Assembly: GCA_022842465.1 (NCBI GenBank)
Contig: JALHPN010000019.1
Coordinates: 1 to 64,000 of the forward strand
DNA length: 64,000 bases
Direction of reading: 5' to 3'
DNA from: Polyangiaceae bacterium
GTDB lineage: Bacteria > Myxococcota_A > Polyangia > Polyangiales > Polyangiaceae
This document shows positions 1 to 64,000 of the stretch, one piece after another. The number at the start of each line of letters is the position of its first letter. Position 1 is the first letter of the stretch. Below the pieces are notes generated by a model, which saw only the letters and a list, made by a program, of their open reading frames with translations, was not told the origin of the DNA and searched no databases. Made by a program: the position numbers and the translations under genes.

Positions 1-177
1 AGTGCTGCACGCGCCTCGCGCCCGGGGCTCCGCGACCGTCGCGAGCGTGGCCTGCGCCGCCCTCGCCGGCACGGGCCCCGCCTGGGCCTCGCTCCGGCGC
101 GGCTCTGTGGCCGGGGCGGGGTGACCGCATGCGGCGGCGAAGAGCGTGGCCGCGAGCACGACTCTGCGCGAGGGCAT
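1..177 (-). CDS. Putative lipoprotein, N-terminal part only
   Basis: The window edge cuts this gene, leaving about 59 codons from an ATG at 177. The start MPSRRVVLAATLFAAAC is a basic, hydrophobic signal segment ending in a cysteine, so export as a lipoprotein is likely. An Ala/Pro/Glu-rich linker follows, with no recognisable domain. It begins 9 bases after the stop of the upstream FAD reductase on the same strand, so the two are probably co-transcribed. The function cannot be told from this fragment. Confidence 0.6.
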   Translation of the reverse strand, partial: MPSRRVVLAATLFAAACGHPAPATEPRRSEAQAGPVPARAAQATLATVAEPRARGACST

Positions 178-186
178 CGGTCGATC

Positions 187-1476
187 CTACGTTCCTTTCG
201 GTTCGAGGTCCGTGCGCGCCGCGAGATCCTTCAGCAAGCGCTCGGGGTTCGCGAGGTCGCCGCGGTCGACGACGCGGCGGCTCGTGATGAGCATCTTGCC
301 TTGCACGTAGTCCTTCGTTCGGTTCACGCAGTCGACGGCGATGACGCGCCCCTCGCGGCGGTAGACCACCGAGAACGAGCGCGTCCCCGGATCGCCGCGC
401 ACGATCTCTTCGTCGTACCCCTGCACGAGGCCCGCGGTCTGCAGGCGCAGGTCGAACTGCGTCGACCAGAACCACGGGAGCGCGTCGTAGCGTTCGCCGT
501 CGGCGAGCGCGCCGGTGAGATGCCGGACGAGGACGCTCGCCTGGTCGTTCGCGTTCTGGATGGATTCGAGGCGAACGACATCGCCCGTGGCCTCGTGCAC
601 GTTCGCGTGGGCGGCGCAGTCGCCGCACGCGTACACGTCGGGCAGTGACGTCCTCCCCAACAAGTCGACGACCACACCGGACGCTTTCCCCTCGGCCCCC
701 GCCGCGAGGAGAGGCTCGACCTCGGGGACGATGCCGATCCCGACGATCACCATGTCGGCCGCCACGATCTCGCCGCTCGCCAGCTTCACACCCGTGACGC
801 GGCGGCCCTCGCCCTCACCCTCGCCTTCGATCGCGACCACCTCGCTCCGCAGGCGGACGTCGACGCCCTGCCGTCGATGCTCGTCCTCGAAGAAGCGCGA
901 GAGCTCCACGCCGGCGACGCGCGCGAGCACCCGCCCCTCCGTCTCGAAGAGCGTCACCGCCTTGTCCTTCTTGCGGAGCACGCTCGCGGCCTCGAGCCCG
1001 ATGTAGCCTCCTCCGATGACGGCTATGCGGGTCGTCGTGGCGAGCTCGCGCTGGATCCGATCGACGTCGGCGCGACTGCGGACGTAGTGGACGCCCGCGC
1101 CGTCGGGCCCCGCGCACGGCAAGCGGCGCGGCCGTCCACCGGCGGCCCACACGAGCGTGCCGTAGCGGAAGATGCGGCCGTCGGCCGTGGTCGCCGTCTT
1201 CTCGGCGGGATCGACGGACATGACGCGCGCGCCTGCGCCGAGCACGAACGTGACGTCCTTCTCGCGCCAGAACTCGGCCGGCCGGAGGAGAAGCTTGTCG
1301 AACGCCTTGTCGCCCGCGAGGTACTCCTTCGAGAGCGCGGGACGTTCGTAGGGGAGCTCCGGCTCGGCGCCGAGCACCGTGATCGTGCCGGCGAACTTCA
1401 TCTGCCGCAGCCCGAGCGCGACGCTCGCGCCCCCTTGCCCCGCTCCCACGACGAGCACGTCGCTCCGTTCGCTCAT
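187..1476 (-). CDS. FAD/NAD(P)-dependent ferredoxin/rubredoxin reductase-like oxidoreductase
   Basis: This 429-residue protein has the layout of the putidaredoxin/rhodocoxin reductase family. It has an N-terminal FAD dinucleotide fold (VVGAGQGGAS, about residues 9-18), an internal NAD(P)H fold (IGGGYIGLEAAS, about 154-165), and the second FAD motif VYACGDCA (about 281-288) followed by the family's reductase C-terminal domain. Such enzymes pass electrons from NADH through FAD to a small ferredoxin or rubredoxin that feeds an oxygenase. No ferredoxin or P450 gene is nearby, so the partner is unknown. An acidic Glu-Gly run (EGEGEGEG, about residue 217) is an unusual insertion in a loop. The length is normal for the family, and the start ATG at 1476 sits directly before the FAD fold. 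Confidence 0.93.
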   Translation of the reverse strand: MSERSDVLVVGAGQGGASVALGLRQMKFAGTITVLGAEPELPYERPALSKEYLAGDKAFDKLLLRPAEFWREKDVTFVLGAGARVMSVDPAEKTATTADGRIFRYGTLVWAAGGRPRRLPCAGPDGAGVHYVRSRADVDRIQRELATTTRIAVIGGGYIGLEAASVLRKKDKAVTLFETEGRVLARVAGVELSRFFEDEHRRQGVDVRLRSEVVAIEGEGEGEGRRVTGVKLASGEIVAADMVIVGIGIVPEVEPLLAAGAEGKASGVVVDLLGRTSLPDVYACGDCAAHANVHEATGDVVRLESIQNANDQASVLVRHLTGALADGERYDALPWFWSTQFDLRLQTAGLVQGYDEEIVRGDPGTRSFSVVYRREGRVIAVDCVNRTKDYVQGKMLITSRRVVDRGDLANPERLLKDLAARTDLEPKGT

Positions 1477-1616
1477 GACGCGCGATCCTAGCAGAGCGGC
1501 GAAGCCGCCAAGGCGCGTCCGCGGCGCTTGCGACTCCTGCCGTTCTTCTAGATTCGTCGAATCAACGATGCAAGAGGTCCTCCCTCAGCGAAGTGGCTCG
1601 AACGCGCGGTCCGCGA

Positions 1617-2777
1617 TCAACGCCACTTCGGCGAGTAGCGCACGAGCGGCGGGGAGAGGTCACCGGCGACCCCCGGTGCCACCGTGTACGGCCCGGCTCG
1701 GCCAAACCCTTCGACGTCGGCGCGCAGATCGCCCGTGCGCGGGACCTCGAGCTTCACCTGGATCGCGGGAAGGACCGTACCGGACACCTCTGGCGCGATC
1801 TCGACGAAGACCGCGGATGTCGCGAGGAAGGGCTTCATCAGGGGATCGCGGAGGTGGACCTCGTAGCCCGTCGTCGCGACGTTCGCGGCCGGCCAGGCGC
1901 CGCTCCAGAGGCGCAGGCTCGCCGCCACCCGCGGATCGCGCGACCACACGACGTTCTCAGCATTTCGCTCGCGCTCGACGGCCCTGCTCCACGCGTCGTA
2001 CTCGCGCGAGGACGACCTCGCTGGACCGAAAGCGCCCATCGCATCAGCCAGGAGGGTCACCGGTAACAGTGCGGCCCCGACCACCACGTTGGACCGCAAG
2101 GCGCCGGCCGTCACGCTCTCGCGCGGCGCCGTGGAGGAGGTCGAGCGCGTCGCGCGGGGGAAAGGGACGGCGTAGCGCTCCTCCGCCTCCAGCGGGTGAC
2201 TGTAGGTCGCCGCGCGGTAGGCCTCGACGTCCGCGAAGGCCTCTGCTCGTCGCAGGGCACGCAGCGTCGAGGGCCGCGCCGCGCCGCCGCAGGACACGAC
2301 GAAGTCCTCCGGCTCCGAAGGTCGTTGGAACCTCGACGCAGCGGCGCAGTCGAGCTTCGACACGTCGACGACGCGCCATGCGACGTCGGGAGGGGGCGAC
2401 GAGGGGCGGACGCGGGCGGCGACGACCATCGCGTGATCGTCGATGTCGTCGGGCATCGACATCCCGCTGAGCGCGGTGAGCTCGGCGCGGTCGAGCACGA
2501 TGAGCTCGATCTGCAGCGGATGGGCTCGGAGAAAGCTCGCGTACGCGTCCTCACGCGCCTTCTGCACCTGCTCTCGGGCCTCCCAGACTCCCGGTGGACA
2601 AATGTCTTCCGGCGCGCCGGCGGTCCCACATTCGGCCGCCACCGCGCGGAGCGCTCCCGACCACCCTGCCTTCGCCCGCGCAGCCCCCCAGTCCGGGACA
2701 CGGGCCGTGCGTGGCGCGCACGCGACGAGGCCGAGGGCGAGCGCTGCAAGGACGTCGGAGGCGGCGAGACGAGGCAT
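1617..2777 (-). CDS. Hypothetical lipoprotein
   Basis: This 386-residue protein starts at the ATG at 2777, which gives a lipoprotein signal (VLAALALGLVACAP, cysteine near residue 20). The frame is open further upstream, but that part is Arg/Ser-rich and unlike a protein start. The mature protein has no domain I recognise. It has a few conserved-looking Cys residues, a charged middle and a hydrophobic stretch around residue 250. No operon partner is close: the reductase gene begins about 140 bases beyond its stop. I treat it as a lineage-specific surface or periplasmic lipoprotein. Confidence 0.75.
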   Translation of the reverse strand: MPRLAASDVLAALALGLVACAPRTARVPDWGAARAKAGWSGALRAVAAECGTAGAPEDICPPGVWEAREQVQKAREDAYASFLRAHPLQIELIVLDRAELTALSGMSMPDDIDDHAMVVAARVRPSSPPPDVAWRVVDVSKLDCAAASRFQRPSEPEDFVVSCGGAARPSTLRALRRAEAFADVEAYRAATYSHPLEAEERYAVPFPRATRSTSSTAPRESVTAGALRSNVVVGAALLPVTLLADAMGAFGPARSSSREYDAWSRAVERERNAENVVWSRDPRVAASLRLWSGAWPAANVATTGYEVHLRDPLMKPFLATSAVFVEIAPEVSGTVLPAIQVKLEVPRTGDLRADVEGFGRAGPYTVAPGVAGDLSPPLVRYSPKWR

Positions 2778-3052
2778 GCACCCCGAGATACGGCGCAGCC
2801 CCCCTCGACCTACCTGCGATGTCGAGGCCGCGGGCTCGCCGTTTCTCGACGCCGTTGACGCCCACATGCGCTCGCACGCATCGCACGTCCGGCTCGAATT
2901 TGGAGAGACGCATGCGGGAGTCGACGTGCCTCGCCGATCCGGGGTGCGCATGGGGCGACCAGGGTGACGAGCCCTCGTGCTTCTCTACGTCGGCGAAGTC
3001 GTCCCTCATGCGCCTTGATGCGCGTGCACGGGTGGCGTGCTATCGCGCTCTC

Positions 3053-3640
3053 GTGAGAGAGACGCGCGTCGCCGTAGCCATCCTCGTCGCCGCGACGATC
3101 GGTTCGTATGCGGCCGACGCAAACGCTACCGACGGCGGAGACGCCTGCGCGGGCCGCGCCACGGAAGAGGCTTGCCTCGTCGCCGGATCGAGCTGCTACT
3201 GGGGCGATCGGGGCGCGGGAGCGATGTGCCACGACGCGGGGGGACCGGTGGATGCCCAGCCGGGCTCCGGCGATCCCGGCGGTGGGGGTCAGGCCGGCGC
3301 CGGCGCCGACGGCGAGGGGTGCGCGATCTCCCGAGGCTTGAACGCGGGGACGAGCGGTCTCGCTGCCTTCTCCATTCTCGCGCTGATGACGCTCGCGCGA
3401 CGGCGCCGCGCGCGCGAAGGTCCACCCAGCGCGGGAAGCCCTCGAACAGCGGCTTGCCGATCGTCAGATCGAGCTCGTCCTCGAGCCCTCGAGGTCGCGC
3501 ATGATGGCCGCGTGGGCGACCTGGCCGGCGCCCCAGACCACGAAGTCCTTGCTCGATTCATCCTCCATTGGCGATGGCCCGCGCGATGCGGTCCACCCAG
3601 TCGGCGACCTCGTCGGTGCGCAAGAAACGCTAGCGTGTAG
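3053..3640 (+). CDS. Secreted Cys-rich protein with MYXO-CTERM-like segment and abnormal C-terminal extension
   Basis: Starting at the GTG at 3053, the first 25 residues form a clean Sec signal (VRETRVAVAILVAATIGSYAADANA). An ATG at 3008 in the same frame is an alternative. The mature part is short and Cys-rich (GDACAGRATEEACL, SSCYWGDRG), with a Gly/Ala linker. A MYXO-CTERM-like tail follows: GC, a hydrophobic segment (SGLAAFSILALMTLA) and RRRR. Such proteins normally end within a few residues of the Arg cluster. Here the frame runs on for about 75 basic, low-complexity residues to 3640. I infer that the original stop was lost by a small rearrangement, or that the tail is not used. Confidence 0.6.
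   Translation: MRETRVAVAILVAATIGSYAADANATDGGDACAGRATEEACLVAGSSCYWGDRGAGAMCHDAGGPVDAQPGSGDPGGGGQAGAGADGEGCAISRGLNAGTSGLAAFSILALMTLARRRRAREGPPSAGSPRTAACRSSDRARPRALEVAHDGRVGDLAGAPDHEVLARFILHWRWPARCGPPSRRPRRCARNASV
3425..3612 (-). pseudogene. Possible eroded gene remnant opposite the extended tail
   Basis: On the minus strand this stretch reads as two protein-like pieces in different frames. One is DFVVWGAGQVAHAAIMRDLEG and the other a tail, RTDEVADWVDRIARAIANGG, ending in a stop. Codon choice in these pieces is normal for the genome, whereas the plus-strand reading is Arg/Pro/Ser-rich shadow. This suggests the 3' end of a vanished gene abutting the MYXO-CTERM gene. No family could be named, and the call is tentative. 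Confidence 0.25.
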
Positions 3641-3672
3641 GAGCTGCGAGGAGGGGCAGGAGGGCTACACGC
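3633..3672. repeat. 8-bp perfect inverted repeat, GCGTGTAG/CTACACGC
   Basis: GCGTGTAG (3633-3640) and CTACACGC (3665-3672) are perfect inverse complements 24 bases apart. The core CGTGTAG occurs again in direct orientation near 3744. The repeat lies between the remnant at 3425-3612 and the lipoprotein gene ending at 3779. It could be a weak terminator, a protein-binding site or a rearrangement scar. Confidence 0.35.
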
Positions 3673-3778
3673 GGGTGTCGCGGGGAGGCAAGCGCCGAAC
3701 ATCCGTGCATCTCTCGAGGACGTCTCTTGCCAAGTCCTTCGAACGTGTAGCCGACATGTCGCTGCGTCGATGTCGGGG

Positions 3779-4432
3779 CTACGGGGTGCCGCCCCAGAGC
3801 ACGCGCTGGAGTCTGACGCGGGCGCGCCACGCATGGTGGTTCGCGACGACCTCTTCCAGGCGTTCGCGTCGCGAGTCCAACCACGCCTGCCCCTCCCCGC
3901 GCTGCGCCGCGAGCCACGTCACCACGTTCTCGGCGAGGAGCGCCTCGAGCTCCTCTTTCGATGCAACGAAGGCATCCGTGTACTGGCCGTTGCCGCACCC
4001 GCCTGCGCCTCCCGACGGCCGCCACGAAGCGAGCCGGATGCCGTCAGGCTCCTGCGGAACGTCCACCCGGTCGAGCGTGGAGGATGTGCCGCGAGACGCT
4101 GTGAGCTCGATGCTCGGGATCGCGAAGACCGTGCTCGCGCGCCTCGGCACCTCGAGGAGCGCAGCGGTGCCGGGTCCGAGCGCGCCGAGGAAGCGCAAGT
4201 CCTCGTCGACGAACACGGCGCTCGCAGAGCCGGAGCACGCATCCCGAGGGTAGACGACGAGCAGCGCGCGCATGTCGTCGCGCGGCTCCGCACGTGAGAG
4301 CTCGACGAGCGCCGGATCCTCGGCGTGTGCCCGAGGTGCGTATGGCGCCATGCCGGGCAGCGTGCCGTGGGTCCCGCACCCCGCGACGGCTAGCGACATG
4401 GCGAGCAGCCCCAGTCGACGGTACCCGTTCAT
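3779..4432 (-). CDS. Hypothetical lipoprotein
   Basis: This 217-residue protein begins with MNGYRRLGLLAMSLAVAGCG, a textbook lipoprotein signal with the lipobox cysteine at about residue 19. The mature part starts with a short linker, then a compact region with two Cys (DACSGSAS and GGCGNGQ) that could form a disulfide. It ends in a helical, Trp/Arg-rich tail. I recognise no family. The next gene (4659) is divergent, so the promoter should lie between 4433 and 4658. Confidence 0.75.
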   Translation of the reverse strand: MNGYRRLGLLAMSLAVAGCGTHGTLPGMAPYAPRAHAEDPALVELSRAEPRDDMRALLVVYPRDACSGSASAVFVDEDLRFLGALGPGTAALLEVPRRASTVFAIPSIELTASRGTSSTLDRVDVPQEPDGIRLASWRPSGGAGGCGNGQYTDAFVASKEELEALLAENVVTWLAAQRGEGQAWLDSRRERLEEVVANHHAWRARVRLQRVLWGGTP

Positions 4433-4658
4433 GGCGGATGCCTAGGGCGGCCTCGCGCAGCGGACAAGGTGCAGAGGAGGCCGTCTCGTCCGGTCAGAGC
4501 CGATGCCTGACGACGCCGAGGGCTCCCGCTGCGGTGTAGACGGCGTGGCGGAGTCGCGCCCCTGGTCGCGCCTGGCGCGGGTTCTCGGCTGCAGTGCGGC
4601 GGCTCCTCGTGAAAACGGGGGGCGACCGCGCGGCTCAGTCTTTGCTGCGCGACGGCGC

Positions 4659-5354
4659 ATGCGCCCCTCGACCATCCTCGGTTTCGTCGTCCTCGTCGCC
4701 GCGTCGTCCATGGGCTGTGCCTCCGAGTTGGCGGAGTCATCGACCGACGGGGCCGCCGCCCAGTCCGTCGCCGCGCCTCGCGCCTCCCTCGCGGGCGAGT
4801 ACCTCGCGGAGGGACGCTCGCTTGTCGTCACCCGTTCGGCGCCCGACCACATCGCTTACGAGATCGACGTCGGCGAAACGATCCTCAAGGGAGAGGCGGA
4901 CGCGACGCCGCGCGGGTTCCTCCACGCGGGCACGACCGGCTGCACGCTACTCTTCTCGACGCCGCGTGCTGGCGCGTTGCGAGTGAGCGCGACCGGGTGC
5001 GAGGAGGAGCTCGACCCCATCGGCCTCGGCAACATCGACGGCGTGTACACCCGCGACGTCGGAGTGCCGGTCGTCGCGACGTACCACGGCGGGCAGGGAG
5101 AGCTCACCGTGAACCTCGCGCAAGGCGCGCGGATCGACTTTGCGATCGACGTCACGGACGCCGAGGGCAAGGCCGGCTCGATCGAGGGACGCGCTGCGCG
5201 AAGCGGCACGAATGCGTTCTACACGTTCACCGAGCGTGGCTGCACCATGAACCTCCACTTCGGGCGCCGCTCCGCGCTCGTCGAGGTCGTCTCGGGTTGC
5301 ACCTCCCGGAGCAACGGCCTCGCGCTCGGAGGCCGCTACGCGCTCCTCCAGTAG
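4659..5354 (+). CDS. Hypothetical lipoprotein with internal duplication
   Basis: Starting from the ATG at 4659, this 231-residue protein opens with MRPSTILGFVVLVAASSMGC, a lipoprotein signal. The mature region looks like two related beta-rich halves. Each has a Thr-Gly/Arg-Gly-Cys motif (GTTGCTLLFS, then ERGCTMNLHF) followed by a strand and another Cys (ATGCEEE, VSGCTSR). This suggests a duplicated disulfide-stabilised beta domain. No enzyme motif is visible. An upstream in-frame ATG at 4503 would add 52 basic residues ahead of the signal and is unlikely. Confidence 0.75.
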   Translation: MRPSTILGFVVLVAASSMGCASELAESSTDGAAAQSVAAPRASLAGEYLAEGRSLVVTRSAPDHIAYEIDVGETILKGEADATPRGFLHAGTTGCTLLFSTPRAGALRVSATGCEEELDPIGLGNIDGVYTRDVGVPVVATYHGGQGELTVNLAQGARIDFAIDVTDAEGKAGSIEGRAARSGTNAFYTFTERGCTMNLHFGRRSALVEVVSGCTSRSNGLALGGRYALLQ

Positions 5355-5461
5355 TCGCCCGCCATCGTCAACGCGAGGTCGTTCGGGGGACTGACGCGTC
5401 GCGCGACTCCGCGAAGGCCGGAGTGCGGCGCGCGTCGTCGCCAAGCAGCAGAACGCCTACG

Positions 5462-5833
5462 CACGGTCGGGCCGACGAACGTGTACTGGCTCGACGTCGC
5501 CGCGTCCGAGATGACGAAGGACGCCCCGCAGGCCGTCATCCGTTTCGCGGTGAAGTAGCGCTCCGTTCTCGCCGCGGCGCCGCGCGGGACGCCGTGGTGC
5601 GGAAGCCCGTCGTACTGCGTCCCCTGCCCGTCGAAGACGATCATCATCTTGTTCTTCTGCGCGTCCCACAGCGCACGGAGGGAGCCGGTCGCGCACTACG
5701 TCGCCGCGCAGATCTTCCTCGCGCGGCGAGGACGCCCGCGGCGACGGCCGTGCGTTCCGGACGGCACGGCGCGACATCGCCGAGGTCGCACGCGTACACG
5801 GCCTCGCCGCCCACACCCCGTGACGTGGGTGAC
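5462..5833 (-). pseudogene. Frameshifted gene remnant
   Basis: Two protein-like segments lie in different minus-strand frames. The upstream piece reads GGEAVYACDLGDVAPCRPER and continues to about 5710. The downstream piece, after a TAG near 5698, reads RALWDAQKNKMMIVFDGQGT and runs on to YTFVGPTV near 5462, with good codon usage. After that the frame decays into Arg/Ser-rich sequence. No start codon or signal peptide is present. I infer a secreted protein gene that has lost its 5' end and suffered a frameshift. The family was not recognised. Confidence 0.45.
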
Positions 5834-5853
5834 GGGCGACCTCGTCGCGAATC

Positions 5854-6429
5854 TCAGGGCCAGCGCGGTCGTGCCGTGCCGCGCGCGTCGGTGCAGCCGT
5901 GGAACGTGACGGCCATGAACGAGTGGCCGTTCACGTATCGGCGCTCGCAGCTCATCGTCTTCGTCGCGCCCACGACGACGCGGCCGTTCGACAGGGCCCG
6001 CCCCTCGATGGCGACGCGCTCGACGCGGCTGTAGCCGCCCGTCGCCTCCGAGGCGAACGAGAAGGTGCCGTCGTTCGCGATCGGGGCCTCGGCCGTCGCC
6101 CAGCCGGACACGTCCTGGCGGATCGTCCGGCGCCGGACGTCGACGGTGAAGCGGGCGGTGCACGGGAGTCCGACGTAGCTCGCCTGCGTCGGGAAGCTCG
6201 CGCACGTCGACGTCCAGTCGTCTCCGAACGACGAACTGCCGCCTGCCTCGGCGACGGCCTCGACGTCGTAGAGGTCCCCGGAGCCGCCGCTCCACCCGCG
6301 CGTCCACGCCGGCGCGCGACGGAGCTCGTCCGTCGCGGTTTCGATGTCGGCGTCCTGCTCGGTCTCGACGCCGCACGCGGAGGCGGAGAGCAGGAGGAAG
6401 AACGTCACGGCGCGGTATCGAAGACGCAT
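5854..6429 (-). CDS. Hypothetical lipoprotein
   Basis: The ATG at 6429 gives MRLRYRAVTFFLLLSASACG, a lipoprotein signal. The earlier in-frame ATG at 6519 would put 30 basic residues in front of it. The mature protein (about 170 residues) has an acidic linker, then a Gly/Ser/Thr-rich beta-like region with paired Cys (TCASF, LPCTARF, MSCERR, FHGCTD). This suits a small disulfide-bonded extracellular domain. The remnant at 5462-5833 lies just downstream and shares its strand and composition, so it may be a decayed neighbour of the same kind. Confidence 0.7.
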   Translation of the reverse strand: MRLRYRAVTFFLLLSASACGVETEQDADIETATDELRRAPAWTRGWSGGSGDLYDVEAVAEAGGSSSFGDDWTSTCASFPTQASYVGLPCTARFTVDVRRRTIRQDVSGWATAEAPIANDGTFSFASEATGGYSRVERVAIEGRALSNGRVVVGATKTMSCERRYVNGHSFMAVTFHGCTDARGTARPRWP

Positions 6430-6534
6430 GGGGAAGCTCCTTGTCGTGGTCGAGCCCCTCGGCATACGTCGAGCGCGCCCGCATCCTCCCATGACGGGTC
6501 GCCGAGCCGCGTTCGCCATGGCGCGTGCGGAGCG

Positions 6535-6777
6535 TTGGCCGCACGGGTCGCCGATCTCTTCCTGACGGGCGACGACGAGGCCGTCGACATTCCTCCTGCG
6601 CTCTTCGCGCCGTTCGAACCGAAGAAGAAGCCTCCGCGGCGCGTGAAGCTCGCGTTCGACCCCTTCACCGGGAAGAACGCCTCTCGGTCAGTCGTCGACG
6701 CCGTTGCCGCGGCGCTGGCGCTCGAGCACCCGATCCTGCACGGTCGATTGAAAGGGCGCGTGGTGAGCTTCGCGTGA
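6535..6777 (+). pseudogene. Gene fragment or small protein, C-terminal piece
   Basis: The last 80 codons of a plus-strand frame have normal protein composition (ADLFLTGDDEAVDIPPAL, then APFEPKKKPPRRVKLAFD) and normal codon usage, but no good start. A TTG at 6535 is the first candidate after shadow sequence. This reads as the C-terminal part of a cytoplasmic protein whose 5' portion is gone, though a short real gene cannot be excluded. No family was recognised. Confidence 0.35.
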
Positions 6778-6839
6778 CCGCGGCCACGTATCCATGGCCA
6801 CGATGAAAGACCGCGCCACGCGCGCGCGAGGCCTCCGGG

Positions 6840-7637
6840 TCACTCCGTTGCGCAGACGTACGTCGTGACCGCGAGCGTCACGACGCCGATGCCGACGAGC
6901 ACGACGCCGCCGACCATGCCGAGCAGGCCGCCGAAGAGCATCGCGCTCGCGCCTGCCGTCGGCGCCGCGTAGCCCGTCAAGAGCACGGTGAAGAGGGTGC
7001 TCTTCGCGCCGGTGACGAACGCGGCCGAGCCGAGCACTCCGGTCACGAGCGAAGCGATGGCCCGCGTTCCGCACCACGTGCCGTCCGCCTTCGCCCCTTC
7101 GTCGCGGCTCCAGGGCCACCAGCCGGCGGGCTTCACGCCCGTCTCGAGCGCGGCGCTCGCCTCGGCCACGTGCTGGACGCCTTCGAGGTCGATCTTCAGC
7201 GCGCCGAGGAGACCGTCGAGGGTCGCCTCGTCGAGCGAGCCGCGGAGGTCCTCGGCGAATGCGACGGCCGTCTCCTTCGTCTCGAGGTTCGTGACGAACT
7301 CGAGGCGCGCAGCCCCGGTGTCGCGGTTGTAGGCGGTGATGACGCCGAAGCTCTCCCCGCTCTTCTTCTTCAGGATGTACGCGCCGATCGCTCCGATGCC
7401 GAACGGCCGCGAGGCCTCCGCCTCGATCGTGTTGTTCTCGGCACCGAGCGTCGCGACGATCTTGTCCGTGCTCTCGATGAGGACGAAGGTGCCTCCCGAC
7501 GGCGCAGGCGCCGACACGGCGGCCGCCGAGCTCTCCGGCTCGTCGCTCCCTTCTCCGCTGCACCCGGTGACCAGCGGCAACGCAAGGAGCGAGAAGGAGA
7601 GGAACGCGAAGGCGGGAAGGCGGCGAAGGGTCTTCAT
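6840..7637 (-). CDS. Lipoprotein with C-terminal hydrophobic Gly/Ala-rich domain
   Basis: This 265-residue protein opens with MKTLRRLPAFAFLSFSLLALPLVTGC, a lipoprotein signal. An alternative ATG lies 10 codons upstream. After a soluble region of about 160 residues, the last 80 residues contain two long hydrophobic Gly/Ala-rich segments (ASLVTGVLGSAAFVTG and MLFGGLLGMVGGVVLVGIGV) and end in YVCATE. The layout of lipid anchor, soluble domain and glycine-zipper-like C-terminus matches the protein at 10762-11508, so the two look like distant paralogues. Such tails can insert in membranes or oligomerise. The function is unknown. Confidence 0.75.
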   Translation of the reverse strand: MKTLRRLPAFAFLSFSLLALPLVTGCSGEGSDEPESSAAAVSAPAPSGGTFVLIESTDKIVATLGAENNTIEAEASRPFGIGAIGAYILKKKSGESFGVITAYNRDTGAARLEFVTNLETKETAVAFAEDLRGSLDEATLDGLLGALKIDLEGVQHVAEASAALETGVKPAGWWPWSRDEGAKADGTWCGTRAIASLVTGVLGSAAFVTGAKSTLFTVLLTGYAAPTAGASAMLFGGLLGMVGGVVLVGIGVVTLAVTTYVCATE

Positions 7638-7870
7638 GAGCACCCCGTGGTTCAAGAACCTGGCCACATGTAGGTGTCGCCCCTTTTCGGCCGAAATCCG
7701 TCGATGACGCGTCGTGCCGGCTTCCGGATCATGGGGCGGCGTCGGCCCGCCGGAGCCCGCCCGTCAGACCATCCACACCCGCCGCGCGCCGTGAACCGCG
7801 CACGTCGATTCTCTGCGACCGACCGCGGAGCGGGGGCTCATGGGGTGGAAACCTGCCGGAGCCCACCCGA

Positions 7871-9448
7871 ATGCCCTCGATCTCCCGCCGCGCGCCCGAC
7901 GTTCGCGCCGTCCTCTTCACGACCGTTGCCGTGGCCCTCGCTTTCACGGGGTGCTCGTCCAGAACGAACCAAGGCTCGGTCGCACCCGTGGGCGAGGAGC
8001 CGGGCGCGACCGAGCCGGGCGACGACGCCGATGGCGGCGCCGCCGACAGCGCGGACGGCGGATCGAACGTCGGCGCGCCGTGCTCCACGCACACGGAGTG
8101 CGTCGCCTCCGTGTGCTCGCGTACGGACGGCCGTTGCGTCAGGTGTCGAACGACCGCCGACTGTGCCCGAGGCGAGCGCTGCGCGGGGACCCAGTGCGTC
8201 GCGTCCACGGCGTGCACCAGCGATCGAAGCTGCGCATCGAGCAACATGGTGTGTGACGGCGAGGGCGAGCGGTGCGTCGAGTGCAACACCGCCGACGACT
8301 GCGCCGGGATGCCCTGTCTCGGCCACAGCTGCGTCGCGACGCGTGCCTGCACGAGCAGCACCCAGTGCGCGGATCTGAACATGGTCTGCGGTCCGGCGCT
8401 CCCGCCGGCGTGGCCCGCCACGTACCTCGGCAAGGGATGCGGCGAGTGCACCACGGTCGCCGACTGCGGCGCCGGGGAAGCCTGCCTCGAGCGGATGTGC
8501 GTCCCCGTCTGCCGCGAAGCGAAGCGGACGTGCGGCAGCTTCGAGGGTGCCGTGTGCGGAAGCTGTCCGTCCGGATCGGCGTGCGTCTCCACAGGGAGGG
8601 GCTGCGCGAGGGGCCGAGCCGACGCGTACGGGGCGACGGCGAGCGCCGACGGCGGCGATCGCCTCTTCCTCGAGAGAGATGGCCGTGCATCGGGCGGAGC
8701 GTCGCTCTCCGAGATCCTCGACGGCTCGGCGCCGCCACGCCTCGTAGCGACCTCGCCGGTGTACCTCGACGGCGTCGCGGTCAACGCGACGCACGTGTTC
8801 TTCGCCGACGTCGGCGGCGCCATCCACCGGCGCGGGATCCAGAGCGGCTCCGTCGGCGTCTTCGCGCGCGTGCCACCTTCGACGTCGAGCTGGTGCCAGG
8901 GGATCGCCGCGACCGACGCCTACCTCGTCTGCTCCGTCGTCGACTATGCGAACGGCGCGAACAGCGGCATCTACGCGTACCCCACCGGGGGAGGACCCGG
9001 CACCCGGATCAGCCCCGTGGTCCAGGCGTCCATCCTCGCCGAGGGCAGTCACGTCTACTGGGCCGAGATCAACGGTCCGCAGATCGGACGCACGCCGCTC
9101 GCGGGTGGCCCCACGCAGCTCCTGGGCAGGCGACAGGGAAAGGTGAGAGGCATCGTGGGGGGCCATCTCTACGTCGAGACGTACAGCGCCGGGCTCATCC
9201 GCATTCCAACCGGAGGTGGCGCGGAGCAGAGGGTCTCCGCCGACCACACCTTCCTCGGCGGTGGCGGGAGCGTGATCTACACGGCGGGGAGCGACGGCAT
9301 CGTCTACGCGTCGGATCTCGACGGGAAGAACGCGACGCCGCTCGGAACCTCCGCCGAGCTCGGCGGCGCGCCGGTCCACGCGGCGTACCGGCGCGGGAAC
9401 GACATCCTCTTCGTCGGCGCGAACGACGTGGTCCTCCTGAAGCCGTGA
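7871..9448 (+). CDS. Lipoprotein with Cys-rich repeats and beta-propeller domain
   Basis: This 525-residue protein starts with a signal ending in FTGC (about residue 27). After an acidic linker, residues about 60-240 hold four to five tandem Cys-rich units (TTADCARGERC, NTADDCAGMPC, TVADCGAGEAC). The remaining 280 residues look like a beta-propeller, with repeats such as HVFFADVGGAIHR, HVYWAEINGPQIGR and GGHLYVETYSAGLIR. This combination recurs in Polyangia surface lipoproteins and suggests carbohydrate or protein binding outside the cell. The gene at 9462 follows by 13 bases. Confidence 0.85.
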   Translation: MPSISRRAPDVRAVLFTTVAVALAFTGCSSRTNQGSVAPVGEEPGATEPGDDADGGAADSADGGSNVGAPCSTHTECVASVCSRTDGRCVRCRTTADCARGERCAGTQCVASTACTSDRSCASSNMVCDGEGERCVECNTADDCAGMPCLGHSCVATRACTSSTQCADLNMVCGPALPPAWPATYLGKGCGECTTVADCGAGEACLERMCVPVCREAKRTCGSFEGAVCGSCPSGSACVSTGRGCARGRADAYGATASADGGDRLFLERDGRASGGASLSEILDGSAPPRLVATSPVYLDGVAVNATHVFFADVGGAIHRRGIQSGSVGVFARVPPSTSSWCQGIAATDAYLVCSVVDYANGANSGIYAYPTGGGPGTRISPVVQASILAEGSHVYWAEINGPQIGRTPLAGGPTQLLGRRQGKVRGIVGGHLYVETYSAGLIRIPTGGGAEQRVSADHTFLGGGGSVIYTAGSDGIVYASDLDGKNATPLGTSAELGGAPVHAAYRRGNDILFVGANDVVLLKP

Positions 9449-9461
9449 TAGAAGCGTCCGC

Positions 9462-10172
9462 ATGTCGCCGCACCTGTACGCGCCGCCCCGCGCCGCGCTG
9501 ACGTCGCGCGCTGCGCAGAACGTCCTCTTGGTGATCGTGCTCTGCGCGTGTGGCGGCTCGGCCGTCAGCGGTCGTCCGACGACCCCGACGGGCGCGGGAC
9601 CGGAGAAGCCCGTCGCCACCGAAGCGAAGGACGACACGTCGTGCGTCGTCGACGGTGAGAAGGTCACGTTCAGCGAGCTCCAGGGCTGGCTCGGCAGGTT
9701 CTCCGTGGACCCAACGCCGGCGTATACGGCCAACCTCGAAGCGTCGAACGGTAGCTTCGACGGGACCGAGGAGCACTACGTCGCGCGGAAGATCGCGAAC
9801 GGCGACGTCTACGACTACATGATCGTCCGCACGCCGACCCACCATCACTACGAGCTCACGTTCAAGCAGCGCGGCGACGGCCAGCCCATCGCGGTGGCGC
9901 CCGCCGAGCCCGCGCGGTCCACGCACGCGACCCTCGAGGGCCGCGAGGTCGACGAGCGCACCTTCGAGCGGACGCTCCAGACCCTCGAGGTCGACGCGCA
10001 ACCTTGGGTCAACGCACATTTGATGGACGTCGAGGGCGGATCGGGGACGAGCGCCACGTTCGAGGCACGCGACCGCAAGACGGGCGCGCTCTGGACATAC
10101 GAGGTGAGCTCGGTGGGGTCTCGCAGCTCACGCTCGCTGTCGCGCGGCTCGCGCAAGTCGTCGACCCGATGA
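9462..10172 (+). CDS. Hypothetical lipoprotein
   Basis: This 236-residue protein has an N-terminal hydrophobic segment ending VLLVIVLCACGG, a plausible lipobox. It begins 13 bases after the propeller lipoprotein, so the two probably form an operon. The mature part is hydrophilic, with a His-rich turn (TPTHHHYEL) and a run of Glu/Arg helices. The last 20 residues are Ser/Arg-rich (SRSSRSLSRGSRKSS), which is odd and could reflect a late frameshift. No domain was recognised. Confidence 0.7.
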   Translation: MSPHLYAPPRAALTSRAAQNVLLVIVLCACGGSAVSGRPTTPTGAGPEKPVATEAKDDTSCVVDGEKVTFSELQGWLGRFSVDPTPAYTANLEASNGSFDGTEEHYVARKIANGDVYDYMIVRTPTHHHYELTFKQRGDGQPIAVAPAEPARSTHATLEGREVDERTFERTLQTLEVDAQPWVNAHLMDVEGGSGTSATFEARDRKTGALWTYEVSSVGSRSSRSLSRGSRKSSTR

Positions 10173-10211
10173 CCACGGCGCCGGAGACCAGGAACGCTGC
10201 TCGGTCGTTCC

Positions 10212-10727
10212 TCAGTTCCGCAGTCTGCGCAGCGCCTCGTGGATGCTCGGCAGATCGGCGTTGCCTCGATAGCGCACGATGTCGCTGACGCTGCTCTCGA
10301 ACTCCCGCGGATCGGTCCCCGTGGCGCGATCCTCCACGAGCAGTCGTGCGGTCTTGGCCTCGTACACCCGCAGCGTCGTTCGCGCGCGCGTTCGCTCGAA
10401 CGCTCTCGGCTTGCCGGTCTTCGAGTCCGCGTACGTGCGCGTCTCCAGGACTTCGTTGTCGATGACCAGGCAGGCGATCCAGCCTGGAAGGGGTTCCTTG
10501 GAGGCGAGCTCGGGGGGAAGGTAGTAGCTCCTCAGGTCCGGGATCCAGGCCGCCTCGGCCTTCGCGGGGTGAGTCTCCTTGGTGTAGAGCGCGAGTCCTT
10601 TGGTGGTGGGCGCCCACGAGAGTGGCGTGGGCGCGGAGCAGAACTGGGACGTCGCCGTCTGCTTGGCGAGCTCGCTCGGCCCGCAACCGCTGAGCGCAAG
10701 GGCCGCGAGACTGGCGATGAGCCTCAT
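10212..10727 (-). CDS. Hypothetical lipoprotein
   Basis: The ATG at 10727 gives MRLIASLAALALSGCG, a canonical lipoprotein signal. The longer open frame upstream overlaps the preceding gene and is Ser/Arg shadow. The mature part (about 155 residues) has a single extra Cys pair and a charged C-terminus resembling an adaptor domain, but no known family. It starts 34 bases after the stop of the lipoprotein gene 10762-11508 on the same strand, so the two are likely co-transcribed. Confidence 0.75.
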   Translation of the reverse strand: MRLIASLAALALSGCGPSELAKQTATSQFCSAPTPLSWAPTTKGLALYTKETHPAKAEAAWIPDLRSYYLPPELASKEPLPGWIACLVIDNEVLETRTYADSKTGKPRAFERTRARTTLRVYEAKTARLLVEDRATGTDPREFESSVSDIVRYRGNADLPSIHEALRRLRN

Positions 10728-10761
10728 GACTCGAGCGAGCGGCGAAGCTGCCGAGAGCGCT

Positions 10762-11508
10762 CTAGAAGGCATCGCGGCAGCTCGCGAGGTTTGCTCCGAC
10801 ACCCTCGACGAGCCGGACGCCCACCGCGCGGAGACCGCCGGTGCCTTCCGCGATGCGCGAGGCGACGTAGCCGCTGCTGCCGACGACGGCGGCTGCGCCG
10901 ACGGTGAGCACGGCAAGCTGGGCTGCCGAGAGCACGGTGGTCACGCCGACGGTCACCGTCGCGGTCATCGCGGCGACGATCCCTCCGGCGAGGAGCCCCG
11001 CGACCGTGCCGACGCAGGTCAGCGCGGGCGGGAGGAGCGGAGCTTCCGCACGACGGAGCAGCGCGGCGACCTCGTGGAGGTTCTGCTGCAGCGCCGCCTC
11101 GACGCCGGGCGCGAGCGTCTGATCGGCCGCCGGTCCGTTCGCGTCGTACTTCACGACGCCGAGCGCTGCTTGGCCGGCACGCAGCGCCTCACGGGTGCTA
11201 CCCACGGTCGCCGAGAGCGCGATGTCCCCGTTCGCGTCGAGCGCGAAACCGACGAGCCCCTGCAGATCGCTCCGGCCGTCGTGCACGAAGTAGAAGCTCC
11301 AGGTCCGGATGCCGGCCTCGAGGAGTCGCGGATCGGTGACGCGCACGTCTGTCATCAGCTCCGTCGCGCCCTCGGGCAAGACCTGGTCCACCTTCACCGC
11401 GTCGTCGCTTCCGCCGACGGGGGGATCTTCCTCCGCCGCTGGCGCGCACGCGACGGGGCCAAGCGTGCAAAGTGAGAGCATCAGGGTCGCGAGTAGCTTC
11501 GTCTTCAT
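10762..11508 (-). CDS. Lipoprotein with C-terminal hydrophobic Gly/Ala-rich domain (paralogue of 6840-7637)
   Basis: This 248-residue protein begins MKTKLLATLMLSLCTLGPVAC, a lipoprotein signal. A soluble region of about 140 residues includes EALRAGQAALGVVKYD. The final 90 residues are strongly hydrophobic and Gly/Ala/Val-rich (TVAGLLAGGIVAAMTATV, then AQLAVLTVGAAAVVG), ending in a Cys-containing tail. The architecture repeats that of the protein at 6840. It is probably the first gene of a two-gene unit with 10212-10727. A membrane-active or membrane-anchored role is possible but not shown. Confidence 0.75.
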   Translation of the reverse strand: MKTKLLATLMLSLCTLGPVACAPAAEEDPPVGGSDDAVKVDQVLPEGATELMTDVRVTDPRLLEAGIRTWSFYFVHDGRSDLQGLVGFALDANGDIALSATVGSTREALRAGQAALGVVKYDANGPAADQTLAPGVEAALQQNLHEVAALLRRAEAPLLPPALTCVGTVAGLLAGGIVAAMTATVTVGVTTVLSAAQLAVLTVGAAAVVGSSGYVASRIAEGTGGLRAVGVRLVEGVGANLASCRDAF

Positions 11509-12326
11509 GATGTCGTCTCGCGGAGCACGTCGTGTTCCACCCGGAGGACGCTGCTATTTCCGCCGTGGTGACTCGAGTACGCGAGCCGCGGGATCCATGC
11601 GCCCGCGGCGCATCCGCGGACACGCATCGCTCGCGGCGAGGAGCAGGGGACCCAGGGGTGATCCGCCGGCACGCTGGCGATCATGGGCCGGCCGCCGGGG
11701 CGAGCCCAACGTGAGCCTCTCGCCACGGTACGAGGCCACGGCCATCGTCTTCGAGCTCGTGCTCGACCTGCTGCACGCCGAGCGTCTCCCGCGCGCGACG
11801 AAGGGCGGCGAAGGATGGGAACGGTGCGACCGCAGTCGGGGCTGTTGCTCGCTCGTGAGCACGCCCCAGCCGCGCCCCGACGCCGTCCCAGACAGCCGCG
11901 CGCGGAGCGAGCCACCTGCCGAGGTGAACCTCGTGACCGACCACAGTGTGACGGCATCCCGCGCGAGTGACGGCCATGCGCTGACATGTGGAAAGTGGGT
12001 TCGAACCGTTCCGACTTCGAGCGGAACGCCCTCCCGATGCGCGTGATGTGGCGTGTCCGGGGCGAGGCGACTTCGCTGCGCTCGATGAAGAGAGCGTCGT
12101 CCGTGGCGCGGGGAGGCTCTTCCGCCTCCGACGAAGATGGAGGCGAGACCGTCTCACCCCACCATGTGAAGGCCTTCCTTCGTGACGGGCGCGCACCGCA
12201 AACGCCGCGCCATACGAGCTGTGGCGGGAAGAGCCCTCGAGCCGCGTGTTGCGGCGCGGACCACGTGGATCTTCAGCTCCGAGCCCGTCGCCGACCTCGT
12301 CAGGGGCGAGAAGATGGGCAACGCGG
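11509..12326. other. 818-base stretch without a credible gene
   Basis: No frame on either strand has a start, a ribosome-binding site and sustained coding bias. Short protein-like islands occur, such as SLSPRYEATAIVFELVLDLL on the plus strand near 11715 and SSEPVADLVRGEKMGNAVKV near 12270. They are flanked by shadow-like sequence, so I read them as decayed fragments. A 6-bp hairpin, GCCTCC/GGAGGC, lies near 12127-12147. Confidence 0.5.
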
Positions 12327-12782
12327 TCAAGGTGCGCCCACGACCCATGCCGCGGACGCCTCGTCACAACGTGCGACCACGCCAGCGTCTGGATAGGTGC
12401 AAGTGCTGGGCAGGTTGAAGCGGCAGTCGGCGCACGAGTCTCCGTTCGCCGGTGCAGCTTGCGGACACGATGCCGCGTACGCCGGGATCGAGACCGCCCA
12501 CGTTCCGCCCTCGCATCGGTAGCTACGCTTCGTCCCGGGAGTGCCGCACCGGTCCTCGTAGCTGCAGCTCGCGTCGCTCGCGTCGCTCTTTGCAGGCCCG
12601 CATTCGCTTCCCCTCGCGGGTTCGGTCGCTGGGCACTGCACGGCTGCGACGTCGGGGGTCGTCGCGTAGTCCCGCGTCGTCGAGCTCGAGTCTGCGGTCG
12701 AACCACCGCACGCTGCAGCGACGAGGGCAAGCGCGTGGCCGAGCACGATGCGCGACAAGACATCAGCGTTTCTCAGGTCCAT
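12327..12782 (-). CDS. Small Cys-rich lipoprotein
   Basis: The ATG at 12782 starts a 151-residue protein with signal VLGHALALVAAACGGS. The mature part carries ten cysteines in short loops (ARGSECGPA, DASCSYEDRCG, SYRCEGGTW, GDSCADCRFN, STCTYPDAG, ARCDEAS), spaced like repeated disulfide-bonded modules found in myxobacterial surface lipoproteins. The open frame extends upstream to 13253, but that part is Arg/Ser-rich and overlaps the divergent gene at 13021. No enzymatic motif is present. Confidence 0.8.
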   Translation of the reverse strand: MDLRNADVLSRIVLGHALALVAAACGGSTADSSSTTRDYATTPDVAAVQCPATEPARGSECGPAKSDASDASCSYEDRCGTPGTKRSYRCEGGTWAVSIPAYAASCPQAAPANGDSCADCRFNLPSTCTYPDAGVVARCDEASAAWVVGAP

Positions 12783-13020
12783 TTCGTCGCGTCGAGCAAG
12801 ATGCGCGCCGCTCCCGCGAGGGCGCGAATCTCTGCCGAAGAGAGCGCGGTGACCTCGCGCGACGTATGACACCGCTGGCGCGGCGGACGGCCGACCGGCG
12901 AACGAGGCCACCGCGCAGCGCAGCGGACCGAAGGATCCACGGCATCGTGGCCGCCCTCCCGACGTCGCGGCGGCAGGCGTCTCGGGGGATGGCGGCATAC
13001 CCGATGCAGAACCGTGCGCC

Positions 13021-14292
13021 GTGCCCTCCGTCCTCCGTTCTTCACTCCTCGTCGCGTGCGGTGTCGCCGCCCTCTCTGTCGCCTGCTCCGCGCCCGCCGA
13101 GCCCGACGCGAGAGACGCGAACGACGCTCTCTCGAGCAGCCACGCGCACCTCCTCGAGATGACGTTCGAGGGTGAGGTCGTCGCGCGCGCGGCGGAGACA
13201 CCTCGGCAGGCAGTCATCACGCAGCTCCAGTACCTCTCCGGGCATCTCAGCACGGACGGTGATGCCGGCGCGCAGATCCGCCAGGTGGCGGTGGTCGATG
13301 CGCGCGAGACGGCATCGGGCGAGACGAAGACGATTCGCTACAAGGCTGCGCTGCCCGTCGCATGGCCGAAGGACTCCCAGGCCCCGCAGAGCTACGAGCT
13401 CGTGCTGCCGCGCGACGCGTCGGCGCTGCCTCGCTTCAACGCGACGTACGATGGCAAGTGCGGGCAGAGTGTCTACGGTCAGGATCGCTTCTGGTACGAC
13501 TACAACCCTCGCGCGCCGGGGTGCACGTTCGCCGACGGCGACGTGATGCGCGCCACGGCCACGCTGCGCCCGCATCCCCGGACGACGCAGGACCGCTATC
13601 CCGAGTACGACAAGGTCTGGGCGGACGACAAGCTCGAGATCGTGATGGTGAACGGCGTGATCGCGTCCGACAACCCGTCCGACGAGAGCTACCGCGAGGT
13701 GGACGCGATCCTCTCCGCGCTCGGGAGCAAGCTCGAGAACGCGCAGCGCACCGAAGCTCCCCAGACCCGCAGCGTGCGACGGGACCAGACGCTCACGGGC
13801 AAGGTCCAGATCGGCGGACGCCTCCGCGACGTCGTCGTGCGCGCCATCAACGTCTACGAGGTCGAGACATCCCTGGACGACTTCGATGCTGTCTACGGGC
13901 CGGCGAGCGCGGACGCGGACATCATCGTGTACAGCGGTCACTCCGGGCTCGGACGGCACATCAAGAGCCTGCTCGCGCGCACGAAGGTGAAGCCGGAGCA
14001 GTATCAGGTCATGTACCTCTACGGCTGCAACACGTTCGAGTACGTGGGGACGGAGATCTTCCGCGAGAAGAGCGCGAAGAACGGCGAAGCGCGCGATCCG
14101 GACGGGACGAAGTTCCTGGACGTCGTCTCGACCGCGCGCCCCGCCTACGGAGACAACGGGCGCTCGACCCTCGCGCTCCTGGACGCGATGTTCGACGCGA
14201 AGCGGTCCTACAACGAGATCTTGTCGAGCGCGTTCTCGAGCATGCACCTCACCGTGGTCTTCGGCGAAGAGGACAACGCGTTCCAGCCCTGA
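13021..14292 (+). CDS. Caspase/gingipain-fold (clan CD-like) lipoprotein
   Basis: This 423-residue protein starts at a GTG and opens with a lipoprotein signal ending AALSVAC (about residue 22). In the C-terminal half two motifs fit a clan CD cysteine-peptidase dyad: IIVYSGHSGLG (His307) and VMYLYGCNTFE (Cys336), each after a hydrophobic strand. The N-terminal 200 residues are beta-rich and unassigned. Caspase-like proteins cleave proteins after specific residues; whether this one is active is inferred only from the dyad. It stands alone on its strand, and a damaged gene follows immediately at 14303. Confidence 0.75.
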   Translation: MPSVLRSSLLVACGVAALSVACSAPAEPDARDANDALSSSHAHLLEMTFEGEVVARAAETPRQAVITQLQYLSGHLSTDGDAGAQIRQVAVVDARETASGETKTIRYKAALPVAWPKDSQAPQSYELVLPRDASALPRFNATYDGKCGQSVYGQDRFWYDYNPRAPGCTFADGDVMRATATLRPHPRTTQDRYPEYDKVWADDKLEIVMVNGVIASDNPSDESYREVDAILSALGSKLENAQRTEAPQTRSVRRDQTLTGKVQIGGRLRDVVVRAINVYEVETSLDDFDAVYGPASADADIIVYSGHSGLGRHIKSLLARTKVKPEQYQVMYLYGCNTFEYVGTEIFREKSAKNGEARDPDGTKFLDVVSTARPAYGDNGRSTLALLDAMFDAKRSYNEILSSAFSSMHLTVVFGEEDNAFQP

Positions 14293-14302
14293 CGCGACGC
14301 CC

Positions 14303-15094
14303 ACCGCGCCTTAGCGGACGACGTCACGACCGTCGAGCGCTCGCTGCGCCGCCTCCGTAGCCGAGGCCACCTCGGGGGCGGGACCTGGGGCGCACGCGCG
14401 CTCGCCGCCTTCGGGCTCCCCGCGGCCGCCCACGAGCGAACACGCTGCAGCCTCGCGCGTCTGGCTCGCCATCGCGCACGCAACGAATGCCCTGCGCGCC
14501 GCGGATCTCGCCGGTGCTGCGCTCCACCATCGCCGAGCACGGGCGTCGTTCGCGCTCGCGCCTCCGGAGGCGCGAGCCGAGCTCCTCCTCGCGGAGGCCT
14601 TCGTCGCGAGCCGCGTCTCCCCGTCGGACGTCGCGGCCCTCCTCGCCGCGGTCGAGCCGCTCCTCGAGCTCGCGATGAGCGCCGCCGATCGCGCGAACCT
14701 CCACGCGCGCTGGATCGATCAGCGCGCCTACGAGTCGAACAAGCGCATCGGCGTCGACCGAGGTGCCGCCGCGGCGGAGGCCCTCAATCTCCTCGTCCCC
14801 ACGCGCGACGCGCCACCGTTCGCGCTCTGCCGTCGCGCCAACGGCCTCGCTCACGCGCGCTGGAAGCAGGGGTTCTCCGCGGAGGCCGCCGCACACGCCC
14901 GCGACGCGATCCGGCACGCGGGAGATGGCGGCCACGTGCGCCTCCGCGCGATGGCCCTCACCATGCTGGGACGCATCCTCGGCGGCGCCGAAGGCGCGGC
15001 GTATCGTGCACGCGCGGACGACATCGTTCGAGCCTTGGAGGACGAAGCGCTCCTCCTCCGCTTCCGCGTTCGCGAGAGGTCGCACGGGACGTAG
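14303..15094 (+). pseudogene. Frameshifted gene, possibly helical/TPR-like protein
   Basis: From about 14303 one frame reads VERSLRRLRSRGHLGGGTWG and then LAAFGLPAAAHE, with normal codon use but no start codon. Near 14430 the coding signal shifts frame and continues VWLAIAHATNALRAADLAG, then through an ATG at 14675 to the stop at 15094. The second part is all-helical with Ala/Leu/Arg pairs, like a TPR or solenoid protein. The simplest reading is a decayed gene missing its 5' end with a single frameshift. A short surviving protein of 139 residues from 14675 remains possible. Confidence 0.5.
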
Positions 15095-15105
15095 CTCGTA
15101 GAGCC

Positions 15106-15693
15106 CTACTCGGAGGGGACCACCAGGGGAGTCTGCGCGAAGCGGATTCGTGCGTCGCCCACGCGGTCGACGTCGACCTGCGCCGTGTAGCGGCCGCTGG
15201 TCGCGAAGGCAGTCTGAATCTGCGCCGCGATCTCCGCAGCGGTCGCGCCCTTGCGCACCTCGACGCGCTTGTAGCTCGGGTCGATCGCCTTCGCGACGCC
15301 GAAGAGGTCCGCTGCCTTCGCCCGAACCTCGATGACACCCGCCTCCTTCGCGACGCCGCTGACGGTGATCCAGCCGGGGTGATGCGCGCCTCCGTCGGTG
15401 CCACTCGCCGTGACACCCGGAACGGCGCTTCTTGCGGCAGGCGGAGGCAGAATGGGACGGGAGTCTGCTTCCTTTCGAGCAGGCTGCGTGGGTCGCGGAT
15501 CCGCCTGCGCAGGCGGCTTGGCCGGCGCAGGCGGCTTGGCCGGCGTGGGCGGCTTCGCCTGGGAAGGCGGTCTGGCTTGCGGCGGCGCGGCGGCCGGAGC
15601 CACGGGGCGCGGCGGCGGCACGAGCTGGGCGCTGGCGGCGGACGACGTCAGGCCCGCGAGGGCGAGGGAGGCGATCGAGAGCTTGATGTTCAT
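15106..15693 (-). CDS. Secreted proline-rich protein
   Basis: This 195-residue protein has a clear Sec signal (MNIKLSIASLALAGLTSSAASA). A proline-rich linker follows, with a repeated Lys-Pro-Pro-x-Pro/Ala pattern (PPTPAKPPAPAKPP, about residues 45-70). The last 95 residues form a compact alpha/beta domain (WITVSGVAKEAGVIEVRAKA, then EIAAQIQTAFATSG). The linker could span peptidoglycan or extend from the surface. The C-terminal domain is not one I recognise. Confidence 0.75.
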   Translation of the reverse strand: MNIKLSIASLALAGLTSSAASAQLVPPPRPVAPAAAPPQARPPSQAKPPTPAKPPAPAKPPAQADPRPTQPARKEADSRPILPPPAARSAVPGVTASGTDGGAHHPGWITVSGVAKEAGVIEVRAKAADLFGVAKAIDPSYKRVEVRKGATAAEIAAQIQTAFATSGRYTAQVDVDRVGDARIRFAQTPLVVPSE

Positions 15694-15878
15694 GGGATTT
15701 CACTCGACCGGCTGCACCTCGCATGCCGGTCGAGCGCTCCTCCGAACGTGGCCCGTTTCCCGATGCGCGTGACGGGAGCGTGTTTCGTTCCCGGGATCGA
15801 TGATCCAGGAGCCAGCGCGGGGGCGAGCTCGTCGCTCGCTGCATCGACGCCGCGCCGACTCCCTTGCAGCAGGGTCGC

Positions 15879-16736
15879 TCAGGGGTTCGGAAAGCTGACG
15901 GTCAGCGGGTTGTACACGAGCCCCGCGAGCCACTCGTGGCCGACGACGCGGAAGTGGTGCTTTCTGCCGTGCGGGTTGTCGACCGTCTTGCACTCGCGCC
16001 AGCGCTGCGCCCACTTGTAGGCGCCCGTCCACTGCATGTACTCGCCGGAGCCGAGCCAGTAGTCGGCGGTCGTGTGCCAGTTGCCGCCGCTCTTGAAGCG
16101 GTACCGCACCCGCTGCGGCCCGTCGACGGTGTCGAAGCGGCAGGACATGTGGTCGGCCTTTCGCTTCACCCACGGCGTCGAGTGCTGGTTCGGCCAGCAG
16201 TAGGTGAACTTGCCCGAGCCGGAGTGGGCCGAGTTCGTGATGTCGCAGAGGTCGCTCGCTGCCATCGGCGCTGCACCGGCCGTCAGGGTCGAGCCCGACG
16301 CTGCCCCCGCGGTCTCGCCCTCGTCCGACGCGTCGACCCGGAACCTGCCGCTGTCGACGCGCCCCGCGGCCTCCTTCAACGCCTCCGGTGCCTGCGCCTT
16401 CGCGAGCCTCTCGTAGAGCGCGACGGGATCGCTTCCCGCGATGCGCTGCGCTTGCTCGAGCTCGTCGTCGGGGGCGCCGACGGTTCCGATGATCCCCACC
16501 CCGAGCTCGTCGTCCGGGCCGCTCACGAAGGTCACGAGCGTGTTCGAGGACGTGCGGATGGACGCGACGGTCGTGCCCTCGACCCTCCGACTCGCGGCGG
16601 TGAGCGCAGAGGCGCTCTCCTCGACGGTCTCGCCGTCGACTTCCTCGACATCGAGCGCGCGAGCGTCGCCGCATCCCACCCCACCGAGCGCTGCAGCCGA
16701 CACGGCGAACACCGAAACGAACAGCTTCCGTTGCAT
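15879..16736 (-). CDS. Hypothetical lipoprotein
   Basis: The ATG at 16736 gives MQRKLFVSVFAVSAAALGGVGC, a lipoprotein signal. An upstream extension of 46 residues is implausible. Of 285 residues, the first 160 form an acidic, Ser/Thr-rich region. The last 110 are rich in Trp, Tyr and His (GKFTYCWPNQHSTPW, YWLGSGEYMQW, KHHFRVVGHEWLAGL), with paired Cys, suggesting a beta-rich binding domain. No known family was recognised. Confidence 0.75.
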   Translation of the reverse strand: MQRKLFVSVFAVSAAALGGVGCGDARALDVEEVDGETVEESASALTAASRRVEGTTVASIRTSSNTLVTFVSGPDDELGVGIIGTVGAPDDELEQAQRIAGSDPVALYERLAKAQAPEALKEAAGRVDSGRFRVDASDEGETAGAASGSTLTAGAAPMAASDLCDITNSAHSGSGKFTYCWPNQHSTPWVKRKADHMSCRFDTVDGPQRVRYRFKSGGNWHTTADYWLGSGEYMQWTGAYKWAQRWRECKTVDNPHGRKHHFRVVGHEWLAGLVYNPLTVSFPNP

Positions 16737-17291
16737 GGAGCCTCCTCGAGCTTGTGATCGGAACGCGCCCTCGTGCCCGGACCTCCGGGACGACGGCATG
16801 GCGTTCGAACGAGCCCAGTTAGTGCGCCCGCAGGCGTCTCCCGACAACGTCACCGAACGGGTGACGCCGCGCATCGCGGGGCTGGGCTCAGCACCTGACG
16901 ACGCCGGCGAGCTCGTGCCGCGTCCACTCCGCGGCGCTGCCCTTGTCCAGCTGGAACGAGAGGCGCGCAGTCCCTCGGCATCTCGATGCTGGCCGCGGCT
17001 GCGTCTTCGTCATCCTGCGGTTCTCACAAGTGTCGGTGCGTCACCCGTCCGCGCGATGGCCCGAGGTCCCAGTTCGGGATGGTCCACGGGGGTTCGGCCG
17101 CGCAGGGGCTTCGACTGCTACACGACCTCAGCTCCGCGGGTGGCGCTTCCGAAGCGCGTCGAGCACCTCGTCGACGAGGTCGTCGCTGTCGAGAACGTGC
17201 GTTTACAGATCATCTACATGTATCGATCACACGACCCGGACCGTGTCGATCGAAAATCGCACAGTCGGCCCTCCTCCGAGGACCTGGATCA
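16737..17291. other. Gene-free stretch with a possible short remnant
   Basis: About 550 bases carry no convincing gene. A 24-codon minus-strand island, VLDSDDLVDEVLDALRKRHP followed by a stop at 17128-17130, has normal codon use. It is preceded by an in-frame stop (17202-17204), so it looks like the last trace of a lost gene. The segment 17200-17290 is less GC-rich than its surroundings. Confidence 0.4.
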
Positions 17292-17326
17292 GTGCAAAAG
17301 GGGGCCCAACGAGCCCCTTTGCGCAC
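17292..17326 (-). terminator. Hairpin just beyond the stop of the 1092-residue dehydrogenase gene
   Basis: A stem pairs AAAGGGG with CCCCTTT around a 9-base loop and is extended by GTGC/GCAC at its base. It lies 11 bases past the stop codon of the minus-strand gene ending at 17337. There is no strong T-run, so termination efficiency is uncertain. Confidence 0.5.
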
Positions 17327-17336
17327 CGCGATGTAG

Positions 17337-20300
17337 CTAGTTGCACCCCGCCACGCCCCCGATCCACGCGTCGATGAGGTTCGTGCCGGCGACGTCTCTC
17401 GTAGATCGCCCGAGCGGCGGCATGCGCCTCGCGTCGAGCGTGTGCATCCGGAGCGAGAGCACGGAGCCGGTCGGGACGCCCGGCCGGAGCAGCCGGTTCG
17501 CGGCGTTGCCGAAGTCGTCGACGATCGGCGTCACGTTGCACGTGTTCGTCGCGGCGAAGGCGGTGCCGAAGCGGAGGTCCATCGTCGACCGACCCGCGCC
17601 GCCGTTCGGTTGGTGGCACGACGCGCAGTTCGCGTGAAGGTACGCGCGCGCCTTCGCCGCGCTCGGCGCGCCCTCGTGGGGCTTCGGGTAGGCCACGAGC
17701 GCGGCGGGGTCTCCGACCGGCGCCGTGAACATCCCGATGTACTGGAGCGTCCGCAGCTGGTTGGCGCTCCGTCCCGGCGCCGGATACGCGAACGTCCCGT
17801 TGAGCTGGCCCACCTCGAGGCCGATCGACCGCCCCGCCGCGCTCGTGTGACAGAGCGCGCACTCGCTGCGGCTCGGGAACGACCAGCTCACGCCGCTGAC
17901 CGCCTTCACCTTGCCGGACGGGAGGAGCGCCGCGTCGGTTCCGGCGTCGTTCCACTCGTACGAGTAGCCGCCCCACTCGCCGTCGGCGTGACGCACGAAG
18001 AGGCGCGTCTCGACGCGACGGCCGGCGAGCGAGAACGTCTTGACGAGCACGGTCCCGATCGGGAAATCGAAGTCGCCGCTCGGGGTGACCGTGATCCTCG
18101 TGCCGTCCGGGATCGCGAAGAACCGCTCCTTGTCGGCTCCGTCGCTCCAGAGCGCCGCGTTCACGTCGTACGGGACGAGCCCCGGCGCCGGCCGCGTGGG
18201 ATCGTTCGCCAGGACACAGCCCGTCTGGGAGAGGAGCTGGGGGAAGGTCACGGGCCCACCCGCGCCGCCGGGAACGAGCTTGTGGATCTTCTGGTCGAAG
18301 AGCGAGACGGCGTAGATCTCGCCCGCCGCGTCCTCGGCGAACGACGCGTAGCCGTCCTGCGGACCCGCGCCGTTCAGGATGCGCGACGTCCACGCGCCGT
18401 TCTCCAGCGAGAGGCCGCGGAGCTCCTTCTGCATGAAATCGCCGTACACGAACGTGCCCTGGAAGCCGCTGATCGCGCTGCCGCGGTACACGTACCCGCC
18501 CGTCACGGATCGACCGATGCCGACGTGGAGGTGCTCCATCACGGGATCGACCAGCCCGAGCTGGCTCGGGCACTTGGTGCGATCGTTCCACGCGTGGCCG
18601 GGATGGGCCCCTTCACGGCACGGCCAGCCGTAGTTTCCCCCGAGCTCGATGCGGTTCACCTCCTCGTAGGTGTCCTGGCCGACGTCGCCGAGCCAGATGT
18701 CGCCGGTGAGCCGGTCCGCCGTCATACGGAAAGGGTTGCGGAGCCCCCGCGCGAAGATCTCGGGTCTGCCACCCACGCCGGTCGCATACGGGTTCGTCGT
18801 GGGGATGCCGTACGGTCTCCCTGGCGCCGGCGTGCCCTTCGGGTCGATGCGCAGCACCTTGCCGAAGAAGTTCGTCGGGAACTGCGCCGCCGAGTCGTCG
18901 AGCCCGTCACCCGAGCTGATGTAGAGGAAGCCGTCCTTGCCGAACGCGAGGCTGCCGCCGTAGTGCATCTGCGACCAGCGCCCGATGTGCATGAGGCGTG
19001 TGTAGCCCGTGAAGGTCGCTCCGTTGTCGGGGCTCGTCAGGTAGCCGATCTCCGTCGCCCACCGGTAGTAGTCGCCGTTGATGTTCGCCGGGTCGTCGCA
19101 GAGGGGAACGTTGCCGTCGCACGTCGTGCTGAAGGACACGTAGAGCCGACCGTTCGCCGAGAACTGCGGGTCGAAGGCCATCCCGTGGAAGCCGCTCTCG
19201 TCGGCCTGTGTGACCGTCTTGCCGGTGAGCGCGGTGAGCTGCGCGGTGCTCAGCACCTGCCGGAGGTCGCGCGCGCCCGTCGCCGCGAACGATACGATGC
19301 GGCCGTCGCGCTGCGCCATGAACCATCGCGAGGCGTCGTTGGGACGCTGCGCCATGAGCATCGGCGACTGCACGCGGACACCGGCCGGTGCCGTGAAGAC
19401 GTCGTCGAACACCGAAGTCAGCGCGACAGGAGCCGCGCTGCCCGGCCTCGGCGGCGCCGTGCACGTCGTGTTCGCCGGTCGTGCGTCGAGCCCGACGTCC
19501 GCGGGTGCGGTGCAGGGCTTCGTGACCGGGCGCGTCTCGACGCGGTAGCCGAACGGGCTCGTCTCGGCGAGCTGGCCGGTCGTGCTCTCGGCCAGCAGCA
19601 CGACCGGCGTGCCGGTCGGGATCCCCGCGCCGTAGGACGCCGTCCACTTGCCCCACTGGCTCGTCAGGGCGATCGTCGCGCCGCCCACGATCTGCAGACG
19701 CACCGCGCGGGCCGTCCCACCCGAGAGCGTGTACTCGATCCACCACTGGTTCGCCGAGTTCTGCTGCCACGTCGGCGACCACCCGCTGCAGGCCGTCCCG
19801 GCGTCGGACGAGGTGCCCCCGTCGGAGGCGCCGGCATCCACGCCGGCGTCGGGGGGCTGTGCGCCGGCGTCGGCGGGGGTGCACGGCGTCAGGGCGGGTC
19901 GCGTATCGACCATGAAGCGGAACGGCTGAGAGCGCGCGATCTGCCCGGTCGTGCTCTCCGCGTGGAGGACCACGGACGTGCCGCTCGGAATGCCGGCCCC
20001 GTAGGAGGCGGTCCACTTGCCCCACTGGCTCGCGAGAGGCACCGTCGCGCCGCCGACGATCTCGAGGCGAGCCGAGCGGACGGAGCCCGAGATCACGTAC
20101 TCGATCCACCACTGGTTCGTGTTGGCGCCCTGATCCATCGTCGGCGCCCATGCGTTCGCGCAGGACCCCGAGCTGGCGTCAGCCTGGCCTGCATCGGACG
20201 CCGTGCACGGGTCCGTCGCCGGCTGCGCCGCCTGAAGCCATGGGAACGCGCGCGACTGCGCGGCGAGCCCGGTGCTCGTCGTGGCGTGAGCGATGACGCT

Positions 20301-20615
20301 CGTTCCGCGCGGGATCTCGTCGCTCGACAGGCCGGTCCACTTTCCCCACGCGTCGCGCGTGAGCGTGACGTTCGGGCGACCGGTGACCTCGAGGTACGCC
20401 GAGGCGACGGTTCCGCCGCCGATCGTCACTTCGACCCACCATTCGTTGGCGCTCGGCCCCACCTGCCACGTCGGGCTCCACTGCGCGAGGCAGAGCGCGT
20501 CCTGGGACGACCCGAGCTCCGCGTCCGCGTTCGGGTCGACGTCGTCGGCGGCTCCGCAATGCACGAAGGCAACGGCCGCAGCCATGGTCACGGCGAGGAA
20601 CGGAACAGCGCGCAT
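17337..20615 (-). CDS. Secreted PQQ-type glucose/sorbosone dehydrogenase fused to expansin-like modules and a diheme cytochrome c
   Basis: This 1092-residue protein starts with a signal peptide. Three related modules of about 85 residues follow (starting near 45, 155 and 285), each with WSPTWQ or WAPTMD, NQWWIEY, WGKWT and IPSGT-type motifs, like the C-terminal carbohydrate-binding domain of expansins (CBM63-like). Residues about 390-770 match the glucose/sorbosone dehydrogenase beta-propeller (FHGMAFDPQF, GDGLDDSA, IFARGLRNPFR, IWLGDVGQDTYEEVN), which oxidises sugars with PQQ in the periplasm. The C-terminal 300 residues hold two heme c sites (CALCH 919-923, CASCH 997-1001) and resemble SO2930-type diheme cytochromes. 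I infer that electrons leave PQQ through the hemes on the same chain. Confidence 0.9.
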   Translation of the reverse strand: MRAVPFLAVTMAAAVAFVHCGAADDVDPNADAELGSSQDALCLAQWSPTWQVGPSANEWWVEVTIGGGTVASAYLEVTGRPNVTLTRDAWGKWTGLSSDEIPRGTSVIAHATTSTGLAAQSRAFPWLQAAQPATDPCTASDAGQADASSGSCANAWAPTMDQGANTNQWWIEYVISGSVRSARLEIVGGATVPLASQWGKWTASYGAGIPSGTSVVLHAESTTGQIARSQPFRFMVDTRPALTPCTPADAGAQPPDAGVDAGASDGGTSSDAGTACSGWSPTWQQNSANQWWIEYTLSGGTARAVRLQIVGGATIALTSQWGKWTASYGAGIPTGTPVVLLAESTTGQLAETSPFGYRVETRPVTKPCTAPADVGLDARPANTTCTAPPRPGSAAPVALTSVFDDVFTAPAGVRVQSPMLMAQRPNDASRWFMAQRDGRIVSFAATGARDLRQVLSTAQLTALTGKTVTQADESGFHGMAFDPQFSANGRLYVSFSTTCDGNVPLCDDPANINGDYYRWATEIGYLTSPDNGATFTGYTRLMHIGRWSQMHYGGSLAFGKDGFLYISSGDGLDDSAAQFPTNFFGKVLRIDPKGTPAPGRPYGIPTTNPYATGVGGRPEIFARGLRNPFRMTADRLTGDIWLGDVGQDTYEEVNRIELGGNYGWPCREGAHPGHAWNDRTKCPSQLGLVDPVMEHLHVGIGRSVTGGYVYRGSAISGFQGTFVYGDFMQKELRGLSLENGAWTSRILNGAGPQDGYASFAEDAAGEIYAVSLFDQKIHKLVPGGAGGPVTFPQLLSQTGCVLANDPTRPAPGLVPYDVNAALWSDGADKERFFAIPDGTRITVTPSGDFDFPIGTVLVKTFSLAGRRVETRLFVRHADGEWGGYSYEWNDAGTDAALLPSGKVKAVSGVSWSFPSRSECALCHTSAAGRSIGLEVGQLNGTFAYPAPGRSANQLRTLQYIGMFTAPVGDPAALVAYPKPHEGAPSAAKARAYLHANCASCHQPNGGAGRSTMDLRFGTAFAATNTCNVTPIVDDFGNAANRLLRPGVPTGSVLSLRMHTLDARRMPPLGRSTRDVAGTNLIDAWIGGVAGCN

Positions 20616-20869
20616 CCACGACCCCCCTGCTCCGCGTGGAGCGACTCCGAGCTCGTCGCCCGAGGGTTTCTCCTAGCGTGACGACGTCGCCTCGCAAGGA
20701 CCTACGACGTGGGTTCGTATGCGTGCGGTGGCACGGTCTTGCGAGCCGCGGAATCGAAACGTGAATCGGTGATCCGTGGTCGGCCCGTGATCCAGGACGA
20801 ATCTGCACGCGACGGGCGCGAGCCGCGTTCGTCGCTGACGCGCCGAGAGGCGGCCTGTAGGATGACCGC

Positions 20870-22312
20870 GTGCGGTCGTCGTCACCCGGGCTTCGGGGGT
20901 TCTCGTTCGTCGCCCTGCTCGGCCTCTCCGCAGGGCTCCTTCGCTGCATCGGCACGGACGTGCCGGGCGCCCTGGATGTGCCGGCGGACGGAGCCGTCGA
21001 TCAGGCCGCTCCGCGGGAGGATCCCGTGACGTCGACGGACGCGGCTGTCGAGGCCGCCGTCGCCGACGCCACGGTGGATGCGGCGACGCCCCCGGGCACG
21101 ATCGACCCCGGCTTCCCGATCAAGGTCTGGCAGTTCCCGAACGGCGGCACGTTCACGCCGCGCGACGTCGCCGTCGACGCGCAGGGGAGGATCCTCGTCG
21201 CCGGAGGAGTCACGCAGACCTCGTGCTCGGGGAGCGTCTACGAGGTGTTCGGTCTCGTCCGCGTCGCGGCGGGGGCGCTCGACAACGGCTTCGGTACGAA
21301 CGGAGGCGTCTGCCACCACGCCGGCAACATCCAGAGCGCCCGCGCCATCGGGCTGGTCCAGGACCGGATCGTCGTCGCGGGGACGCGCGCCGACGAGCTC
21401 GACACGGCGCCGGAGCCGAGCGAACGCGGCGCCGGATTTCTGCACATTGCACGCTTCTCGCCGAACGGCACGATCGAGACGGTGACGAGCTTCGTCAACC
21501 AGCCGGACACGTTCCAGGCGGGTATGCACTACTCGCCTCGCCGTGTGACGGTGGACGACGACGGCATCCTCGTGTCGGGCGAGGGCTTCGACCCGCTCGG
21601 AGCCGCCAACGCGCGCGGCTTCGTGCAGAAGGTGCAGGTCAGCGGCAACGGGTACACGCCTGCGTGGTCCTACGTCGCGAAGGACGTCTTCCGCATCTCC
21701 GGTGCGGAGCGCACCGGAGCGGGCGACATCGTGTCCGGGACGTCGCTTCGCGCGACGAGCGACTTCGTCGTCAGGCGGCTCGCCCGAGCGACCGGCGATC
21801 TCTCCGCGTCCGGATCGGGCAAGGCCTCCATCGCCGTCGCGACGAACACGCTCGCGCGCGCGGCGGCGGCCTTCGCGACGCCCTCGGGCGGGGTCGTGGT
21901 CGTCGGCGGGCGGAACCTCGACGCGGCAGGGAAGGGGACTGGCCTCGTCGCGGTGCGCTTCACCGCCGCGGGGATCCTCGACACCACCTTCGGCAGCGGC
22001 GGCGTCGTGACGCTCGACGACGTCACGTGGGAGGAACGGCTCGGAGGCGAGCCCGCCGCGCTCGACACGAAGGGACGCATCGTCGTGCTCGCCGGCCGTG
22101 CGGGCGTGCCGACACTCGTGCGCCTGCGGAGCGACGGCGTGCTCGACGCCACCTTCGGGAGCGGAGGTCACGTCGCGCTGCCGGTGCCTGCGCTCGACGC
22201 GGGGGTCGTCGGGATCGCGGGCGCGGTCGACGTGGACCCCCGCGACGATGCGCCGGTGGCGATGCTGCCCGCGCCCGGCGGGGGCGTCGTTCTCGTCCGC
22301 GTCCTCCCCTGA
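20870..22312 (+). CDS. Lipoprotein-like protein with delta-60 repeats
   Basis: This 480-residue protein starts at a GTG with a hydrophobic signal (FVALLGLSAGLLRC). After an Asp/Ala-rich linker come beta-propeller-like repeats of the delta-60 family (RVAAGALDNGFGTNGGV, TAAGILDTTFGSGGVV, RSDGVLDATFGSGGHV). These repeats are typical of extracellular proteins in Myxococcota, and their ligands are unknown. The gene is divergent from the PQQ dehydrogenase with about 250 bases between them. No other motif was found. Confidence 0.85.
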   Translation: MRSSSPGLRGFSFVALLGLSAGLLRCIGTDVPGALDVPADGAVDQAAPREDPVTSTDAAVEAAVADATVDAATPPGTIDPGFPIKVWQFPNGGTFTPRDVAVDAQGRILVAGGVTQTSCSGSVYEVFGLVRVAAGALDNGFGTNGGVCHHAGNIQSARAIGLVQDRIVVAGTRADELDTAPEPSERGAGFLHIARFSPNGTIETVTSFVNQPDTFQAGMHYSPRRVTVDDDGILVSGEGFDPLGAANARGFVQKVQVSGNGYTPAWSYVAKDVFRISGAERTGAGDIVSGTSLRATSDFVVRRLARATGDLSASGSGKASIAVATNTLARAAAAFATPSGGVVVVGGRNLDAAGKGTGLVAVRFTAAGILDTTFGSGGVVTLDDVTWEERLGGEPAALDTKGRIVVLAGRAGVPTLVRLRSDGVLDATFGSGGHVALPVPALDAGVVGIAGAVDVDPRDDAPVAMLPAPGGGVVLVRVLP

Positions 22313-22372
22313 GATCGCTCCACGCACCTCGGCGAGGTCGAGACTTCTGCCGTTCGAGACCAAGGAGTGGCG

Positions 22373-22783
22373 ATGACGATTCGACGGGCCTTCGTTTCCG
22401 TCTTCTCGGACCGTCTCGCGGAGACGCGAGACTTCTACGTCAGTCTGTTCGGCTGGCGCGTCGACTTCGACAGCGACTGGTTCGTTCATCTCCAGGCGCC
22501 CGACAACGCATCGGTCGAGCTCGGAATCGTCCGGCGCGACCATGAGATCGTGCCACCTGCGTTCGCCGCTTCGCCGGCTGGCGTGATGATCACCGTCGTC
22601 GTTCCCGATGTCGACGACGTTCATCGACTCGTCCTGGAACGAGGCCTCGACGTCATCGAAGCACCTCGAGATCTCTTCTACGGACAGCGTCGGATGTTGC
22701 TTCGCGATCCGAACGGGACCCTCGTCGACGTTTCCTCGGAGTGCTCGCCGTCACCTGAGTTCTTGGCTTCCCTCCGCCGCTGA
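22373..22783 (+). CDS. VOC (glyoxalase/bleomycin-resistance) superfamily protein
   Basis: This 136-residue protein has the paired beta-alpha-beta-beta-beta layout of the vicinal oxygen chelate fold. It opens MTIRRAFVSVFSDRLAETRDFY and GWRVDFDSDWFVHLQ, and closes with RMLLRDPNGTLVDVSSE. The Glu near the end is a usual metal ligand. The substrate cannot be told; such proteins include thiol-conjugate lyases and drug-binding proteins. The start was set at the ATG at 22373 because AAGGAG lies 5 bases before it. A GTG at 22367 overlaps that ribosome-binding site. Confidence 0.88.
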   Translation: MTIRRAFVSVFSDRLAETRDFYVSLFGWRVDFDSDWFVHLQAPDNASVELGIVRRDHEIVPPAFAASPAGVMITVVVPDVDDVHRLVLERGLDVIEAPRDLFYGQRRMLLRDPNGTLVDVSSECSPSPEFLASLRR

Positions 22784-23023
22784 CGACCTCGTCGCGCATC
22801 GAGCGCGGGCGAAGGGACTGTGACCTCGGGAACGCGGCGGACGTCGCCAATTGCAACGCGCTCTCGATCGGACGGCTGCACCGCGCCTGACGTTATGTCA
22901 GACGCGCGCGGCGACAGGTGCTCGGTCCGACGCTTTGACGCGCGCGTGCACGGCGAGGCGCTGCCCGCGGGACAGATGGGCAAATCCGCCAATGGGCACA
23001 CGTCGTGCTGATGGCGTCGCCGC

Positions 23024-24250
23024 ATGCCGCTCCTCCTCTGTTGCCTCGTCTCGGTCGCCCTCCTCCTCGTCTCCTCCGCGGCGCGCGCCGAAGGCCACAT
23101 CCGGATCGTCGAGCCGCGCTCGCTCGCACGCCTCGATCGGCTCGGTGCCCCGGTGGAGAAGCGCCCGCCGGACCGGAAGCCGGAGGGAATCAGCCACCAC
23201 GACTGCATGGACGATCAGCGCGTTCGCTTCTCCATCGAGCTCGCGGACCTCGGCGCAGGCTCCGCGCTGGGCGTGTGGGCGGGGCCTGCTCGCGTCGACT
23301 GCGCAGCAAGCGAAGCGCGTTCGGGAGAGGAGCCGACCTGCACCCGGCTCGTGGCTCCGATCCCCGCCCAGCCGAACCTCGTCCTCGACGTTCCGGTCCG
23401 CGCGCTCGTGTCGGTCGCTGCGTCGCGGCCGCCGACCGCGGATCGCGACGTCTGCGACGGCGTCGACTTCACGACGGTGGCGGTCCACTTCCTCGCGGCG
23501 GACGAGAGCGCAGGCGATGCGGCCGGCGTCGCCCACGCCCGCGCGGCGATCGAGATCGACACCGTGGGGCCGCGACCGCCGCGGGGGCTCCGCACCCGAC
23601 CGGCGAACGAGCGGATCGAGCTCGGCTGGGAGGGCGTCGACGATCCCGGAGGCCTCTCGGCCGTGCGCGCGTACTGCGACGTCGCCGTGCAGCTGCCGGC
23701 GTGGCGACAGCCGCCCGACGGCGGCACGACGCGAGTATGCCGCTCCGACGGCGGCGCGGTGGACGGCGGCGCGGACGACGGGGGCGCGGACCGGCCCGAG
23801 GATCTCTGCGCCGACGTCCCGAACGACCCCGGCGCGGAGATCCCCGCGGTCGAGTGTGCGAGCACGGCCCTCGAGAGCGTCGGCGGCGGCGAGATCCTAC
23901 CCAGCGCCGATCTCGACGCGCGCTTCGCATGCGGGGAGACCGTCTCCGACTTCGAGGCCGGCATGCGGCTCGAGACTCTCGGCGGAGCGCCGCTCGACAA
24001 CGGGCGTGCGTACGCGGCGGCCGTCGCTGCGACCGACCGGTTCGGAAACGTCGGCCCGCTGTCGGCCGTCGCGTGCGAGGTGCCCGAGCCGACGAACGAG
24101 TTCTGGGAGGGCTACCAGGACGCGGGCGGCGGCGGTGGCGGCGGCTACTGCTCGACCTCGGCGCCGGGGCTCTGGCGGCACGCGTCGCTCTCCTCTCTGC
24201 TGGTGATCGGCCTCGGCCTCCTGGTCCGCCGCCGATGGAGCGCGCGATGA
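23024..24250 (+). CDS. MYXO-CTERM-anchored protein, MXAN_2561-like
   Basis: This 408-residue protein has a Sec signal (MPLLLCCLVSVALLLVSSAARA), a beta-rich ectodomain with a fibronectin-like stretch (NERIELGWEGVDDPGGLSAV), an Asp/Gly-rich insert, and a MYXO-CTERM tail. The tail has a Gly-rich run with Cys (GGGYCSTSAPG), a hydrophobic helix (SLSSLLVIGLGLLV) and RRRW. Such tails sort proteins to the cell surface in Myxococcota. The stop overlaps the start of the beta-barrel gene at 24247 (ATGA), as expected for a coupled pair; the order matches the M. xanthus MXAN_2561/2562 neighbours as I recall them. Confidence 0.85.
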   Translation: MPLLLCCLVSVALLLVSSAARAEGHIRIVEPRSLARLDRLGAPVEKRPPDRKPEGISHHDCMDDQRVRFSIELADLGAGSALGVWAGPARVDCAASEARSGEEPTCTRLVAPIPAQPNLVLDVPVRALVSVAASRPPTADRDVCDGVDFTTVAVHFLAADESAGDAAGVAHARAAIEIDTVGPRPPRGLRTRPANERIELGWEGVDDPGGLSAVRAYCDVAVQLPAWRQPPDGGTTRVCRSDGGAVDGGADDGGADRPEDLCADVPNDPGAEIPAVECASTALESVGGGEILPSADLDARFACGETVSDFEAGMRLETLGGAPLDNGRAYAAAVAATDRFGNVGPLSAVACEVPEPTNEFWEGYQDAGGGGGGGYCSTSAPGLWRHASLSSLLVIGLGLLVRRRWSAR

Positions 24251-25017
24251 GGCGCAGACACGCTCGCGCCCCAAGGCGCGCGTGGCTCGCGGTGGCGCTC
24301 GCCGCCGTCGCGCTCCTCACGCCCGCCCTTTCCCAAGGCGAGGAGCTCGGGAGGGCTCGGCCCACACAGCTCGATCGTTCGAGGAAGAGCGTGGCGATCG
24401 AGCTTCGCGGCGGGCCCTATCGACCGGCGATCGACGACGAGCCCGGCCTCGGTCGACGCCCCTACGGAGACGCGTTCGGGGATCGGCCGCGCCTCTTCCT
24501 CGGGGCGGAGGTCGATTGGCAGGCGCTGCGGATTCCCCACGTGGGCACCCTCGGCCCCGGCCTCGGCGCCGGCAGGGTCTCCATGAGCGGGCGCGTGCGC
24601 ACGCGCACGGGGCGTCCCGCCGGCGAAGAGTTCACCCTCGAGATCCATCCCATCTACGTCGCGGCCGTCTTGCGCGCGGACGCCCTCTGGCAAGAGCGGC
24701 ACATCCCGCTCGTGCCCTACGCCAAGCTCGGCCTCGGCATGGCGCGCTGGCGGGTGTCGGACGAGGCGGGCACCCGCGTCGAACGCGGGGTTTCAGCGAA
24801 GGGAACGACATTCGGAACCCACTTCGCGGTGGGGCTCGCGTTCGCCGTCGACGCCCTCGACGAGGGCGCGTCACGGAATCTCCACCAGGCGATCGGCCTC
24901 GTTGGAACCTACGTCTTCGCCGAGCACTACTGGCTGAACCTGAACGGCCTCGGCCAGGAGCGCGCGCTCCGGCCGGGCACGAGCAGCTGGGCGTTCGGCG
25001 TCGCGTTCGAGCTCTGA
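24247..25017 (+). CDS. Outer-membrane beta-barrel protein, MXAN_2562-like
   Basis: This 256-residue protein starts at the ATG overlapping the upstream stop (an ATG at 24235 is an alternative). It has an Arg-rich signal with a hydrophobic core (RAWLAVALAAVALLTPALSQ). The motif KSVAIELRGGPYRPAIDDE and the alternating aromatic/hydrophobic strands (IPLVPYAKLGLGMARW, THFAVGLAFAVDALD, HYWLNLNGLGQ), ending WAFGVAFEL, fit an outer-membrane barrel. Coupling to the MYXO-CTERM protein suggests the two work as one surface complex. Confidence 0.85.
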   Translation: MRRRHARAPRRAWLAVALAAVALLTPALSQGEELGRARPTQLDRSRKSVAIELRGGPYRPAIDDEPGLGRRPYGDAFGDRPRLFLGAEVDWQALRIPHVGTLGPGLGAGRVSMSGRVRTRTGRPAGEEFTLEIHPIYVAAVLRADALWQERHIPLVPYAKLGLGMARWRVSDEAGTRVERGVSAKGTTFGTHFAVGLAFAVDALDEGASRNLHQAIGLVGTYVFAEHYWLNLNGLGQERALRPGTSSWAFGVAFEL

Positions 25018-25173
25018 CGTCCTCTCATCGAGGTAGTCGAAGCCGCCCGGCTCGAGCGTGGCGTAGATGGCGCCGACCTGGCCCTTCGCGTTCGCGACGT
25101 GCCGGCAGTGCGTGGTCTTGTCTGCACCGCCGCGCGGCGGAAGGATCCCACGCAGGCGACGTACGAAGGGGGG

Positions 25174-26799
25174 ATGCGCTCCGCCGGCCTCCTCCTCCTC
25201 CGCGCGGTCGCCGCGTGCGCGCTCCTCGCCCCTCGAGACGCGCGCGCCGCGACGGAGTTGGTCGCGCACGTCGCTCCGTCTCTCCCGCGCGAGGTAGTCG
25301 CGGTCGCGGCGCAAGACGACGGCACCACGCTCGTGCTCGGACGCGGCGGGCGCGTGGCGCACCTCCGGCCGGACGGCACGATCGCGTCCCATGCGTTCGC
25401 CGACGTGGGCGACGGCGAAACGCTCGCGAGCGGCGGCGGTACGGCGTGGGTCGCGACGACTCGAGGTGCGCTCCGCTGCCAGCGCCGTGGAGGTGACGTG
25501 CTCGACGTTCCTCTCCGCGGAGCGGGCGCGGCCGAGCTCGTGGCGCTCGAGGACGGACGAGCGGCGACGATGCGCGGGCGTCGCCTCGTCGTCGTGACGT
25601 GTGACGGAACCGAGCCCGTGACGCTCGTGACGCTGGCCGAGAGCCTCGAGGTGCGACGGCTCGCGCTGGGCGCGGGGGCCGCGGGTGCCGCCTCGCTGCT
25701 CGTGCTCGGACGAACCGAAGGCTCGGCGTCGTCCGTACCGGAGGACGTACTCGCCCTCGTTCGCGCCGACGCGACCGGGCTCCGAGTGCTCGGTCGCGGT
25801 CCGCGGCTGTGCGAGCTCGTCTCCGGAGCTGCAGTCTCTTGCGTGAGCATTCCGATCGTCGACACGCGCTGGACGCGCGCGAGCATCGACGCGCGCGAGC
25901 TCGCCGTGCTCCCGGACGGCGCCGGCGGGACCTGGGTGGTCGCCGCGCGGGATCATCCACGCGGCATCCGCCTCGGCGCCGACGGCGCGCTCGGCGCGAC
26001 GCCCGGAGAGATCGACGAGGCGGCGGTGCACGATACGGCCGATGTCCGAATCCCGGCCGTCGCGTGGGACCCAGTCGTCGGGCGAGCGGCGTTCGTGACG
26101 CCCGGGCGCGACGACCCCTACACCTCCGTCGTGCGCTGGGTCTCGGCGTCCGGCGAGGTCCGGCGCGAGCGGGTGCCGACCGCGCGCGGCGCCTCTCGCC
26201 TGAGCCACGGCCGGACGGTCGTTGCGGCCTCACGCTCGCACCTCGCGATCGCTCGCAGCGGCACGCTCTTCACGCGCACGCGCGAAGGCGTCTGGGCAGC
26301 GTTCGCGGGGCCGGAAGCCGTCCGCGAGGATGGTGAGGCGCGCGAAGCCGAGAGCGCCACCCACGGTGAGCAGCTGCTCGTCGGCGGCTTGTTCCTCGGT
26401 GGGCTCGCCGCGCAGGTCGGCCTCACCGCGGCAATCCATCGGCAGTCGTTCGGCACGGTCGCTGCCGTCTCCGGAGCGACGTTCGCGGCCGCGGGGCTCG
26501 CCGCGCTTCCGTTCCACGTCGTCGACCTCCTCGCGCGGCCGTTCGCGAAAGGACCACCTCCATGGTTTCCGCTCGAGCTCACCGTCGTCTCCCTCGCCGC
26601 GGCCGGGGCGTACGCGGGCTCGGGCGCCGCTGCCGAGCTCACGCCGCGTCCGACCTTCCTCGGCGCGCTGGGCGGCGCGGCGATCACGAGCGTCGTTCTC
26701 GGCGGCTTCTCGATGCTCACGAAGAAGCGCATCTCGCTTCCCTTGGTCGCGTCGGCTCTCTGCGCCGGTGCGGCGGGCGGCGAGTTCGCGTTCCGGTGA
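25174..26799 (+). CDS. Membrane protein with beta-propeller ectodomain
   Basis: This 541-residue protein starts at the ATG at 25174, preceded by a purine-rich GAAGGGGGG. A signal (LLLLRAVAACALLAPRDARA) leads into about 370 residues of propeller-like repeats (GTTLVLGRGGRVAHLRPDG, GGTAWVATTRGALRC, HLAIARSGTLFTRTREG). The last 140 residues contain about four hydrophobic segments (LLVGGLFLGGLAAQVGLTAA, VAAVSGATFAAAGLAALPF, LTVVSLAAAGAYAGSGA, ALGGAAITSVVLGGF). The domains suggest an envelope protein with a periplasmic or extracellular sensor part. No family was recognised. Confidence 0.75.
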   Translation: MRSAGLLLLRAVAACALLAPRDARAATELVAHVAPSLPREVVAVAAQDDGTTLVLGRGGRVAHLRPDGTIASHAFADVGDGETLASGGGTAWVATTRGALRCQRRGGDVLDVPLRGAGAAELVALEDGRAATMRGRRLVVVTCDGTEPVTLVTLAESLEVRRLALGAGAAGAASLLVLGRTEGSASSVPEDVLALVRADATGLRVLGRGPRLCELVSGAAVSCVSIPIVDTRWTRASIDARELAVLPDGAGGTWVVAARDHPRGIRLGADGALGATPGEIDEAAVHDTADVRIPAVAWDPVVGRAAFVTPGRDDPYTSVVRWVSASGEVRRERVPTARGASRLSHGRTVVAASRSHLAIARSGTLFTRTREGVWAAFAGPEAVREDGEAREAESATHGEQLLVGGLFLGGLAAQVGLTAAIHRQSFGTVAAVSGATFAAAGLAALPFHVVDLLARPFAKGPPPWFPLELTVVSLAAAGAYAGSGAAAELTPRPTFLGALGGAAITSVVLGGFSMLTKKRISLPLVASALCAGAAGGEFAFR

Positions 26800-26980
26800 C
26801 GCCCGGACAGGTGCTCGCTGCGCCGCGCGGGACAGTCGTCGTCGATGCACCCGGCTGGCCGAGGCCAGGGCGGAATCGGCCCAGGCCGGTGTCGTCGCCG
26901 GGGAAAGCCTCGGAGCTGCACGGGCGCGCTCATGGCCCCGGTTGTGCTCGTGGCTGCCTCGGATGCTACCTTTCTCGCCG

Positions 26981-27787
26981 ATGGTTCACGCTGCACGGGT
27001 CAGTTACGACGTGCCTCGGAGCCTGCCGGGCTGGGAGCTCTCCGAGGAGACGATGCCCGAGTCCGCGAAGCACGACGAGATCGTCGCGTTGCTGAAGGCG
27101 ATCTTGCTCTGGTGGGCGCGCGGTCGACAGAGTGTGCAAATTGCACGCAATATGGCGATCCGCTGGGATGAGGCCGCGCCGTCGGTCGGCGTGGATCCGG
27201 ACGTATGCGTGCTCTCGCCTGCGCCGCCGTGGAAGAGGTTGGCGAACGGGTCCGAGGATCTGACGAGCGTGCGGACATGGCTTCCGGGGCACACCGCGCC
27301 TCGCTTGGCGGTCGAGGTGGTGAGCGAGACGAACGCGTCGAAGGACTACGCGATCGCGCCCGACAAGTACGCGGCGAGCGGGACGGAGGAGCTCTGGGTC
27401 TTCGATCCGCACCTCTCCGGGCCGCGGACGCAGGGCGGTCCGTTCCTCCTCCAGCTGTGGCGACGTCGGGACGGCCAGCTCGTGCGCGAGCACGCGGGGG
27501 ACGGCCCGTTCTACTCGCCGGTCCTCGAGGCCTTCGCGGTGCCCACCGACGACGGCACGATGCTCCGCGTCGCCGCCAGGGCCGACGGAACCGGCCTGTG
27601 GCTCACGGGCGAGGAGGCGGAGCGCGCTGCGAAGGAGGCGGAGCGCGCCGCGAAGGAGGCGGAGCGCGCCGCGAAGGAGGCGGAGCGCGCCGCGAAGGAG
27701 TCCGAGCGCGCCGCGAAGGAGGCCGCCGAGAAGCGCGTTCGCGAGCTCGAGGCACTCGTCGCGGGCGCGCGCGCGCGCGGCCACTGA
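26981..27787 (+). CDS. Uma2-family (DUF820) putative restriction-endonuclease-fold protein with coiled-coil tail
   Basis: This 268-residue protein matches the Uma2/DUF820 layout. It has an early helix (SAKHDEIVALLKAILLWW), a PD-(D/E)XK-like core (SVGVDPDVCVLSP, then PRLAVEVVSETNASKD) and KYAASGTEELWVFDP. The Asp in PDV, the Glu in VEV and the following Ser/Asn/Lys fit the nuclease core. The biological role of Uma2 proteins is unsettled. The C-terminal 60 residues are a repeated AERAAKE heptad forming a charged helix, which is unusual as an appendage. An ATG at 26963 would add six residues. Confidence 0.85.
   Translation: MVHAARVSYDVPRSLPGWELSEETMPESAKHDEIVALLKAILLWWARGRQSVQIARNMAIRWDEAAPSVGVDPDVCVLSPAPPWKRLANGSEDLTSVRTWLPGHTAPRLAVEVVSETNASKDYAIAPDKYAASGTEELWVFDPHLSGPRTQGGPFLLQLWRRRDGQLVREHAGDGPFYSPVLEAFAVPTDDGTMLRVAARADGTGLWLTGEEAERAAKEAERAAKEAERAAKEAERAAKESERAAKEAAEKRVRELEALVAGARARGH
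27610..27724 (+). repeat. Tandem 21-bp repeats encoding the AERAAKE heptad
   Basis: About five near-identical 21-base units (GAGGCGGAGCGCGCYGCGAAG type) lie at the 3' end of the Uma2 gene. Each encodes one heptad (A/S-E-R-A-A-K-E). Differences between copies are single bases, which suggests recent expansion by slippage, so copy number may vary between strains. Confidence 0.85.
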
Positions 27788-27974
27788 GGCCGGCGCGCTC
27801 CGCGCCTCCGGCGGCCCTCTCCACGCGCTCGCCATGCTCGGGAGCTCGCTCGCTCTGACGTGATGGCAGGAGCTCTGGGGATCCGCGGGCGCCGGCGCCA
27901 CGTTGGCAAACGCCCGCGCGCTCGGAATCGACCGCCGAGCTCCCGCGCTCCTTCGCCACGAAAGGAGCTGCTTC

Positions 27975-28790
27975 GTGAGAACCCTCGCTCTCGCTTCCGT
28001 CGTCGCATCGGCTTTGCTCGCTTCCCGTGGGGCCCTCGCCCAGGAGGCCCAGGCGCCTCCGCCCCCGCCGCCGTCTGCCCACGAGCTCCGCATGCGCGAG
28101 CTCCATGAGAAGCGCGACGAGGCGGAGATGGAGGCGAGCGTCGAACGCGCGATGCGCGAACGGGACATGCAGCGCGCCGGCGTCGAGCGCAGCGGCACGC
28201 CGCGGGTCTTCGAGAAGGGCCGCGTGCTCTTGCCGAACATCGCCGGCCTCCGTCAGGGCGGTCTCGTGGTGTCCGTACCCGGGTTCTACGGGAGCTTCTT
28301 CGCGACCGGCCCGCTCACGTTCTCGTACGGGAGCTCCAGCGGCTATGAGTCGACCTTCTTCGGGCTGACCCCGGAGATCGACGTCCTCGTCACCGACCAC
28401 CTGACGCTCGGCGGCGGCGCCGGCTTCCTGCGGGCGACGTCGCGCAGCGAGCCCGGCCCCTCGGTAGGGACGTCACGCGTGCGCTCCGTCGGGACCTACG
28501 CCCAGCCGCGGGTCGGATGGGTGCAGCCGATCGGGCGCGGCGTGAGCGTCTGGCCGCGCCTGGCCCTCCGCGTCGGCGGCACGTGGAGCGAAGCGAACGA
28601 AGGCTCGCAGAAGGTGCTCGACCTCGGCGCCGAGGTCGATGCCCCCATCGTCTTCCCCCTCTCGCGGCACGTCTACCTGCAGGCGTCGCCGATCGTGACG
28701 TTCACCCACCGCGCGAGCCGAGGCGGAGCCGACCTGGAGGGAAATGCGTTCTCCTTCGGGTCCTACCTGCGCCTCGGGCTGGCCCTCTAG
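27975..28790 (+). CDS. Outer-membrane beta-barrel protein
   Basis: This 271-residue protein starts at the GTG at 27975, eight bases after AAAGGAG. It has a signal (VRTLALASVVASALLASRGALAQ), then a proline run and a charged helix (ELHEKRDEAEMEASVERAMR) that could be periplasmic. The last 180 residues are amphipathic strands (GLVVSVPGFYGSFFATGPLT, LTLGGGAGFLRAT, GTYAQPRVGWVQPIG) ending YLRLGLAL, a typical terminal barrel strand. I infer a small outer-membrane porin-like or structural barrel. An upstream ATG at 27903 would put 24 residues before the signal. Confidence 0.8.
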   Translation: MRTLALASVVASALLASRGALAQEAQAPPPPPPSAHELRMRELHEKRDEAEMEASVERAMRERDMQRAGVERSGTPRVFEKGRVLLPNIAGLRQGGLVVSVPGFYGSFFATGPLTFSYGSSSGYESTFFGLTPEIDVLVTDHLTLGGGAGFLRATSRSEPGPSVGTSRVRSVGTYAQPRVGWVQPIGRGVSVWPRLALRVGGTWSEANEGSQKVLDLGAEVDAPIVFPLSRHVYLQASPIVTFTHRASRGGADLEGNAFSFGSYLRLGLAL

Positions 28791-28859
28791 CGGGGCTCGG
28801 TGAGGCGACGCACGGGGGAGGTGGCGCGAAACGCCGCCCGTGCTAGGAGACGCGCGCGC

Positions 28860-29531
28860 ATGCGGACCGCCTCGCCTCGCACGTTTCCGACACCTTCCGT
28901 CGCCCTGCTCACGCTCGCGACCGTGCTCGCCGGATGCGGAGCCGCCGCGCCGCCCGCGACCGTCAGCACGTCCTCGGCCTCGGTCGTGAGCGGCGACGCG
29001 AGCGACGCCTGCGACGGCGCGCGCGGCGACGGCTGCGCGAAGCTCGGAGACGAGTATCTCGAGGGGCGCCGCGGCCCGCGCGACGTCGCGAAGGCGATGG
29101 AGCTCTACAAGCTCGCGTGCGACACGAGCGGCCCGCGCGGCTGCACGCGCCTCGGCCACGAGTACGCGATCGGCCGCAACGTCGAGCGCAACGACACCGA
29201 GGCGCTCGCCTCCTTCCGCCTCGCCTGCAAGCGCGGGGACGCCGCGGGCTGCGGCGGCCTCGGCTTCATGATCGCCAACGGGCGCGGGGTAGAGCGCGAC
29301 GTCCCGGCGGGCATGCGCCTCTTCGAGCGCGCGTGCGAGGGCGGCGACTTCGACAGCTGCTTCAACGTCGCGACGCGCCTCTACGAAGGCAACGGCGTCG
29401 AGCGGGACGAGTCGATGGCGCGCGCCTACTTCGAGCGCGCCTGCTCGCGTCGATTCGCGCTCGCCTGCGAGCGCCTCGAGCGGTGCTTCGGCGACCCGTC
29501 GTCGCGCGCCGCCGAGTGCACCGGCTCCTGA
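28860..29531 (+). CDS. Sel1-like repeat lipoprotein
   Basis: This 223-residue protein starts at the ATG at 28860 and has a lipoprotein signal (VALLTLATVLAGCG). Residues about 60-205 form four Sel1-like repeats of 35-37 residues (LGDEYLEGRRGPRDVAKAME, LGHEYAIGRNVERNDTEALA, LGFMIANGRGVERDVPAGMR, VATRLYEGNGVERDESMARA). Each carries a Cys pair that would staple the helices together. Sel1 solenoids mediate protein-protein contacts. It lies just upstream of the exporter operon but is separated by about 70 bases, and a link is not shown. Confidence 0.9.
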   Translation: MRTASPRTFPTPSVALLTLATVLAGCGAAAPPATVSTSSASVVSGDASDACDGARGDGCAKLGDEYLEGRRGPRDVAKAMELYKLACDTSGPRGCTRLGHEYAIGRNVERNDTEALASFRLACKRGDAAGCGGLGFMIANGRGVERDVPAGMRLFERACEGGDFDSCFNVATRLYEGNGVERDESMARAYFERACSRRFALACERLERCFGDPSSRAAECTGS

Positions 29532-29601
29532 GCGTCGCTCTGTCGCGCGCGCACGCACGTTCGTGCGAACCCTTTCGTGCTCGAGTGGGCTCCAAGCCCA
29601 G

Positions 29602-30753
29602 GTGCTCCGTCGATACGCCCGGTTGCTGAAGCTTCTCGCGCTCGCGGCCGTGGTCATCGTCCTCGTGCGTCTTCGCGTCACCCACCCCATCGAGGTGCAT
29701 CGCCACGTCGTCGACCGAGGGGACGTCACACGCGAGGTCTTCGGTCGCGCCACCGTCGAGAGTCGACGCGAGGTGCAGCTCGGCTTCGACCTCGTCGGAC
29801 GCATCACGGACGTGCTCGTCGACGAAGGCGATCGCGTCGGCCTCGGCCAGATCGTGGCCCGCCTGGCTCCCGAGCAGCTCCGAGCCGACGTCGAAGTCGC
29901 GTCGTCCGGTGTGCCCCTCGCCAAGGCGGCGATCGCTCGGCTGGCCGCCGAGGAGCGGCGCGCGACGGCCACCCTCACGTTCGCAGAGGAGGAGGCCGCG
30001 CGCCTTCGCTCGCTCGCCGCGTCAGGCAGCGTCAGCGCTCGCGATCTCGATCTCGCCGAGCAGCAGCTCGCGCTCGCGCGTGCCGATCTCGACCGGGTGC
30101 ACGCAACGCAGACCGAGGCGCAGAAGAGCGTCGCCGTCGCGAGCACGACGACGGCCTCCCGGGCCGCGACGGTCACACGTGCAGCGCTCGTGAGTCCCTT
30201 CGAGGGGCTGGTGGTCCGCCGCTTCAAGGATCCGGGGGACACGGTCGTCGTCGGCGCCACCGTCCTCCGGATCGTCGCCGTCGATCGGCTCTGGGCGCGC
30301 GCCAGCGTCGACGAGTCGGTGCTCTCGCTCCTCCGCGAGCGCCTGCCGGCGAGCGTCACCCTGCTCGGCGACCCCGGTCCCCCCGTCCGTGGGACGATCG
30401 ATCGGGTCGGCCGCGAGGTCGATCGTCAGACCCACGAGGTGCTCGTCGACATCCTGCTCCCCGAGGTGCCCGCTCCGGTCGCGCTGGGACGACGCGCCGA
30501 CGTGTACATCGAGGTCGATCGCCGCAAGGACGTGACGCGGATCCCGCCGCGGTTTCTCTCGCGAGACGGCGCCCGAGCCTTCGTCTACGCGGACCGCGAG
30601 GGCAAGATCGCGCGGGTGCCGGTGGAGGTCGGCGTCCTCGGGCGCGACTTCGTCGAGGTGACCTCGGGCCTCGCGGCCGACGACGTCGTGCTCGGACCGC
30701 GAGCGCCGGGCCAAGAGCTCGCCGTCGGGCGCCGCTGGGTCGCCGCCCCATGA
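29602..30753 (+). CDS. HlyD/DevB-type membrane fusion protein of an ABC exporter
   Basis: This 383-residue protein has an N-terminal membrane anchor (LLKLLALAAVVIVLVRLRV). A lipoyl-like half (VLVDEGDRVGLGQIVARL), a long coiled-coil hairpin (LRSLAASGSVSARDLDLAEQ) and the second lipoyl half (VSPFEGLVVRRFKDPGDTV) follow, then a beta-barrel and C-terminal domain. It would bridge the inner-membrane permease to an outer-membrane channel. The stop overlaps the permease start (ATGA at 30750). A GTG at 29563 gives 13 more residues. The substrate is unknown; DevB relatives export glycolipids, and others export proteins or macrolides. Confidence 0.85.
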   Translation: MLRRYARLLKLLALAAVVIVLVRLRVTHPIEVHRHVVDRGDVTREVFGRATVESRREVQLGFDLVGRITDVLVDEGDRVGLGQIVARLAPEQLRADVEVASSGVPLAKAAIARLAAEERRATATLTFAEEEAARLRSLAASGSVSARDLDLAEQQLALARADLDRVHATQTEAQKSVAVASTTTASRAATVTRAALVSPFEGLVVRRFKDPGDTVVVGATVLRIVAVDRLWARASVDESVLSLLRERLPASVTLLGDPGPPVRGTIDRVGREVDRQTHEVLVDILLPEVPAPVALGRRADVYIEVDRRKDVTRIPPRFLSRDGARAFVYADREGKIARVPVEVGVLGRDFVEVTSGLAADDVVLGPRAPGQELAVGRRWVAAP

Positions 30754-31961
30754 ACCTCGCCTTTCAGGACGTGCGGCACCACCTCGGGCGCTTCGTCGCG
30801 ACGAGCGCGGTGGTCGGGCTGCTCTTCACGGTCGTCCTCGCCATGGCGGGGATCTACGAGGGCCTCGTCGACGACGCGACGGTGCTCCTCCGCCGAGCAA
30901 ACGCCGATCTCTGGGTCGTCCAGCGCGGAACGCGGGGCCCGTTCGCGGAGCCCTCCCGCCTCGATCCCTCCCTCGAGCTCCGGGTGGCCGTCGTCCCGGG
31001 CGTCGTGTCCGCGAGAGCGTTGACGTCACAGGTCTTGCAGCGCGATCACCGAGGTCGCTCGATCCGATTCGCGCTCGTCGGCCTCGCGTATCCCGACGAG
31101 ACCGGCGACGAGCTCTCGATCGTCCAAGGCCATGCCCTGACGCAGGCGCGCGGCGAGCTCGTCGCCGACGCGTCGCTCGGCCTCGGCGTCGGGGAGGTCG
31201 TGCACCTCGGTCGCGACGACTATCGGGTCGTCGGCCTGACCAGGCAGCTCCTCGCGGCGGGGGGCGATCCCGTCGTCTTCGCGTCGATCGCCGATACGCA
31301 GCGCATCCTCGCGGACGAGTCCTCCGACGCGCTCGTCGCGGAGCGTTCGCGGAGGCTCGCACGGCTGCGCGCGACCGATCTCGGGCGGATGCAGCCCGAG
31401 CTCGAATCGCTCGTCGTCGATCCACGATGGACGGCGCCGGCGACCGCGGCCGCCCCCATCCACGCCGTCAGAGTGCGCGTCGAACCGGCTCGACACGACG
31501 AGGTCCGGAGCGCGCTCGCCGAGTGGAGCGACGTGACCGTGCTGACGCGCGCGGAGGAGGAGGGGCTCGTCCTCCACGGCATGGTCGTGAAGGCGCGCAT
31601 GCAGCTCGGCGTCTTCGCGGCCATCCTCGTCGTGGCCTCGTCCTTGCTCCTCGCGGCCGTGCTCTACAACCTGACGATGGAGAAGGCCCACGACATCGCC
31701 GTCCTCAAGCTCCTCGGGGCGCGCGCGCCGCGCATCGTCTCGCTCGTCCTGCAGCAGGCCTGGGCGATCGCGATCCTCGGCTATGTCATCGCGCTCGCGA
31801 TCGGGGCCCAGGCGTTCCCACATTTCCCGCGCCGCGTCGTCCTGACCGAGGCGAGCGTGGTCGGCCTCGGGGTTCTCCTCTTCCTCGTGAGCACGCTGGC
31901 GAGCGCGGCGGGGGTCGTCTACGCGCTTCGCGTGGACCCTGGCCCGGCGCTCGAGAGCTGA
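30750..31961 (+). CDS. FtsX/MacB/DevC-type ABC permease
   Basis: This 403-residue protein has the layout of the family. There is one N-terminal helix (FVATSAVVGLLFTVVLAMAG), a large periplasmic domain (about residues 40-270) and three C-terminal helices (LGVFAAILVVASSLLLAAV, AWAIAILGYVIALAIGAQA, VVGLGVLLFLVSTLASAAG). The conserved coupling motif EKAHDIAVLKLLGARAPRI sits after the second helix. It is translationally coupled to the HlyD gene and lies 2 bases before the ATPase gene. Confidence 0.9.
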   Translation: MNLAFQDVRHHLGRFVATSAVVGLLFTVVLAMAGIYEGLVDDATVLLRRANADLWVVQRGTRGPFAEPSRLDPSLELRVAVVPGVVSARALTSQVLQRDHRGRSIRFALVGLAYPDETGDELSIVQGHALTQARGELVADASLGLGVGEVVHLGRDDYRVVGLTRQLLAAGGDPVVFASIADTQRILADESSDALVAERSRRLARLRATDLGRMQPELESLVVDPRWTAPATAAAPIHAVRVRVEPARHDEVRSALAEWSDVTVLTRAEEEGLVLHGMVVKARMQLGVFAAILVVASSLLLAAVLYNLTMEKAHDIAVLKLLGARAPRIVSLVLQQAWAIAILGYVIALAIGAQAFPHFPRRVVLTEASVVGLGVLLFLVSTLASAAGVVYALRVDPGPALES

Positions 31962-31963
31962 CC

Positions 31964-32662
31964 ATGGAAGCCCTGCGCGCAGAGCTCGTCGACAAGCGGT
32001 ACGTTCAAGGCGATACGACGGTGTGGGCCCTTCGCGGCGTGGACCTCGTGCTCCGGAAGGGGGAGATCGTGGCGCTCCTCGGACCGAGCGGCTCGGGAAA
32101 GTCGACGCTCGTGAAGGTGCTGGGGCTCGTGACGAAGCCCGACGCGGGGAGCTTGTGGATGAACGGCCGGCGCGTCGTCGACGAGGGCAAGACCGTGGCC
32201 GACGTGGGCGACCTGCGGCGCTCGCAGATCGGGTTCGTCTTCCAGAAGCCGAACCTCATCCCGTTCCTCGACGCTCGGCGCAACGTCGAGATCGCGTGCG
32301 AGATCGGGGAGCGCTACGCCCCTCGGCCGCGCGCCGAGGAGCTGCTCGCGTACCTGGACATGACGCACCGCGCTCGCGCCTACCCCCACACGCTCAGCGG
32401 CGGCGAGCAGCAGCGCGTCGCGATCGCGCGGGCGCTCGCCAATGCGCCGTCCTTGATCCTCGCCGACGAGCCGACGGCTGCGCTCGACCGGCAGCGGGGC
32501 CGGACGGTGATGGAGCTCTTGCGCCGCGTGGCGCACGAGCAAGGGACGGCGGTGATGGTCGTCACGCACGACCACCGCGCCCTCGACGTCTTCGACGCGA
32601 TCTACGAGATGGAGGACGGGCAGCTCCGCGGTCGCGCGGGGACGCCGGCGGAAGCGACGTGA
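31964..32662 (+). CDS. LolD/MacB/DevA-type ABC ATPase
   Basis: This 232-residue protein has a complete ABC nucleotide-binding domain: Walker A GPSGSGKST, Q-loop GFVFQKPNLIPF, signature LSGGEQQR, Walker B LILADEPTAALD, and the switch His in VVTHDHR. With the HlyD and FtsX-type genes it forms a three-gene DevBCA-like exporter operon with 2-4 base junctions. No TolC-type channel is encoded here, so one must come from elsewhere. Confidence 0.93.
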   Translation: MEALRAELVDKRYVQGDTTVWALRGVDLVLRKGEIVALLGPSGSGKSTLVKVLGLVTKPDAGSLWMNGRRVVDEGKTVADVGDLRRSQIGFVFQKPNLIPFLDARRNVEIACEIGERYAPRPRAEELLAYLDMTHRARAYPHTLSGGEQQRVAIARALANAPSLILADEPTAALDRQRGRTVMELLRRVAHEQGTAVMVVTHDHRALDVFDAIYEMEDGQLRGRAGTPAEAT

Positions 32663-32691
32663 TCGCGGACCTGCCCCCCGACGACGCGCCT

Positions 32692-33522
32692 TCACCAGAA
32701 CGACGACCTGAGCGCGGAGTACCCGATCACGACGCCGACCCGTATCCCCGGACGGAGATCCGTGTACACGTGAGAGTCCGGGTCCGACGTCCGGAAGCTC
32801 CCTGCCGTGTGGAGGAACGGCACGTCGAGCGACACACCCATGAAGAGCGAGTCGCCGCGCGCCCCTCTCCTGCTGGAGGTGCCGACGGGAGGCAAGCCGA
32901 TGGCGAGGGTGCTGGAGGACGCGAGCTCGAGCTGCGAGGCGACGAGGAGCGGGCCACGCGGCGTCGTCACGGCGAGGACACACTCGATGCAGTCCTGCGC
33001 GAGGCGGAACGTGCGCCCGTACGCCGCCGTGCCCGACACGCCCGTCGAGGCGAAGACGAACCAGCCTCCGGAGCGGTAGCCGGCCTCCACCGCCGTGCGC
33101 TGCGTGACCCCCTCGGCGTAGAGCCAGGACAGCCCGGCCGAGACGCCGACGCTCCCTTCGCCCGCCGCGTCGCTCCTCCCGCACCGGAGCGCACCGCCGC
33201 TCCGCGCCAAGGACAGCTGCCCTTCGACCGCGCACGCTTCGCTCGCGCTGGCCGCGAGTCCGACGGAGGGCATCTGGAGGAGCAGCGCCTCGACCCGCGG
33301 TGTCCAGGTCGCGTCGACTCGCTGGCCATCCTTGACGTACGACGAACGGAGAGGAGGCAGCGTCGCTCCGATGGCGACCGTCGCGAGGTCGGGAGACACC
33401 TTCGCCGACGACACCGGCGGGAGCGGAGGTGTCGACGCGCAGCCGGTCGCGAGAGCCCCCGCGAGCAGGCTCGCGAGCGAGAGCGCCACGGCTCTGCGCC
33501 TTCGGCAGCCGCCGATCAGCAT
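32692..33522 (-). CDS. Lipoprotein, possible beta-barrel
   Basis: The ATG at 33522 gives a signal ending AGALATGCAS. The mature 250 residues contain alternating strands (SVGVSAGLSWLYAEGV, RTAVEAGYRSGGWFVFAS, SLFMGVSLDVPFLHT, GIRVGVVIGYSALRSSFW) ending in Trp, which resembles a barrel C-terminus. A protein with both a lipobox and barrel-like strands is uncommon, so a lipid-anchored beta-sandwich is also possible. It begins 7 bases after the stop of the spermidine-synthase-like gene, in the same operon. Confidence 0.7.
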   Translation of the reverse strand: MLIGGCRRRRAVALSLASLLAGALATGCASTPPLPPVSSAKVSPDLATVAIGATLPPLRSSYVKDGQRVDATWTPRVEALLLQMPSVGLAASASEACAVEGQLSLARSGGALRCGRSDAAGEGSVGVSAGLSWLYAEGVTQRTAVEAGYRSGGWFVFASTGVSGTAAYGRTFRLAQDCIECVLAVTTPRGPLLVASQLELASSSTLAIGLPPVGTSSRRGARGDSLFMGVSLDVPFLHTAGSFRTSDPDSHVYTDLRPGIRVGVVIGYSALRSSFW

Positions 33523-33529
33523 CGCCGGC

Positions 33530-34498
33530 TCAGCGCGTGCGGGGCGGCTTCGCGCGCGGTGGGCGTCCGTCGCCACGCGTGGGTGGACGCACCTTCGCGT
33601 GCGGCGTCGCCAGCGGCGTCGTTTGCGGCGTCGGCGTCGCCGAGGCTCCCGTGCGCGCGAGGGCGCGCGCGACGTAGACGTGGTGGATGCGCGCGCCGCG
33701 TCCGTGGCGCTCCATGCGGAAGTCGAAGCCGCCTGCGCGGAGAGAGCCCTCGAAGCCGAGCGAGCGGCCCTCGCACCAGACGGCGAGCGCGCCGCCTACC
33801 TTCAGGCACGCATGCGCGCGGCGCATCGCGCTGACCGAGTAGAGGGGGTCCACCGGCGACACCTGGGCCTGCGGCCCTTCGTACATGTCGAGCACGATCG
33901 CGTCGAACGGGCGCGCGGGGGGCTCTCTGGCAAGATCCGCGAGGAGCACGGCGACGTCGACGACCTTCACGGTCACGCGGGGATCGCGCGCCGCGTCGCC
34001 GATGAGCGGCGCGAGGTGGGTCGTACACCAGTCGACGACGACGGGGTTGAGCTCGGCGACGGTGACCCGGGCGTCCTCGCCGAGCTCGTCGAGCGCCGCG
34101 CGGAGCGTGAAGCCCATGCCGAGGCCGCTCACGAGGACGCGGGCCCCCTTCTTCGCGCGGAGCGGGGTGCATGCGAGCTTCGCGAGGGCGTCCTCCGATC
34201 GATGCGCTGCGCTCGTCATGAGCACGCGCCCGCCGATCGTGATGAGGAAATCCTTCTCGCCGCGACGGCGGAGCTCGAGAACGCCGTCCGGGGTCGGCAC
34301 GGAGGCGAGGGTGGTCCACGGGAGTGCCAAGGGGAATCGAGCCTCGGGCTCCTCGTAGCCGAGTCCGGCCGCCGCCGCACCTCGCTTTCGCGCGGCGGCG
34401 TGGAAACCCCATCCTCCACCGACGGGGGACCGAGCCCGCGTGTCGGCGGCCTCGAGACGGCACGCTCCTCGAGGGCATGGTGCCGTGGCGGCCGCCAT
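33530..34498 (-). CDS. Spermidine synthase-like / class I methyltransferase-fold protein
   Basis: The frame encodes 322 residues from an ATG at 34498. The conserved part starts later (LPWTTLASVPTPDGVLELRR), so a TTG or internal start is possible. Family motifs are present: FLITIGGRVLMTSAAHRSED, VLVSGLGMGFTLRAAL (nucleotide-binding loop), VTVAELNPVVVDW and FDAIVLDMYEGP (catalytic Asp region). These proteins resemble aminopropyltransferases but many bind other substrates. The last 50 residues are Pro/Arg/Thr-rich. It is followed by a lipoprotein gene 7 bases on. Confidence 0.85.
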   Translation of the reverse strand: MAAATAPCPRGACRLEAADTRARSPVGGGWGFHAAARKRGAAAAGLGYEEPEARFPLALPWTTLASVPTPDGVLELRRRGEKDFLITIGGRVLMTSAAHRSEDALAKLACTPLRAKKGARVLVSGLGMGFTLRAALDELGEDARVTVAELNPVVVDWCTTHLAPLIGDAARDPRVTVKVVDVAVLLADLAREPPARPFDAIVLDMYEGPQAQVSPVDPLYSVSAMRRAHACLKVGGALAVWCEGRSLGFEGSLRAGGFDFRMERHGRGARIHHVYVARALARTGASATPTPQTTPLATPHAKVRPPTRGDGRPPRAKPPRTR

Positions 34499-34593
34499 CT
34501 ACGCGGCGCGCGCATCGCGGCTCTGGAGCAACCACGTTTTCGTGCGTCGGCCGGACCGATCCGCCTGGTCCGCGAGCTGCAATCGTGGGCCCC

Positions 34594-35280
34594 ATGAGCC
34601 TGCCTCGCCATGCTGCCATCCTCCTCGTCACATCGTCTCTCCTGCTCGCGTGCGGAAGCGAGCCCGCGTCCGGCAATCCTGGAGACCCGAAGTCGAGCGT
34701 GAGCTCCGGTGAACCTGCGAGCGACGGGGCCGCCCGATCTCGTGACGGTGCGGACGAGGGGGCGACGCCAGCGCCCACGCCGAGCGGACCGGCATGTGCC
34801 GACATCGGGTGGTGCAGCCGTTACGTCGCGCGGGGCGAGAAGCCTACGGTCGCGCCGGCCTTCGCCGGCGGGAACATCGCGGCGGGCACCTACCGCCTCG
34901 AGGAAGGGAAGCGCGAGGCGCTCGCGCTCGTCTTCGGCGATGGCGTCGTCGTGAGCGTGAGCGGAGACGGCACGAACATGCGTGGCACGTTCACGACCGC
35001 GGGCAACAGGATCTCCGTGACGTGGACGACGAACTGCAGCGCGGAAGGCGAGTCGCCGCGCACCGACGGTTTGAAGGACGAGTACACGTACCACGCGACG
35101 CCCTCGGAGCTGCACCTGGCCTGGCTGCAGCCAGACGGCTCCGTCGGATCGCTGCATCAGCGCTTCGAGCGTCGCGCGCCGGCTGCCTTGTGCGAGGAGT
35201 CCGCGACCTTCACATGCGCGCCGAACACGCTCTGCGGATGCGTCGTCACCGTCGGCAAGGCGCTCCCGACGTGCGAGTGA
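34594..35280 (+). CDS. Hypothetical lipoprotein
   Basis: This 228-residue protein starts MSLPRHAAILLVTSSLLLACGS, a lipoprotein signal. A Ser/Gly/Asp/Pro linker precedes a beta-rich domain of about 150 residues (AAGTYRLEEGKREALALVFG, RISVTWTTNCSAEGE). It ends with a Cys cluster (ALCEESATFTCAPNTLCGC) that could form a disulfide knot. No family was recognised. It is divergent from the spermidine-synthase-like gene and convergent with the gene ending at 35300. Confidence 0.78.
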   Translation: MSLPRHAAILLVTSSLLLACGSEPASGNPGDPKSSVSSGEPASDGAARSRDGADEGATPAPTPSGPACADIGWCSRYVARGEKPTVAPAFAGGNIAAGTYRLEEGKREALALVFGDGVVVSVSGDGTNMRGTFTTAGNRISVTWTTNCSAEGESPRTDGLKDEYTYHATPSELHLAWLQPDGSVGSLHQRFERRAPAALCEESATFTCAPNTLCGCVVTVGKALPTCE

Positions 35281-35299
35281 TACGCGGGACGGCCGCGGA

Positions 35300-36544
35300 T
35301 CACGGCGCCGGGTGGCGGGTCGCGCACGCCGCGTCCGTGGCGGACGAGGGCGCCCACCCTCCGTCCGCGCAGCGGAACCAGAGGCCGTCGGGGCGCTGGA
35401 CGCACGCGTTCGGATCGACGGTCCGGCCGAGCACGGAGCTCGCGCACGTGCCGCTCCTCGGCGGCGCGGCCGTGCCCGAGAGCGGGCTCTGGCTGTTCGG
35501 CGCGAAGAGCAGCGTGCCCGTCGCGTAGGTCACGCCCTGCGGGAACGTCTCGGCGATCACCTCGTTGAACGGTCGGACCTCGAAGTTCGTCGCGTCCCAG
35601 GGCTGACGGAGGCTGTGGGACTCGAGGACGAACGGCTCGCCGCGCGTGCGCGCCGCGAGCCAGGCGACGCCCGCTCGGCCCGGAGGCGCGAGATCGGCCG
35701 GCACCGAGGCCGCCGGGACCACGAGCGGCACGTGGTACGCGCCGCGGAAGGTGCCGAACGCGAGGAACTGCGAGCGCCCGATCGCGAGGAGCATGTCCTG
35801 GTCGGCGCGCGTCGCCGAGCCGGGGGTCGGCAGGAAGTTCTTCATCCGCGTCGTCGTCGAGACCGGCGTGCCGTAGTAGCTGCCGCGCGCCGCGGCGCGG
35901 AGGAACGTGGTGTGAACCGCGACCTCCTCCGGGCTCCCGGGGAGCTTGCCCTCGTCGCTCACGAAGGGGAGCGTCGGTGACGGCCACCCGTTCTTGATGA
36001 GCGCCTGCTGGACGTGCAGGCCGTCGCTGTCCCACGCGCGGCCGCACTTCTCGATCGCGCGCCACTCGTCTCCGCGGTCGAGGTCGGCGTACGCCGCGGC
36101 GAGGATCGCGTACACGCGCCCGATGCAGCTCGTGCCGGCGAGCTCGTCGACGATCCTCGCGGCGTCGTGACCGGGACGGACCTTGGGGCGGACGATGTCG
36201 ATCGCGCGGCGCTTGTCCCCGCTCGCGATCGCCTTCATCACGTCGGTTCGCACGCCGGCGTACGCCCCGACACCGCGCGACGCGATGAGCGCGTCGTTCT
36301 GGCGCTTGAGATCCGCGAAGCGTCGCACGACGATCTCGAGGAGGCGCGTCGACTCCTCCGTGCTCCACGGCCGCGGCGCGGGGATCGCGTCGCAGATGGC
36401 GTTCTTCTCGGCGCTCGTCAGGGGCGCTTCGGCCTCGTGGGCGTCCTCGTCGCCGTACGCGTCCTCCGTGGACGCCGTGCAGGCCGCGGCCGCAACGCCG
36501 GTGAGGAGGAGCACAGAAGCGGAACCCCGTCGCCAGTGACCCAT
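35300..36544 (-). CDS. Hypothetical secreted/lipoprotein
   Basis: This 414-residue protein begins MGHWRRGSASVLLLTGVAAAAC, a lipoprotein signal. The first half is helical (LLEIVVRRFADLKRQNDALI, GKEAR-type helices, Cys pair GTSCIGR and IEKCGRAW). The second half is beta-rich with GVTYATGTLLFAPNS and a closing Cys-rich segment (SGTCASS, NACVQRPDGLWFRCADG). No catalytic signature was recognised. Confidence 0.78.
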   Translation of the reverse strand: MGHWRRGSASVLLLTGVAAAACTASTEDAYGDEDAHEAEAPLTSAEKNAICDAIPAPRPWSTEESTRLLEIVVRRFADLKRQNDALIASRGVGAYAGVRTDVMKAIASGDKRRAIDIVRPKVRPGHDAARIVDELAGTSCIGRVYAILAAAYADLDRGDEWRAIEKCGRAWDSDGLHVQQALIKNGWPSPTLPFVSDEGKLPGSPEEVAVHTTFLRAAARGSYYGTPVSTTTRMKNFLPTPGSATRADQDMLLAIGRSQFLAFGTFRGAYHVPLVVPAASVPADLAPPGRAGVAWLAARTRGEPFVLESHSLRQPWDATNFEVRPFNEVIAETFPQGVTYATGTLLFAPNSQSPLSGTAAPPRSGTCASSVLGRTVDPNACVQRPDGLWFRCADGGWAPSSATDAACATRHPAP

Positions 36545-36709
36545 GTAGGATGACGCCTACATGTTCCGTACCGCGCCGCTCACCGCGTAAACGCGCGATG
36601 CGAGGCGCGCGGTGGGGGCGGGGTGGATCGCCGCGGGCCCGGGTCCGGGTGAGGTCGACGCGCCGCGACCGCGTTTCGGGTGCCGGCGCTGCCGTGGCGA
36701 GGCGCCGGC

Positions 36710-37321
36710 TCAGCCCTTGCCGGTCGTCGCGCGCCAGGTCGGGCGCTCGCGGACGCGGTTCCACCAGCCCATCACGTGCGGGTACGCCGCGAGGATCTCC
36801 TTCGCCGGCGTCCCCATGAGGTACTCCGTGCATGGCATGAAGCAGATGTCGGCGAGGGAGAACTCCGCGCCCGCGAGGTACGTCGTCTCCTTCAGCTGCG
36901 TCTCCATCACGCCGAGCGTCACCTCGAGCGCGGCACGCGCGGCGTCGAGGACGGCGGCTTCCTGCGGTCGCTGGAAGACGTGCTGGTAGATGAACTTCAT
37001 CGCGTGTCCGTTGTATTCGGACGTCTCGACGCTGATCCACTGCTCCATCTTCGCCTTGGCGCGCGCGTCGCTCGGCACGAGGCTCCCACCGGCCTTGTCG
37101 GCGAGGTAGCGGGCGATCGCGCGCGACTCGAACATGGCGAAGCCGTCGTCGTCGATCGCGGGCATGCGGCCGAACGGCTGACGCGCGAGGTGCGCGGGGG
37201 CCTTGTGGTCGCCCTTCATGAAATCGACGAGCGCGAGCTCGTACGGCACCTTCGTCTCGGCGGCGGTCATCATGACCTTGCGCGTGCAGATGCTGGCGGG
37301 GTGACCATAGATCTTGAGCAT
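36710..37321 (-). CDS. Glutathione S-transferase family protein
   Basis: This 203-residue protein has the thioredoxin-like N-terminal domain (MLKIYGHPASICTRKVMMTA) with the GSH-binding segment GRMPAIDDDGFAMFESRAIARYL. The all-helical C-terminal domain includes the conserved capping Asp region FSLADICFMPC. Ser10/Cys12 near the start are candidate catalytic residues. GSTs conjugate or reduce electrophiles with glutathione. It ends about 315 bases before the first peptide gene and points away from it, so I see no functional link. Confidence 0.92.
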   Translation of the reverse strand: MLKIYGHPASICTRKVMMTAAETKVPYELALVDFMKGDHKAPAHLARQPFGRMPAIDDDGFAMFESRAIARYLADKAGGSLVPSDARAKAKMEQWISVETSEYNGHAMKFIYQHVFQRPQEAAVLDAARAALEVTLGVMETQLKETTYLAGAEFSLADICFMPCTEYLMGTPAKEILAAYPHVMGWWNRVRERPTWRATTGKG

Positions 37322-37457
37322 GGCTCTCTCCTTCGTTCCGGAACGAGCCGAACCCTAAGGCCGATGCGCGCGCGTCGCTACCATCGGAGGCGAGGCTTCT
37401 CTTCCGGGCGTCCGCTCTCGTCTTCGGCCGGTCGCGCGGGCTCGAGGAGCGCGACGG

Positions 37458-37494
37458 TTCACTCCGAGTGCACATCCCCCGACCACTCGGTGAA
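37458..37494 (+). promoter_or_regulatory. Putative activator-binding inverted repeat upstream of peptide 1
   Basis: TTCACTCCGAGTG (37458-37470) and CACTCGGTGAA (37484-37494) form an imperfect inverted repeat centred about 116 bases before the predicted transcription start. The half-site CGAGTGC is the same as one half of the palindrome at 44644-44656. The position is typical for sigma-54 activator sites. This is inference from sequence alone. Confidence 0.45.
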
Positions 37495-37565
37495 GAGCGA
37501 CCGACGAGCGCCGCGGGGTGGGCAGCGCACCGCTCCGAGCTCGCGAATCTCGCGGCCCGAGGCGC

Positions 37566-37581
37566 TGGTCCGGCCCGTGCA
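37566..37581 (+). promoter_or_regulatory. Putative sigma-54 promoter of peptide 1
   Basis: TGGTCCGGCCCGTGCA has GG and GC at the exact -24/-12 spacing (10 bases between), with 5 of 7 matches to the -24 box and 4 of 5 to the -12 box. The predicted start is near 37592, giving a 45-base leader before the ATG at 37637. Confidence 0.45.
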
Positions 37582-37636
37582 ACCGCTCCCCTCACGGTCG
37601 ACGCGGGTAGCGCCGGTCCAAACCAGGAGACGCGAG

Positions 37637-37825
37637 ATGAACAAGGGTCTGAACGAGGTCGTCGCGGTGACGGAGCTCTCCGACGAGCAGCTCGAGACGG
37701 TGACGGGCGGGGAGGTCGGCGCCGTCGCGACGGCGCTCCGGAGCCACTACCGGGAGGTCATGAACATCGCCGATGCCGACGGCTTCCACGGCGCGAGCGG
37801 CGCGAACTGGATGTACAACGGCTGA
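37637..37825 (+). CDS. Double-glycine-leader precursor peptide 1 (bacteriocin-like)
   Basis: A 62-residue peptide is preceded by AGGAGA six to seven bases before the ATG. Residues 1-25 form a leader with the pattern L-S-D-E-Q-L-E-T-V-T-G-G, the classic site cut by C39 peptidases after GG. The predicted core of 37 residues starts EVGAVATALRSHYREV and ends GASGANWMYNG. It has no Cys, so lanthionine or disulfide chemistry is excluded, and it has one Trp and two Tyr near its ends. The C39 exporter is 3.3 kb away on the other strand. A strong hairpin follows at 37851. Confidence 0.8.
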   Translation: MNKGLNEVVAVTELSDEQLETVTGGEVGAVATALRSHYREVMNIADADGFHGASGANWMYNG

Positions 37826-37850
37826 CGGAGCCCGCGGACGAACGGAACGT

Positions 37851-37878
37851 GGGGTGGTCCCGGCGACGGGGCCACCCC
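37851..37878 (+). terminator. Hairpin terminator after peptide 1
   Basis: GGGGTGGTCCC (37851-37861) pairs over 11 bases, with one G-T pair, with GGGGCCACCCC (37868-37878) around a 6-base loop. ATCCATTT lies just after. It lies between the convergent peptide 1 gene and the ABC transporter gene ending at 37922 and could serve both strands. Confidence 0.6.
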
Positions 37879-37921
37879 GCGATCCATTTAACGCCTCGAG
37901 AGCGCCGAGGCCGCGCGCTCG

Positions 37922-39943
37922 TCAGGCGACCTCGATCACCGCCGCGCCGCGCCGATCTTCCCACGCCACGACGCGGGCGCCGCCCACCTCGCGCGCCGAC
38001 GCGTCGTGGGCCACGGCGATCACGGTGCGTCCGCGGAAGAGGCCTGCGCCGCCGAGCCGCGCGCGCATCGAGAGATCCATGTGCGCGAGAGCCTCGTCGA
38101 GGAGCACGATCGGCGTGGCGGATGCGACCGCCGCGGTGAGGAGCACGAGCTGGCGCTGGCCGCTCGACAGGCTCGCGCCGGCCCCGGTCACCACGGTCTC
38201 CATGCCCATACCCCACGACGCCGCCAGATCGGCCAGCCCCGTGGCCCTCGCGGCCGCGAGCACGCGCCGCTTGTCCCTGTTCCGCGAGAGGATCTGGAGG
38301 TTGTCCATGAGTGAACCCGGGAAGAGCGCCGCCTGCTGCGGGATGTACGTGACCAGGCCGCGCGCCTTGGTCGCTTCCATGCCGAACACGAGCGCGTCTC
38401 CGCGCGCGGGCGCGAGGAGCCCGGAGAGGATGCGGAGCAGAGTGCTCTTGCCGGCGCCGGACGGCCAGGAGAGCAGCACGGTCTCACCGGCGCGGACGAC
38501 GAGATCCCGGCCTGACAGAACCCACGGCGCCGCGTCGTCGTAGCGGAACCAGACGTCCCGCAGCACGAGCGCGGGCGCACGCGAGTCGGTGGGACGGGGA
38601 GCGCCCGGCCGTTCGGCCTCCGCCACCAGGACCTCGTCGGCGCGCTCCACGTCGCTTCGCAGCTTCGCGAGCGCGGTCGGCACCTGGGCCAGGGTCTGCG
38701 CGCTCGCCATGAAGCTCGCGCTCGCCTGCACGGCCGCCATCATGTCCGCGACGCCGGCGGAGCCCGCGAGGCACCGGCGCGCCGCGAGCAGGAGGACCCC
38801 GCCGAAGACGAAGGAGCAGAGGGAGGCGAGCAGGGTCGTCGCCGTCGAGGTCTGGAGCCGCACCGCGAGCGCCGCCCCTTGCTCGGACAGCGCGCGATCG
38901 AGCCAGCGCGCCACCATGCGGCCCTCGATGCCCTCGGCCTTCACCGTCTCGATGCTCGAGAGCGTCTCGTAGAGGCCCTGCTGGGTCGCGCGCGAGCGCG
39001 CGAGGAGCGTCCGGCGCAGCGCGAGCCCCCGGCTCCCCGAGAAGGCGCCGGCGATCACGACGACGAGGCCCCCGAGCGCCGCCAGCGCGCCGCTCGCCGG
39101 ATCGATGCTGACGGTGTAAGCGAGGTAGCCGACGCCGAGCACGGCATCGAGCGCCTGCGGCGCGATCGTGGGGAGCGCCTCGGCGGCGTTCGCCGCGGAG
39201 CCCGCCGCCTGCTGCACCGCGCCGACGTCGAGCGCGCGCAGGCGGGCGAACGGAAGACGCAGCATGTGCGAGACGACCTCGAGCGAGGCTCTCGCGGACA
39301 GCTTCGTCGCGAGGTAGCGAAGCGCGCGTCGCCGCAGGAACCCGACGCCCGCGAGCTGGAGGCCCGTGAGCACCGTGCCCGCGACGAGGACGTGGAGCGT
39401 GCTGGTCGCGCGGTCGGGCAACGCCGAACCGAGCGCGGCCCGCGTCACCATCGACGAGGTGAGGCCGAGCGCGAGGACGACGACCGCGAGCAGCGTCGCG
39501 AGGGCGACCGCGCGGGTGGCGTGAGCCTCGGCGCGCCAGAGGAGCGAGAGCCGACCGAGGAGCCGCGTGCCGGGCGGCGCGGGAGGCCCGACGACGAGCG
39601 TCGCGAGGGGCCTCGTCGCGTCGCGTGGACCGATTCGCAGCGTCGTGCCGTCGGCCTTCTCGACGACGACCCCGCCTGGACCCTGCGCGACGACGAGCGC
39701 CACCGCGCCGTCGTCGAACCCCACGAGCGCACCCACCTCGACGAACCGGAGATCTCCCGGGTCGAGCCGCGTGACCCTCGCCTCGAGGCCCTGCTGCTCC
39801 GCACACCGCGCGAAGGACGTGAGCGAGAGGTCGCCTCCGCAGGCGTCGGCGAGGGCCCAGGGATGGGCGCGGACACCGTGCGCGGCGAGCACCTTCTGGA
39901 GGGGGATCAGCGCGTCGACGCGGGCAGGGCGAACGGTGCTCAC
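37922..39943 (-). CDS. Peptide-type ABC transporter with degenerate C39-like domain
   Basis: This 673-residue protein has an N-terminal domain of about 120 residues that follows the C39 fold (LIPLQKVLAAHGVRAHPWAL), but the catalytic Cys, His and Asp are all replaced. Five to six membrane helices follow (ATLLAVVVLALGLTSSM, VLVAGTVLTGLQLAGVGF, LAALGGLVVVIAGAFSG), then an ATPase domain. That domain has Walker A WPSGAGKST (the first Gly of GxxGxGKS is Trp), signature LSSGQRQ, Walker B PIVLLDEALAHMD and a switch His in VAVAHD. It resembles transporters that act beside a peptidase-containing partner. It follows peptide 2 in the same direction. Confidence 0.85.
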   Translation of the reverse strand: MSTVRPARVDALIPLQKVLAAHGVRAHPWALADACGGDLSLTSFARCAEQQGLEARVTRLDPGDLRFVEVGALVGFDDGAVALVVAQGPGGVVVEKADGTTLRIGPRDATRPLATLVVGPPAPPGTRLLGRLSLLWRAEAHATRAVALATLLAVVVLALGLTSSMVTRAALGSALPDRATSTLHVLVAGTVLTGLQLAGVGFLRRRALRYLATKLSARASLEVVSHMLRLPFARLRALDVGAVQQAAGSAANAAEALPTIAPQALDAVLGVGYLAYTVSIDPASGALAALGGLVVVIAGAFSGSRGLALRRTLLARSRATQQGLYETLSSIETVKAEGIEGRMVARWLDRALSEQGAALAVRLQTSTATTLLASLCSFVFGGVLLLAARRCLAGSAGVADMMAAVQASASFMASAQTLAQVPTALAKLRSDVERADEVLVAEAERPGAPRPTDSRAPALVLRDVWFRYDDAAPWVLSGRDLVVRAGETVLLSWPSGAGKSTLLRILSGLLAPARGDALVFGMEATKARGLVTYIPQQAALFPGSLMDNLQILSRNRDKRRVLAAARATGLADLAASWGMGMETVVTGAGASLSSGQRQLVLLTAAVASATPIVLLDEALAHMDLSMRARLGGAGLFRGRTVIAVAHDASAREVGGARVVAWEDRRGAAVIEVA

Positions 39944-40009
39944 ACCTTAAAGGGCCGAAGCCCGCTCTCTCCGAAGAGAGGCGGGATCGGTCGAGCACGA
40001 AGCGCCGCG

Positions 40010-40183
40010 TCAGCGCCGCGGGCGCGCGAAGGGCCCCTCGAAGGGGTTGCCGTCTCCGGGCATGTCCGGGGGCAGATCGAGGACAGGCCCGCCGCCGGTG
40101 ACGGCCGCGAGCTCGGCATCCGCGAGCTCCGTCGTCTCGTTCGTCTCGTCGTTCGTCGCAGACATCTGGGGCTGAATCATCAT
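40010..40183 (-). CDS. Double-glycine-leader precursor peptide 2 (Pro-rich core)
   Basis: A 57-residue peptide is preceded by AGGAAAGGA; ATG codons at 40183 and 40180 are both possible starts. The leader contains T-E-L-A-D-A-E-L-A-A-V-T-G-G, matching the consensus of peptide 1 (hydrophobic residues at -4, -7 and -12 from GG). The core of about 26 residues (GPVLDLPPDMPGDGN, then PFEGPFARPRR) is rich in Pro, Gly and Asp and has no Cys, Ser or Thr. That rules out lanthipeptide or thiazole chemistry. It lies 66 bases before the ABC transporter gene 37922-39943. Confidence 0.75.
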   Translation of the reverse strand: MMIQPQMSATNDETNETTELADAELAAVTGGGPVLDLPPDMPGDGNPFEGPFARPRR

Positions 40184-40231
40184 CGGATCCTTTCCTGGGG
40201 GGCGTTGCCGCCGTCGTTCGAAGACTTCCAT

Positions 40232-40247
40232 TGCAGCCCGTAGGCCA
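40232..40247 (-). promoter_or_regulatory. Putative sigma-54 promoter of peptide 2 and its transporter
   Basis: On the minus strand TGGCCTACGGGCTGCA places GG and GC 10 bases apart, as required at -24/-12. Four of the -24 box bases and four of the five -12 box bases match consensus. The predicted start near 40221 gives a 38-base leader before the ATG at 40183. Confidence 0.45.
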
Positions 40248-40309
40248 GGCCGTAAGTGAAGGAAACCAAGTGACTCGTGAGCGGAGCGGACGCGCTGGAC
40301 GGTCGCTCT

Positions 40310-40331
40310 GCACTTCGTGCGCACCGTGCGC
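40310..40331 (-). promoter_or_regulatory. Two adjacent dyads upstream of peptide 2, putative activator sites
   Basis: GCACTTCGTGC (40310-40320) and GCGCACCGTGCGC (40319-40331) are adjoining inverted repeats centred 94 and 104 bases upstream of the predicted start. The first shares GCACTTCG with the palindrome at 44644-44656. They are candidates for binding by the nearby FHA-type activator. Confidence 0.4.
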
Positions 40332-40355
40332 GGCCGAGGTGCGCTCGGGGGCGGC

Positions 40356-41102
40356 TCAGGGCAACGCCTGGTTCATCATCACCTCCTGCCGCAGCATCTC
40401 CTGCGTGAAGAGATCGAGCGGATTGAAGGGGAGCGAGATGTAGTCCCCGAGCGTCCCGGACGAGTCCTTCGCGAAGAAGATCACGTTGGCGCCCATCAGC
40501 TGACAGCCGTACGTGCACGTTCCCATCGCCGTGATGTTCACCGTCGCACCGGTGGAGCTCGCCTTCACGGTCGTCGCGCCGTCGGCGTAGTTGGTGATGA
40601 ACGTGCCGTCCGGCCAACCGAGCGTCACGAAGTCGTGGCCACGGTAGACGGTCACGCGGAGGCCTTCCTCGGTCTCGTAGCTCAGCGATCCCCCGCTCCC
40701 GTACTGGAAGGTGGTCGTCTTGATGACCTGGCCGATCTCTCGGCTCGTCGTGTAGGCCTCGACCACCACGCGCTCGATCTGACCGACGAGCTCCCACTCC
40801 CCGACGGACTGTGCGGTGTTCCAGGCGTCCCAGGCGGCCGTGACCGCGCGTCCGGCCCACTCGTACGAGATGCGGCGCTCGATCTCGAGCTGCTCGAAGC
40901 TCCCGCCGCTGAAGCGGGCTTGGAGCGCGGCGTTCCAGTTCTGCCGGGCGGCCTGGTTCCAGCGAATGGCCTCGTTCATCGAGTTGCGCGCGTTCTGGAC
41001 GATGTGGGGGCGCAAGCTCGGTTGCGCCTCGACCCGCGGGCTGCTCGTCGTGATCGCGGCGATCGCGAGGGCAGCGAGGAATCCTAGGATGGTCCGCTTC
41101 AT
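40356..41102 (-). CDS. Secreted protein of the peptide-export operon
   Basis: This 248-residue protein has a Sec signal (MKRTILGFLAALAIAAITTS). A helical region rich in Asn, Trp and Ala (NSMNEAIRWNQAARQNWNAA) is followed by a beta-rich half (VTVYRGHDFVTLGWPDGTF), a Cys pair (MGTCTYGCQLMG) and a helical tail. Its ATG overlaps the stop of the C39 exporter gene (ATGA), so it is made with the exporter. It could be an immunity, chaperone or receptor-like partner for the exported peptides. No family was recognised. Confidence 0.8.
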   Translation of the reverse strand: MKRTILGFLAALAIAAITTSSPRVEAQPSLRPHIVQNARNSMNEAIRWNQAARQNWNAALQARFSGGSFEQLEIERRISYEWAGRAVTAAWDAWNTAQSVGEWELVGQIERVVVEAYTTSREIGQVIKTTTFQYGSGGSLSYETEEGLRVTVYRGHDFVTLGWPDGTFITNYADGATTVKASSTGATVNITAMGTCTYGCQLMGANVIFFAKDSSGTLGDYISLPFNPLDLFTQEMLRQEVMMNQALP

Positions 41103-43210
41103 GGGGTGACTCCGCTTCTGTGGTGGTGGTTACGTGCCGCCGGGACGACCCGACCCTTGTCGAGGACGAGGACGCGGTCCGCGAGGGCGACGGCCGAGGG
41201 CCGGTGCGCCACGATGACCATCGTCGCCGGGACCTCGGCGAGCGCCGTCTGGATGCGCTCCTCGAGCCCGGCGTCGAGCGCGCTCGAGGCCTCGTCGAGC
41301 AGCAGCATCGACGGCCGCCGCGCCAGCGCGCGCGCGAGGAGGAGGCGCTGGCGCTGCCCGCCGGAGAGGCGCGTCGCGCCCGTGCCGAGGCACGTGAGCG
41401 CGCCGCGTGGGAGCCCCTCGACGACGTCCTCGGCGCACGCCGCAGAGAGGGCGTCGCGCACGTCGTCGAGGGTGGCTTCGGGCGAGCCCAGCGCGACGTT
41501 GTCGAAGACGGACTCCTCGAAGAACGAGCCTCCCGCGAGCACCGCGCCGATCGACGAGCGGAGGGCTCCGAGGTCGAAGTCGGCGAGGTCGCGCCCGTCG
41601 ATCAGGATCCTCCCCATCGAGGGCTTCACGAACCCGAGGAGGAGCTTCAGGATCGTGCTCTTGCCAACCCCCGAGGCGCCGACGAACGCGACGCGCTCGC
41701 CGGGGGCGATGTGGAACGAGACGTCGTCGAGCAGCATGGGCCCCTTCGTTCCGTAGCGGAACGAGACGTTCTCGAACGTGATCGCCCCGAAGACGCGCTC
41801 CGGCGCCCACGTGCCCGTCGGCTCGGGCGCGGTCTCGAAGACGTCGTCGACGCGATCGAGGATCGGGCCGAGGTCGGCGAGGTCCTGGAAGGCCTGGACG
41901 ACGCGCTGGAGCGGCGGACCGAGGAGCGTCTGGAGCGCGAGGAAGCTCGTCAGCGTCCCGAGCGTCATCCGATCGCCGAGGACGGCCTCGCCGCCGACCC
42001 CGAGGACGAGCGCGGAGCTCACCGCCCCGAGGATCGCGAGCGCGTGCTGCGAGGGCTCGAGCGCCATGGCGACGTCGACGTTCGCGTTGAGCTGGTGCGC
42101 GCGTGCCGCGGCGTACCGCTCGAGGAGCACCCCTTCGGCGCCGAACGCCTTGGACGTCTCGGGATCGGCGAACGCATGCACCAACGCGGCCTGTGCGCGC
42201 GCGGACGCGATCTGTCGCGTCGCCGCCGCCGGGCGCCCCCGTCGCCGCGCGAGCACGGTCACCGCCACCGCGAGCAGCTGGAGGAGGACGACCGCGCCGC
42301 CGAGCCGGAGATCGTAGAGGACCATGAGCGCCCCGTAGGCTCCGACGAGGACGAGATCGAAGCCTGCGACGAGGACGCGCGAGAAGGTCTCACGCGCCGC
42401 GAGCAGGGCAGAGACGCGGTGGAGGAGGTCTCCGACCCCACGCTGGGCGAAGAAGGCGGTCGGCAAGGACACGAGGTGCTTCACCAGCGCGGCCGACAGC
42501 CCGACCTCGAGGCGCGCCTCGATGCCGCCGAGGATGCGCTCGCGCCCGATCTGGAGGGCGGCGCGGAGGACGAGGAACAGCGCGAAGGCGACCGCGAGGA
42601 TCCCGAGCCAGCGCTCCTGTCGCGGCCGGATCACGAAATCGACGACGAAGCCCGACGCCGCAGGGATGAAGAGCCCGAGCGCCTCGAGGAGCAGCGCGCT
42701 CGCGGTCGTGACGAGCAACGGAGGCAGTGCGCCGTCGAGGAGGCGCCGGTAGGTCGCGGCGCCGCGGAAGACGCGTCGCCGCGTGGCGAAGCCCGGGCCG
42801 GGCAGGGCCGTGACGGCGACGCCCGTGAAGGCGCGCTCGAGCTCCCTTCGCGAGACTCGCCGCCGCCCGAACGCCGGATCGACGAGATCCGCGCCCTCGT
42901 GGTCGATGCGCTCGAGGACCAGGAAGTGGTTGAACTCCCAGTGCAGGATCGCCGGCAGCGGGAGAGCACCGAGACGCTCGACGCGCTCCACCTTCAGCGC
43001 CTTGGTGACGAGCCCGTAGCGACGGGCGGCCTTGACGACGTCGAGCGCCGAGGCGCCGTCACGCGAGACGCCGCATGCGGCTCGCAGCTCGGCGAGCGGG
43101 ACGTGGCAGGCGTGATGGGCGAGCACCATGCCGAGGCTGGCGGCGCCGCACTCGGTCACCTCCATCTGGGGCACGAACGGAACGCGCTTGCGGAAGGGGT
43201 TCACGCTCAT
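41099..43210 (-). CDS. C39-peptidase-containing ABC exporter (PCAT)
   Basis: This 703-residue protein has an N-terminal C39 peptidase with the full triad: Cys21 (QMEVTECGAASL), His95 (WEFNHFLVLE) and Asp111 (LVDPAFG). It cleaves double-glycine leaders in the cytosol during export. A six-helix membrane domain follows (about 165-440), then an ATPase domain with Walker A GASGVGKST, signature LSGGQRQR and Walker B MLLLDEASSALD. The ATG overlaps the stop of the HlyD gene by 4 bases, and its stop overlaps the next ATG. It is the evident processing and export machine for the two GG-leader peptides. Confidence 0.95.
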   Translation of the reverse strand: MSVNPFRKRVPFVPQMEVTECGAASLGMVLAHHACHVPLAELRAACGVSRDGASALDVVKAARRYGLVTKALKVERVERLGALPLPAILHWEFNHFLVLERIDHEGADLVDPAFGRRRVSRRELERAFTGVAVTALPGPGFATRRRVFRGAATYRRLLDGALPPLLVTTASALLLEALGLFIPAASGFVVDFVIRPRQERWLGILAVAFALFLVLRAALQIGRERILGGIEARLEVGLSAALVKHLVSLPTAFFAQRGVGDLLHRVSALLAARETFSRVLVAGFDLVLVGAYGALMVLYDLRLGGAVVLLQLLAVAVTVLARRRGRPAAATRQIASARAQAALVHAFADPETSKAFGAEGVLLERYAAARAHQLNANVDVAMALEPSQHALAILGAVSSALVLGVGGEAVLGDRMTLGTLTSFLALQTLLGPPLQRVVQAFQDLADLGPILDRVDDVFETAPEPTGTWAPERVFGAITFENVSFRYGTKGPMLLDDVSFHIAPGERVAFVGASGVGKSTILKLLLGFVKPSMGRILIDGRDLADFDLGALRSSIGAVLAGGSFFEESVFDNVALGSPEATLDDVRDALSAACAEDVVEGLPRGALTCLGTGATRLSGGQRQRLLLARALARRPSMLLLDEASSALDAGLEERIQTALAEVPATMVIVAHRPSAVALADRVLVLDKGRVVPAARNHHHRSGVTP

Positions 43211-44538
43211 CCCTCGAAGAGCCGCTTGAGAGGTGCGAAGAGCAATGAAGCCAGACGCCGCTTGCGGAGGACGAAGCGCGCCGTGACCTGGCTGCCGGGA
43301 CGGAGCAGGCGATCCAGCCTCCGCACGGCGTCGTCGTTCGCGATTTCCAGCTCGACGCGGTAGGTCGGGCCGTCGAGCTTCCCCTCTCCGAGGGCGTCCC
43401 GGACGTCGTCGGGGGTCGCGAGGTCCGTGGCGATGCGCGCGACATGCGCCGTGAGGCCTCCGAACTCGCCTTCCGGGAGCTGGTCGAGCTCGATCCGCAC
43501 GTCGGCCCCCTCACGGAGGAACGCGCGATCGGCCTCGTGGAGGAACACCACCACCTGGCGCGGTCCGCCCTCCGGAACGAGCCGCGCGAGCGCCGCGCCG
43601 ACCGTGACGGCGTCCCCGGTCTTCACCACCATCGCCTCGAGTCGCCCCGCGCGGGGCGCGCGGACCTCGGTCTGCGCGAGCTCGTACGCGAGCGCGTCGC
43701 GGCGATCGCGCGCCTTCTTCGCCTCCGCCTTCCTCCGATCGAGCTCGCTCGCGAGCTCGGCCGCGATGTTCACGGCCTGGAGGCGCGTCGCGCTGATCTC
43801 CTCTTCGAGCTGGATGGATGTCCGCTGCGCGGCCGCGAGCTCGCCCTCCGGCCCCGCGCGGTCGAGCGCGGGAGCGAGCCCCTCGGCGACGAGCCGGTCG
43901 AACGAAGCGAGGCGCTCGTGGAGCTTCGCGACCGACGCGTTCTGGCTCTGCATCCGCTTGCGCAAGAGACCTGCGCGCTGCCCGAGCAACGCGAGGCGCG
44001 CCGCCTGCTCCTTGTCGCGTCGCGCGAGGAACGTCGCCACCTCTTCGTCGGCGCGGGCGATCTGCCGCTCGACCTCGAGCAGCGCAGTCTTGGTCGTCGT
44101 CGAGTCGACGCGCACGAGGAGCGCGCCGGCCGGCACCATGTCCCCCGAGCGTGCACCGACGTCGAGGACCACCCCGCTCGTCTGCGAGGAGACCGTCTGC
44201 ATGCCGCCGGCGACCCGGAGAACGCCGCGGCCGCGCGCCGTCTGGTCGACCTCGACGAGGAACGTGGCGAGGAGGAGGAGCGCCGTGAGCGCGCTCGCGA
44301 CGCCCACGAGTCCCCGCACCCACGGCGGCGCCACGCGGAGCACCTCGCTCTCGCGCATGCTGGCGAGGTGGGCCGACACGGCCTGCTCGCGGAAGATCGC
44401 GCGCTTCGAGGGCGTCGCGGGGCCTCGGACGATCGGCGCGACGGAGATCCGGAGCATCCGCTCCGTCTGCGGCGGCAGCTCCTTGCGCGGGCGCCTCGGC
44501 GCCACCGGCCTCTGGATCGTCGGATCGTCGTGGTGCAT
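43207..44538 (-). CDS. HlyD-type adaptor of the peptide exporter
   Basis: This adaptor has up to 443 residues from the ATG at 44538. An ATG at 44457 (MLRISVAPIVRG, with GGAG before it) fits better with the predicted sigma-54 start near 44545. It has one membrane helix (GVASALTALLLLATFLVEV), a lipoyl half (QTSGVVLDVGARSGDMVPAG), a long coiled-coil (LHERLASFDRLVAEG and beyond) and the second lipoyl half (RAPRAGRLEAMVVKTGDAVT). It would link the C39 exporter to an outer-membrane channel, which is not encoded here. It is the first gene of the three-gene operon. Confidence 0.9.
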   Translation of the reverse strand: MHHDDPTIQRPVAPRRPRKELPPQTERMLRISVAPIVRGPATPSKRAIFREQAVSAHLASMRESEVLRVAPPWVRGLVGVASALTALLLLATFLVEVDQTARGRGVLRVAGGMQTVSSQTSGVVLDVGARSGDMVPAGALLVRVDSTTTKTALLEVERQIARADEEVATFLARRDKEQAARLALLGQRAGLLRKRMQSQNASVAKLHERLASFDRLVAEGLAPALDRAGPEGELAAAQRTSIQLEEEISATRLQAVNIAAELASELDRRKAEAKKARDRRDALAYELAQTEVRAPRAGRLEAMVVKTGDAVTVGAALARLVPEGGPRQVVVFLHEADRAFLREGADVRIELDQLPEGEFGGLTAHVARIATDLATPDDVRDALGEGKLDGPTYRVELEIANDDAVRRLDRLLRPGSQVTARFVLRKRRLASLLFAPLKRLFEG

Positions 44539-44556
44539 CCGTCGAAGAGCTCCTGC

Positions 44557-44571
44557 GCAACGGCGGTGCCA
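44557..44571 (-). promoter_or_regulatory. Putative sigma-54 promoter of the exporter operon
   Basis: On the minus strand TGGCACCGCCGTTGC matches the -24/-12 consensus TGGCACG-N4-TTGC at 10 of 11 defined positions with exact spacing. The predicted start near 44545 leaves only 7 bases before the ATG at 44538, so translation may begin at the ATG at 44457 instead. Confidence 0.55.
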
Positions 44572-44643
44572 GCCACGATCCCACGGCAATTCCCGAGGCT
44601 CGGCGGCGCGTATGCAGCCTTTCGCGCTCCTCTGCGGGGACTT

Positions 44644-44656
44644 GCACTTCGAGTGC
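44644..44656. promoter_or_regulatory. Palindrome between exporter operon and kinase gene
   Basis: GCACTTCGAGTGC is a perfect 5+3+5 inverted repeat. It is centred 105 bases upstream of the predicted start of the exporter operon and 70 bases upstream of the kinase ATG. Its halves recur upstream of both peptide genes, which makes it the best candidate site for a shared activator. Confidence 0.5.
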
Positions 44657-44719
44657 GGAAAAGATCGGAGAGACCGTTGCCCCCTGCCGCCTGAACCCGC
44701 AGAGTGCGGGGATCACGCG

Positions 44720-46279
44720 ATGGCGGGTGCGGTCGAGGAGCTCGAAGGGCAGACGCTGGGCGGGCGGTACCGTCTCGAGCGGGTGATCGGTCGAGGGGGC
44801 ATGGGGGCCGTGTTCGAGGCGCTCCAGCTCGACCTCGGCCGCAAGGTCGCCGTCAAGGTCCTCCTCGACGTCGATGCGCGCACGGTCGAGCGCTTCCGTC
44901 GCGAAGCCCTCGCCGCGAGCGCGCTGACGTCGCCGCACGTCGTCTCGGTCCATGACTTCCAGGTGTCGCCGGACGGCGTGCCGTTCCTGGTCATGGAGCT
45001 GCTCGAAGGGTGCTCCCTCGCGAGCCTTCTCCGCCAGCATCGCGCGCTCCCTGTCGGGCGGGCGAGCCGCATCGCCTCGCAGATGCTCGTGGCGCTGGAG
45101 GCCGCCCATCGCGCAGGCATCGTGCACAGGGACATCAAGCCGTCGAACGTGTGGCTCGTCTCGGGGCATGGCATCGAGGACCACGTGAAGGTGCTCGACT
45201 TCGGCATCGCCAGGGTGCTCCGTCCCGACGCCGTGCCGCTCACGACGGCGACCACGCTCCTCGGGACCCCCGCCTACCTCGCGCCCGAGCAGATCCGCGG
45301 GCTGGAGGTCGATCCCCGCACCGACGTTCACGCCGTGGGCGCCGTCCTCTACGAAATGCTCGCCGGCGAGCGCCCGTGGAAGGGTGAGCGGCTCGCGCTG
45401 AACCTCGACATCCTCGGTCGCGTCCCGCCGCTCCTCCACGAAGTCGTGCCGTCGGTGCCGCTGCCGCTGGCCGTGGTCGTCGCCCGGGCGATGGCAAAGG
45501 ACCCCGAAGCGCGCTTCGCGCGGGCCGACGACATGCGCCACGCGCTCGCTCCGTTCGTGCTCGCTCCCCTGGTCTCGGCGCCCACGCTGAACGCGTCGTA
45601 CGAGCTGACGGCGACGCCGCCTTCGCCGATCGCGCCCGAGACCTCGCGGACGTCGTCGCCCTCGCCGGCGCTTCGATCTCACGTCGTGTTCGGGATCAGC
45701 GCGGCGGCGGCCTTCGCCCTCGCCGCCGCCGTCTCCGGAGCGCTGCTCTGGCGCGCGCGCGCGGTGCAGGTCAATCCCGTACCGGCCTCGTCGGGAACAC
45801 CTCCGCCGAGCGCGGCGGCTCCCGCGAGCGTCTCCGCGTCGGCATCCGCGCCGATCGCGTCGCCGTCGTCGGCGTCACGGCCCGCGCCTCTCGTCCCTCC
45901 CCCGAGGCCGATGGCAGGCGCGAAGGAATGCGAGTGCGAGACCGCGAGTGGCGGCAGGCTCTGTCCGACGCGGATGCCGCCGAAGTGCGAGTGTCTCGTC
46001 GACGACAGCGTCCGGCTGTGCCCGACGCCGCCCTCGCCCGACGGCGCGTGCGGGGGGCAGCGCCTCTATCTGAGCCTCCCGTATGGAGGGCCCGACAAGA
46101 AGACAGGAGGCGCTTGCACGGGGTACGCCGACGGGACCGCCGGATCGGCGCCCGTGTCGGGGACGCTGTCCTGCGAGGTCTGCTACGAGCGCCAGAAGGT
46201 CGCCGGGGAACACGGCGACCCCTGCGCGGGCGTCGATGCCTGGGGCGCTCCGGGGCGCGGGAAGCTCGTCTGCCGATGA
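44720..46279 (+). CDS. Membrane Ser/Thr protein kinase with Cys-rich extracytoplasmic domain
   Basis: This 519-residue Hanks-type kinase has a Gly loop GRGGMGAVFE, ATP Lys46 (VAVKVL), catalytic HRD with Asp138 (IVHRDIKPSN), DFG at 160-162 and GTPAYLAPEQ. One membrane helix (about 322-344) leads into a Ser/Ala/Pro linker and a Cys-rich C-terminal domain of about 110 residues (KECECETASGG, KCECLVDDS, GTLSCEVCYE), which may sense an outside signal. It is divergent from the exporter operon and convergent with the FHA activator gene. CGATCA-N9-TGATCG at 46282-46302 may be a shared terminator. Confidence 0.93.
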   Translation: MAGAVEELEGQTLGGRYRLERVIGRGGMGAVFEALQLDLGRKVAVKVLLDVDARTVERFRREALAASALTSPHVVSVHDFQVSPDGVPFLVMELLEGCSLASLLRQHRALPVGRASRIASQMLVALEAAHRAGIVHRDIKPSNVWLVSGHGIEDHVKVLDFGIARVLRPDAVPLTTATTLLGTPAYLAPEQIRGLEVDPRTDVHAVGAVLYEMLAGERPWKGERLALNLDILGRVPPLLHEVVPSVPLPLAVVVARAMAKDPEARFARADDMRHALAPFVLAPLVSAPTLNASYELTATPPSPIAPETSRTSSPSPALRSHVVFGISAAAAFALAAAVSGALLWRARAVQVNPVPASSGTPPPSAAAPASVSASASAPIASPSSASRPAPLVPPPRPMAGAKECECETASGGRLCPTRMPPKCECLVDDSVRLCPTPPSPDGACGGQRLYLSLPYGGPDKKTGGACTGYADGTAGSAPVSGTLSCEVCYERQKVAGEHGDPCAGVDAWGAPGRGKLVCR

Positions 46280-46284
46280 TGCGA

Positions 46285-47643
<1,359 letters not shown>

Positions 47644-47695
47644 GCCCGTCCGCTCGACCGTAACAAACGGACGACGCCGAGACGAGCCAAACACC

Positions 47696-48232
47696 TCACC
47701 GCGGCCGACGATCCATCGACCGCCAGCGCGTCGCGGTCATCTCGTAGACGACGTGCAGGGGATCCTGCGGGTCGCGCTCTGTGACGCACACCGCGCCGAT
47801 GCGCTCGACCGCGCGTCGTGAGCGCACGTTGTGCTCACCGACGAGGAAGACGACACGGTCTACGGCTCCGAAGGCGTGGTCGAGGAGGAGCGCCTTCATC
47901 TCGCCGTTGTAGCGTCCACCCCAGTGCGAGCGCGCGAGGAAGGTCCATCCGATCTCGACCTGGCGGCGCACCGGGTCGTAGTGGGCGAACCGCGTCGAGC
48001 CGATCACGCGGTCGTCCTTCGCGTCGTGGACGACGAAGGCGCCGCCCGAGGCCAGCGCGCTCTCGAAGAACTCGCGGAAGACGGCGACCTCGTGCCGATT
48101 CCGATGCGGGTGCTGCGCCCAGATCTCCGGGTCGCTCGCCACGGCGTAGAGCGCGCCTTCGTCGTCGTCACGAACGGGACGAAGGACGACCAGGTCGCCT
48201 CGCAGAATGGGCTTCAGATCGAGCACGCGCAC
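47696..48232 (-). CDS. GNAT-family acetyltransferase (RimJ/RimL-like)
   Basis: This 178-residue protein has the N-acetyltransferase layout of the RimJ/RimL group. It opens LRGDLVVLRPVRDDDEGALY, with central strands (RVIGSTRFAHYDPVRRQVEIGW) and an acetyl-CoA-binding region reading HWGGRYNGEMKALLLDHAFG. The last strand has NVRSRRAVERIGA, typical of this group. The substrate could be a protein N-terminus or a small amine. It follows the ferritin-like gene by 10 bases and precedes the FHA activator by 52 bases, all on one strand. Confidence 0.9.
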   Translation of the reverse strand: MRVLDLKPILRGDLVVLRPVRDDDEGALYAVASDPEIWAQHPHRNRHEVAVFREFFESALASGGAFVVHDAKDDRVIGSTRFAHYDPVRRQVEIGWTFLARSHWGGRYNGEMKALLLDHAFGAVDRVVFLVGEHNVRSRRAVERIGAVCVTERDPQDPLHVVYEMTATRWRSMDRRPR

Positions 48233-48242
48233 GGCTCCCCGC

Positions 48243-49562
48243 TCAGGCGGCGCGCGCCGCGCGCTCGAGCGCCTCGAGCTCGCCGACGAACCGCTCGGCG
48301 AGCGCGCGACGGCGCGGACCCGTCGGCACGCCGAGGCGGCGCGCGGACACCGGATCGAGCGTGTCGACGTGGTCTTCGACGAGCGCGCGCGCGGCCTCGC
48401 TCCTCGCGGCCCGGACCCGAGCGACCGCGCTCGCGTCGAGGACGCTCATGGCCCACGCGTCGATGTCCCATGCGAGCTCGCCGTGTCGGATCTCGTCGCG
48501 CGCGATGGCCGTGAGGACGCGCCGGATCTCCGGGTCGCCGGCGCGCTCCGCCTGCGCGAGTCCGACGAGCGCGCCGAACGTCTCGAAGACGCATCCCTCG
48601 ACGGCGTTCTCCCTCGCGAACGCCTCGAGGTCGCGCTCGTCGAAGGCCGTTGGAACGAGGCGCGCCACCGAGGCGCCGTGGAGCTCGGCGAGCCTCCCCA
48701 TCGCCTTCGCATGCCGTACCTCGTCGCGCCGCGCCCGACGTGCGCGCTCGCTCAGCCGAGCGGGCGCACCGAAGGCGTCGAGCTCGTTCGCGACGCGATC
48801 GAACGACGCCACAGAGGCCGCCTCCAGGTACGCGACCTCGGCGAGCCACCTCCCGACGACCGAGCGCGCGTCACTCCTGTACCGCACGAGCCCCTCCGGG
48901 CGTCGGCCGATGCACAGGCCCTCCTCGCGGCTGGTCACCGAGCTCTCGAGGACACGCACGTCGCCGGCCCGGTCGACCGCGAGGAGGTACGCCGTCGTCT
49001 CCACCGGAGCGCAGATCTTCGTGAGCCGCGTGGCGAGGACGCGATAGCCCTCGCCGCTCTCGCCGACGCCGCCACGCTCGGCGTCCCCGCAGCGGGTGGT
49101 GTACCCCGCGAGCGTTGCCGCGACGACGGCATCTTCGGGCGTGTCGACGGGCGAGAGCCAGGACTTCACCGCGTCCTTCGTGCGCAGGACCTTCAGGCCG
49201 CTCGCGTCGGTGACGATCACGATCTCGCGCTCGCGCACCTGGACCACTTGCCCGAACAGCGAGCCGTCGCCGTCGGCGATCGCGACCGCGGCGTAGTCGG
49301 CTTCGCACGTCGCGCGGTCCACGGCCGTGGCGCATCGCGTCCCGCGCGACGACGACCGGACCTGGGAGGAACCGTCCCCCTGGCTCCGGACCTCGACGTA
49401 GTCCGCGGGGACGGCGCTCGTGACCCCCACGAGGGGCTCGTCCGCCGGCGCGCACGCGATCGGCGCGAGCCCGGAGGTGTCGACGCCCTCGTCCGCGGCG
49501 CACGCGGCGGAGGCCAGGGACGAGACCAGGATGCTTCGAAGGGCGCGGCTCAACGAGCGCAT
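48243..49562 (-). CDS. Secreted protein with C-terminal ferritin-like domain
   Basis: This 439-residue protein has a signal sequence (SLSRALRSILVSSLASAAC) and an N-terminal Cys-containing region of about 190 residues. A ferritin-like four-helix domain follows (about residues 230-400) with two E-x(n)-ExxH-type pairs: VAYLEAASVASFDR with RDEVRHAKAMG, and VEGCVFETFGALVG with RDEIRHGELAW. These supply the carboxylate and His ligands of a diiron site. Ferritin-like domains store iron or act as oxidases; which applies here is unknown. It appears to lead a three-gene run with the acetyltransferase and the FHA activator. Confidence 0.85.
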   Translation of the reverse strand: MRSLSRALRSILVSSLASAACAADEGVDTSGLAPIACAPADEPLVGVTSAVPADYVEVRSQGDGSSQVRSSSRGTRCATAVDRATCEADYAAVAIADGDGSLFGQVVQVREREIVIVTDASGLKVLRTKDAVKSWLSPVDTPEDAVVAATLAGYTTRCGDAERGGVGESGEGYRVLATRLTKICAPVETTAYLLAVDRAGDVRVLESSVTSREEGLCIGRRPEGLVRYRSDARSVVGRWLAEVAYLEAASVASFDRVANELDAFGAPARLSERARRARRDEVRHAKAMGRLAELHGASVARLVPTAFDERDLEAFARENAVEGCVFETFGALVGLAQAERAGDPEIRRVLTAIARDEIRHGELAWDIDAWAMSVLDASAVARVRAARSEAARALVEDHVDTLDPVSARRLGVPTGPRRRALAERFVGELEALERAARAA

Positions 49563-49716
49563 GATGCCCGAGAGAGCACCAAGCGTGCCAGCGGCGGCGC
49601 GCGCTTTTTCTCAAGGCGTCGCGCGTCGTATGCCTGATCGTCGCGTCATGGGTCGCCGGCTGCGGCTTCGATTCCGCCGCGGGAAGCTCGATCTCCGAGG
49701 CTGCGTAGACCTCGCC

Positions 49717-50082
49717 ATGATCATCTGGCGCGGCTGGGGAATCCTGCCGTTGATCTTCGCGGTCCTCGGGCTCGTGGCCGGCCTCGTCGCGGCCGACCAC
49801 GCGGGCCTCGTCGCTCCGAGGGGTGTCGGCGCGTCCGCCGGCAACGACTTCGCGAACCCGTACGTCGCGATCGCCCTGCTCGTGATGGCCCTCGTGAACT
49901 GGCTGCTCGGGCGACGCCTCAACGATGCCTTGGACCGCCGCGAGGGCTCCCCGCGCGGCGTCGTCGACGACCAGGAGCGCGGGTACCTCCGCCACTCGCT
50001 CGCCCACGTCCGGTTCGAGTACTGGTCCGTCCCGATGGTCCTCGGCGCGGCGGTCGCGTTCGCCGGCTTCGTCGGCCGCTGA
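49717..50082 (+). CDS. Small inner-membrane protein
   Basis: This 121-residue protein from the ATG at 49717 has three hydrophobic segments: GILPLIFAVLGLVAGLVAA, YVAIALLVMALVNWLLG and VPMVLGAAVAFAGFVG. The motif MIIWRGWGILP is typical of small uncharacterised membrane proteins. Earlier in-frame ATGs would add a basic, non-membrane leader and overlap the ferritin-like gene promoter. The function is unknown. The gene at 50117 follows by 34 bases. Confidence 0.8.
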   Translation: MIIWRGWGILPLIFAVLGLVAGLVAADHAGLVAPRGVGASAGNDFANPYVAIALLVMALVNWLLGRRLNDALDRREGSPRGVVDDQERGYLRHSLAHVRFEYWSVPMVLGAAVAFAGFVGR

Positions 50083-50116
50083 CCGGCGCCGCGCGGGAGC
50101 GTACGCTGTGTGACCG

Positions 50117-50446
50117 ATGACCCCGGCGAGGTTCCGCAAGCTCGTCCTCTCCCTCGAAGGCGTGGAGGAGCGACCCCACATGGACCGGGCAGCGTTCCGT
50201 ACCAAGCGGAAGATCTTCGCGACGCTCGGCGCGGACGGGCGCGTCAACCTCGTCGTCGAGCCGGCCGATCGACGCGAGGCGCTCTTCGATGCGTTCCCGG
50301 ACGCGTTCTTCGCGCTCGGCGGCTGGACGAGGCTCGGTTACGTCGCCGTCGACCTCGCGCGCGTCGACGACGCGCTCCTCCGCGAGCTCGTCACCGACGC
50401 GTGGCGTGACGCGCAGCCGGTCAAGAAGCCGCGCGCGAAGCGCTGA
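50117..50446 (+). CDS. MmcQ/YjbR family protein
   Basis: This 109-residue protein matches the MmcQ/YjbR family: an opening helix (FRKLVLSLEGVEERPHMDR), the strand-turn region KRKIFATLGADGRVNLVVEP, and GWTRLGYVAVDLARVDDALL. These CyaY-like small proteins are thought to bind DNA, but their role is not established. The C-terminus is Lys/Arg-rich. It starts 34 bases after the membrane protein gene and may be in its operon. Confidence 0.9.
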   Translation: MTPARFRKLVLSLEGVEERPHMDRAAFRTKRKIFATLGADGRVNLVVEPADRREALFDAFPDAFFALGGWTRLGYVAVDLARVDDALLRELVTDAWRDAQPVKKPRAKR

Positions 50447-50580
50447 AGGCTCGGTGGTGTCACGATTCCGGGACACGTGGTGGAGCGCGTCGCGTGGCCA
50501 ACTCCTCGATGTCTGGTGGCGGTGCACGCACGCTTCACGGGCACGCCGTCTGCACACCGGATCGCATGCCTCCTAGCCAC

Positions 50581-51111
50581 ATGAGCGCACGAGGATGGGC
50601 CGCATGCGTGACCCTGATGTGCCTCGCGCTGACGACGCGTCCGGCGTCCGCCACGTCCATCGGTACCTACAGCGGTTGCAAGCGGCTGTCCGGAGGCGCG
50701 AAGCAGGCGTGCCTCGATTGCGTGGGCGGCGGCAACTTCTTCCAGAGCGGCTCCAACGTGTGCGGCCTGCCGGGCGCGTCGAAGCCGAAGCCGAAGCCCG
50801 TGACGCCGATCGCGACGGCGAGCCCCCCGACGCCGCCCCCGCCCATCATCCCTCCGCCCTCGTCGCCCCCCGTCGTGCCGGCGCCGACGGTGGTCCCGTC
50901 CTCGCCGGTCGAGCCGCGCTCGCCGTCGCCGGCCACCACACCCGCGCCCATCCCGTCGTCGCCGGTCGACGCGCCCCCGACCCCGACGACGCGCACCGGG
51001 ATGTGCGCCACGTCGACCGGTGGAGCATCCGACGGAACGCCTCTCGGCGTCGTCTGCCTCGTCGCGGCGCTCGCCCTGGGCCGACGTCGTCGCTCGCTCG
51101 CCTCGACGTAA
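50581..51111 (+). CDS. Secreted Pro-rich protein with MYXO-CTERM-like tail
   Basis: This 176-residue protein has a Sec signal (WAACVTLMCLALTTRPASA), a small Cys domain with GCKRLSGGAKQACLDCVGGG and NVCG (four Cys), and a proline-rich linker of about 80 residues. A tail with Cys (TGMCATSTGGASDG), a short hydrophobic helix (LGVVCLVAALALG) and RRRR fits the MYXO-CTERM type. I infer surface display of the small Cys domain on a Pro-rich stalk. Confidence 0.78.
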   Translation: MSARGWAACVTLMCLALTTRPASATSIGTYSGCKRLSGGAKQACLDCVGGGNFFQSGSNVCGLPGASKPKPKPVTPIATASPPTPPPPIIPPPSSPPVVPAPTVVPSSPVEPRSPSPATTPAPIPSSPVDAPPTPTTRTGMCATSTGGASDGTPLGVVCLVAALALGRRRRSLAST

Positions 51112-51123
51112 GCCGAGCCCCGC

Positions 51124-51369
51124 TCAGCCGATGTGCCAAGACGGACGGCCGTAGCGCCCGCGCTCGAAGCGCACGAACGCGCGCGCCACGAGCGTATCGA
51201 CGATGTGCTCGGCCTCCAGCATCGAGCAGCCGAGCCTGTCCGCGACCACGTCGCGCACGGCCGTCCGCCCCGGAAGCTCTTCGGCCACGACCGCCGGCCC
51301 GAGCCGGGCGCGGAGCGCCTCGGTCAGGCTCGCGAGATCGACCTCCTCGATGTCCAGCGTGCTCGGCAT
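51124..51369 (-). CDS. Small winged-helix-like protein
   Basis: This 81-residue protein is preceded by GGAGGAG four bases before the ATG, a strong ribosome-binding site. The sequence is helical with a final hairpin (ALRARLGPAVVAEELPGRTA, RLGCSMLEAEHIVDTLVARA, FVRFERGRYGRPSWHIG). This resembles a winged-helix layout, but no family was recognised. It lies after the small Pro-rich frame at 51396 on the same strand. Confidence 0.75.
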   Translation of the reverse strand: MPSTLDIEEVDLASLTEALRARLGPAVVAEELPGRTAVRDVVADRLGCSMLEAEHIVDTLVARAFVRFERGRYGRPSWHIG

Positions 51370-51395
51370 CTCGCTCCTCCACCTGTGCCCGCGCC

Positions 51396-51587
51396 TCAAA
51401 GGCGCAGCTTCGGATCGCGCGTCGGCACGGGCCCCGTCGGGGTCGGCGGCTGGACAGGCGAGCTGCTCGGGGGCGGCGCCTGCGTCGGCGGTGTCGGCGG
51501 AGCCGGAAGCTCGGGCTTCTCGACGGGCCCGACGTTCGGGGTCTTCGCGGGGGAACCGGGCGTGTTCATGAGGCGCAACGGACGCAA
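51396..51587 (-). CDS. Small Pro-rich protein (doubtful)
   Basis: This frame of 63 codons is rich in Pro, Thr and Ser (PELPAPPTPPTQAPPPSSS). It has two possible ATGs (51587 and 51569) and no ribosome-binding site ahead of either. It lies between two real genes on one strand with the right spacing for an operon. It could be a short unstructured protein or simply non-coding GC-rich spacer. Confidence 0.35.
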   Translation of the reverse strand: MRPLRLMNTPGSPAKTPNVGPVEKPELPAPPTPPTQAPPPSSSPVQPPTPTGPVPTRDPKLRL

Positions 51588-51611
51588 GAGCGATGCCGCG
51601 CAGGACCCGGC

Positions 51612-52424
51612 TCATCGGCCGACGATCCACGCCAGGGCGCGGACGACGGCGACGGCCATGACGAGCGGAAGCGCCCACGTGAGCACACGCGCCGCGCGGC
51701 GCGAGGCGTGGGCGACGCCGTGCCGCAGGACGTAGAAGAGCGTGCCGCCGAGCACCCCCAGCGCGACCACGGCGCCGAGCACGACCGGCCACGACGTCTC
51801 GCTCCGGTCACGGGCATCGGTCGCGTGCCAGCCGAACACGAGGGCGAGCATCGGCGCGACCAGGAGCACCCCCGTGAGGATCAGGCGCGTGCGGTGGCCC
51901 CGGGGATCGTCGACCTCGGTGCGACCGGTCGCGCGCAGACGACGCAGCCGCACCTGATGGACGAGGACGTTGGCCGCGAAGAACCAGAAGAGACCCACCA
52001 CCATCTTCCCCGCGAAGCTGCGATTCGCGGCGGCCTCGGCCGCCGCGACCGAACGATTCGACCCCGGGCGGCTGAACGACGGAAGCTCGGGGAGGTAGGT
52101 GATCGCGAGGGTCTCGCCGACCGCGTACGGCGCCTCGCCGTCACGTACCGACCACGTATGGCGCGTCCCCTCCACGACGTAGGTGTAGAAGGTCGAACCC
52201 TCTCTCCGCGCGGTCACCGTGGCCTCGGCCAGCTGCCCGTGGTCCGCGAGCGCGTCGAGGCGTCGCGCCTGACGGTGGAAGAGGCCGTAGAGAGCGCCCG
52301 GGAGCAGGACGGCCAGGAGCGCGAGGGCGAGCGACCATCTCCGAAGCGACCTCTCCAATACTTCGACGCGGCCGTCCGACGTGGCCGCGTGGTGCGCTCC
52401 GTCCGTGAGCTCTTCGTCCGCCAT
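51612..52424 (-). CDS. DUF3592-like membrane protein
   Basis: This 270-residue protein has an N-terminal helix ([18 protein letters not shown]), a beta-rich domain of about 80 residues ([40 protein letters not shown]) like DUF3592, and four more hydrophobic segments ([74 protein letters not shown]). The family's role is unknown. It may lead the short run of genes down to 51124. Confidence 0.85.
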
Positions 52425-52594
52425 CGAACCGACGTGGACTTCTCGCAGAGAGCGAGCTCGCTGGAAAGGGGCGCGCGACCCGCGAGCTCGTCGTCGCCCG
52501 TCGACGGTGGTCCCCCTCGTGGCCGGCGTGCCGCAGCGGATTTCGGTTCATCCGAGCGCGCCCGAGCGCGCCCGTGACGCGTAGACTGGCAGGC

Positions 52595-53833
52595 ATGAAG
52601 ACACGGCGGCGGGTGATGGGCGTGGTGCTGGCGGGGGGCGAGGGAAAGCGGCTGCACCCGCTGACGCGCGATCGTGCCAAGCCGGCCGTGCCGTTCGGTG
52701 GCAACTATCGGCTCGTCGACTTCGCGCTCTCGAACCTCGTCAACGCCGGCTTCTTCCGCATCGCCGTCCTGACTCAGTACAAGAGCCACAGCCTCGATCT
52801 GCACCTCGCGAAGACGTGGCGGATGTCGCCGCTGCTCGGCAACTACGTCATGCCGATCCCGGCGCAGATGCGCGAGGGCAAGCGCTGGTTCGAGGGCTCG
52901 GCCGACGCGATCTTCCAGAACCTGAATCTCATCCGAGACGAGCGCCCCGACTACATCGCGGTGTTCGGAGCCGATCACATCTACCGCATGGACCCCGAGC
53001 AGATGGTCGAGGCTCACATCGCGTCCGGCGCGGACGTCACCGTCGCCACGATCAAGGTGCCGAAGGAGGAGTCCGACCAGTTCGGGATCATCGACATCGG
53101 CGACGGCGGCCGGATCAAGGCGTTCCGCGAGAAGCCGAAGAACGCGGAGGGGCTCCCTGACGATCCGGCGCACGTCTACGCGTCGATGGGCAACTACGTG
53201 TTCTCGACCAAGGCGCTGATCGACGCCGTGCTCGCCGACCACGAGAACGCGAAGAGCGCCCACGACATGGGCGGCAACATCATCACCAACCTGACCGAGG
53301 CCGGTCGGGCGGCGTACTACGACTTCGGCCTGAACCACGTCCCCGGCGAGACCGATCGGGACCGCGGCTACTGGCGTGACGTCGGCACCCTCGACGCGTT
53401 CTACGACGCGCAGATGGATCTCCTCGCCGTCCATCCGATCTTCAACATCTACAACCTCGAGTGGCCCATCCACACGTGGCTCGGCTCGGTCCCGCCCGCG
53501 AAGTTCGTCTTCGACGAGGAGGAGCGCCGAGGGACCGCCGTAGACTCGCTGATCTCGGGTGGGGTGATCATCTCCGGCGGCACGGTCCGTCGCTCCGTCG
53601 TCTCACCCGGGGTCTTCGTCCACTCGCGCGCGCGGGTCGACGACTCGATCCTGATGCACGGCGTGGACGTCGGCGCCGGGGCCGTCGTGAGGCGAGCGAT
53701 CATCGACAAGAACGTGACCGTCCCCGAAAATTGCCGGATCGGCGTCGATCACGAGCATGATCGGGCGCGCGGCTTCACGATCTCGGACGGTGGGATCGTC
53801 GTCCTCGGCAAGGACGACCGCGTCCCGCTCTGA
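52595..53833 (+). CDS. glgC: Glucose-1-phosphate adenylyltransferase
   Basis: This 412-residue enzyme makes ADP-glucose from glucose-1-phosphate and ATP, the committed step of bacterial glycogen synthesis. The N-terminal nucleotidyltransferase motif is [20 protein letters not shown]. The family motifs [39 protein letters not shown] and FREKP follow, with a C-terminal left-handed beta-helix ([34 protein letters not shown]). The length is usual for GlgC. The start at the ATG at 52595 precedes the nucleotide motif by 14 residues. No other glycogen gene is in the window. Confidence 0.97.
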
Positions 53834-53843
53834 TCCGAGCCCC

Positions 53844-54422
53844 CTACGCGTCCTCTTCCCGGAGTCGGATCGGACCGAACTTCTCGGGTACGGCCGCCAC
53901 GGGCGCCTTGTCGGCGTAGAAGGCGCGGATCGCGTCCATGTCGCGGTGCACGTCTCCCGTCATCACGATCGGCGCGCCGAGGCCCCCGCGCTTGCGCGCG
54001 TAGTCGAGGTACCCCGGGACCACGGGCACCTTCGCGCCCACTGCGATGTGGTAGAAGCCCGAGCGCCAGTAAGGCGCGCGCTTCCGCGTTCCCTCCGGCG
54101 GGATTCCGAGCGCGAACGCGTCGCGCTCGGCGAACCTCGCGACCATCTGCTGGACGACGTTGTGACGCCCGCTCCGGTCGATCGCGACCGCGCCGAGCGG
54201 CCGGAGGACGGCCCCGAGAGGCCCCTTCACCCAGTCGTTCTTGATCATCCAGGACATCTCGATGCCCTGGCTCTGAAGGAGACCGACGAGGATGAGGCCG
54301 TCCCAGTTGCTCGTGTGCGGCGCCATCGTGGCGACGTACTTCGGCACCGTCGGCACTTCGCCCTCGTACGCCCAGCCCGTGCCCCGAAGCAGCGGGATCG
54401 AGAGGGAACGGACCGCTTCCAT
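53844..54422 (-). CDS. PlsC-type 1-acyl-glycerophosphate acyltransferase family protein
   Basis: This 192-residue protein from the ATG at 54422 has the acyltransferase block H(X)4D (APHTSNWDGL) and the glycerophosphate-binding PPEGTR, with GFYHIAVGAKVPVVPGYLDY after it. It would transfer an acyl chain to a lysophospholipid or related acceptor at the inner membrane. It is convergent with glgC, with 10 bases between stops. The longer open frame to 54587 overlaps the lipoprotein gene and is not used. Confidence 0.92.
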   Translation of the reverse strand: MEAVRSLSIPLLRGTGWAYEGEVPTVPKYVATMAPHTSNWDGLILVGLLQSQGIEMSWMIKNDWVKGPLGAVLRPLGAVAIDRSGRHNVVQQMVARFAERDAFALGIPPEGTRKRAPYWRSGFYHIAVGAKVPVVPGYLDYARKRGGLGAPIVMTGDVHRDMDAIRAFYADKAPVAAVPEKFGPIRLREEDA

Positions 54423-54486
54423 GACGCGAACGTATCGCAGTCGAGAGCGCACGTGTGACGCGTGCGCGAGGCCTCGATGTCGAGCG

Positions 54487-55536
54487 TCACTCTCGCGGCC
54501 GCGCGGGTACGTCCTTCCAGTGCAGCCTCGCGACGAGGTGACCGCGGGCGCGGAGCTCCACCGAGCCGCCCGGCGGGGGCGTCCCAACCGTCTGCAGCGT
54601 GACCCACACGCTCCCGGCCGTGTCGTGGAGGGGGCGGAGCGAGAACCCGGGAGCCGTGTCGAAGACCACGCTCGCCGCGGACACGAGCACCGGGCGCTCG
54701 TCGGGACCCGCCGCCGAGAGCGCGAAGGAGAGGTAGCTCTGTCCGTGCACGTCGACGTCTTCGAGCGCCGGTCCGAGCGTGCCGTCTCGAACGACGTGGA
54801 GCCGGATGGGAGCCGACGGGGCGACCGCGACCACCGAGATGTCCTCGCGGAGTGAGGCCGCGCCCGCGCGCAGCTCGAGATGGATCACGCCCGGTGCGCC
54901 CGCGCGGACGCGCGCCCGCTTCGCGGCGTGGTCGGGGAGACCTTCGCGGGTCACGTCCCACGAGGCTTCGGGCCCGGGCGAGAGATCGGGGAGACCGTCG
55001 AGGCGGACTCCCGACTCGGAGAAGGCCGCGACCTCACGCGCGAGGACCGCCCCGGGCGCGAGCGCCATCTGCTCGAATGGGGCGTCCAACTCGTCCGTCG
55101 TCCGGACGAAGGCGAGCCGCGCTGCGGGGACGATCTCCACGGTGCCCGACGCGGAGACCTCGACGCCGTCCGACCCGCGCGCGCGGACGCGCACAGTGGC
55201 GGTCCCTGCCTTCTTCGCTCGGAGATGAACGTAGGCCATGTAGTCCGTCGGGCCCGCCGCCTCGTGCTCGCAAGCGTCGTCGTCGCACCGCGCCTCGATG
55301 ATCTCGATCTCGTCGGCGCCGAGGAAACAATCATGGAGGGTGCCAGCCATCGGACGGATCCCCGTGCCGCTGGTGCGAGGGCAGAGCGGACCGGGATCGA
55401 CCGAACGCACCGCCACGACGTCGAAGCTCGCTCCGAGCGCGATCGCGCGCGGAGGAGTCACGAGCGTCGCGTGGTCACCAGGGGTCGAGCACGCGAATTG
55501 AGAGCAAGCCAAGAGCGGCAAGACGAAGCAACGCAT
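54487..55536 (-). CDS. Hypothetical lipoprotein with Ig-like domains
   Basis: The ATG at 55536 gives MRCFVLPLLACSQFACS, a lipoprotein signal. The 330-residue mature protein is all-beta with Big/cadherin-like patterns (VHLRAKKAGTATVRVRARGS, VEVSASGTVEIVP, GVIHLELRAGAASLREDISV), suggesting three to four Ig-like domains. One Cys-rich loop (RCDDDACEHE) may bind metal. No enzyme motif is present. It precedes the PlsC-type gene by 64 bases on the same strand. Confidence 0.78.
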   Translation of the reverse strand: MRCFVLPLLACSQFACSTPGDHATLVTPPRAIALGASFDVVAVRSVDPGPLCPRTSGTGIRPMAGTLHDCFLGADEIEIIEARCDDDACEHEAAGPTDYMAYVHLRAKKAGTATVRVRARGSDGVEVSASGTVEIVPAARLAFVRTTDELDAPFEQMALAPGAVLAREVAAFSESGVRLDGLPDLSPGPEASWDVTREGLPDHAAKRARVRAGAPGVIHLELRAGAASLREDISVVAVAPSAPIRLHVVRDGTLGPALEDVDVHGQSYLSFALSAAGPDERPVLVSAASVVFDTAPGFSLRPLHDTAGSVWVTLQTVGTPPPGGSVELRARGHLVARLHWKDVPARPRE

Positions 55537-55610
55537 GCGACGCGCCGGAGCAGACGGCGTGCCAGAGCGCCGAGCGCGCGATCCTCGGCGAATCGTCTGC
55601 TCGTGTGAAC

Positions 55611-55648
55611 ACGCGCTCACGCGCTCACGCGCTCACGCGCTCACGCGC
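55611..55648. repeat. Tandem 8-bp repeat (GCGCTCAC)n
   Basis: About four and a half perfect copies of GCGCTCAC lie in the 189-base gap between the divergent genes starting at 55536 and 55726. Perfect short repeats like this change length by slippage, and the location could alter spacing in one of the two promoters. Confidence 0.9.
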
Positions 55649-55653
55649 AGGGA

Positions 55654-55681
55654 TGACCTGTGTAGGTAAGTCATCAGGTCA
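55654..55681. promoter_or_regulatory. 7-bp inverted repeat upstream of the RCC1 lipoprotein
   Basis: TGACCTG (55654-55660) and CAGGTCA (55675-55681) are perfect inverse complements with 14 bases between. They lie 45-72 bases before the ATG at 55726 in an AT-richer patch, fitting an operator or hairpin in the leader. No regulator was identified. Confidence 0.4.
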
Positions 55682-55725
55682 CTTAGTGGTTGAACCAATA
55701 TGCGGGCCGACTAGATTGCCCCCGC

Positions 55726-57120
55726 ATGAACCTTCGAGCTCCTGCTCTGGTCCTCTGCCTCGCCTGCGCCGCCGCCTGCGGCGACGGCCCTGCCGAGCGT
55801 GTCGATACGGCGACGCCGTCCGAGCCGACCCCCGCGGTACCCGCGCCGCCGCCGGCTTCGCCGCCGCTGCCTGCGCCGCCACTCGCCCCGGCGGTGCCGC
55901 CGGTGCCCCTTCGCGGAATGGCGGCCGGCACGGATCACACGTGCGTCATCATCGAGGCCGACGGCGCGGTGAAGTGCTGGGGGCTCAACCAAGGCAACCT
56001 CGGCCTGGGCGACACCGAGGATCGCGGCGACGACCCCGGGGAGATGGGCGACGCGCTGCCTGTGGTGGCGCTCGGCGCGCCGGCCCTCGCCGTCGCAGCG
56101 ACGCACCTTGGCACGTGTGCGCTGCTCGAAGGCGGGGCCGTGAAGTGCTGGGGCGACATCGGCGAAGCGAAGGGCAAGAGCCCGGGCGAGATGGGCGCGG
56201 CGCTTCCGGCCGTGGACCTCGGTCCGGGTCGCAGCGCGACGGCGATCACGACGGGCGATGCACACGTCTGCGCGCTGCTCGACGACGCGAGCGTGAAGTG
56301 CTGGGGCGACAACGCCTACGGGCAGCTCGGCCAGGGCGATACGAAGGACCGCCGCGCGAGCGACGTCAGAAGCCTCCCTCCGGTCGATCTCGGCGCCGGG
56401 CGGACCGTGGCACGCATCGCCAGCGGAGCCGAGCACACGTGCGCCCTCCTCGACGACGGCACCCTGAAGTGCTGGGGCTCGAACACGTTCGGCGAGCTCG
56501 GCCTCGGTGATGCCGCGGCGCGTGGCGACGAGCCCGGAGAGATGGGCGCGTCCCTCCCGTCCGTCGACCTCGGAGCCGCGACGGGCAAGGTCCTCGCCAT
56601 CGCGCTCGGCGGCCTGCACTCGTGCGTCCTCGTCGACGACGGGAGCGTCGCGTGCTGGGGGGCCAACACCGACGGCCAGCTCGGGCTCGGGGACACGCGG
56701 CATCGCGGCCGCCGTCCCGCCGAGATGGGAGCCGCCCTCGGCCGCGTCGCTCTTGGCACCGGACGGCGCGCGACGGTGATCGCAGCGGGCAACCTGCACA
56801 GCTGCGCGATCCTCGACGACGGCGGCGTCAAGTGTTGGGGATGGAACTTCGACGGCGTGCTCGGTCAAGGCGACGAGAACGACCGCGGAGAGACTCCTGG
56901 AACCATCGGAGACGCGCTCCCCCCGGTGGTGTTGGGAGAACGCTCGCTGGCGGTCACGGCGGGGGGCGCCCACACCTGCGTCGAGCTCGCGAGCCGGCGA
57001 ATGAAGTGCTGGGGCTTCGGCGCGATGGGTCAGCTCGGGCTCGGGACGAGCGACAGCCGCGGCGACGAGCCGAACGAGATGGCGTTTCTCCCGTTCGTCT
57101 CCATCGCAGGTACGCCCTGA
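55726..57120 (+). CDS. RCC1-repeat lipoprotein
   Basis: This 464-residue protein has a lipoprotein signal (LVLCLACAAACG), a Pro/Ala linker and seven RCC1-type blades (about residues 65-460). Each contains HTCALLDDGTLKCWG-like strands followed by GQLGLGD. The repeats would close into a seven-bladed beta-propeller displayed outside the cell. The unit GEMGAALPAVDLG recurs with few changes, suggesting recent internal duplication. The ligand is unknown. Confidence 0.9.
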   Translation: MNLRAPALVLCLACAAACGDGPAERVDTATPSEPTPAVPAPPPASPPLPAPPLAPAVPPVPLRGMAAGTDHTCVIIEADGAVKCWGLNQGNLGLGDTEDRGDDPGEMGDALPVVALGAPALAVAATHLGTCALLEGGAVKCWGDIGEAKGKSPGEMGAALPAVDLGPGRSATAITTGDAHVCALLDDASVKCWGDNAYGQLGQGDTKDRRASDVRSLPPVDLGAGRTVARIASGAEHTCALLDDGTLKCWGSNTFGELGLGDAAARGDEPGEMGASLPSVDLGAATGKVLAIALGGLHSCVLVDDGSVACWGANTDGQLGLGDTRHRGRRPAEMGAALGRVALGTGRRATVIAAGNLHSCAILDDGGVKCWGWNFDGVLGQGDENDRGETPGTIGDALPPVVLGERSLAVTAGGAHTCVELASRRMKCWGFGAMGQLGLGTSDSRGDEPNEMAFLPFVSIAGTP

Positions 57121-57218
57121 CGTCTCGCGCACGCGGTGCACGATGCGGCATGGAGGATCTTGCAGCGACCGGGACCCATGGGGCTCGAGCGGCGCGGCGG
57201 GCACGAGCTCTCGAGCGA

Positions 57219-57923
57219 TCAGTCGCTCTTGGGGCGTGCGACGACGACGCGTTGGCGCGGGAGCTGCTCGTGGACCTCGACGATCCGGAACGCGGCCGCA
57301 TCGAGCTCGGCGCGGATCTGCGCGAGGGTCATCTTGTGCTCGGGCTTGATCGGGACCGCAGGGTCTTCCGCGCGGTACTCGACGAGCGCGAGGCGACCTC
57401 CCGGGCGGAGTGACGTCGCGATCTGGGCGAGCGTCTCCTTGGGCCGCGCGAGCTCGTGGTACGCATCGACCATCACGACGAGGTCGAGCGTCCGAGGCGG
57501 GAGCCGGGCGTCGCGCTCGGACGCCTCCACGAGCACGACGTTGGGGGCGGAGCCGTCGGCGCGCGCGATCTTGCTCGCGATCATCGCGAGCATCTCGGGC
57601 TGGACGTCGGTCGCGTAAACGCGACCCGTCGGCCCGACCCGAGCCGCGAGGCGCATCGTGAGGTAGCCGGATCCCGCGCCTATGTCGCCGACGCTCTGGC
57701 CTTGGCTGACCCGAAGGAGCTCGAGGAGGAGACCCGGCTGCTCCTCTTGCTCTCGCGACGAGCGCTCGAGCCAGTCCGCACCCTCCCAGCTCATCGGCCG
57801 CGCCGGCGTGCGTGCCTCGGTCGTCGGGACGTCCCGCCGCGCACCGTCTCCGCCCGGCCCGCGCGAGCAGGCCGACGCCAGAGCGACGACGAGGAGAGGG
57901 AAGCGTGGAACGCAACGGCGCAC
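57219..57923 (-). CDS. Class I SAM methyltransferase with lipoprotein signal
   Basis: This 234-residue protein starts at the GTG at 57923 with VRRCVPRFPLLVVALASACS, a lipoprotein-like signal. A complete class I methyltransferase core follows: motif I VGDIGAGSGYLTMRLA, acidic VYATDVQPEML, LDLVVMVDAYHELA and LRPGGRLALVEYR. SAM is normally cytoplasmic, so an exported methyltransferase is odd. This arrangement is seen in a group of Gram-negative proteins of unknown role. A longer start at 58178 would overlap the CAP-domain gene and is rejected. Confidence 0.85.
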   Translation of the reverse strand: MRRCVPRFPLLVVALASACSRGPGGDGARRDVPTTEARTPARPMSWEGADWLERSSREQEEQPGLLLELLRVSQGQSVGDIGAGSGYLTMRLAARVGPTGRVYATDVQPEMLAMIASKIARADGSAPNVVLVEASERDARLPPRTLDLVVMVDAYHELARPKETLAQIATSLRPGGRLALVEYRAEDPAVPIKPEHKMTLAQIRAELDAAAFRIVEVHEQLPRQRVVVARPKSD

Positions 57924-57961
57924 CTCGAGACCGTAGCAGCACGCGCCACGCGGGAGCCGCG

Positions 57962-58843
57962 TCAGCGCCCGAACTCGTGGCTCCAGACGAGCATCCCGCC
58001 GCGCATCGCCACGCCGACGCCGATGCGCGTCCACTCGCGCGACTGGATGTTCTTGCGGTGTCCCTTGCCCTCGGGCTCGCCCATCATCGAGCAGAGAGGA
58101 CGGTGGGTCGCGTCCTTCCAGCTCACGTTTGTTCCCCCCGCGCCGCCCTGGTTCTCCTGTCCCCAGCCGCACTCGCACGCGTCGCCGAACGCGCGCGACG
58201 CGTTCATGCAGTTCGCGAGGAAGTAGCCGTGCGCCCGGCCGTCGGACGCGAACGCGTCCGTCGCGGCCTGCGCGATCCTGTCGAGACAGGCGTCACGCAC
58301 GAGCGGAGGCAGACCCGTCTGCGCGCGGAGGTGGTTCACGGCATCGGCGCCGTACGCGCGCATCTCCTCCGCCGCTGCGCCAGCGGCCGCGGGCGTCGCC
58401 GCCAGGCCGACGATGCGCCGGTTCGCGCAGAAGGGTTCTCCGTTCGCCCCGGTGGGGCCGCCCGTATCCCCCGACTGCGGCGCGGTCTGGCCGCTCGCGG
58501 CAGGGGATGACGAGCCCGCTCCGGCGGCCTCACGGCAGGTTCCGGTCGCCGGGACGCAGAGGCGCTCCGCGCGGGCGACGGCGGAGCAGACGAAACCCGG
58601 CGCGCAGCGGTCGCCGTCGCACGCGACCGCGCAGAATCGCTCACCGGTCCGATCGTTCTCGATGCACCGGTCTGGCGCGGTGCACTCCGTACACGGGGCG
58701 CATGCGCCGCCTCCGGTGCTCGCTTCTCGCGCTTCGGCGGCGTCGTCGCCGCGCATCGCGCCCTCCAGGTCGTCGGCGTGCAGGCTCGAACAAGCGGTCG
58801 CCGTGAGCAGGACGACCACGGCCGTGACGTTCGTGAGGCGCAT
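57962..58843 (-). CDS. CAP/SCP-domain lipoprotein with Cys-rich N-terminal region
   Basis: This 293-residue protein is preceded by AAGGAAGGAG four bases before the ATG and has a lipoprotein signal (VTAVVVLLTATACS). Residues about 45-110 carry ten Cys in short loops (GACAPCTECTAPDRCIEN, AVACDGDRCAPGFVCS). The C-terminal half is a CAP (SCP/PR-1) domain: ADAVNHLRAQTGLPPLV, ASDGRAHGYF, GHRKNIQS and MLVWSHEFG, with the His and Glu of the CAP cleft. CAP proteins bind sterols, lipids or surface partners. The methyltransferase lipoprotein begins 38 bases downstream. Confidence 0.88.
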   Translation of the reverse strand: MRLTNVTAVVVLLTATACSSLHADDLEGAMRGDDAAEAREASTGGGACAPCTECTAPDRCIENDRTGERFCAVACDGDRCAPGFVCSAVARAERLCVPATGTCREAAGAGSSSPAASGQTAPQSGDTGGPTGANGEPFCANRRIVGLAATPAAAGAAAEEMRAYGADAVNHLRAQTGLPPLVRDACLDRIAQAATDAFASDGRAHGYFLANCMNASRAFGDACECGWGQENQGGAGGTNVSWKDATHRPLCSMMGEPEGKGHRKNIQSREWTRIGVGVAMRGGMLVWSHEFGR

Positions 58844-59000
58844 GCAGCTCCTTCCTTCACCGCCGCTCGAGCACGTTCCGTTCCGCCGAGGAGCCTCCGC
58901 GTCTTCGAGGGCTTCGCCCATCGAGAGGCGGCGAGCCGAGGGCGCGAGGCGTCGCGCGTAGCGCGCATGCAACACTTCGCGGAGCCGAGGCGGCTCGGCG

Positions 59001-60344
59001 TCACAAGCGATCGTCGATGGACGCCGGCGAGGCGGTCGGGATCGTCACCGGCACCGGGATGACGGCGCGAGGCGCCCTCCGTCGCGGGGGCGGCGCGCTC
59101 GACACCGGGGCACGCGCGGACGCGGAGGACGCCGGCGCACGCGACGGCGCGGGATCCGGCGCGGGGAGGGGCGTGGGATGCGTGACGACGGGGACCGACG
59201 CGCTCGCCTTGTCGTCGGCGACGGTCCGGCCGCGCTCGATCGGTCGCAGGACGACGAACGACGCGGCGACACCGAGGAGCGCGACGGCGCCCGTCACCGT
59301 CGCGAAGAGCGCGCGACCGTCGCGCGTCGCGGGCGGGACGGACGACCGCCGATGCAGCGACACGGAGGCGAGGGTCTCGCTGCCGAGGTCGGTGTCGGTC
59401 AGGACCATCGTCTCGCCGCCGGACGGACGCTCCTTTGCCGGCGAGGCGAGCGTCTCTCGCGGCAGGAGCGCCCGCTCGCGTGCGAACGGTGCGAGGGCCC
59501 TGGCGAGGGCCGCCGCCGACGGGAACCTCTCGTCCGGCTCGAGCGCGAGGCACCTGGAGACGATCGCGCAAAGCCCCGCTGGAACGCCCGGGGCGACCTC
59601 GTGCACCGGCCGCGGCGTCTCGTGGTACTGGCGGAACAACATGTCCGCCGCCGACTCCGCGAGGTACGGCAGTCGCCCCGTGAGAACCTCGTAGAGGACG
59701 ACGCCGATCGCCCAGACGTCGCTGCGCGCGTCCGCGAGCCGCGCGGAGCGGAGCTGCTCCGGGGGCATGTAGAGCGGCGTTCCCATGATCGTCTCCGTCG
59801 CCGTGAGCCGCTCGCCGAGATCCGGCGAGGATATCTGCGCGACGCCGAAGTCCACGAGCTTGACGCGAAGGGCGCCGCCCGGGCCTCTCGTCAGCATCAG
59901 GTTCCTCGTCTTCACGTCGCGGTGCACGATGCCGAGCGCGTGAGCGGCCGCGAGCGCGTCGCACGCCTGGACCGCGATCTCCGCCGCCTCCGCGGGCGCG
60001 ACGCGTCCGACTCGTCGCAGGTGCGCGTGGAGCGAGACGCCTTCGAGGAGCTCCATCGCGATGTACGGCGTGCCGGACTCGGCGGTGCCCACGTCGAGCA
60101 CGCGAACGACGTGGTCGGAGTTGATCCGGAACTGGCTCCTCGCCTCGCGCAGGAACCGCTCCACGAGCTCCGGCTTGTCGCGGAGCTCGGGCCGGAGGAA
60201 CTTCACCGCGACCCGCTCCCCGAGCGCCGTGTGCGTCGCCTCGAACACGGCGCCCATCCCCCCGATCCCGAGGATGCGCTCGAGCCGGAATTTTCCGGCG
60301 ATCACGGCGCCTTCGGCGACGAGCTGGAAGTGTTCCGTGTCCAC
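59001..60344 (-). CDS. Membrane Ser/Thr protein kinase
   Basis: This 447-residue protein starts at the GTG at 60344. The earlier frame to 60563 is Arg-rich shadow. Kinase motifs are GIGGMGAVFE, Lys48 (VAVKFL), HRD with Asp143 (IVHRDVKTRN; Thr replaces the usual Pro), DFG at 165-167 and GTPLYMPPEQ. A membrane helix (about 343-364) leads to a Pro/Ser/Ala tail of about 80 residues with no sensor domain. It is divergent from the lipid kinase gene at 60635. Confidence 0.93.
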   Translation of the reverse strand: MDTEHFQLVAEGAVIAGKFRLERILGIGGMGAVFEATHTALGERVAVKFLRPELRDKPELVERFLREARSQFRINSDHVVRVLDVGTAESGTPYIAMELLEGVSLHAHLRRVGRVAPAEAAEIAVQACDALAAAHALGIVHRDVKTRNLMLTRGPGGALRVKLVDFGVAQISSPDLGERLTATETIMGTPLYMPPEQLRSARLADARSDVWAIGVVLYEVLTGRLPYLAESAADMLFRQYHETPRPVHEVAPGVPAGLCAIVSRCLALEPDERFPSAAALARALAPFARERALLPRETLASPAKERPSGGETMVLTDTDLGSETLASVSLHRRSSVPPATRDGRALFATVTGAVALLGVAASFVVLRPIERGRTVADDKASASVPVVTHPTPLPAPDPAPSRAPASSASARAPVSSAPPPRRRAPRAVIPVPVTIPTASPASIDDRL

Positions 60345-60634
60345 GTCGGCTCCGTGCGCGCACCTTAGCTGCCGAGGGCACGCGCGCCAGTCGCGGTCGC
60401 GCGATGCGGAGGCGACGCCGCGGACACCGTCGCCCACCTGCAATCGGGTTGCATGGGTTCGCGCACTTGCGCGGCGGTGGTCAGGCGGTGGCCCAGGGCC
60501 TACCCGGAGAGTCCGTCGCGGACGGGTGTCCGATCGGCCGTCCGCCGCGACCTCTGACGCCACCGCGACGAGCGCCGCCGCGTCATGTGGCCGCGCGTCG
60601 CGGGGTGGGGCACGCTTCGTGCTGACCCAGGGGC

Positions 60635-61519
60635 ATGAACGTCACGCTCGTGCACAACCCCGCCGCCGGGGACGGCGGGCCCGGCGCGGCGGCGCTCACC
60701 GAGCTCGTGCAGGAAGCCGGTCACACCGTCCATTATCGCGACAGCAACGAAGAGCTCGACCGCGCGCTCGCCGAGGCGAGGGACGTGGTCGTGGTCGCGG
60801 GCGGCGATGGCACGCTCGGGAAGGTCCTGCGAAGCGTGAACGCGAAGGTCCCCGTCGCGATCGTCCCCCTCGGGAGCGCCAACAACATCGCGCACGCGCT
60901 CGGTCAGGTCGCGAGCGCGGAGGTCGTCGTCCGCGGGCTCGAGCTCGCGGAGCGTCGTCGCTTCGACGTCGGGTGGACGCGCGGACCGTGGGGGCGTCGG
61001 CGCTTCGTGGAGGGGGTCGGCATCGGACCGCTCGCGCGCGCGCTGGCGGCGGGGGAGGCGGCGGACGTGCCCGGGGACGGAAGCGTTCGTTTCGGCCGCG
61101 CCGCGTTCGCGGCCCTGCTCGGCGAGGTCGAGCCATGCCACGTGCGCATCACGCTCGACGACGAGGAGCTCGTCGAGGCGATGGGGCTCGTCGAAGTGCT
61201 CAACATCGATCGCATCGGACCACGCCTCCGCCTCGCGCCCGAGGCCGATCCGAGCGACGGCCTCCTCGACGTGCTCTGCGTCCCCCACGCCGAGCTCGAC
61301 GCCGTGCGGCGCTGGACCGAGGCGGCTGATGATTCCCCGCCGCCCGGCCTCGTGCGGCGCGCGAAGCGCGTCTCGATCCGGTGCGACCGCGCCGTCGTGG
61401 TGCACGTCGACGACGAGATCCCCGCGACGGGCGACGCCCCGTTCACGATCGAGCTCGGCCTCGAGGAGGAGCCGCTCGTCGTGTTGATCGCGCGGGTCGA
61501 AGGGGGCGCCGATGCGTGA
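60635..61519 (+). CDS. Diacylglycerol/sphingosine kinase-family lipid kinase
   Basis: This 294-residue protein has the DAGK catalytic fold: MNVTLVHNPAAGDGGPG, VVVVAGGDGTLGKVLR (the GGDGT nucleotide motif) and VAIVPLGSANNIAHAL. The beta-sandwich C-terminal part carries PSDGLLDVLCV. It would phosphorylate a lipid such as diacylglycerol at the inner membrane. Its last 8 bases overlap the inositol monophosphatase gene, so the two are translated together. Confidence 0.92.
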   Translation: MNVTLVHNPAAGDGGPGAAALTELVQEAGHTVHYRDSNEELDRALAEARDVVVVAGGDGTLGKVLRSVNAKVPVAIVPLGSANNIAHALGQVASAEVVVRGLELAERRRFDVGWTRGPWGRRRFVEGVGIGPLARALAAGEAADVPGDGSVRFGRAAFAALLGEVEPCHVRITLDDEELVEAMGLVEVLNIDRIGPRLRLAPEADPSDGLLDVLCVPHAELDAVRRWTEAADDSPPPGLVRRAKRVSIRCDRAVVVHVDDEIPATGDAPFTIELGLEEEPLVVLIARVEGGADA

Positions 61520-62363
61520 GCTCCCGCCGAAGGCCTTGCTCGCGGAGATCGAGCACGGCGCGCTCGCCCTCGCGAAGCTCGCCGGCGCGGCGATCGAGCT
61601 CGCGCTCGAGCGGGAGCTCGCCGTCCGCTACAAGGGCGCGAGCGACGGCGACCAGAGGTTTCACGATCCCGTGTCGGACGTGGACGAGGAGGTGGAGCTC
61701 CTCCTCCTCAGCCATCTCCGCGAGCGCTTCCCCGATCACGACGTGCTCGGGGAGGAGCAGAAGGACTCGCGCGACCGCGGCGGCGAATTCGTCTGGGCGA
61801 TCGACCCCGTCGACGGCACGACGAACTTCGTGAACGGCTTCCCCCTCTTCGCGTGCTCGATCGGGGTGCTCTTCCGCGGGAGGCCGGTCTGTGCCGCGAT
61901 GTGGTGCGCGACCTCGCACGCGCTCCGGCCTGGCGTCTACCACGCGCACGCAGGCGGCTCGCTCTGCTTCGAGAGCGCGTCGATCGGCCGCCGCCCGAAC
62001 GCGTCGGTGCGACGACGCCTCGCGGGCATGCCCGGCGGGCACGAGAGCGCCAAGGACGATCCCTGGGAGGTGCGCACGACGGGCTCGGCGGCGATCGAGT
62101 GCGCGTTCGTCGCCTCGGGCCTCCTGGAGGTGGCGCGCTTCGGGCGCCCGAACGTCTGGGACGTCGCTGCCGGAATTCTCCTCGTGCAAGCGGCCGGCGG
62201 CGTGGTGCTCGTCGAGGACGACCGCGGGTTCAAGCCCTTCGACGGGTTCGCGACGTCGTCCGGAGAGACCGGGGCGCGTGCGCTCCGCGGCTGGCGCGCG
62301 GGCGTCGTCTGCGGCGACCCACGCGCCGTGGCGCGCGTCACGCGACGTCCGACGGTGAGGTGA
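61512..62363 (+). CDS. Inositol monophosphatase family phosphatase
   Basis: This 283-residue enzyme has the Mg-dependent phosphatase motifs of the IMPase family. DPVSDVDEEVE and VLGEEQ supply the first metal ligands, WAIDPVDGTTNFV the central site, and NVWDVAAGILLVQAAGG the last. It removes phosphate from inositol or related sugar phosphates. Its start lies inside the end of the lipid kinase gene (8-base overlap). The pair could act on inositol-lipid metabolism, which is an inference. Confidence 0.93.
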   Translation: MRELPPKALLAEIEHGALALAKLAGAAIELALERELAVRYKGASDGDQRFHDPVSDVDEEVELLLLSHLRERFPDHDVLGEEQKDSRDRGGEFVWAIDPVDGTTNFVNGFPLFACSIGVLFRGRPVCAAMWCATSHALRPGVYHAHAGGSLCFESASIGRRPNASVRRRLAGMPGGHESAKDDPWEVRTTGSAAIECAFVASGLLEVARFGRPNVWDVAAGILLVQAAGGVVLVEDDRGFKPFDGFATSSGETGARALRGWRAGVVCGDPRAVARVTRRPTVR

Positions 62364-62509
62364 CCGCTCGAGATCGGCGGGGACGAGGGGGGGACGCCGC
62401 GAGGTCCAGGAACACGCGGCGCGCCATGGTCGACGTAGGTTCACCCCAAGAGATCCGAGCGCCTACGCGGTCGTCGCGCTCGGTCCGCGCCTTGCTCCGT
62501 CGGTGCCCG

Positions 62510-63601
62510 ATGAAGCGTGCCGCGACCGTCCTCCTCGCGCTCTCCCTCTTCGCCTGTCAGGCCTCGCGGCCCGATGCGGAGGAGCCGGCGACGCCGGCGT
62601 CGAGCGACGACGCGCCCGCCGCGCCGGAGCTCCCGGACGCCGAGCCCGAGCCCGTGACCTCTCGCGAGCCATCACCGGCGCGCTGCGCCGAGCGATCGAC
62701 GGGCGTCGTCCGCGTCGCGGTCATCCTCGTGAACGCGGGCGCGGCCGCCGCCACGTGCGGGGTCGACGATGTCCGCGAGCGCATGTTCGGGCCGAGAGGC
62801 GTCGGAGACTTCTACCGCGAGACGTCGGACGGCATGCTCTCTGTCGAGGGCGACGTCTTCGGGCCCGTCCAGGTCCCCGCCCTGACCGCGTGCGTCGGAA
62901 AGGACAACCCTGCCGCGACCACGGAGATGCTCCGGCAGTGGTACGCGCAGGCCGACGCGGCGGCCGGGGCGAATGGGATCGATCTCGCGAGCTACGACCG
63001 TCGCGTCTACGTGATGCCGCCCGGCGCCGCCTGCGGGGGCGGTGGTGTCGCGCGGCCGGCCTTGAACCGCGCGTGGATCTTCAAGTGCGAACAGACGGCG
63101 ATCTACGCGCACGAGCTCGGTCACACGCTCGGCGTCGACCACGCCTCGTCCGCGGAAGGCGACTACGGCGACGGCTCCGACGTCATGGGCCGCGGTCTCT
63201 TCCAGCTGAACGGCCCGCACCGCGCCGAGCTCGGCTGGCTGCCGGCCGACCGAGTCGTGCGCGTGAGCGCTTCGGGCACGTACCGCGTCGGCGCGCTCGA
63301 GGCCCCGAGCGACGAGCCCCAGGTGCTCACCCTGACGCGCCGGGACGACCGCACGAAGGCGATCCATCTCTCGCTCCGGAAGCGCGTCGGGTTCGACGTC
63401 GCCCTCGACGAGATCTTCGTCGGGCGGCTCAGCGTGCACGAGCACGTCGCGACGTGCGCCTCCGCGCCCACCACGACGATGCTCCTCACGACGCTCGGCG
63501 ACGGACAGTCGCACGCGCCCGCCGGCGCCGGCGTGACGATCACACAGGTCGCGCACGACGGCGACACGGCGACTGTCGAGGTGCGCTTCGACGGAGAGTG
63601 A
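62510..63601 (+). CDS. Gametolysin (M11)-like secreted zinc metalloprotease
   Basis: This 363-residue protein starts at the ATG at 62510 with a lipoprotein signal (VLLALSLFAC). A Pro/Glu/Ala linker precedes the catalytic domain. HELGHTLGVDH (residues 201-211) is the extended HExxHxxGxxH zinc site, followed by VMGRG, a Met-turn as in M11 peptidases. The first strand motif GVVRVAVILVNAG and DFYRETSDGMLSVEGDV also fit the family. C-terminal residues about 255-363 form a beta-rich domain. It likely digests extracellular proteins. Confidence 0.9.
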   Translation: MKRAATVLLALSLFACQASRPDAEEPATPASSDDAPAAPELPDAEPEPVTSREPSPARCAERSTGVVRVAVILVNAGAAAATCGVDDVRERMFGPRGVGDFYRETSDGMLSVEGDVFGPVQVPALTACVGKDNPAATTEMLRQWYAQADAAAGANGIDLASYDRRVYVMPPGAACGGGGVARPALNRAWIFKCEQTAIYAHELGHTLGVDHASSAEGDYGDGSDVMGRGLFQLNGPHRAELGWLPADRVVRVSASGTYRVGALEAPSDEPQVLTLTRRDDRTKAIHLSLRKRVGFDVALDEIFVGRLSVHEHVATCASAPTTTMLLTTLGDGQSHAPAGAGVTITQVAHDGDTATVEVRFDGE

Positions 63602-63604
63602 CGG

Positions 63605-64000
63605 TCACTTCGCGTCGAACGGATCCGGGAAGTTCGCGAGCCGCAGCCATGCCTGCTCGCATGCGGGGACGCGCGCGGTACGTGAGATCGCCCCGTTCTC
63701 GTCGGTCTTGCACTCGGCGCGGAAGCCGGACGGCTTCACGACGTAGAGGCTCGAGGTGAAGTAGACGAGGTCGTCGCCCTCGGGGGTCTTGCCGAGGTTC
63801 TTCACGGTGTTCGGAAAGTCGGGGTTGTTCGTGTACCAGAGGATCTGTCCGTGGCGGGTGCTGGGCACCTTCGGAAGGTTCGCGAGCGCCCAGTCGATGC
63901 CACGCTGGTCGAGGAGGAGGAAGTAGCGGGCGTCGCGGAAGCGCGGCGGCGCACCGTGACGGCCGTTCAGGGCGGAGCGCGACGGATCGGAGTCGACGCC
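63605..64000 (-). CDS. Hypothetical protein, C-terminal part (cut by window edge)
   Basis: The last 131 codons of a minus-strand gene are present and the start is beyond the window. The readable part has FRDARYFLLLDQRGIDWALA, GQILWYTNNPDFPNTV and VYFTSSLYVVKPSGFRAEC, which suggests a folded beta-rich domain with two Cys. No family was recognised. It is convergent with the metalloprotease gene, with 3 bases between stops. Confidence 0.65.
   Translation of the reverse strand, partial: GVDSDPSRSALNGRHGAPPRFRDARYFLLLDQRGIDWALANLPKVPSTRHGQILWYTNNPDFPNTVKNLGKTPEGDDLVYFTSSLYVVKPSGFRAECKTDENGAISRTARVPACEQAWLRLANFPDPFDAK

Follow-up and report, generated by a model that had tools for sequence, protein, structure and literature searches.

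The 64,000-nt window analyzed here (contig C19; draft genome of 9.57 Mb in 431 contigs) probably carries a small sigma-54 regulon for peptide export, in which a Ser/Thr kinase, an FHA-domain activator, a dyad and RpoN would act at the hlyD-PCAT-U248 unit, at pepA and, less surely, at the pepB-ABC2 unit. The genome that surrounds this locus suggests a second, more general feature: it appears rather likely from the positions of the motifs that sigma-54 polymerase in this class routinely starts at the start codon or 1-3 nt before it, which would yield leaderless mRNAs for a large activator-controlled gene set rich in secreted proteins and lipoproteins. The regulon reading draws on the encoded proteins and the sites, on how seldom the sites occur together, and on the fact that a paralogous module has retained them.

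The genes in question are arranged in the order pepA, ABC2, pepB, U248, C39-ABC, hlyD, Ser/Thr kinase, FHA activator. The pepA (37637-37825, plus strand) and pepB (40010-40183, minus strand) genes encode peptides of 62 and 57 amino acids with double-glycine leaders (ELSDEQLETVTGG and ELADAELAAVTGG, respectively). Comparison of pepA with NF038167, CTB family bacteriocin, gives 29.6 bits, which does not reach the cut-off of 32, and profile comparison of pepB yields no family match above cut-off. ABC2 (37922-39943, minus strand) is an NHLP ABC2-like ABC transporter without a match to the C39 domain. The C39-peptidase ABC transporter (PCAT; 41099-43210, minus strand; PF03412, 2.9e-31) is predicted to cleave double-glycine leaders; its score against TIGR03796, NHLP bacteriocin exporter, is 538.6 bits, below the equivalog cut-off of 853.3. 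The membrane-fusion protein gene hlyD (43207-44538, minus strand; PF13437) heads a unit that also includes PCAT and U248 (40356-41102, minus strand), a protein of 248 amino acids with a signal-peptide-like N-terminus for which no family was recognized and whose predicted structure (mean pLDDT 52.5) is of too low confidence for a structure-based search. The combination of a C39-ABC transporter, HlyD and GG-leader peptides resembles known systems of double-glycine peptide export (NHLP-type; CTB bacteriocins), but the NCBIfam equivalog cut-offs are not reached here and no modifying enzyme was recognized among the scanned genes of the cluster.

The Ser/Thr kinase gene (44720-46279, plus strand; PF00069, 1.7e-44), which is divergent from hlyD, encodes a protein with a single hydrophobic segment identified by hydropathy (residues 322-344) and a cysteine-rich C-terminal part. 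In agreement with the initial annotation, the adjacent gene (46285-47643, minus strand) encodes an FHA-domain enhancer-binding protein that combines an FHA domain (PF00498), a sigma-54 activator AAA+ domain (PF00158) with the GAFTGA motif and a Fis-type HTH (PF02954), and contains GRSxxC and SREHA motifs. Its FHA domain may bind phosphothreonine produced by the adjacent kinase. The genome encodes one canonical RpoN, with the RpoN box ARRTVAKYRE, and approximately 95 strong PF00158 activator domains. We infer the following mechanism: the membrane Ser/Thr kinase would respond to a signal and thereby control the state of the FHA activator, which in turn would bind a CACTC(G/C)(A/G)AGTGCA dyad situated roughly 60-100 bp before -24/-12 promoters, driving RpoN polymerase at hlyD-PCAT-U248, pepA and, less surely, pepB-ABC2; and the exporter products would cut and export the two double-glycine peptides as their putative substrates. 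Regulons of this kind are known, including those of natural-product genes of Myxococcus xanthus (PMC7910581), and the proposed one is similar to these in RpoN, the -24/-12 promoters, the AAA+ activator with GAFTGA and the putative upstream activator site; it differs in that the activator contains an FHA domain and adjoins a Ser/Thr kinase, that the predicted hlyD leader is only about 7 nt long, and that the dyad is specific to the locus and its paralogue.

Among the three promoters, the one upstream of hlyD is well supported by sequence and is the best of the set. All six sequence strings quoted in the initial annotation are present, each at its position and on its strand, and the GG-N10-GC spacing indeed precedes all three units; the hlyD element, described there as near-consensus, is the sole good matrix match of the three (TGGCACCGCCGTTGC, a -24/-12 element at 44557-44571, minus strand; 11.9 bits, rank 7 in the window). 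The palindrome GCACTTCGAGTGC, the proposed activator site, is located at 44644-44656, and its exact sequence occurs twice in 9.57 Mb, in the window and on contig C214. A search of GTDB genomes with the 18-mer palindrome produced seven matches in unrelated taxa, about the number expected by chance, although the nearest records might lie outside the scan. The hlyD ATG (44538) follows the T of the TGGCACCGCCGTTGC element by 33 bases. Transcription starting near 44545 would leave about 7 nt before this ATG; a Shine-Dalgarno-like AGGAG (44554-44550) would then fall outside the transcript, which weighs against the regulon reading.

Contig C214 (L060) encodes U248 (71% identical), the kinase and the activator (87% identical) in the same order as in the window, but is devoid of C39-ABC and hlyD; the missing segment corresponds to 41119-44543 of the window, a difference that may reflect either gain here or loss at C214. 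This is the only other copy of U248 found, a search in relatives having yielded none. Past the module, positions 49658-50084 of the window are 80% identical to L060:6147-6573, so that more DNA was duplicated than the kinase and activator genes. In the intergenic DNA between U248 or hlyD and the kinase gene, 81% of the aligned bases are identical. The C214 copy has CGGCACACCCGTTGC in place of TGGCACCGCCGTTGC, with GGCAC-N5-TTGC retained, and GCACTTCGAGTGC lies within a 29-bp block that is identical in the two copies (for a run of this length, p is about 0.0003 under independent sites). The distance between the element and the palindrome is shorter in C214 by 21 bp, that is, by two helical turns, and the promoter there is located 54 bases before the U248 ATG, which would give U248 a leader with a Shine-Dalgarno sequence. 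In other genomes, no comparable promoter was seen upstream of the hlyD relatives of G012 and G014, and no convincing match to pepA was found in relatives. G012 has a double-glycine peptide gene divergent from hlyD (L033:2113-2271), with GCAC/GTGC repeats but no clear sigma-54 site between the two. In G067, two strong sigma-54-like sites (L034:10496 and 10574) form a divergent pair upstream of a putative regulator and of a gene distantly related to hlyD; this pair was rejected as a conserved hlyD promoter given that one of the sites points to an unrelated gene.

The elements upstream of the peptide genes are weaker. The pepA element (TGGTCCGGCCCGTGCA, 37566-37581, plus strand) scores 9.9 bits (rank 19 in the window) and the pepB element (TGGCCTACGGGCTGCA, 40232-40247, minus strand) 10.3 bits (rank 11); each is weak alone. 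The predicted leaders, about 45 nt for pepA and 37 nt for pepB, both contain a Shine-Dalgarno sequence. Upstream of pepA, the dyad CACTCCGAGTG (37460-37470) matches the hlyD palindrome at 11 of 13 positions with equal arm spacing. Upstream of pepB, the arms of GCACTTCGTGC (40310-40320) are 2 bp closer than at hlyD, so that only the right half, CGAAGTGC on the minus strand, is comparable; the match is again 11 of 13 but the weakest of the three, with the left half absent. Thus, the proposal of inverted repeats shared by all three units holds for hlyD and pepA, which have the full dyad (that of pepA being moved to 37460-37470), but at pepB only for a half-site. The distances from the center of the palindrome to the GG, about 80 bp for hlyD, 69 bp for pepB and 101 bp for pepA, replace the 94-116 bases given previously.

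It is conceivable that only the promoter of hlyD (and of the paralogous U248) is real, whereas the elements before pepA and pepB arose by chance and these genes use other promoters. Both elements score below 10.4 bits and deviate from TGGCAC, only a half-site is present at pepB, and 15-18% of the intergenic regions equal these scores. The initial annotation was right in considering the two promoters unremarkable by themselves, but for a reason that could not be seen at that stage: the genome contains numerous sigma-54 sites that look genuine, most of them next to a start codon. The joint occurrence of promoter and upstream site argues to the contrary. The gene-based background for this comparison comprised 1.66 Mb of the 9.57 Mb (the window and 80 stretches of 20 kb), with genes called by a simple codon-usage finder, whereas raw pattern searches covered the whole genome; the sigma-54 matrix, on which the bit scores of the sites depend, is approximate, having been made after the published consensus and not fitted to this organism. 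Sites of at least 9.9 bits are found in about 18% of the intergenic upstream regions on the sense strand and in 5% on the other strand. With a gap of at least 100 bp, 95 of 625 intergenic regions have such a sense site, and a half-site located 60-135 bp upstream is present in three of the 95, exactly those of hlyD, pepA and pepB, compared with 1.4% of comparable windows. The genome scan proposed initially, run on this sample, thus indicates that joint matches are not common upstream of other genes; the half-site motif was picked beforehand from these same three regions, which makes the test partly post hoc, and with hlyD taken as an independent reference, two informative regions (pepA and pepB) remain. 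The best matches to the full palindrome among the regions are 13, 11 and 11 of 13 (hlyD, pepA and pepB, respectively), followed by 10, and 11 or better is reached by 1.3% of random 90-bp windows. The CACT-N3-AGTG pattern occurs five times in the sample, three times inside genes and twice in intergenic DNA, upstream of pepA and hlyD. These results make the chance explanation of the pepA and pepB elements unlikely. The recognition helix GIAYRTLLA[R/K]LAENGH is common to the activators of the window and C214 and unlike those of four other FHA activators compared, in keeping with a dyad that is found between genes nowhere else in the sample.

Genome-wide, the dyad combined with GGN9TGC at 50-110 bp occurs in eight places, namely pepA, hlyD, C214 and five others, compared with 123 matches for the reversed pattern, an imperfect control because its composition differs. 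The match on contig C1 (70044-70144; L170:4045-4145), consisting of a CACTCGGAGTGCA dyad and TGGATCGTTAGCTGCA between genes for a WecG-type transferase and a Ser/Thr kinase, is a possible further member of the regulon. On contig C2 (78179-78268; L171:4180-4269), a CACTCCGAGTGCA dyad and a strong sigma-54-like CGGCACGACGTATGCT precede a 256-aa gene without a known family; judged by sequence, this match, like that on C1, is plausible. The matches on C116 and C184 (inside genes) and C31 (not before a gene) were judged to be due to chance. The perfect 15-mer TGGCACN5TTGC was rejected as a genome-wide marker of the regulon, with nine occurrences versus ten of the reversed pattern, that is, no enrichment.

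An alternative interpretation of the palindrome is that it acts as an operator for the kinase gene, which is divergent from hlyD, with either the activator or another factor binding to it, and that its proximity to sigma-54 elements is incidental. Indeed, the kinase start is 64 bp away from the palindrome in the window as well as in C214, and the joint match on C1 likewise has a sigma-54-like site on one side and a kinase gene on the other; the pepA dyad, however, has no neighboring kinase, and the sigma-54 elements on the opposite side are also kept in both copies, so that we regard this interpretation as rather improbable. The palindrome may act on the export genes, on the kinase gene or on both. 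A further GAGTGC half-site is located just before the kinase ATG (44701-44712) and is kept in C214, compatible with possible autoregulation. Of the single sigma-54 regulon of three units proposed initially, the hlyD unit, conserved in C214, and pepA, with a dyad nearly unique to the cluster and its paralogue, are supported by sequence, the support for pepA being fair; pepB, with its half-site and weak promoter, would belong less surely.

In the 1.66 Mb sample, GG-N10-GC sites cluster 27-32 bases before start codons (counted from the T of TGGCAC), where they are found for 50 of 533 genes with intergenic upstream regions versus 1.4 expected (9-bit threshold); in the -30 to -21 bin, there are 36 sites of at least 11 bits on the sense strand and none on the antisense strand. 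In a matrix-free search for spaced trinucleotide pairs, GGC-N8-TGC at -27 ranked first (26 versus 0.56 expected). The possibility that these sites are not promoters, but either a different kind of element close to the start codon or a product of erroneous start calling, has to be considered given that they are known from sequence alone and that the starts come from a home-made gene finder. Against this, GGCAY-Nk-TGCW is enriched only at k=6, the sigma-54 spacing (31 versus 1.2; other spacings 0-1), and the raw pattern GGCAY-N6-TGCW-N11-15-ATG, counted independently of gene calls, occurs 188 times in the genome compared with 13 for the reversed pattern and 26 when the ATG is displaced by 15. 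Moreover, the signal peptides of the start-adjacent genes open at the called ATG, and the motif allowed one wrong start call to be corrected: the strongest element in the window (55549-55564, minus strand; 17.5 bits) is followed exactly 28 bases on by an ATG (55536) that opens a lipoprotein-like signal (MRCFVLPLLACSQFAC), whereas the start first called was 214 bases from the element. A non-promoter origin of these sites is accordingly the least probable of the alternatives considered here. A further example is the element at 49575-49590 (minus strand), 28 bases before the ATG of 48243-49562; the start-adjacent sites of the window (T of the element at 4631, 11539, 12993, 22994, 49590, 55564, 60608 and 62481) precede mostly lipoprotein-like or secreted proteins.

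The start-adjacent genes have distinct properties, with an ATG start in 56 of 61 (328 of 483 others), a hydrophobic N-terminus in 48 of 61 (192 of 483; p=7e-9), a lipobox in 27 of 61 (95 of 483) and a Shine-Dalgarno-like stretch in only 13 of 61 (202 of 483). The gene finder rewards Shine-Dalgarno sequences and so works against the last result. Where the site is at -28 or -27, all 31 start codons are directly preceded by C; the bias at this position was rejected as evidence for leaderless starts by itself because it is present in all genes, more than 90% of those called in the 1.66 Mb sample having C or G at -1, with A or T nearly absent and a bias of start calling possible. In Campylobacter jejuni, the sigma-54 motif is located 8-13 nt before mapped starts (PMC3847290), and with this spacing the predicted starts here fall no more than about 4 nt from the ATG. 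The hlyD gene, with its predicted leader of about 7 nt, would lie at the edge of the start-adjacent group and pepA and pepB outside it. Many genomes of the class are enriched in the raw pattern relative to its reverse (for example, 110/7 in G350, 128/16 in G420, 87/4 in G359 and 139/17 in G006), a small number of sites with this arrangement is also seen in samples of G167 and G070, and the rest of the phylum has mostly little or none; the enrichment is missing also in some members of the same family (24/27 in G024).

Among 801 sampled genes with 60-bp gaps, 86 have a TANNNT motif at -15 to -12 relative to the start codon, where about one would be expected per position. These sites would form a sigma-70-type leaderless class, so that leaderless expression is probably general here. 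The resemblance to leaderless mRNAs with a -10 element abutting the ORF, known from Deinococcus-Thermus (PMC12340547, where the motif survey yielded mainly RBS and -10 motifs) and C. jejuni (PMC3847290), lies in the core promoter, which in each case has a set place immediately before the start codon, and in the lack of a leader; the difference is that here, besides the TANNNT class, a second class uses -24/-12 elements. No description of sigma-54 leaderless promoters as a class was found in the literature searched, subscription papers aside. As far as this literature shows, the start-adjacent promoters are new, whereas the local regulon is of a known kind.

Sigma-54 genes are the textbook case of tight, activator-controlled transcription. 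If hundreds of them are leaderless in these bacteria, activator control would be coupled to non-canonical translation initiation. Genome annotation would be affected as well, true starts being located about 28 bases after TGGCAC, and so would attempts to express genes of myxobacteria in heterologous hosts. The proposed local regulon offers a concrete set of kinase, FHA activator, site and promoter, with a natural paralogue for comparison.
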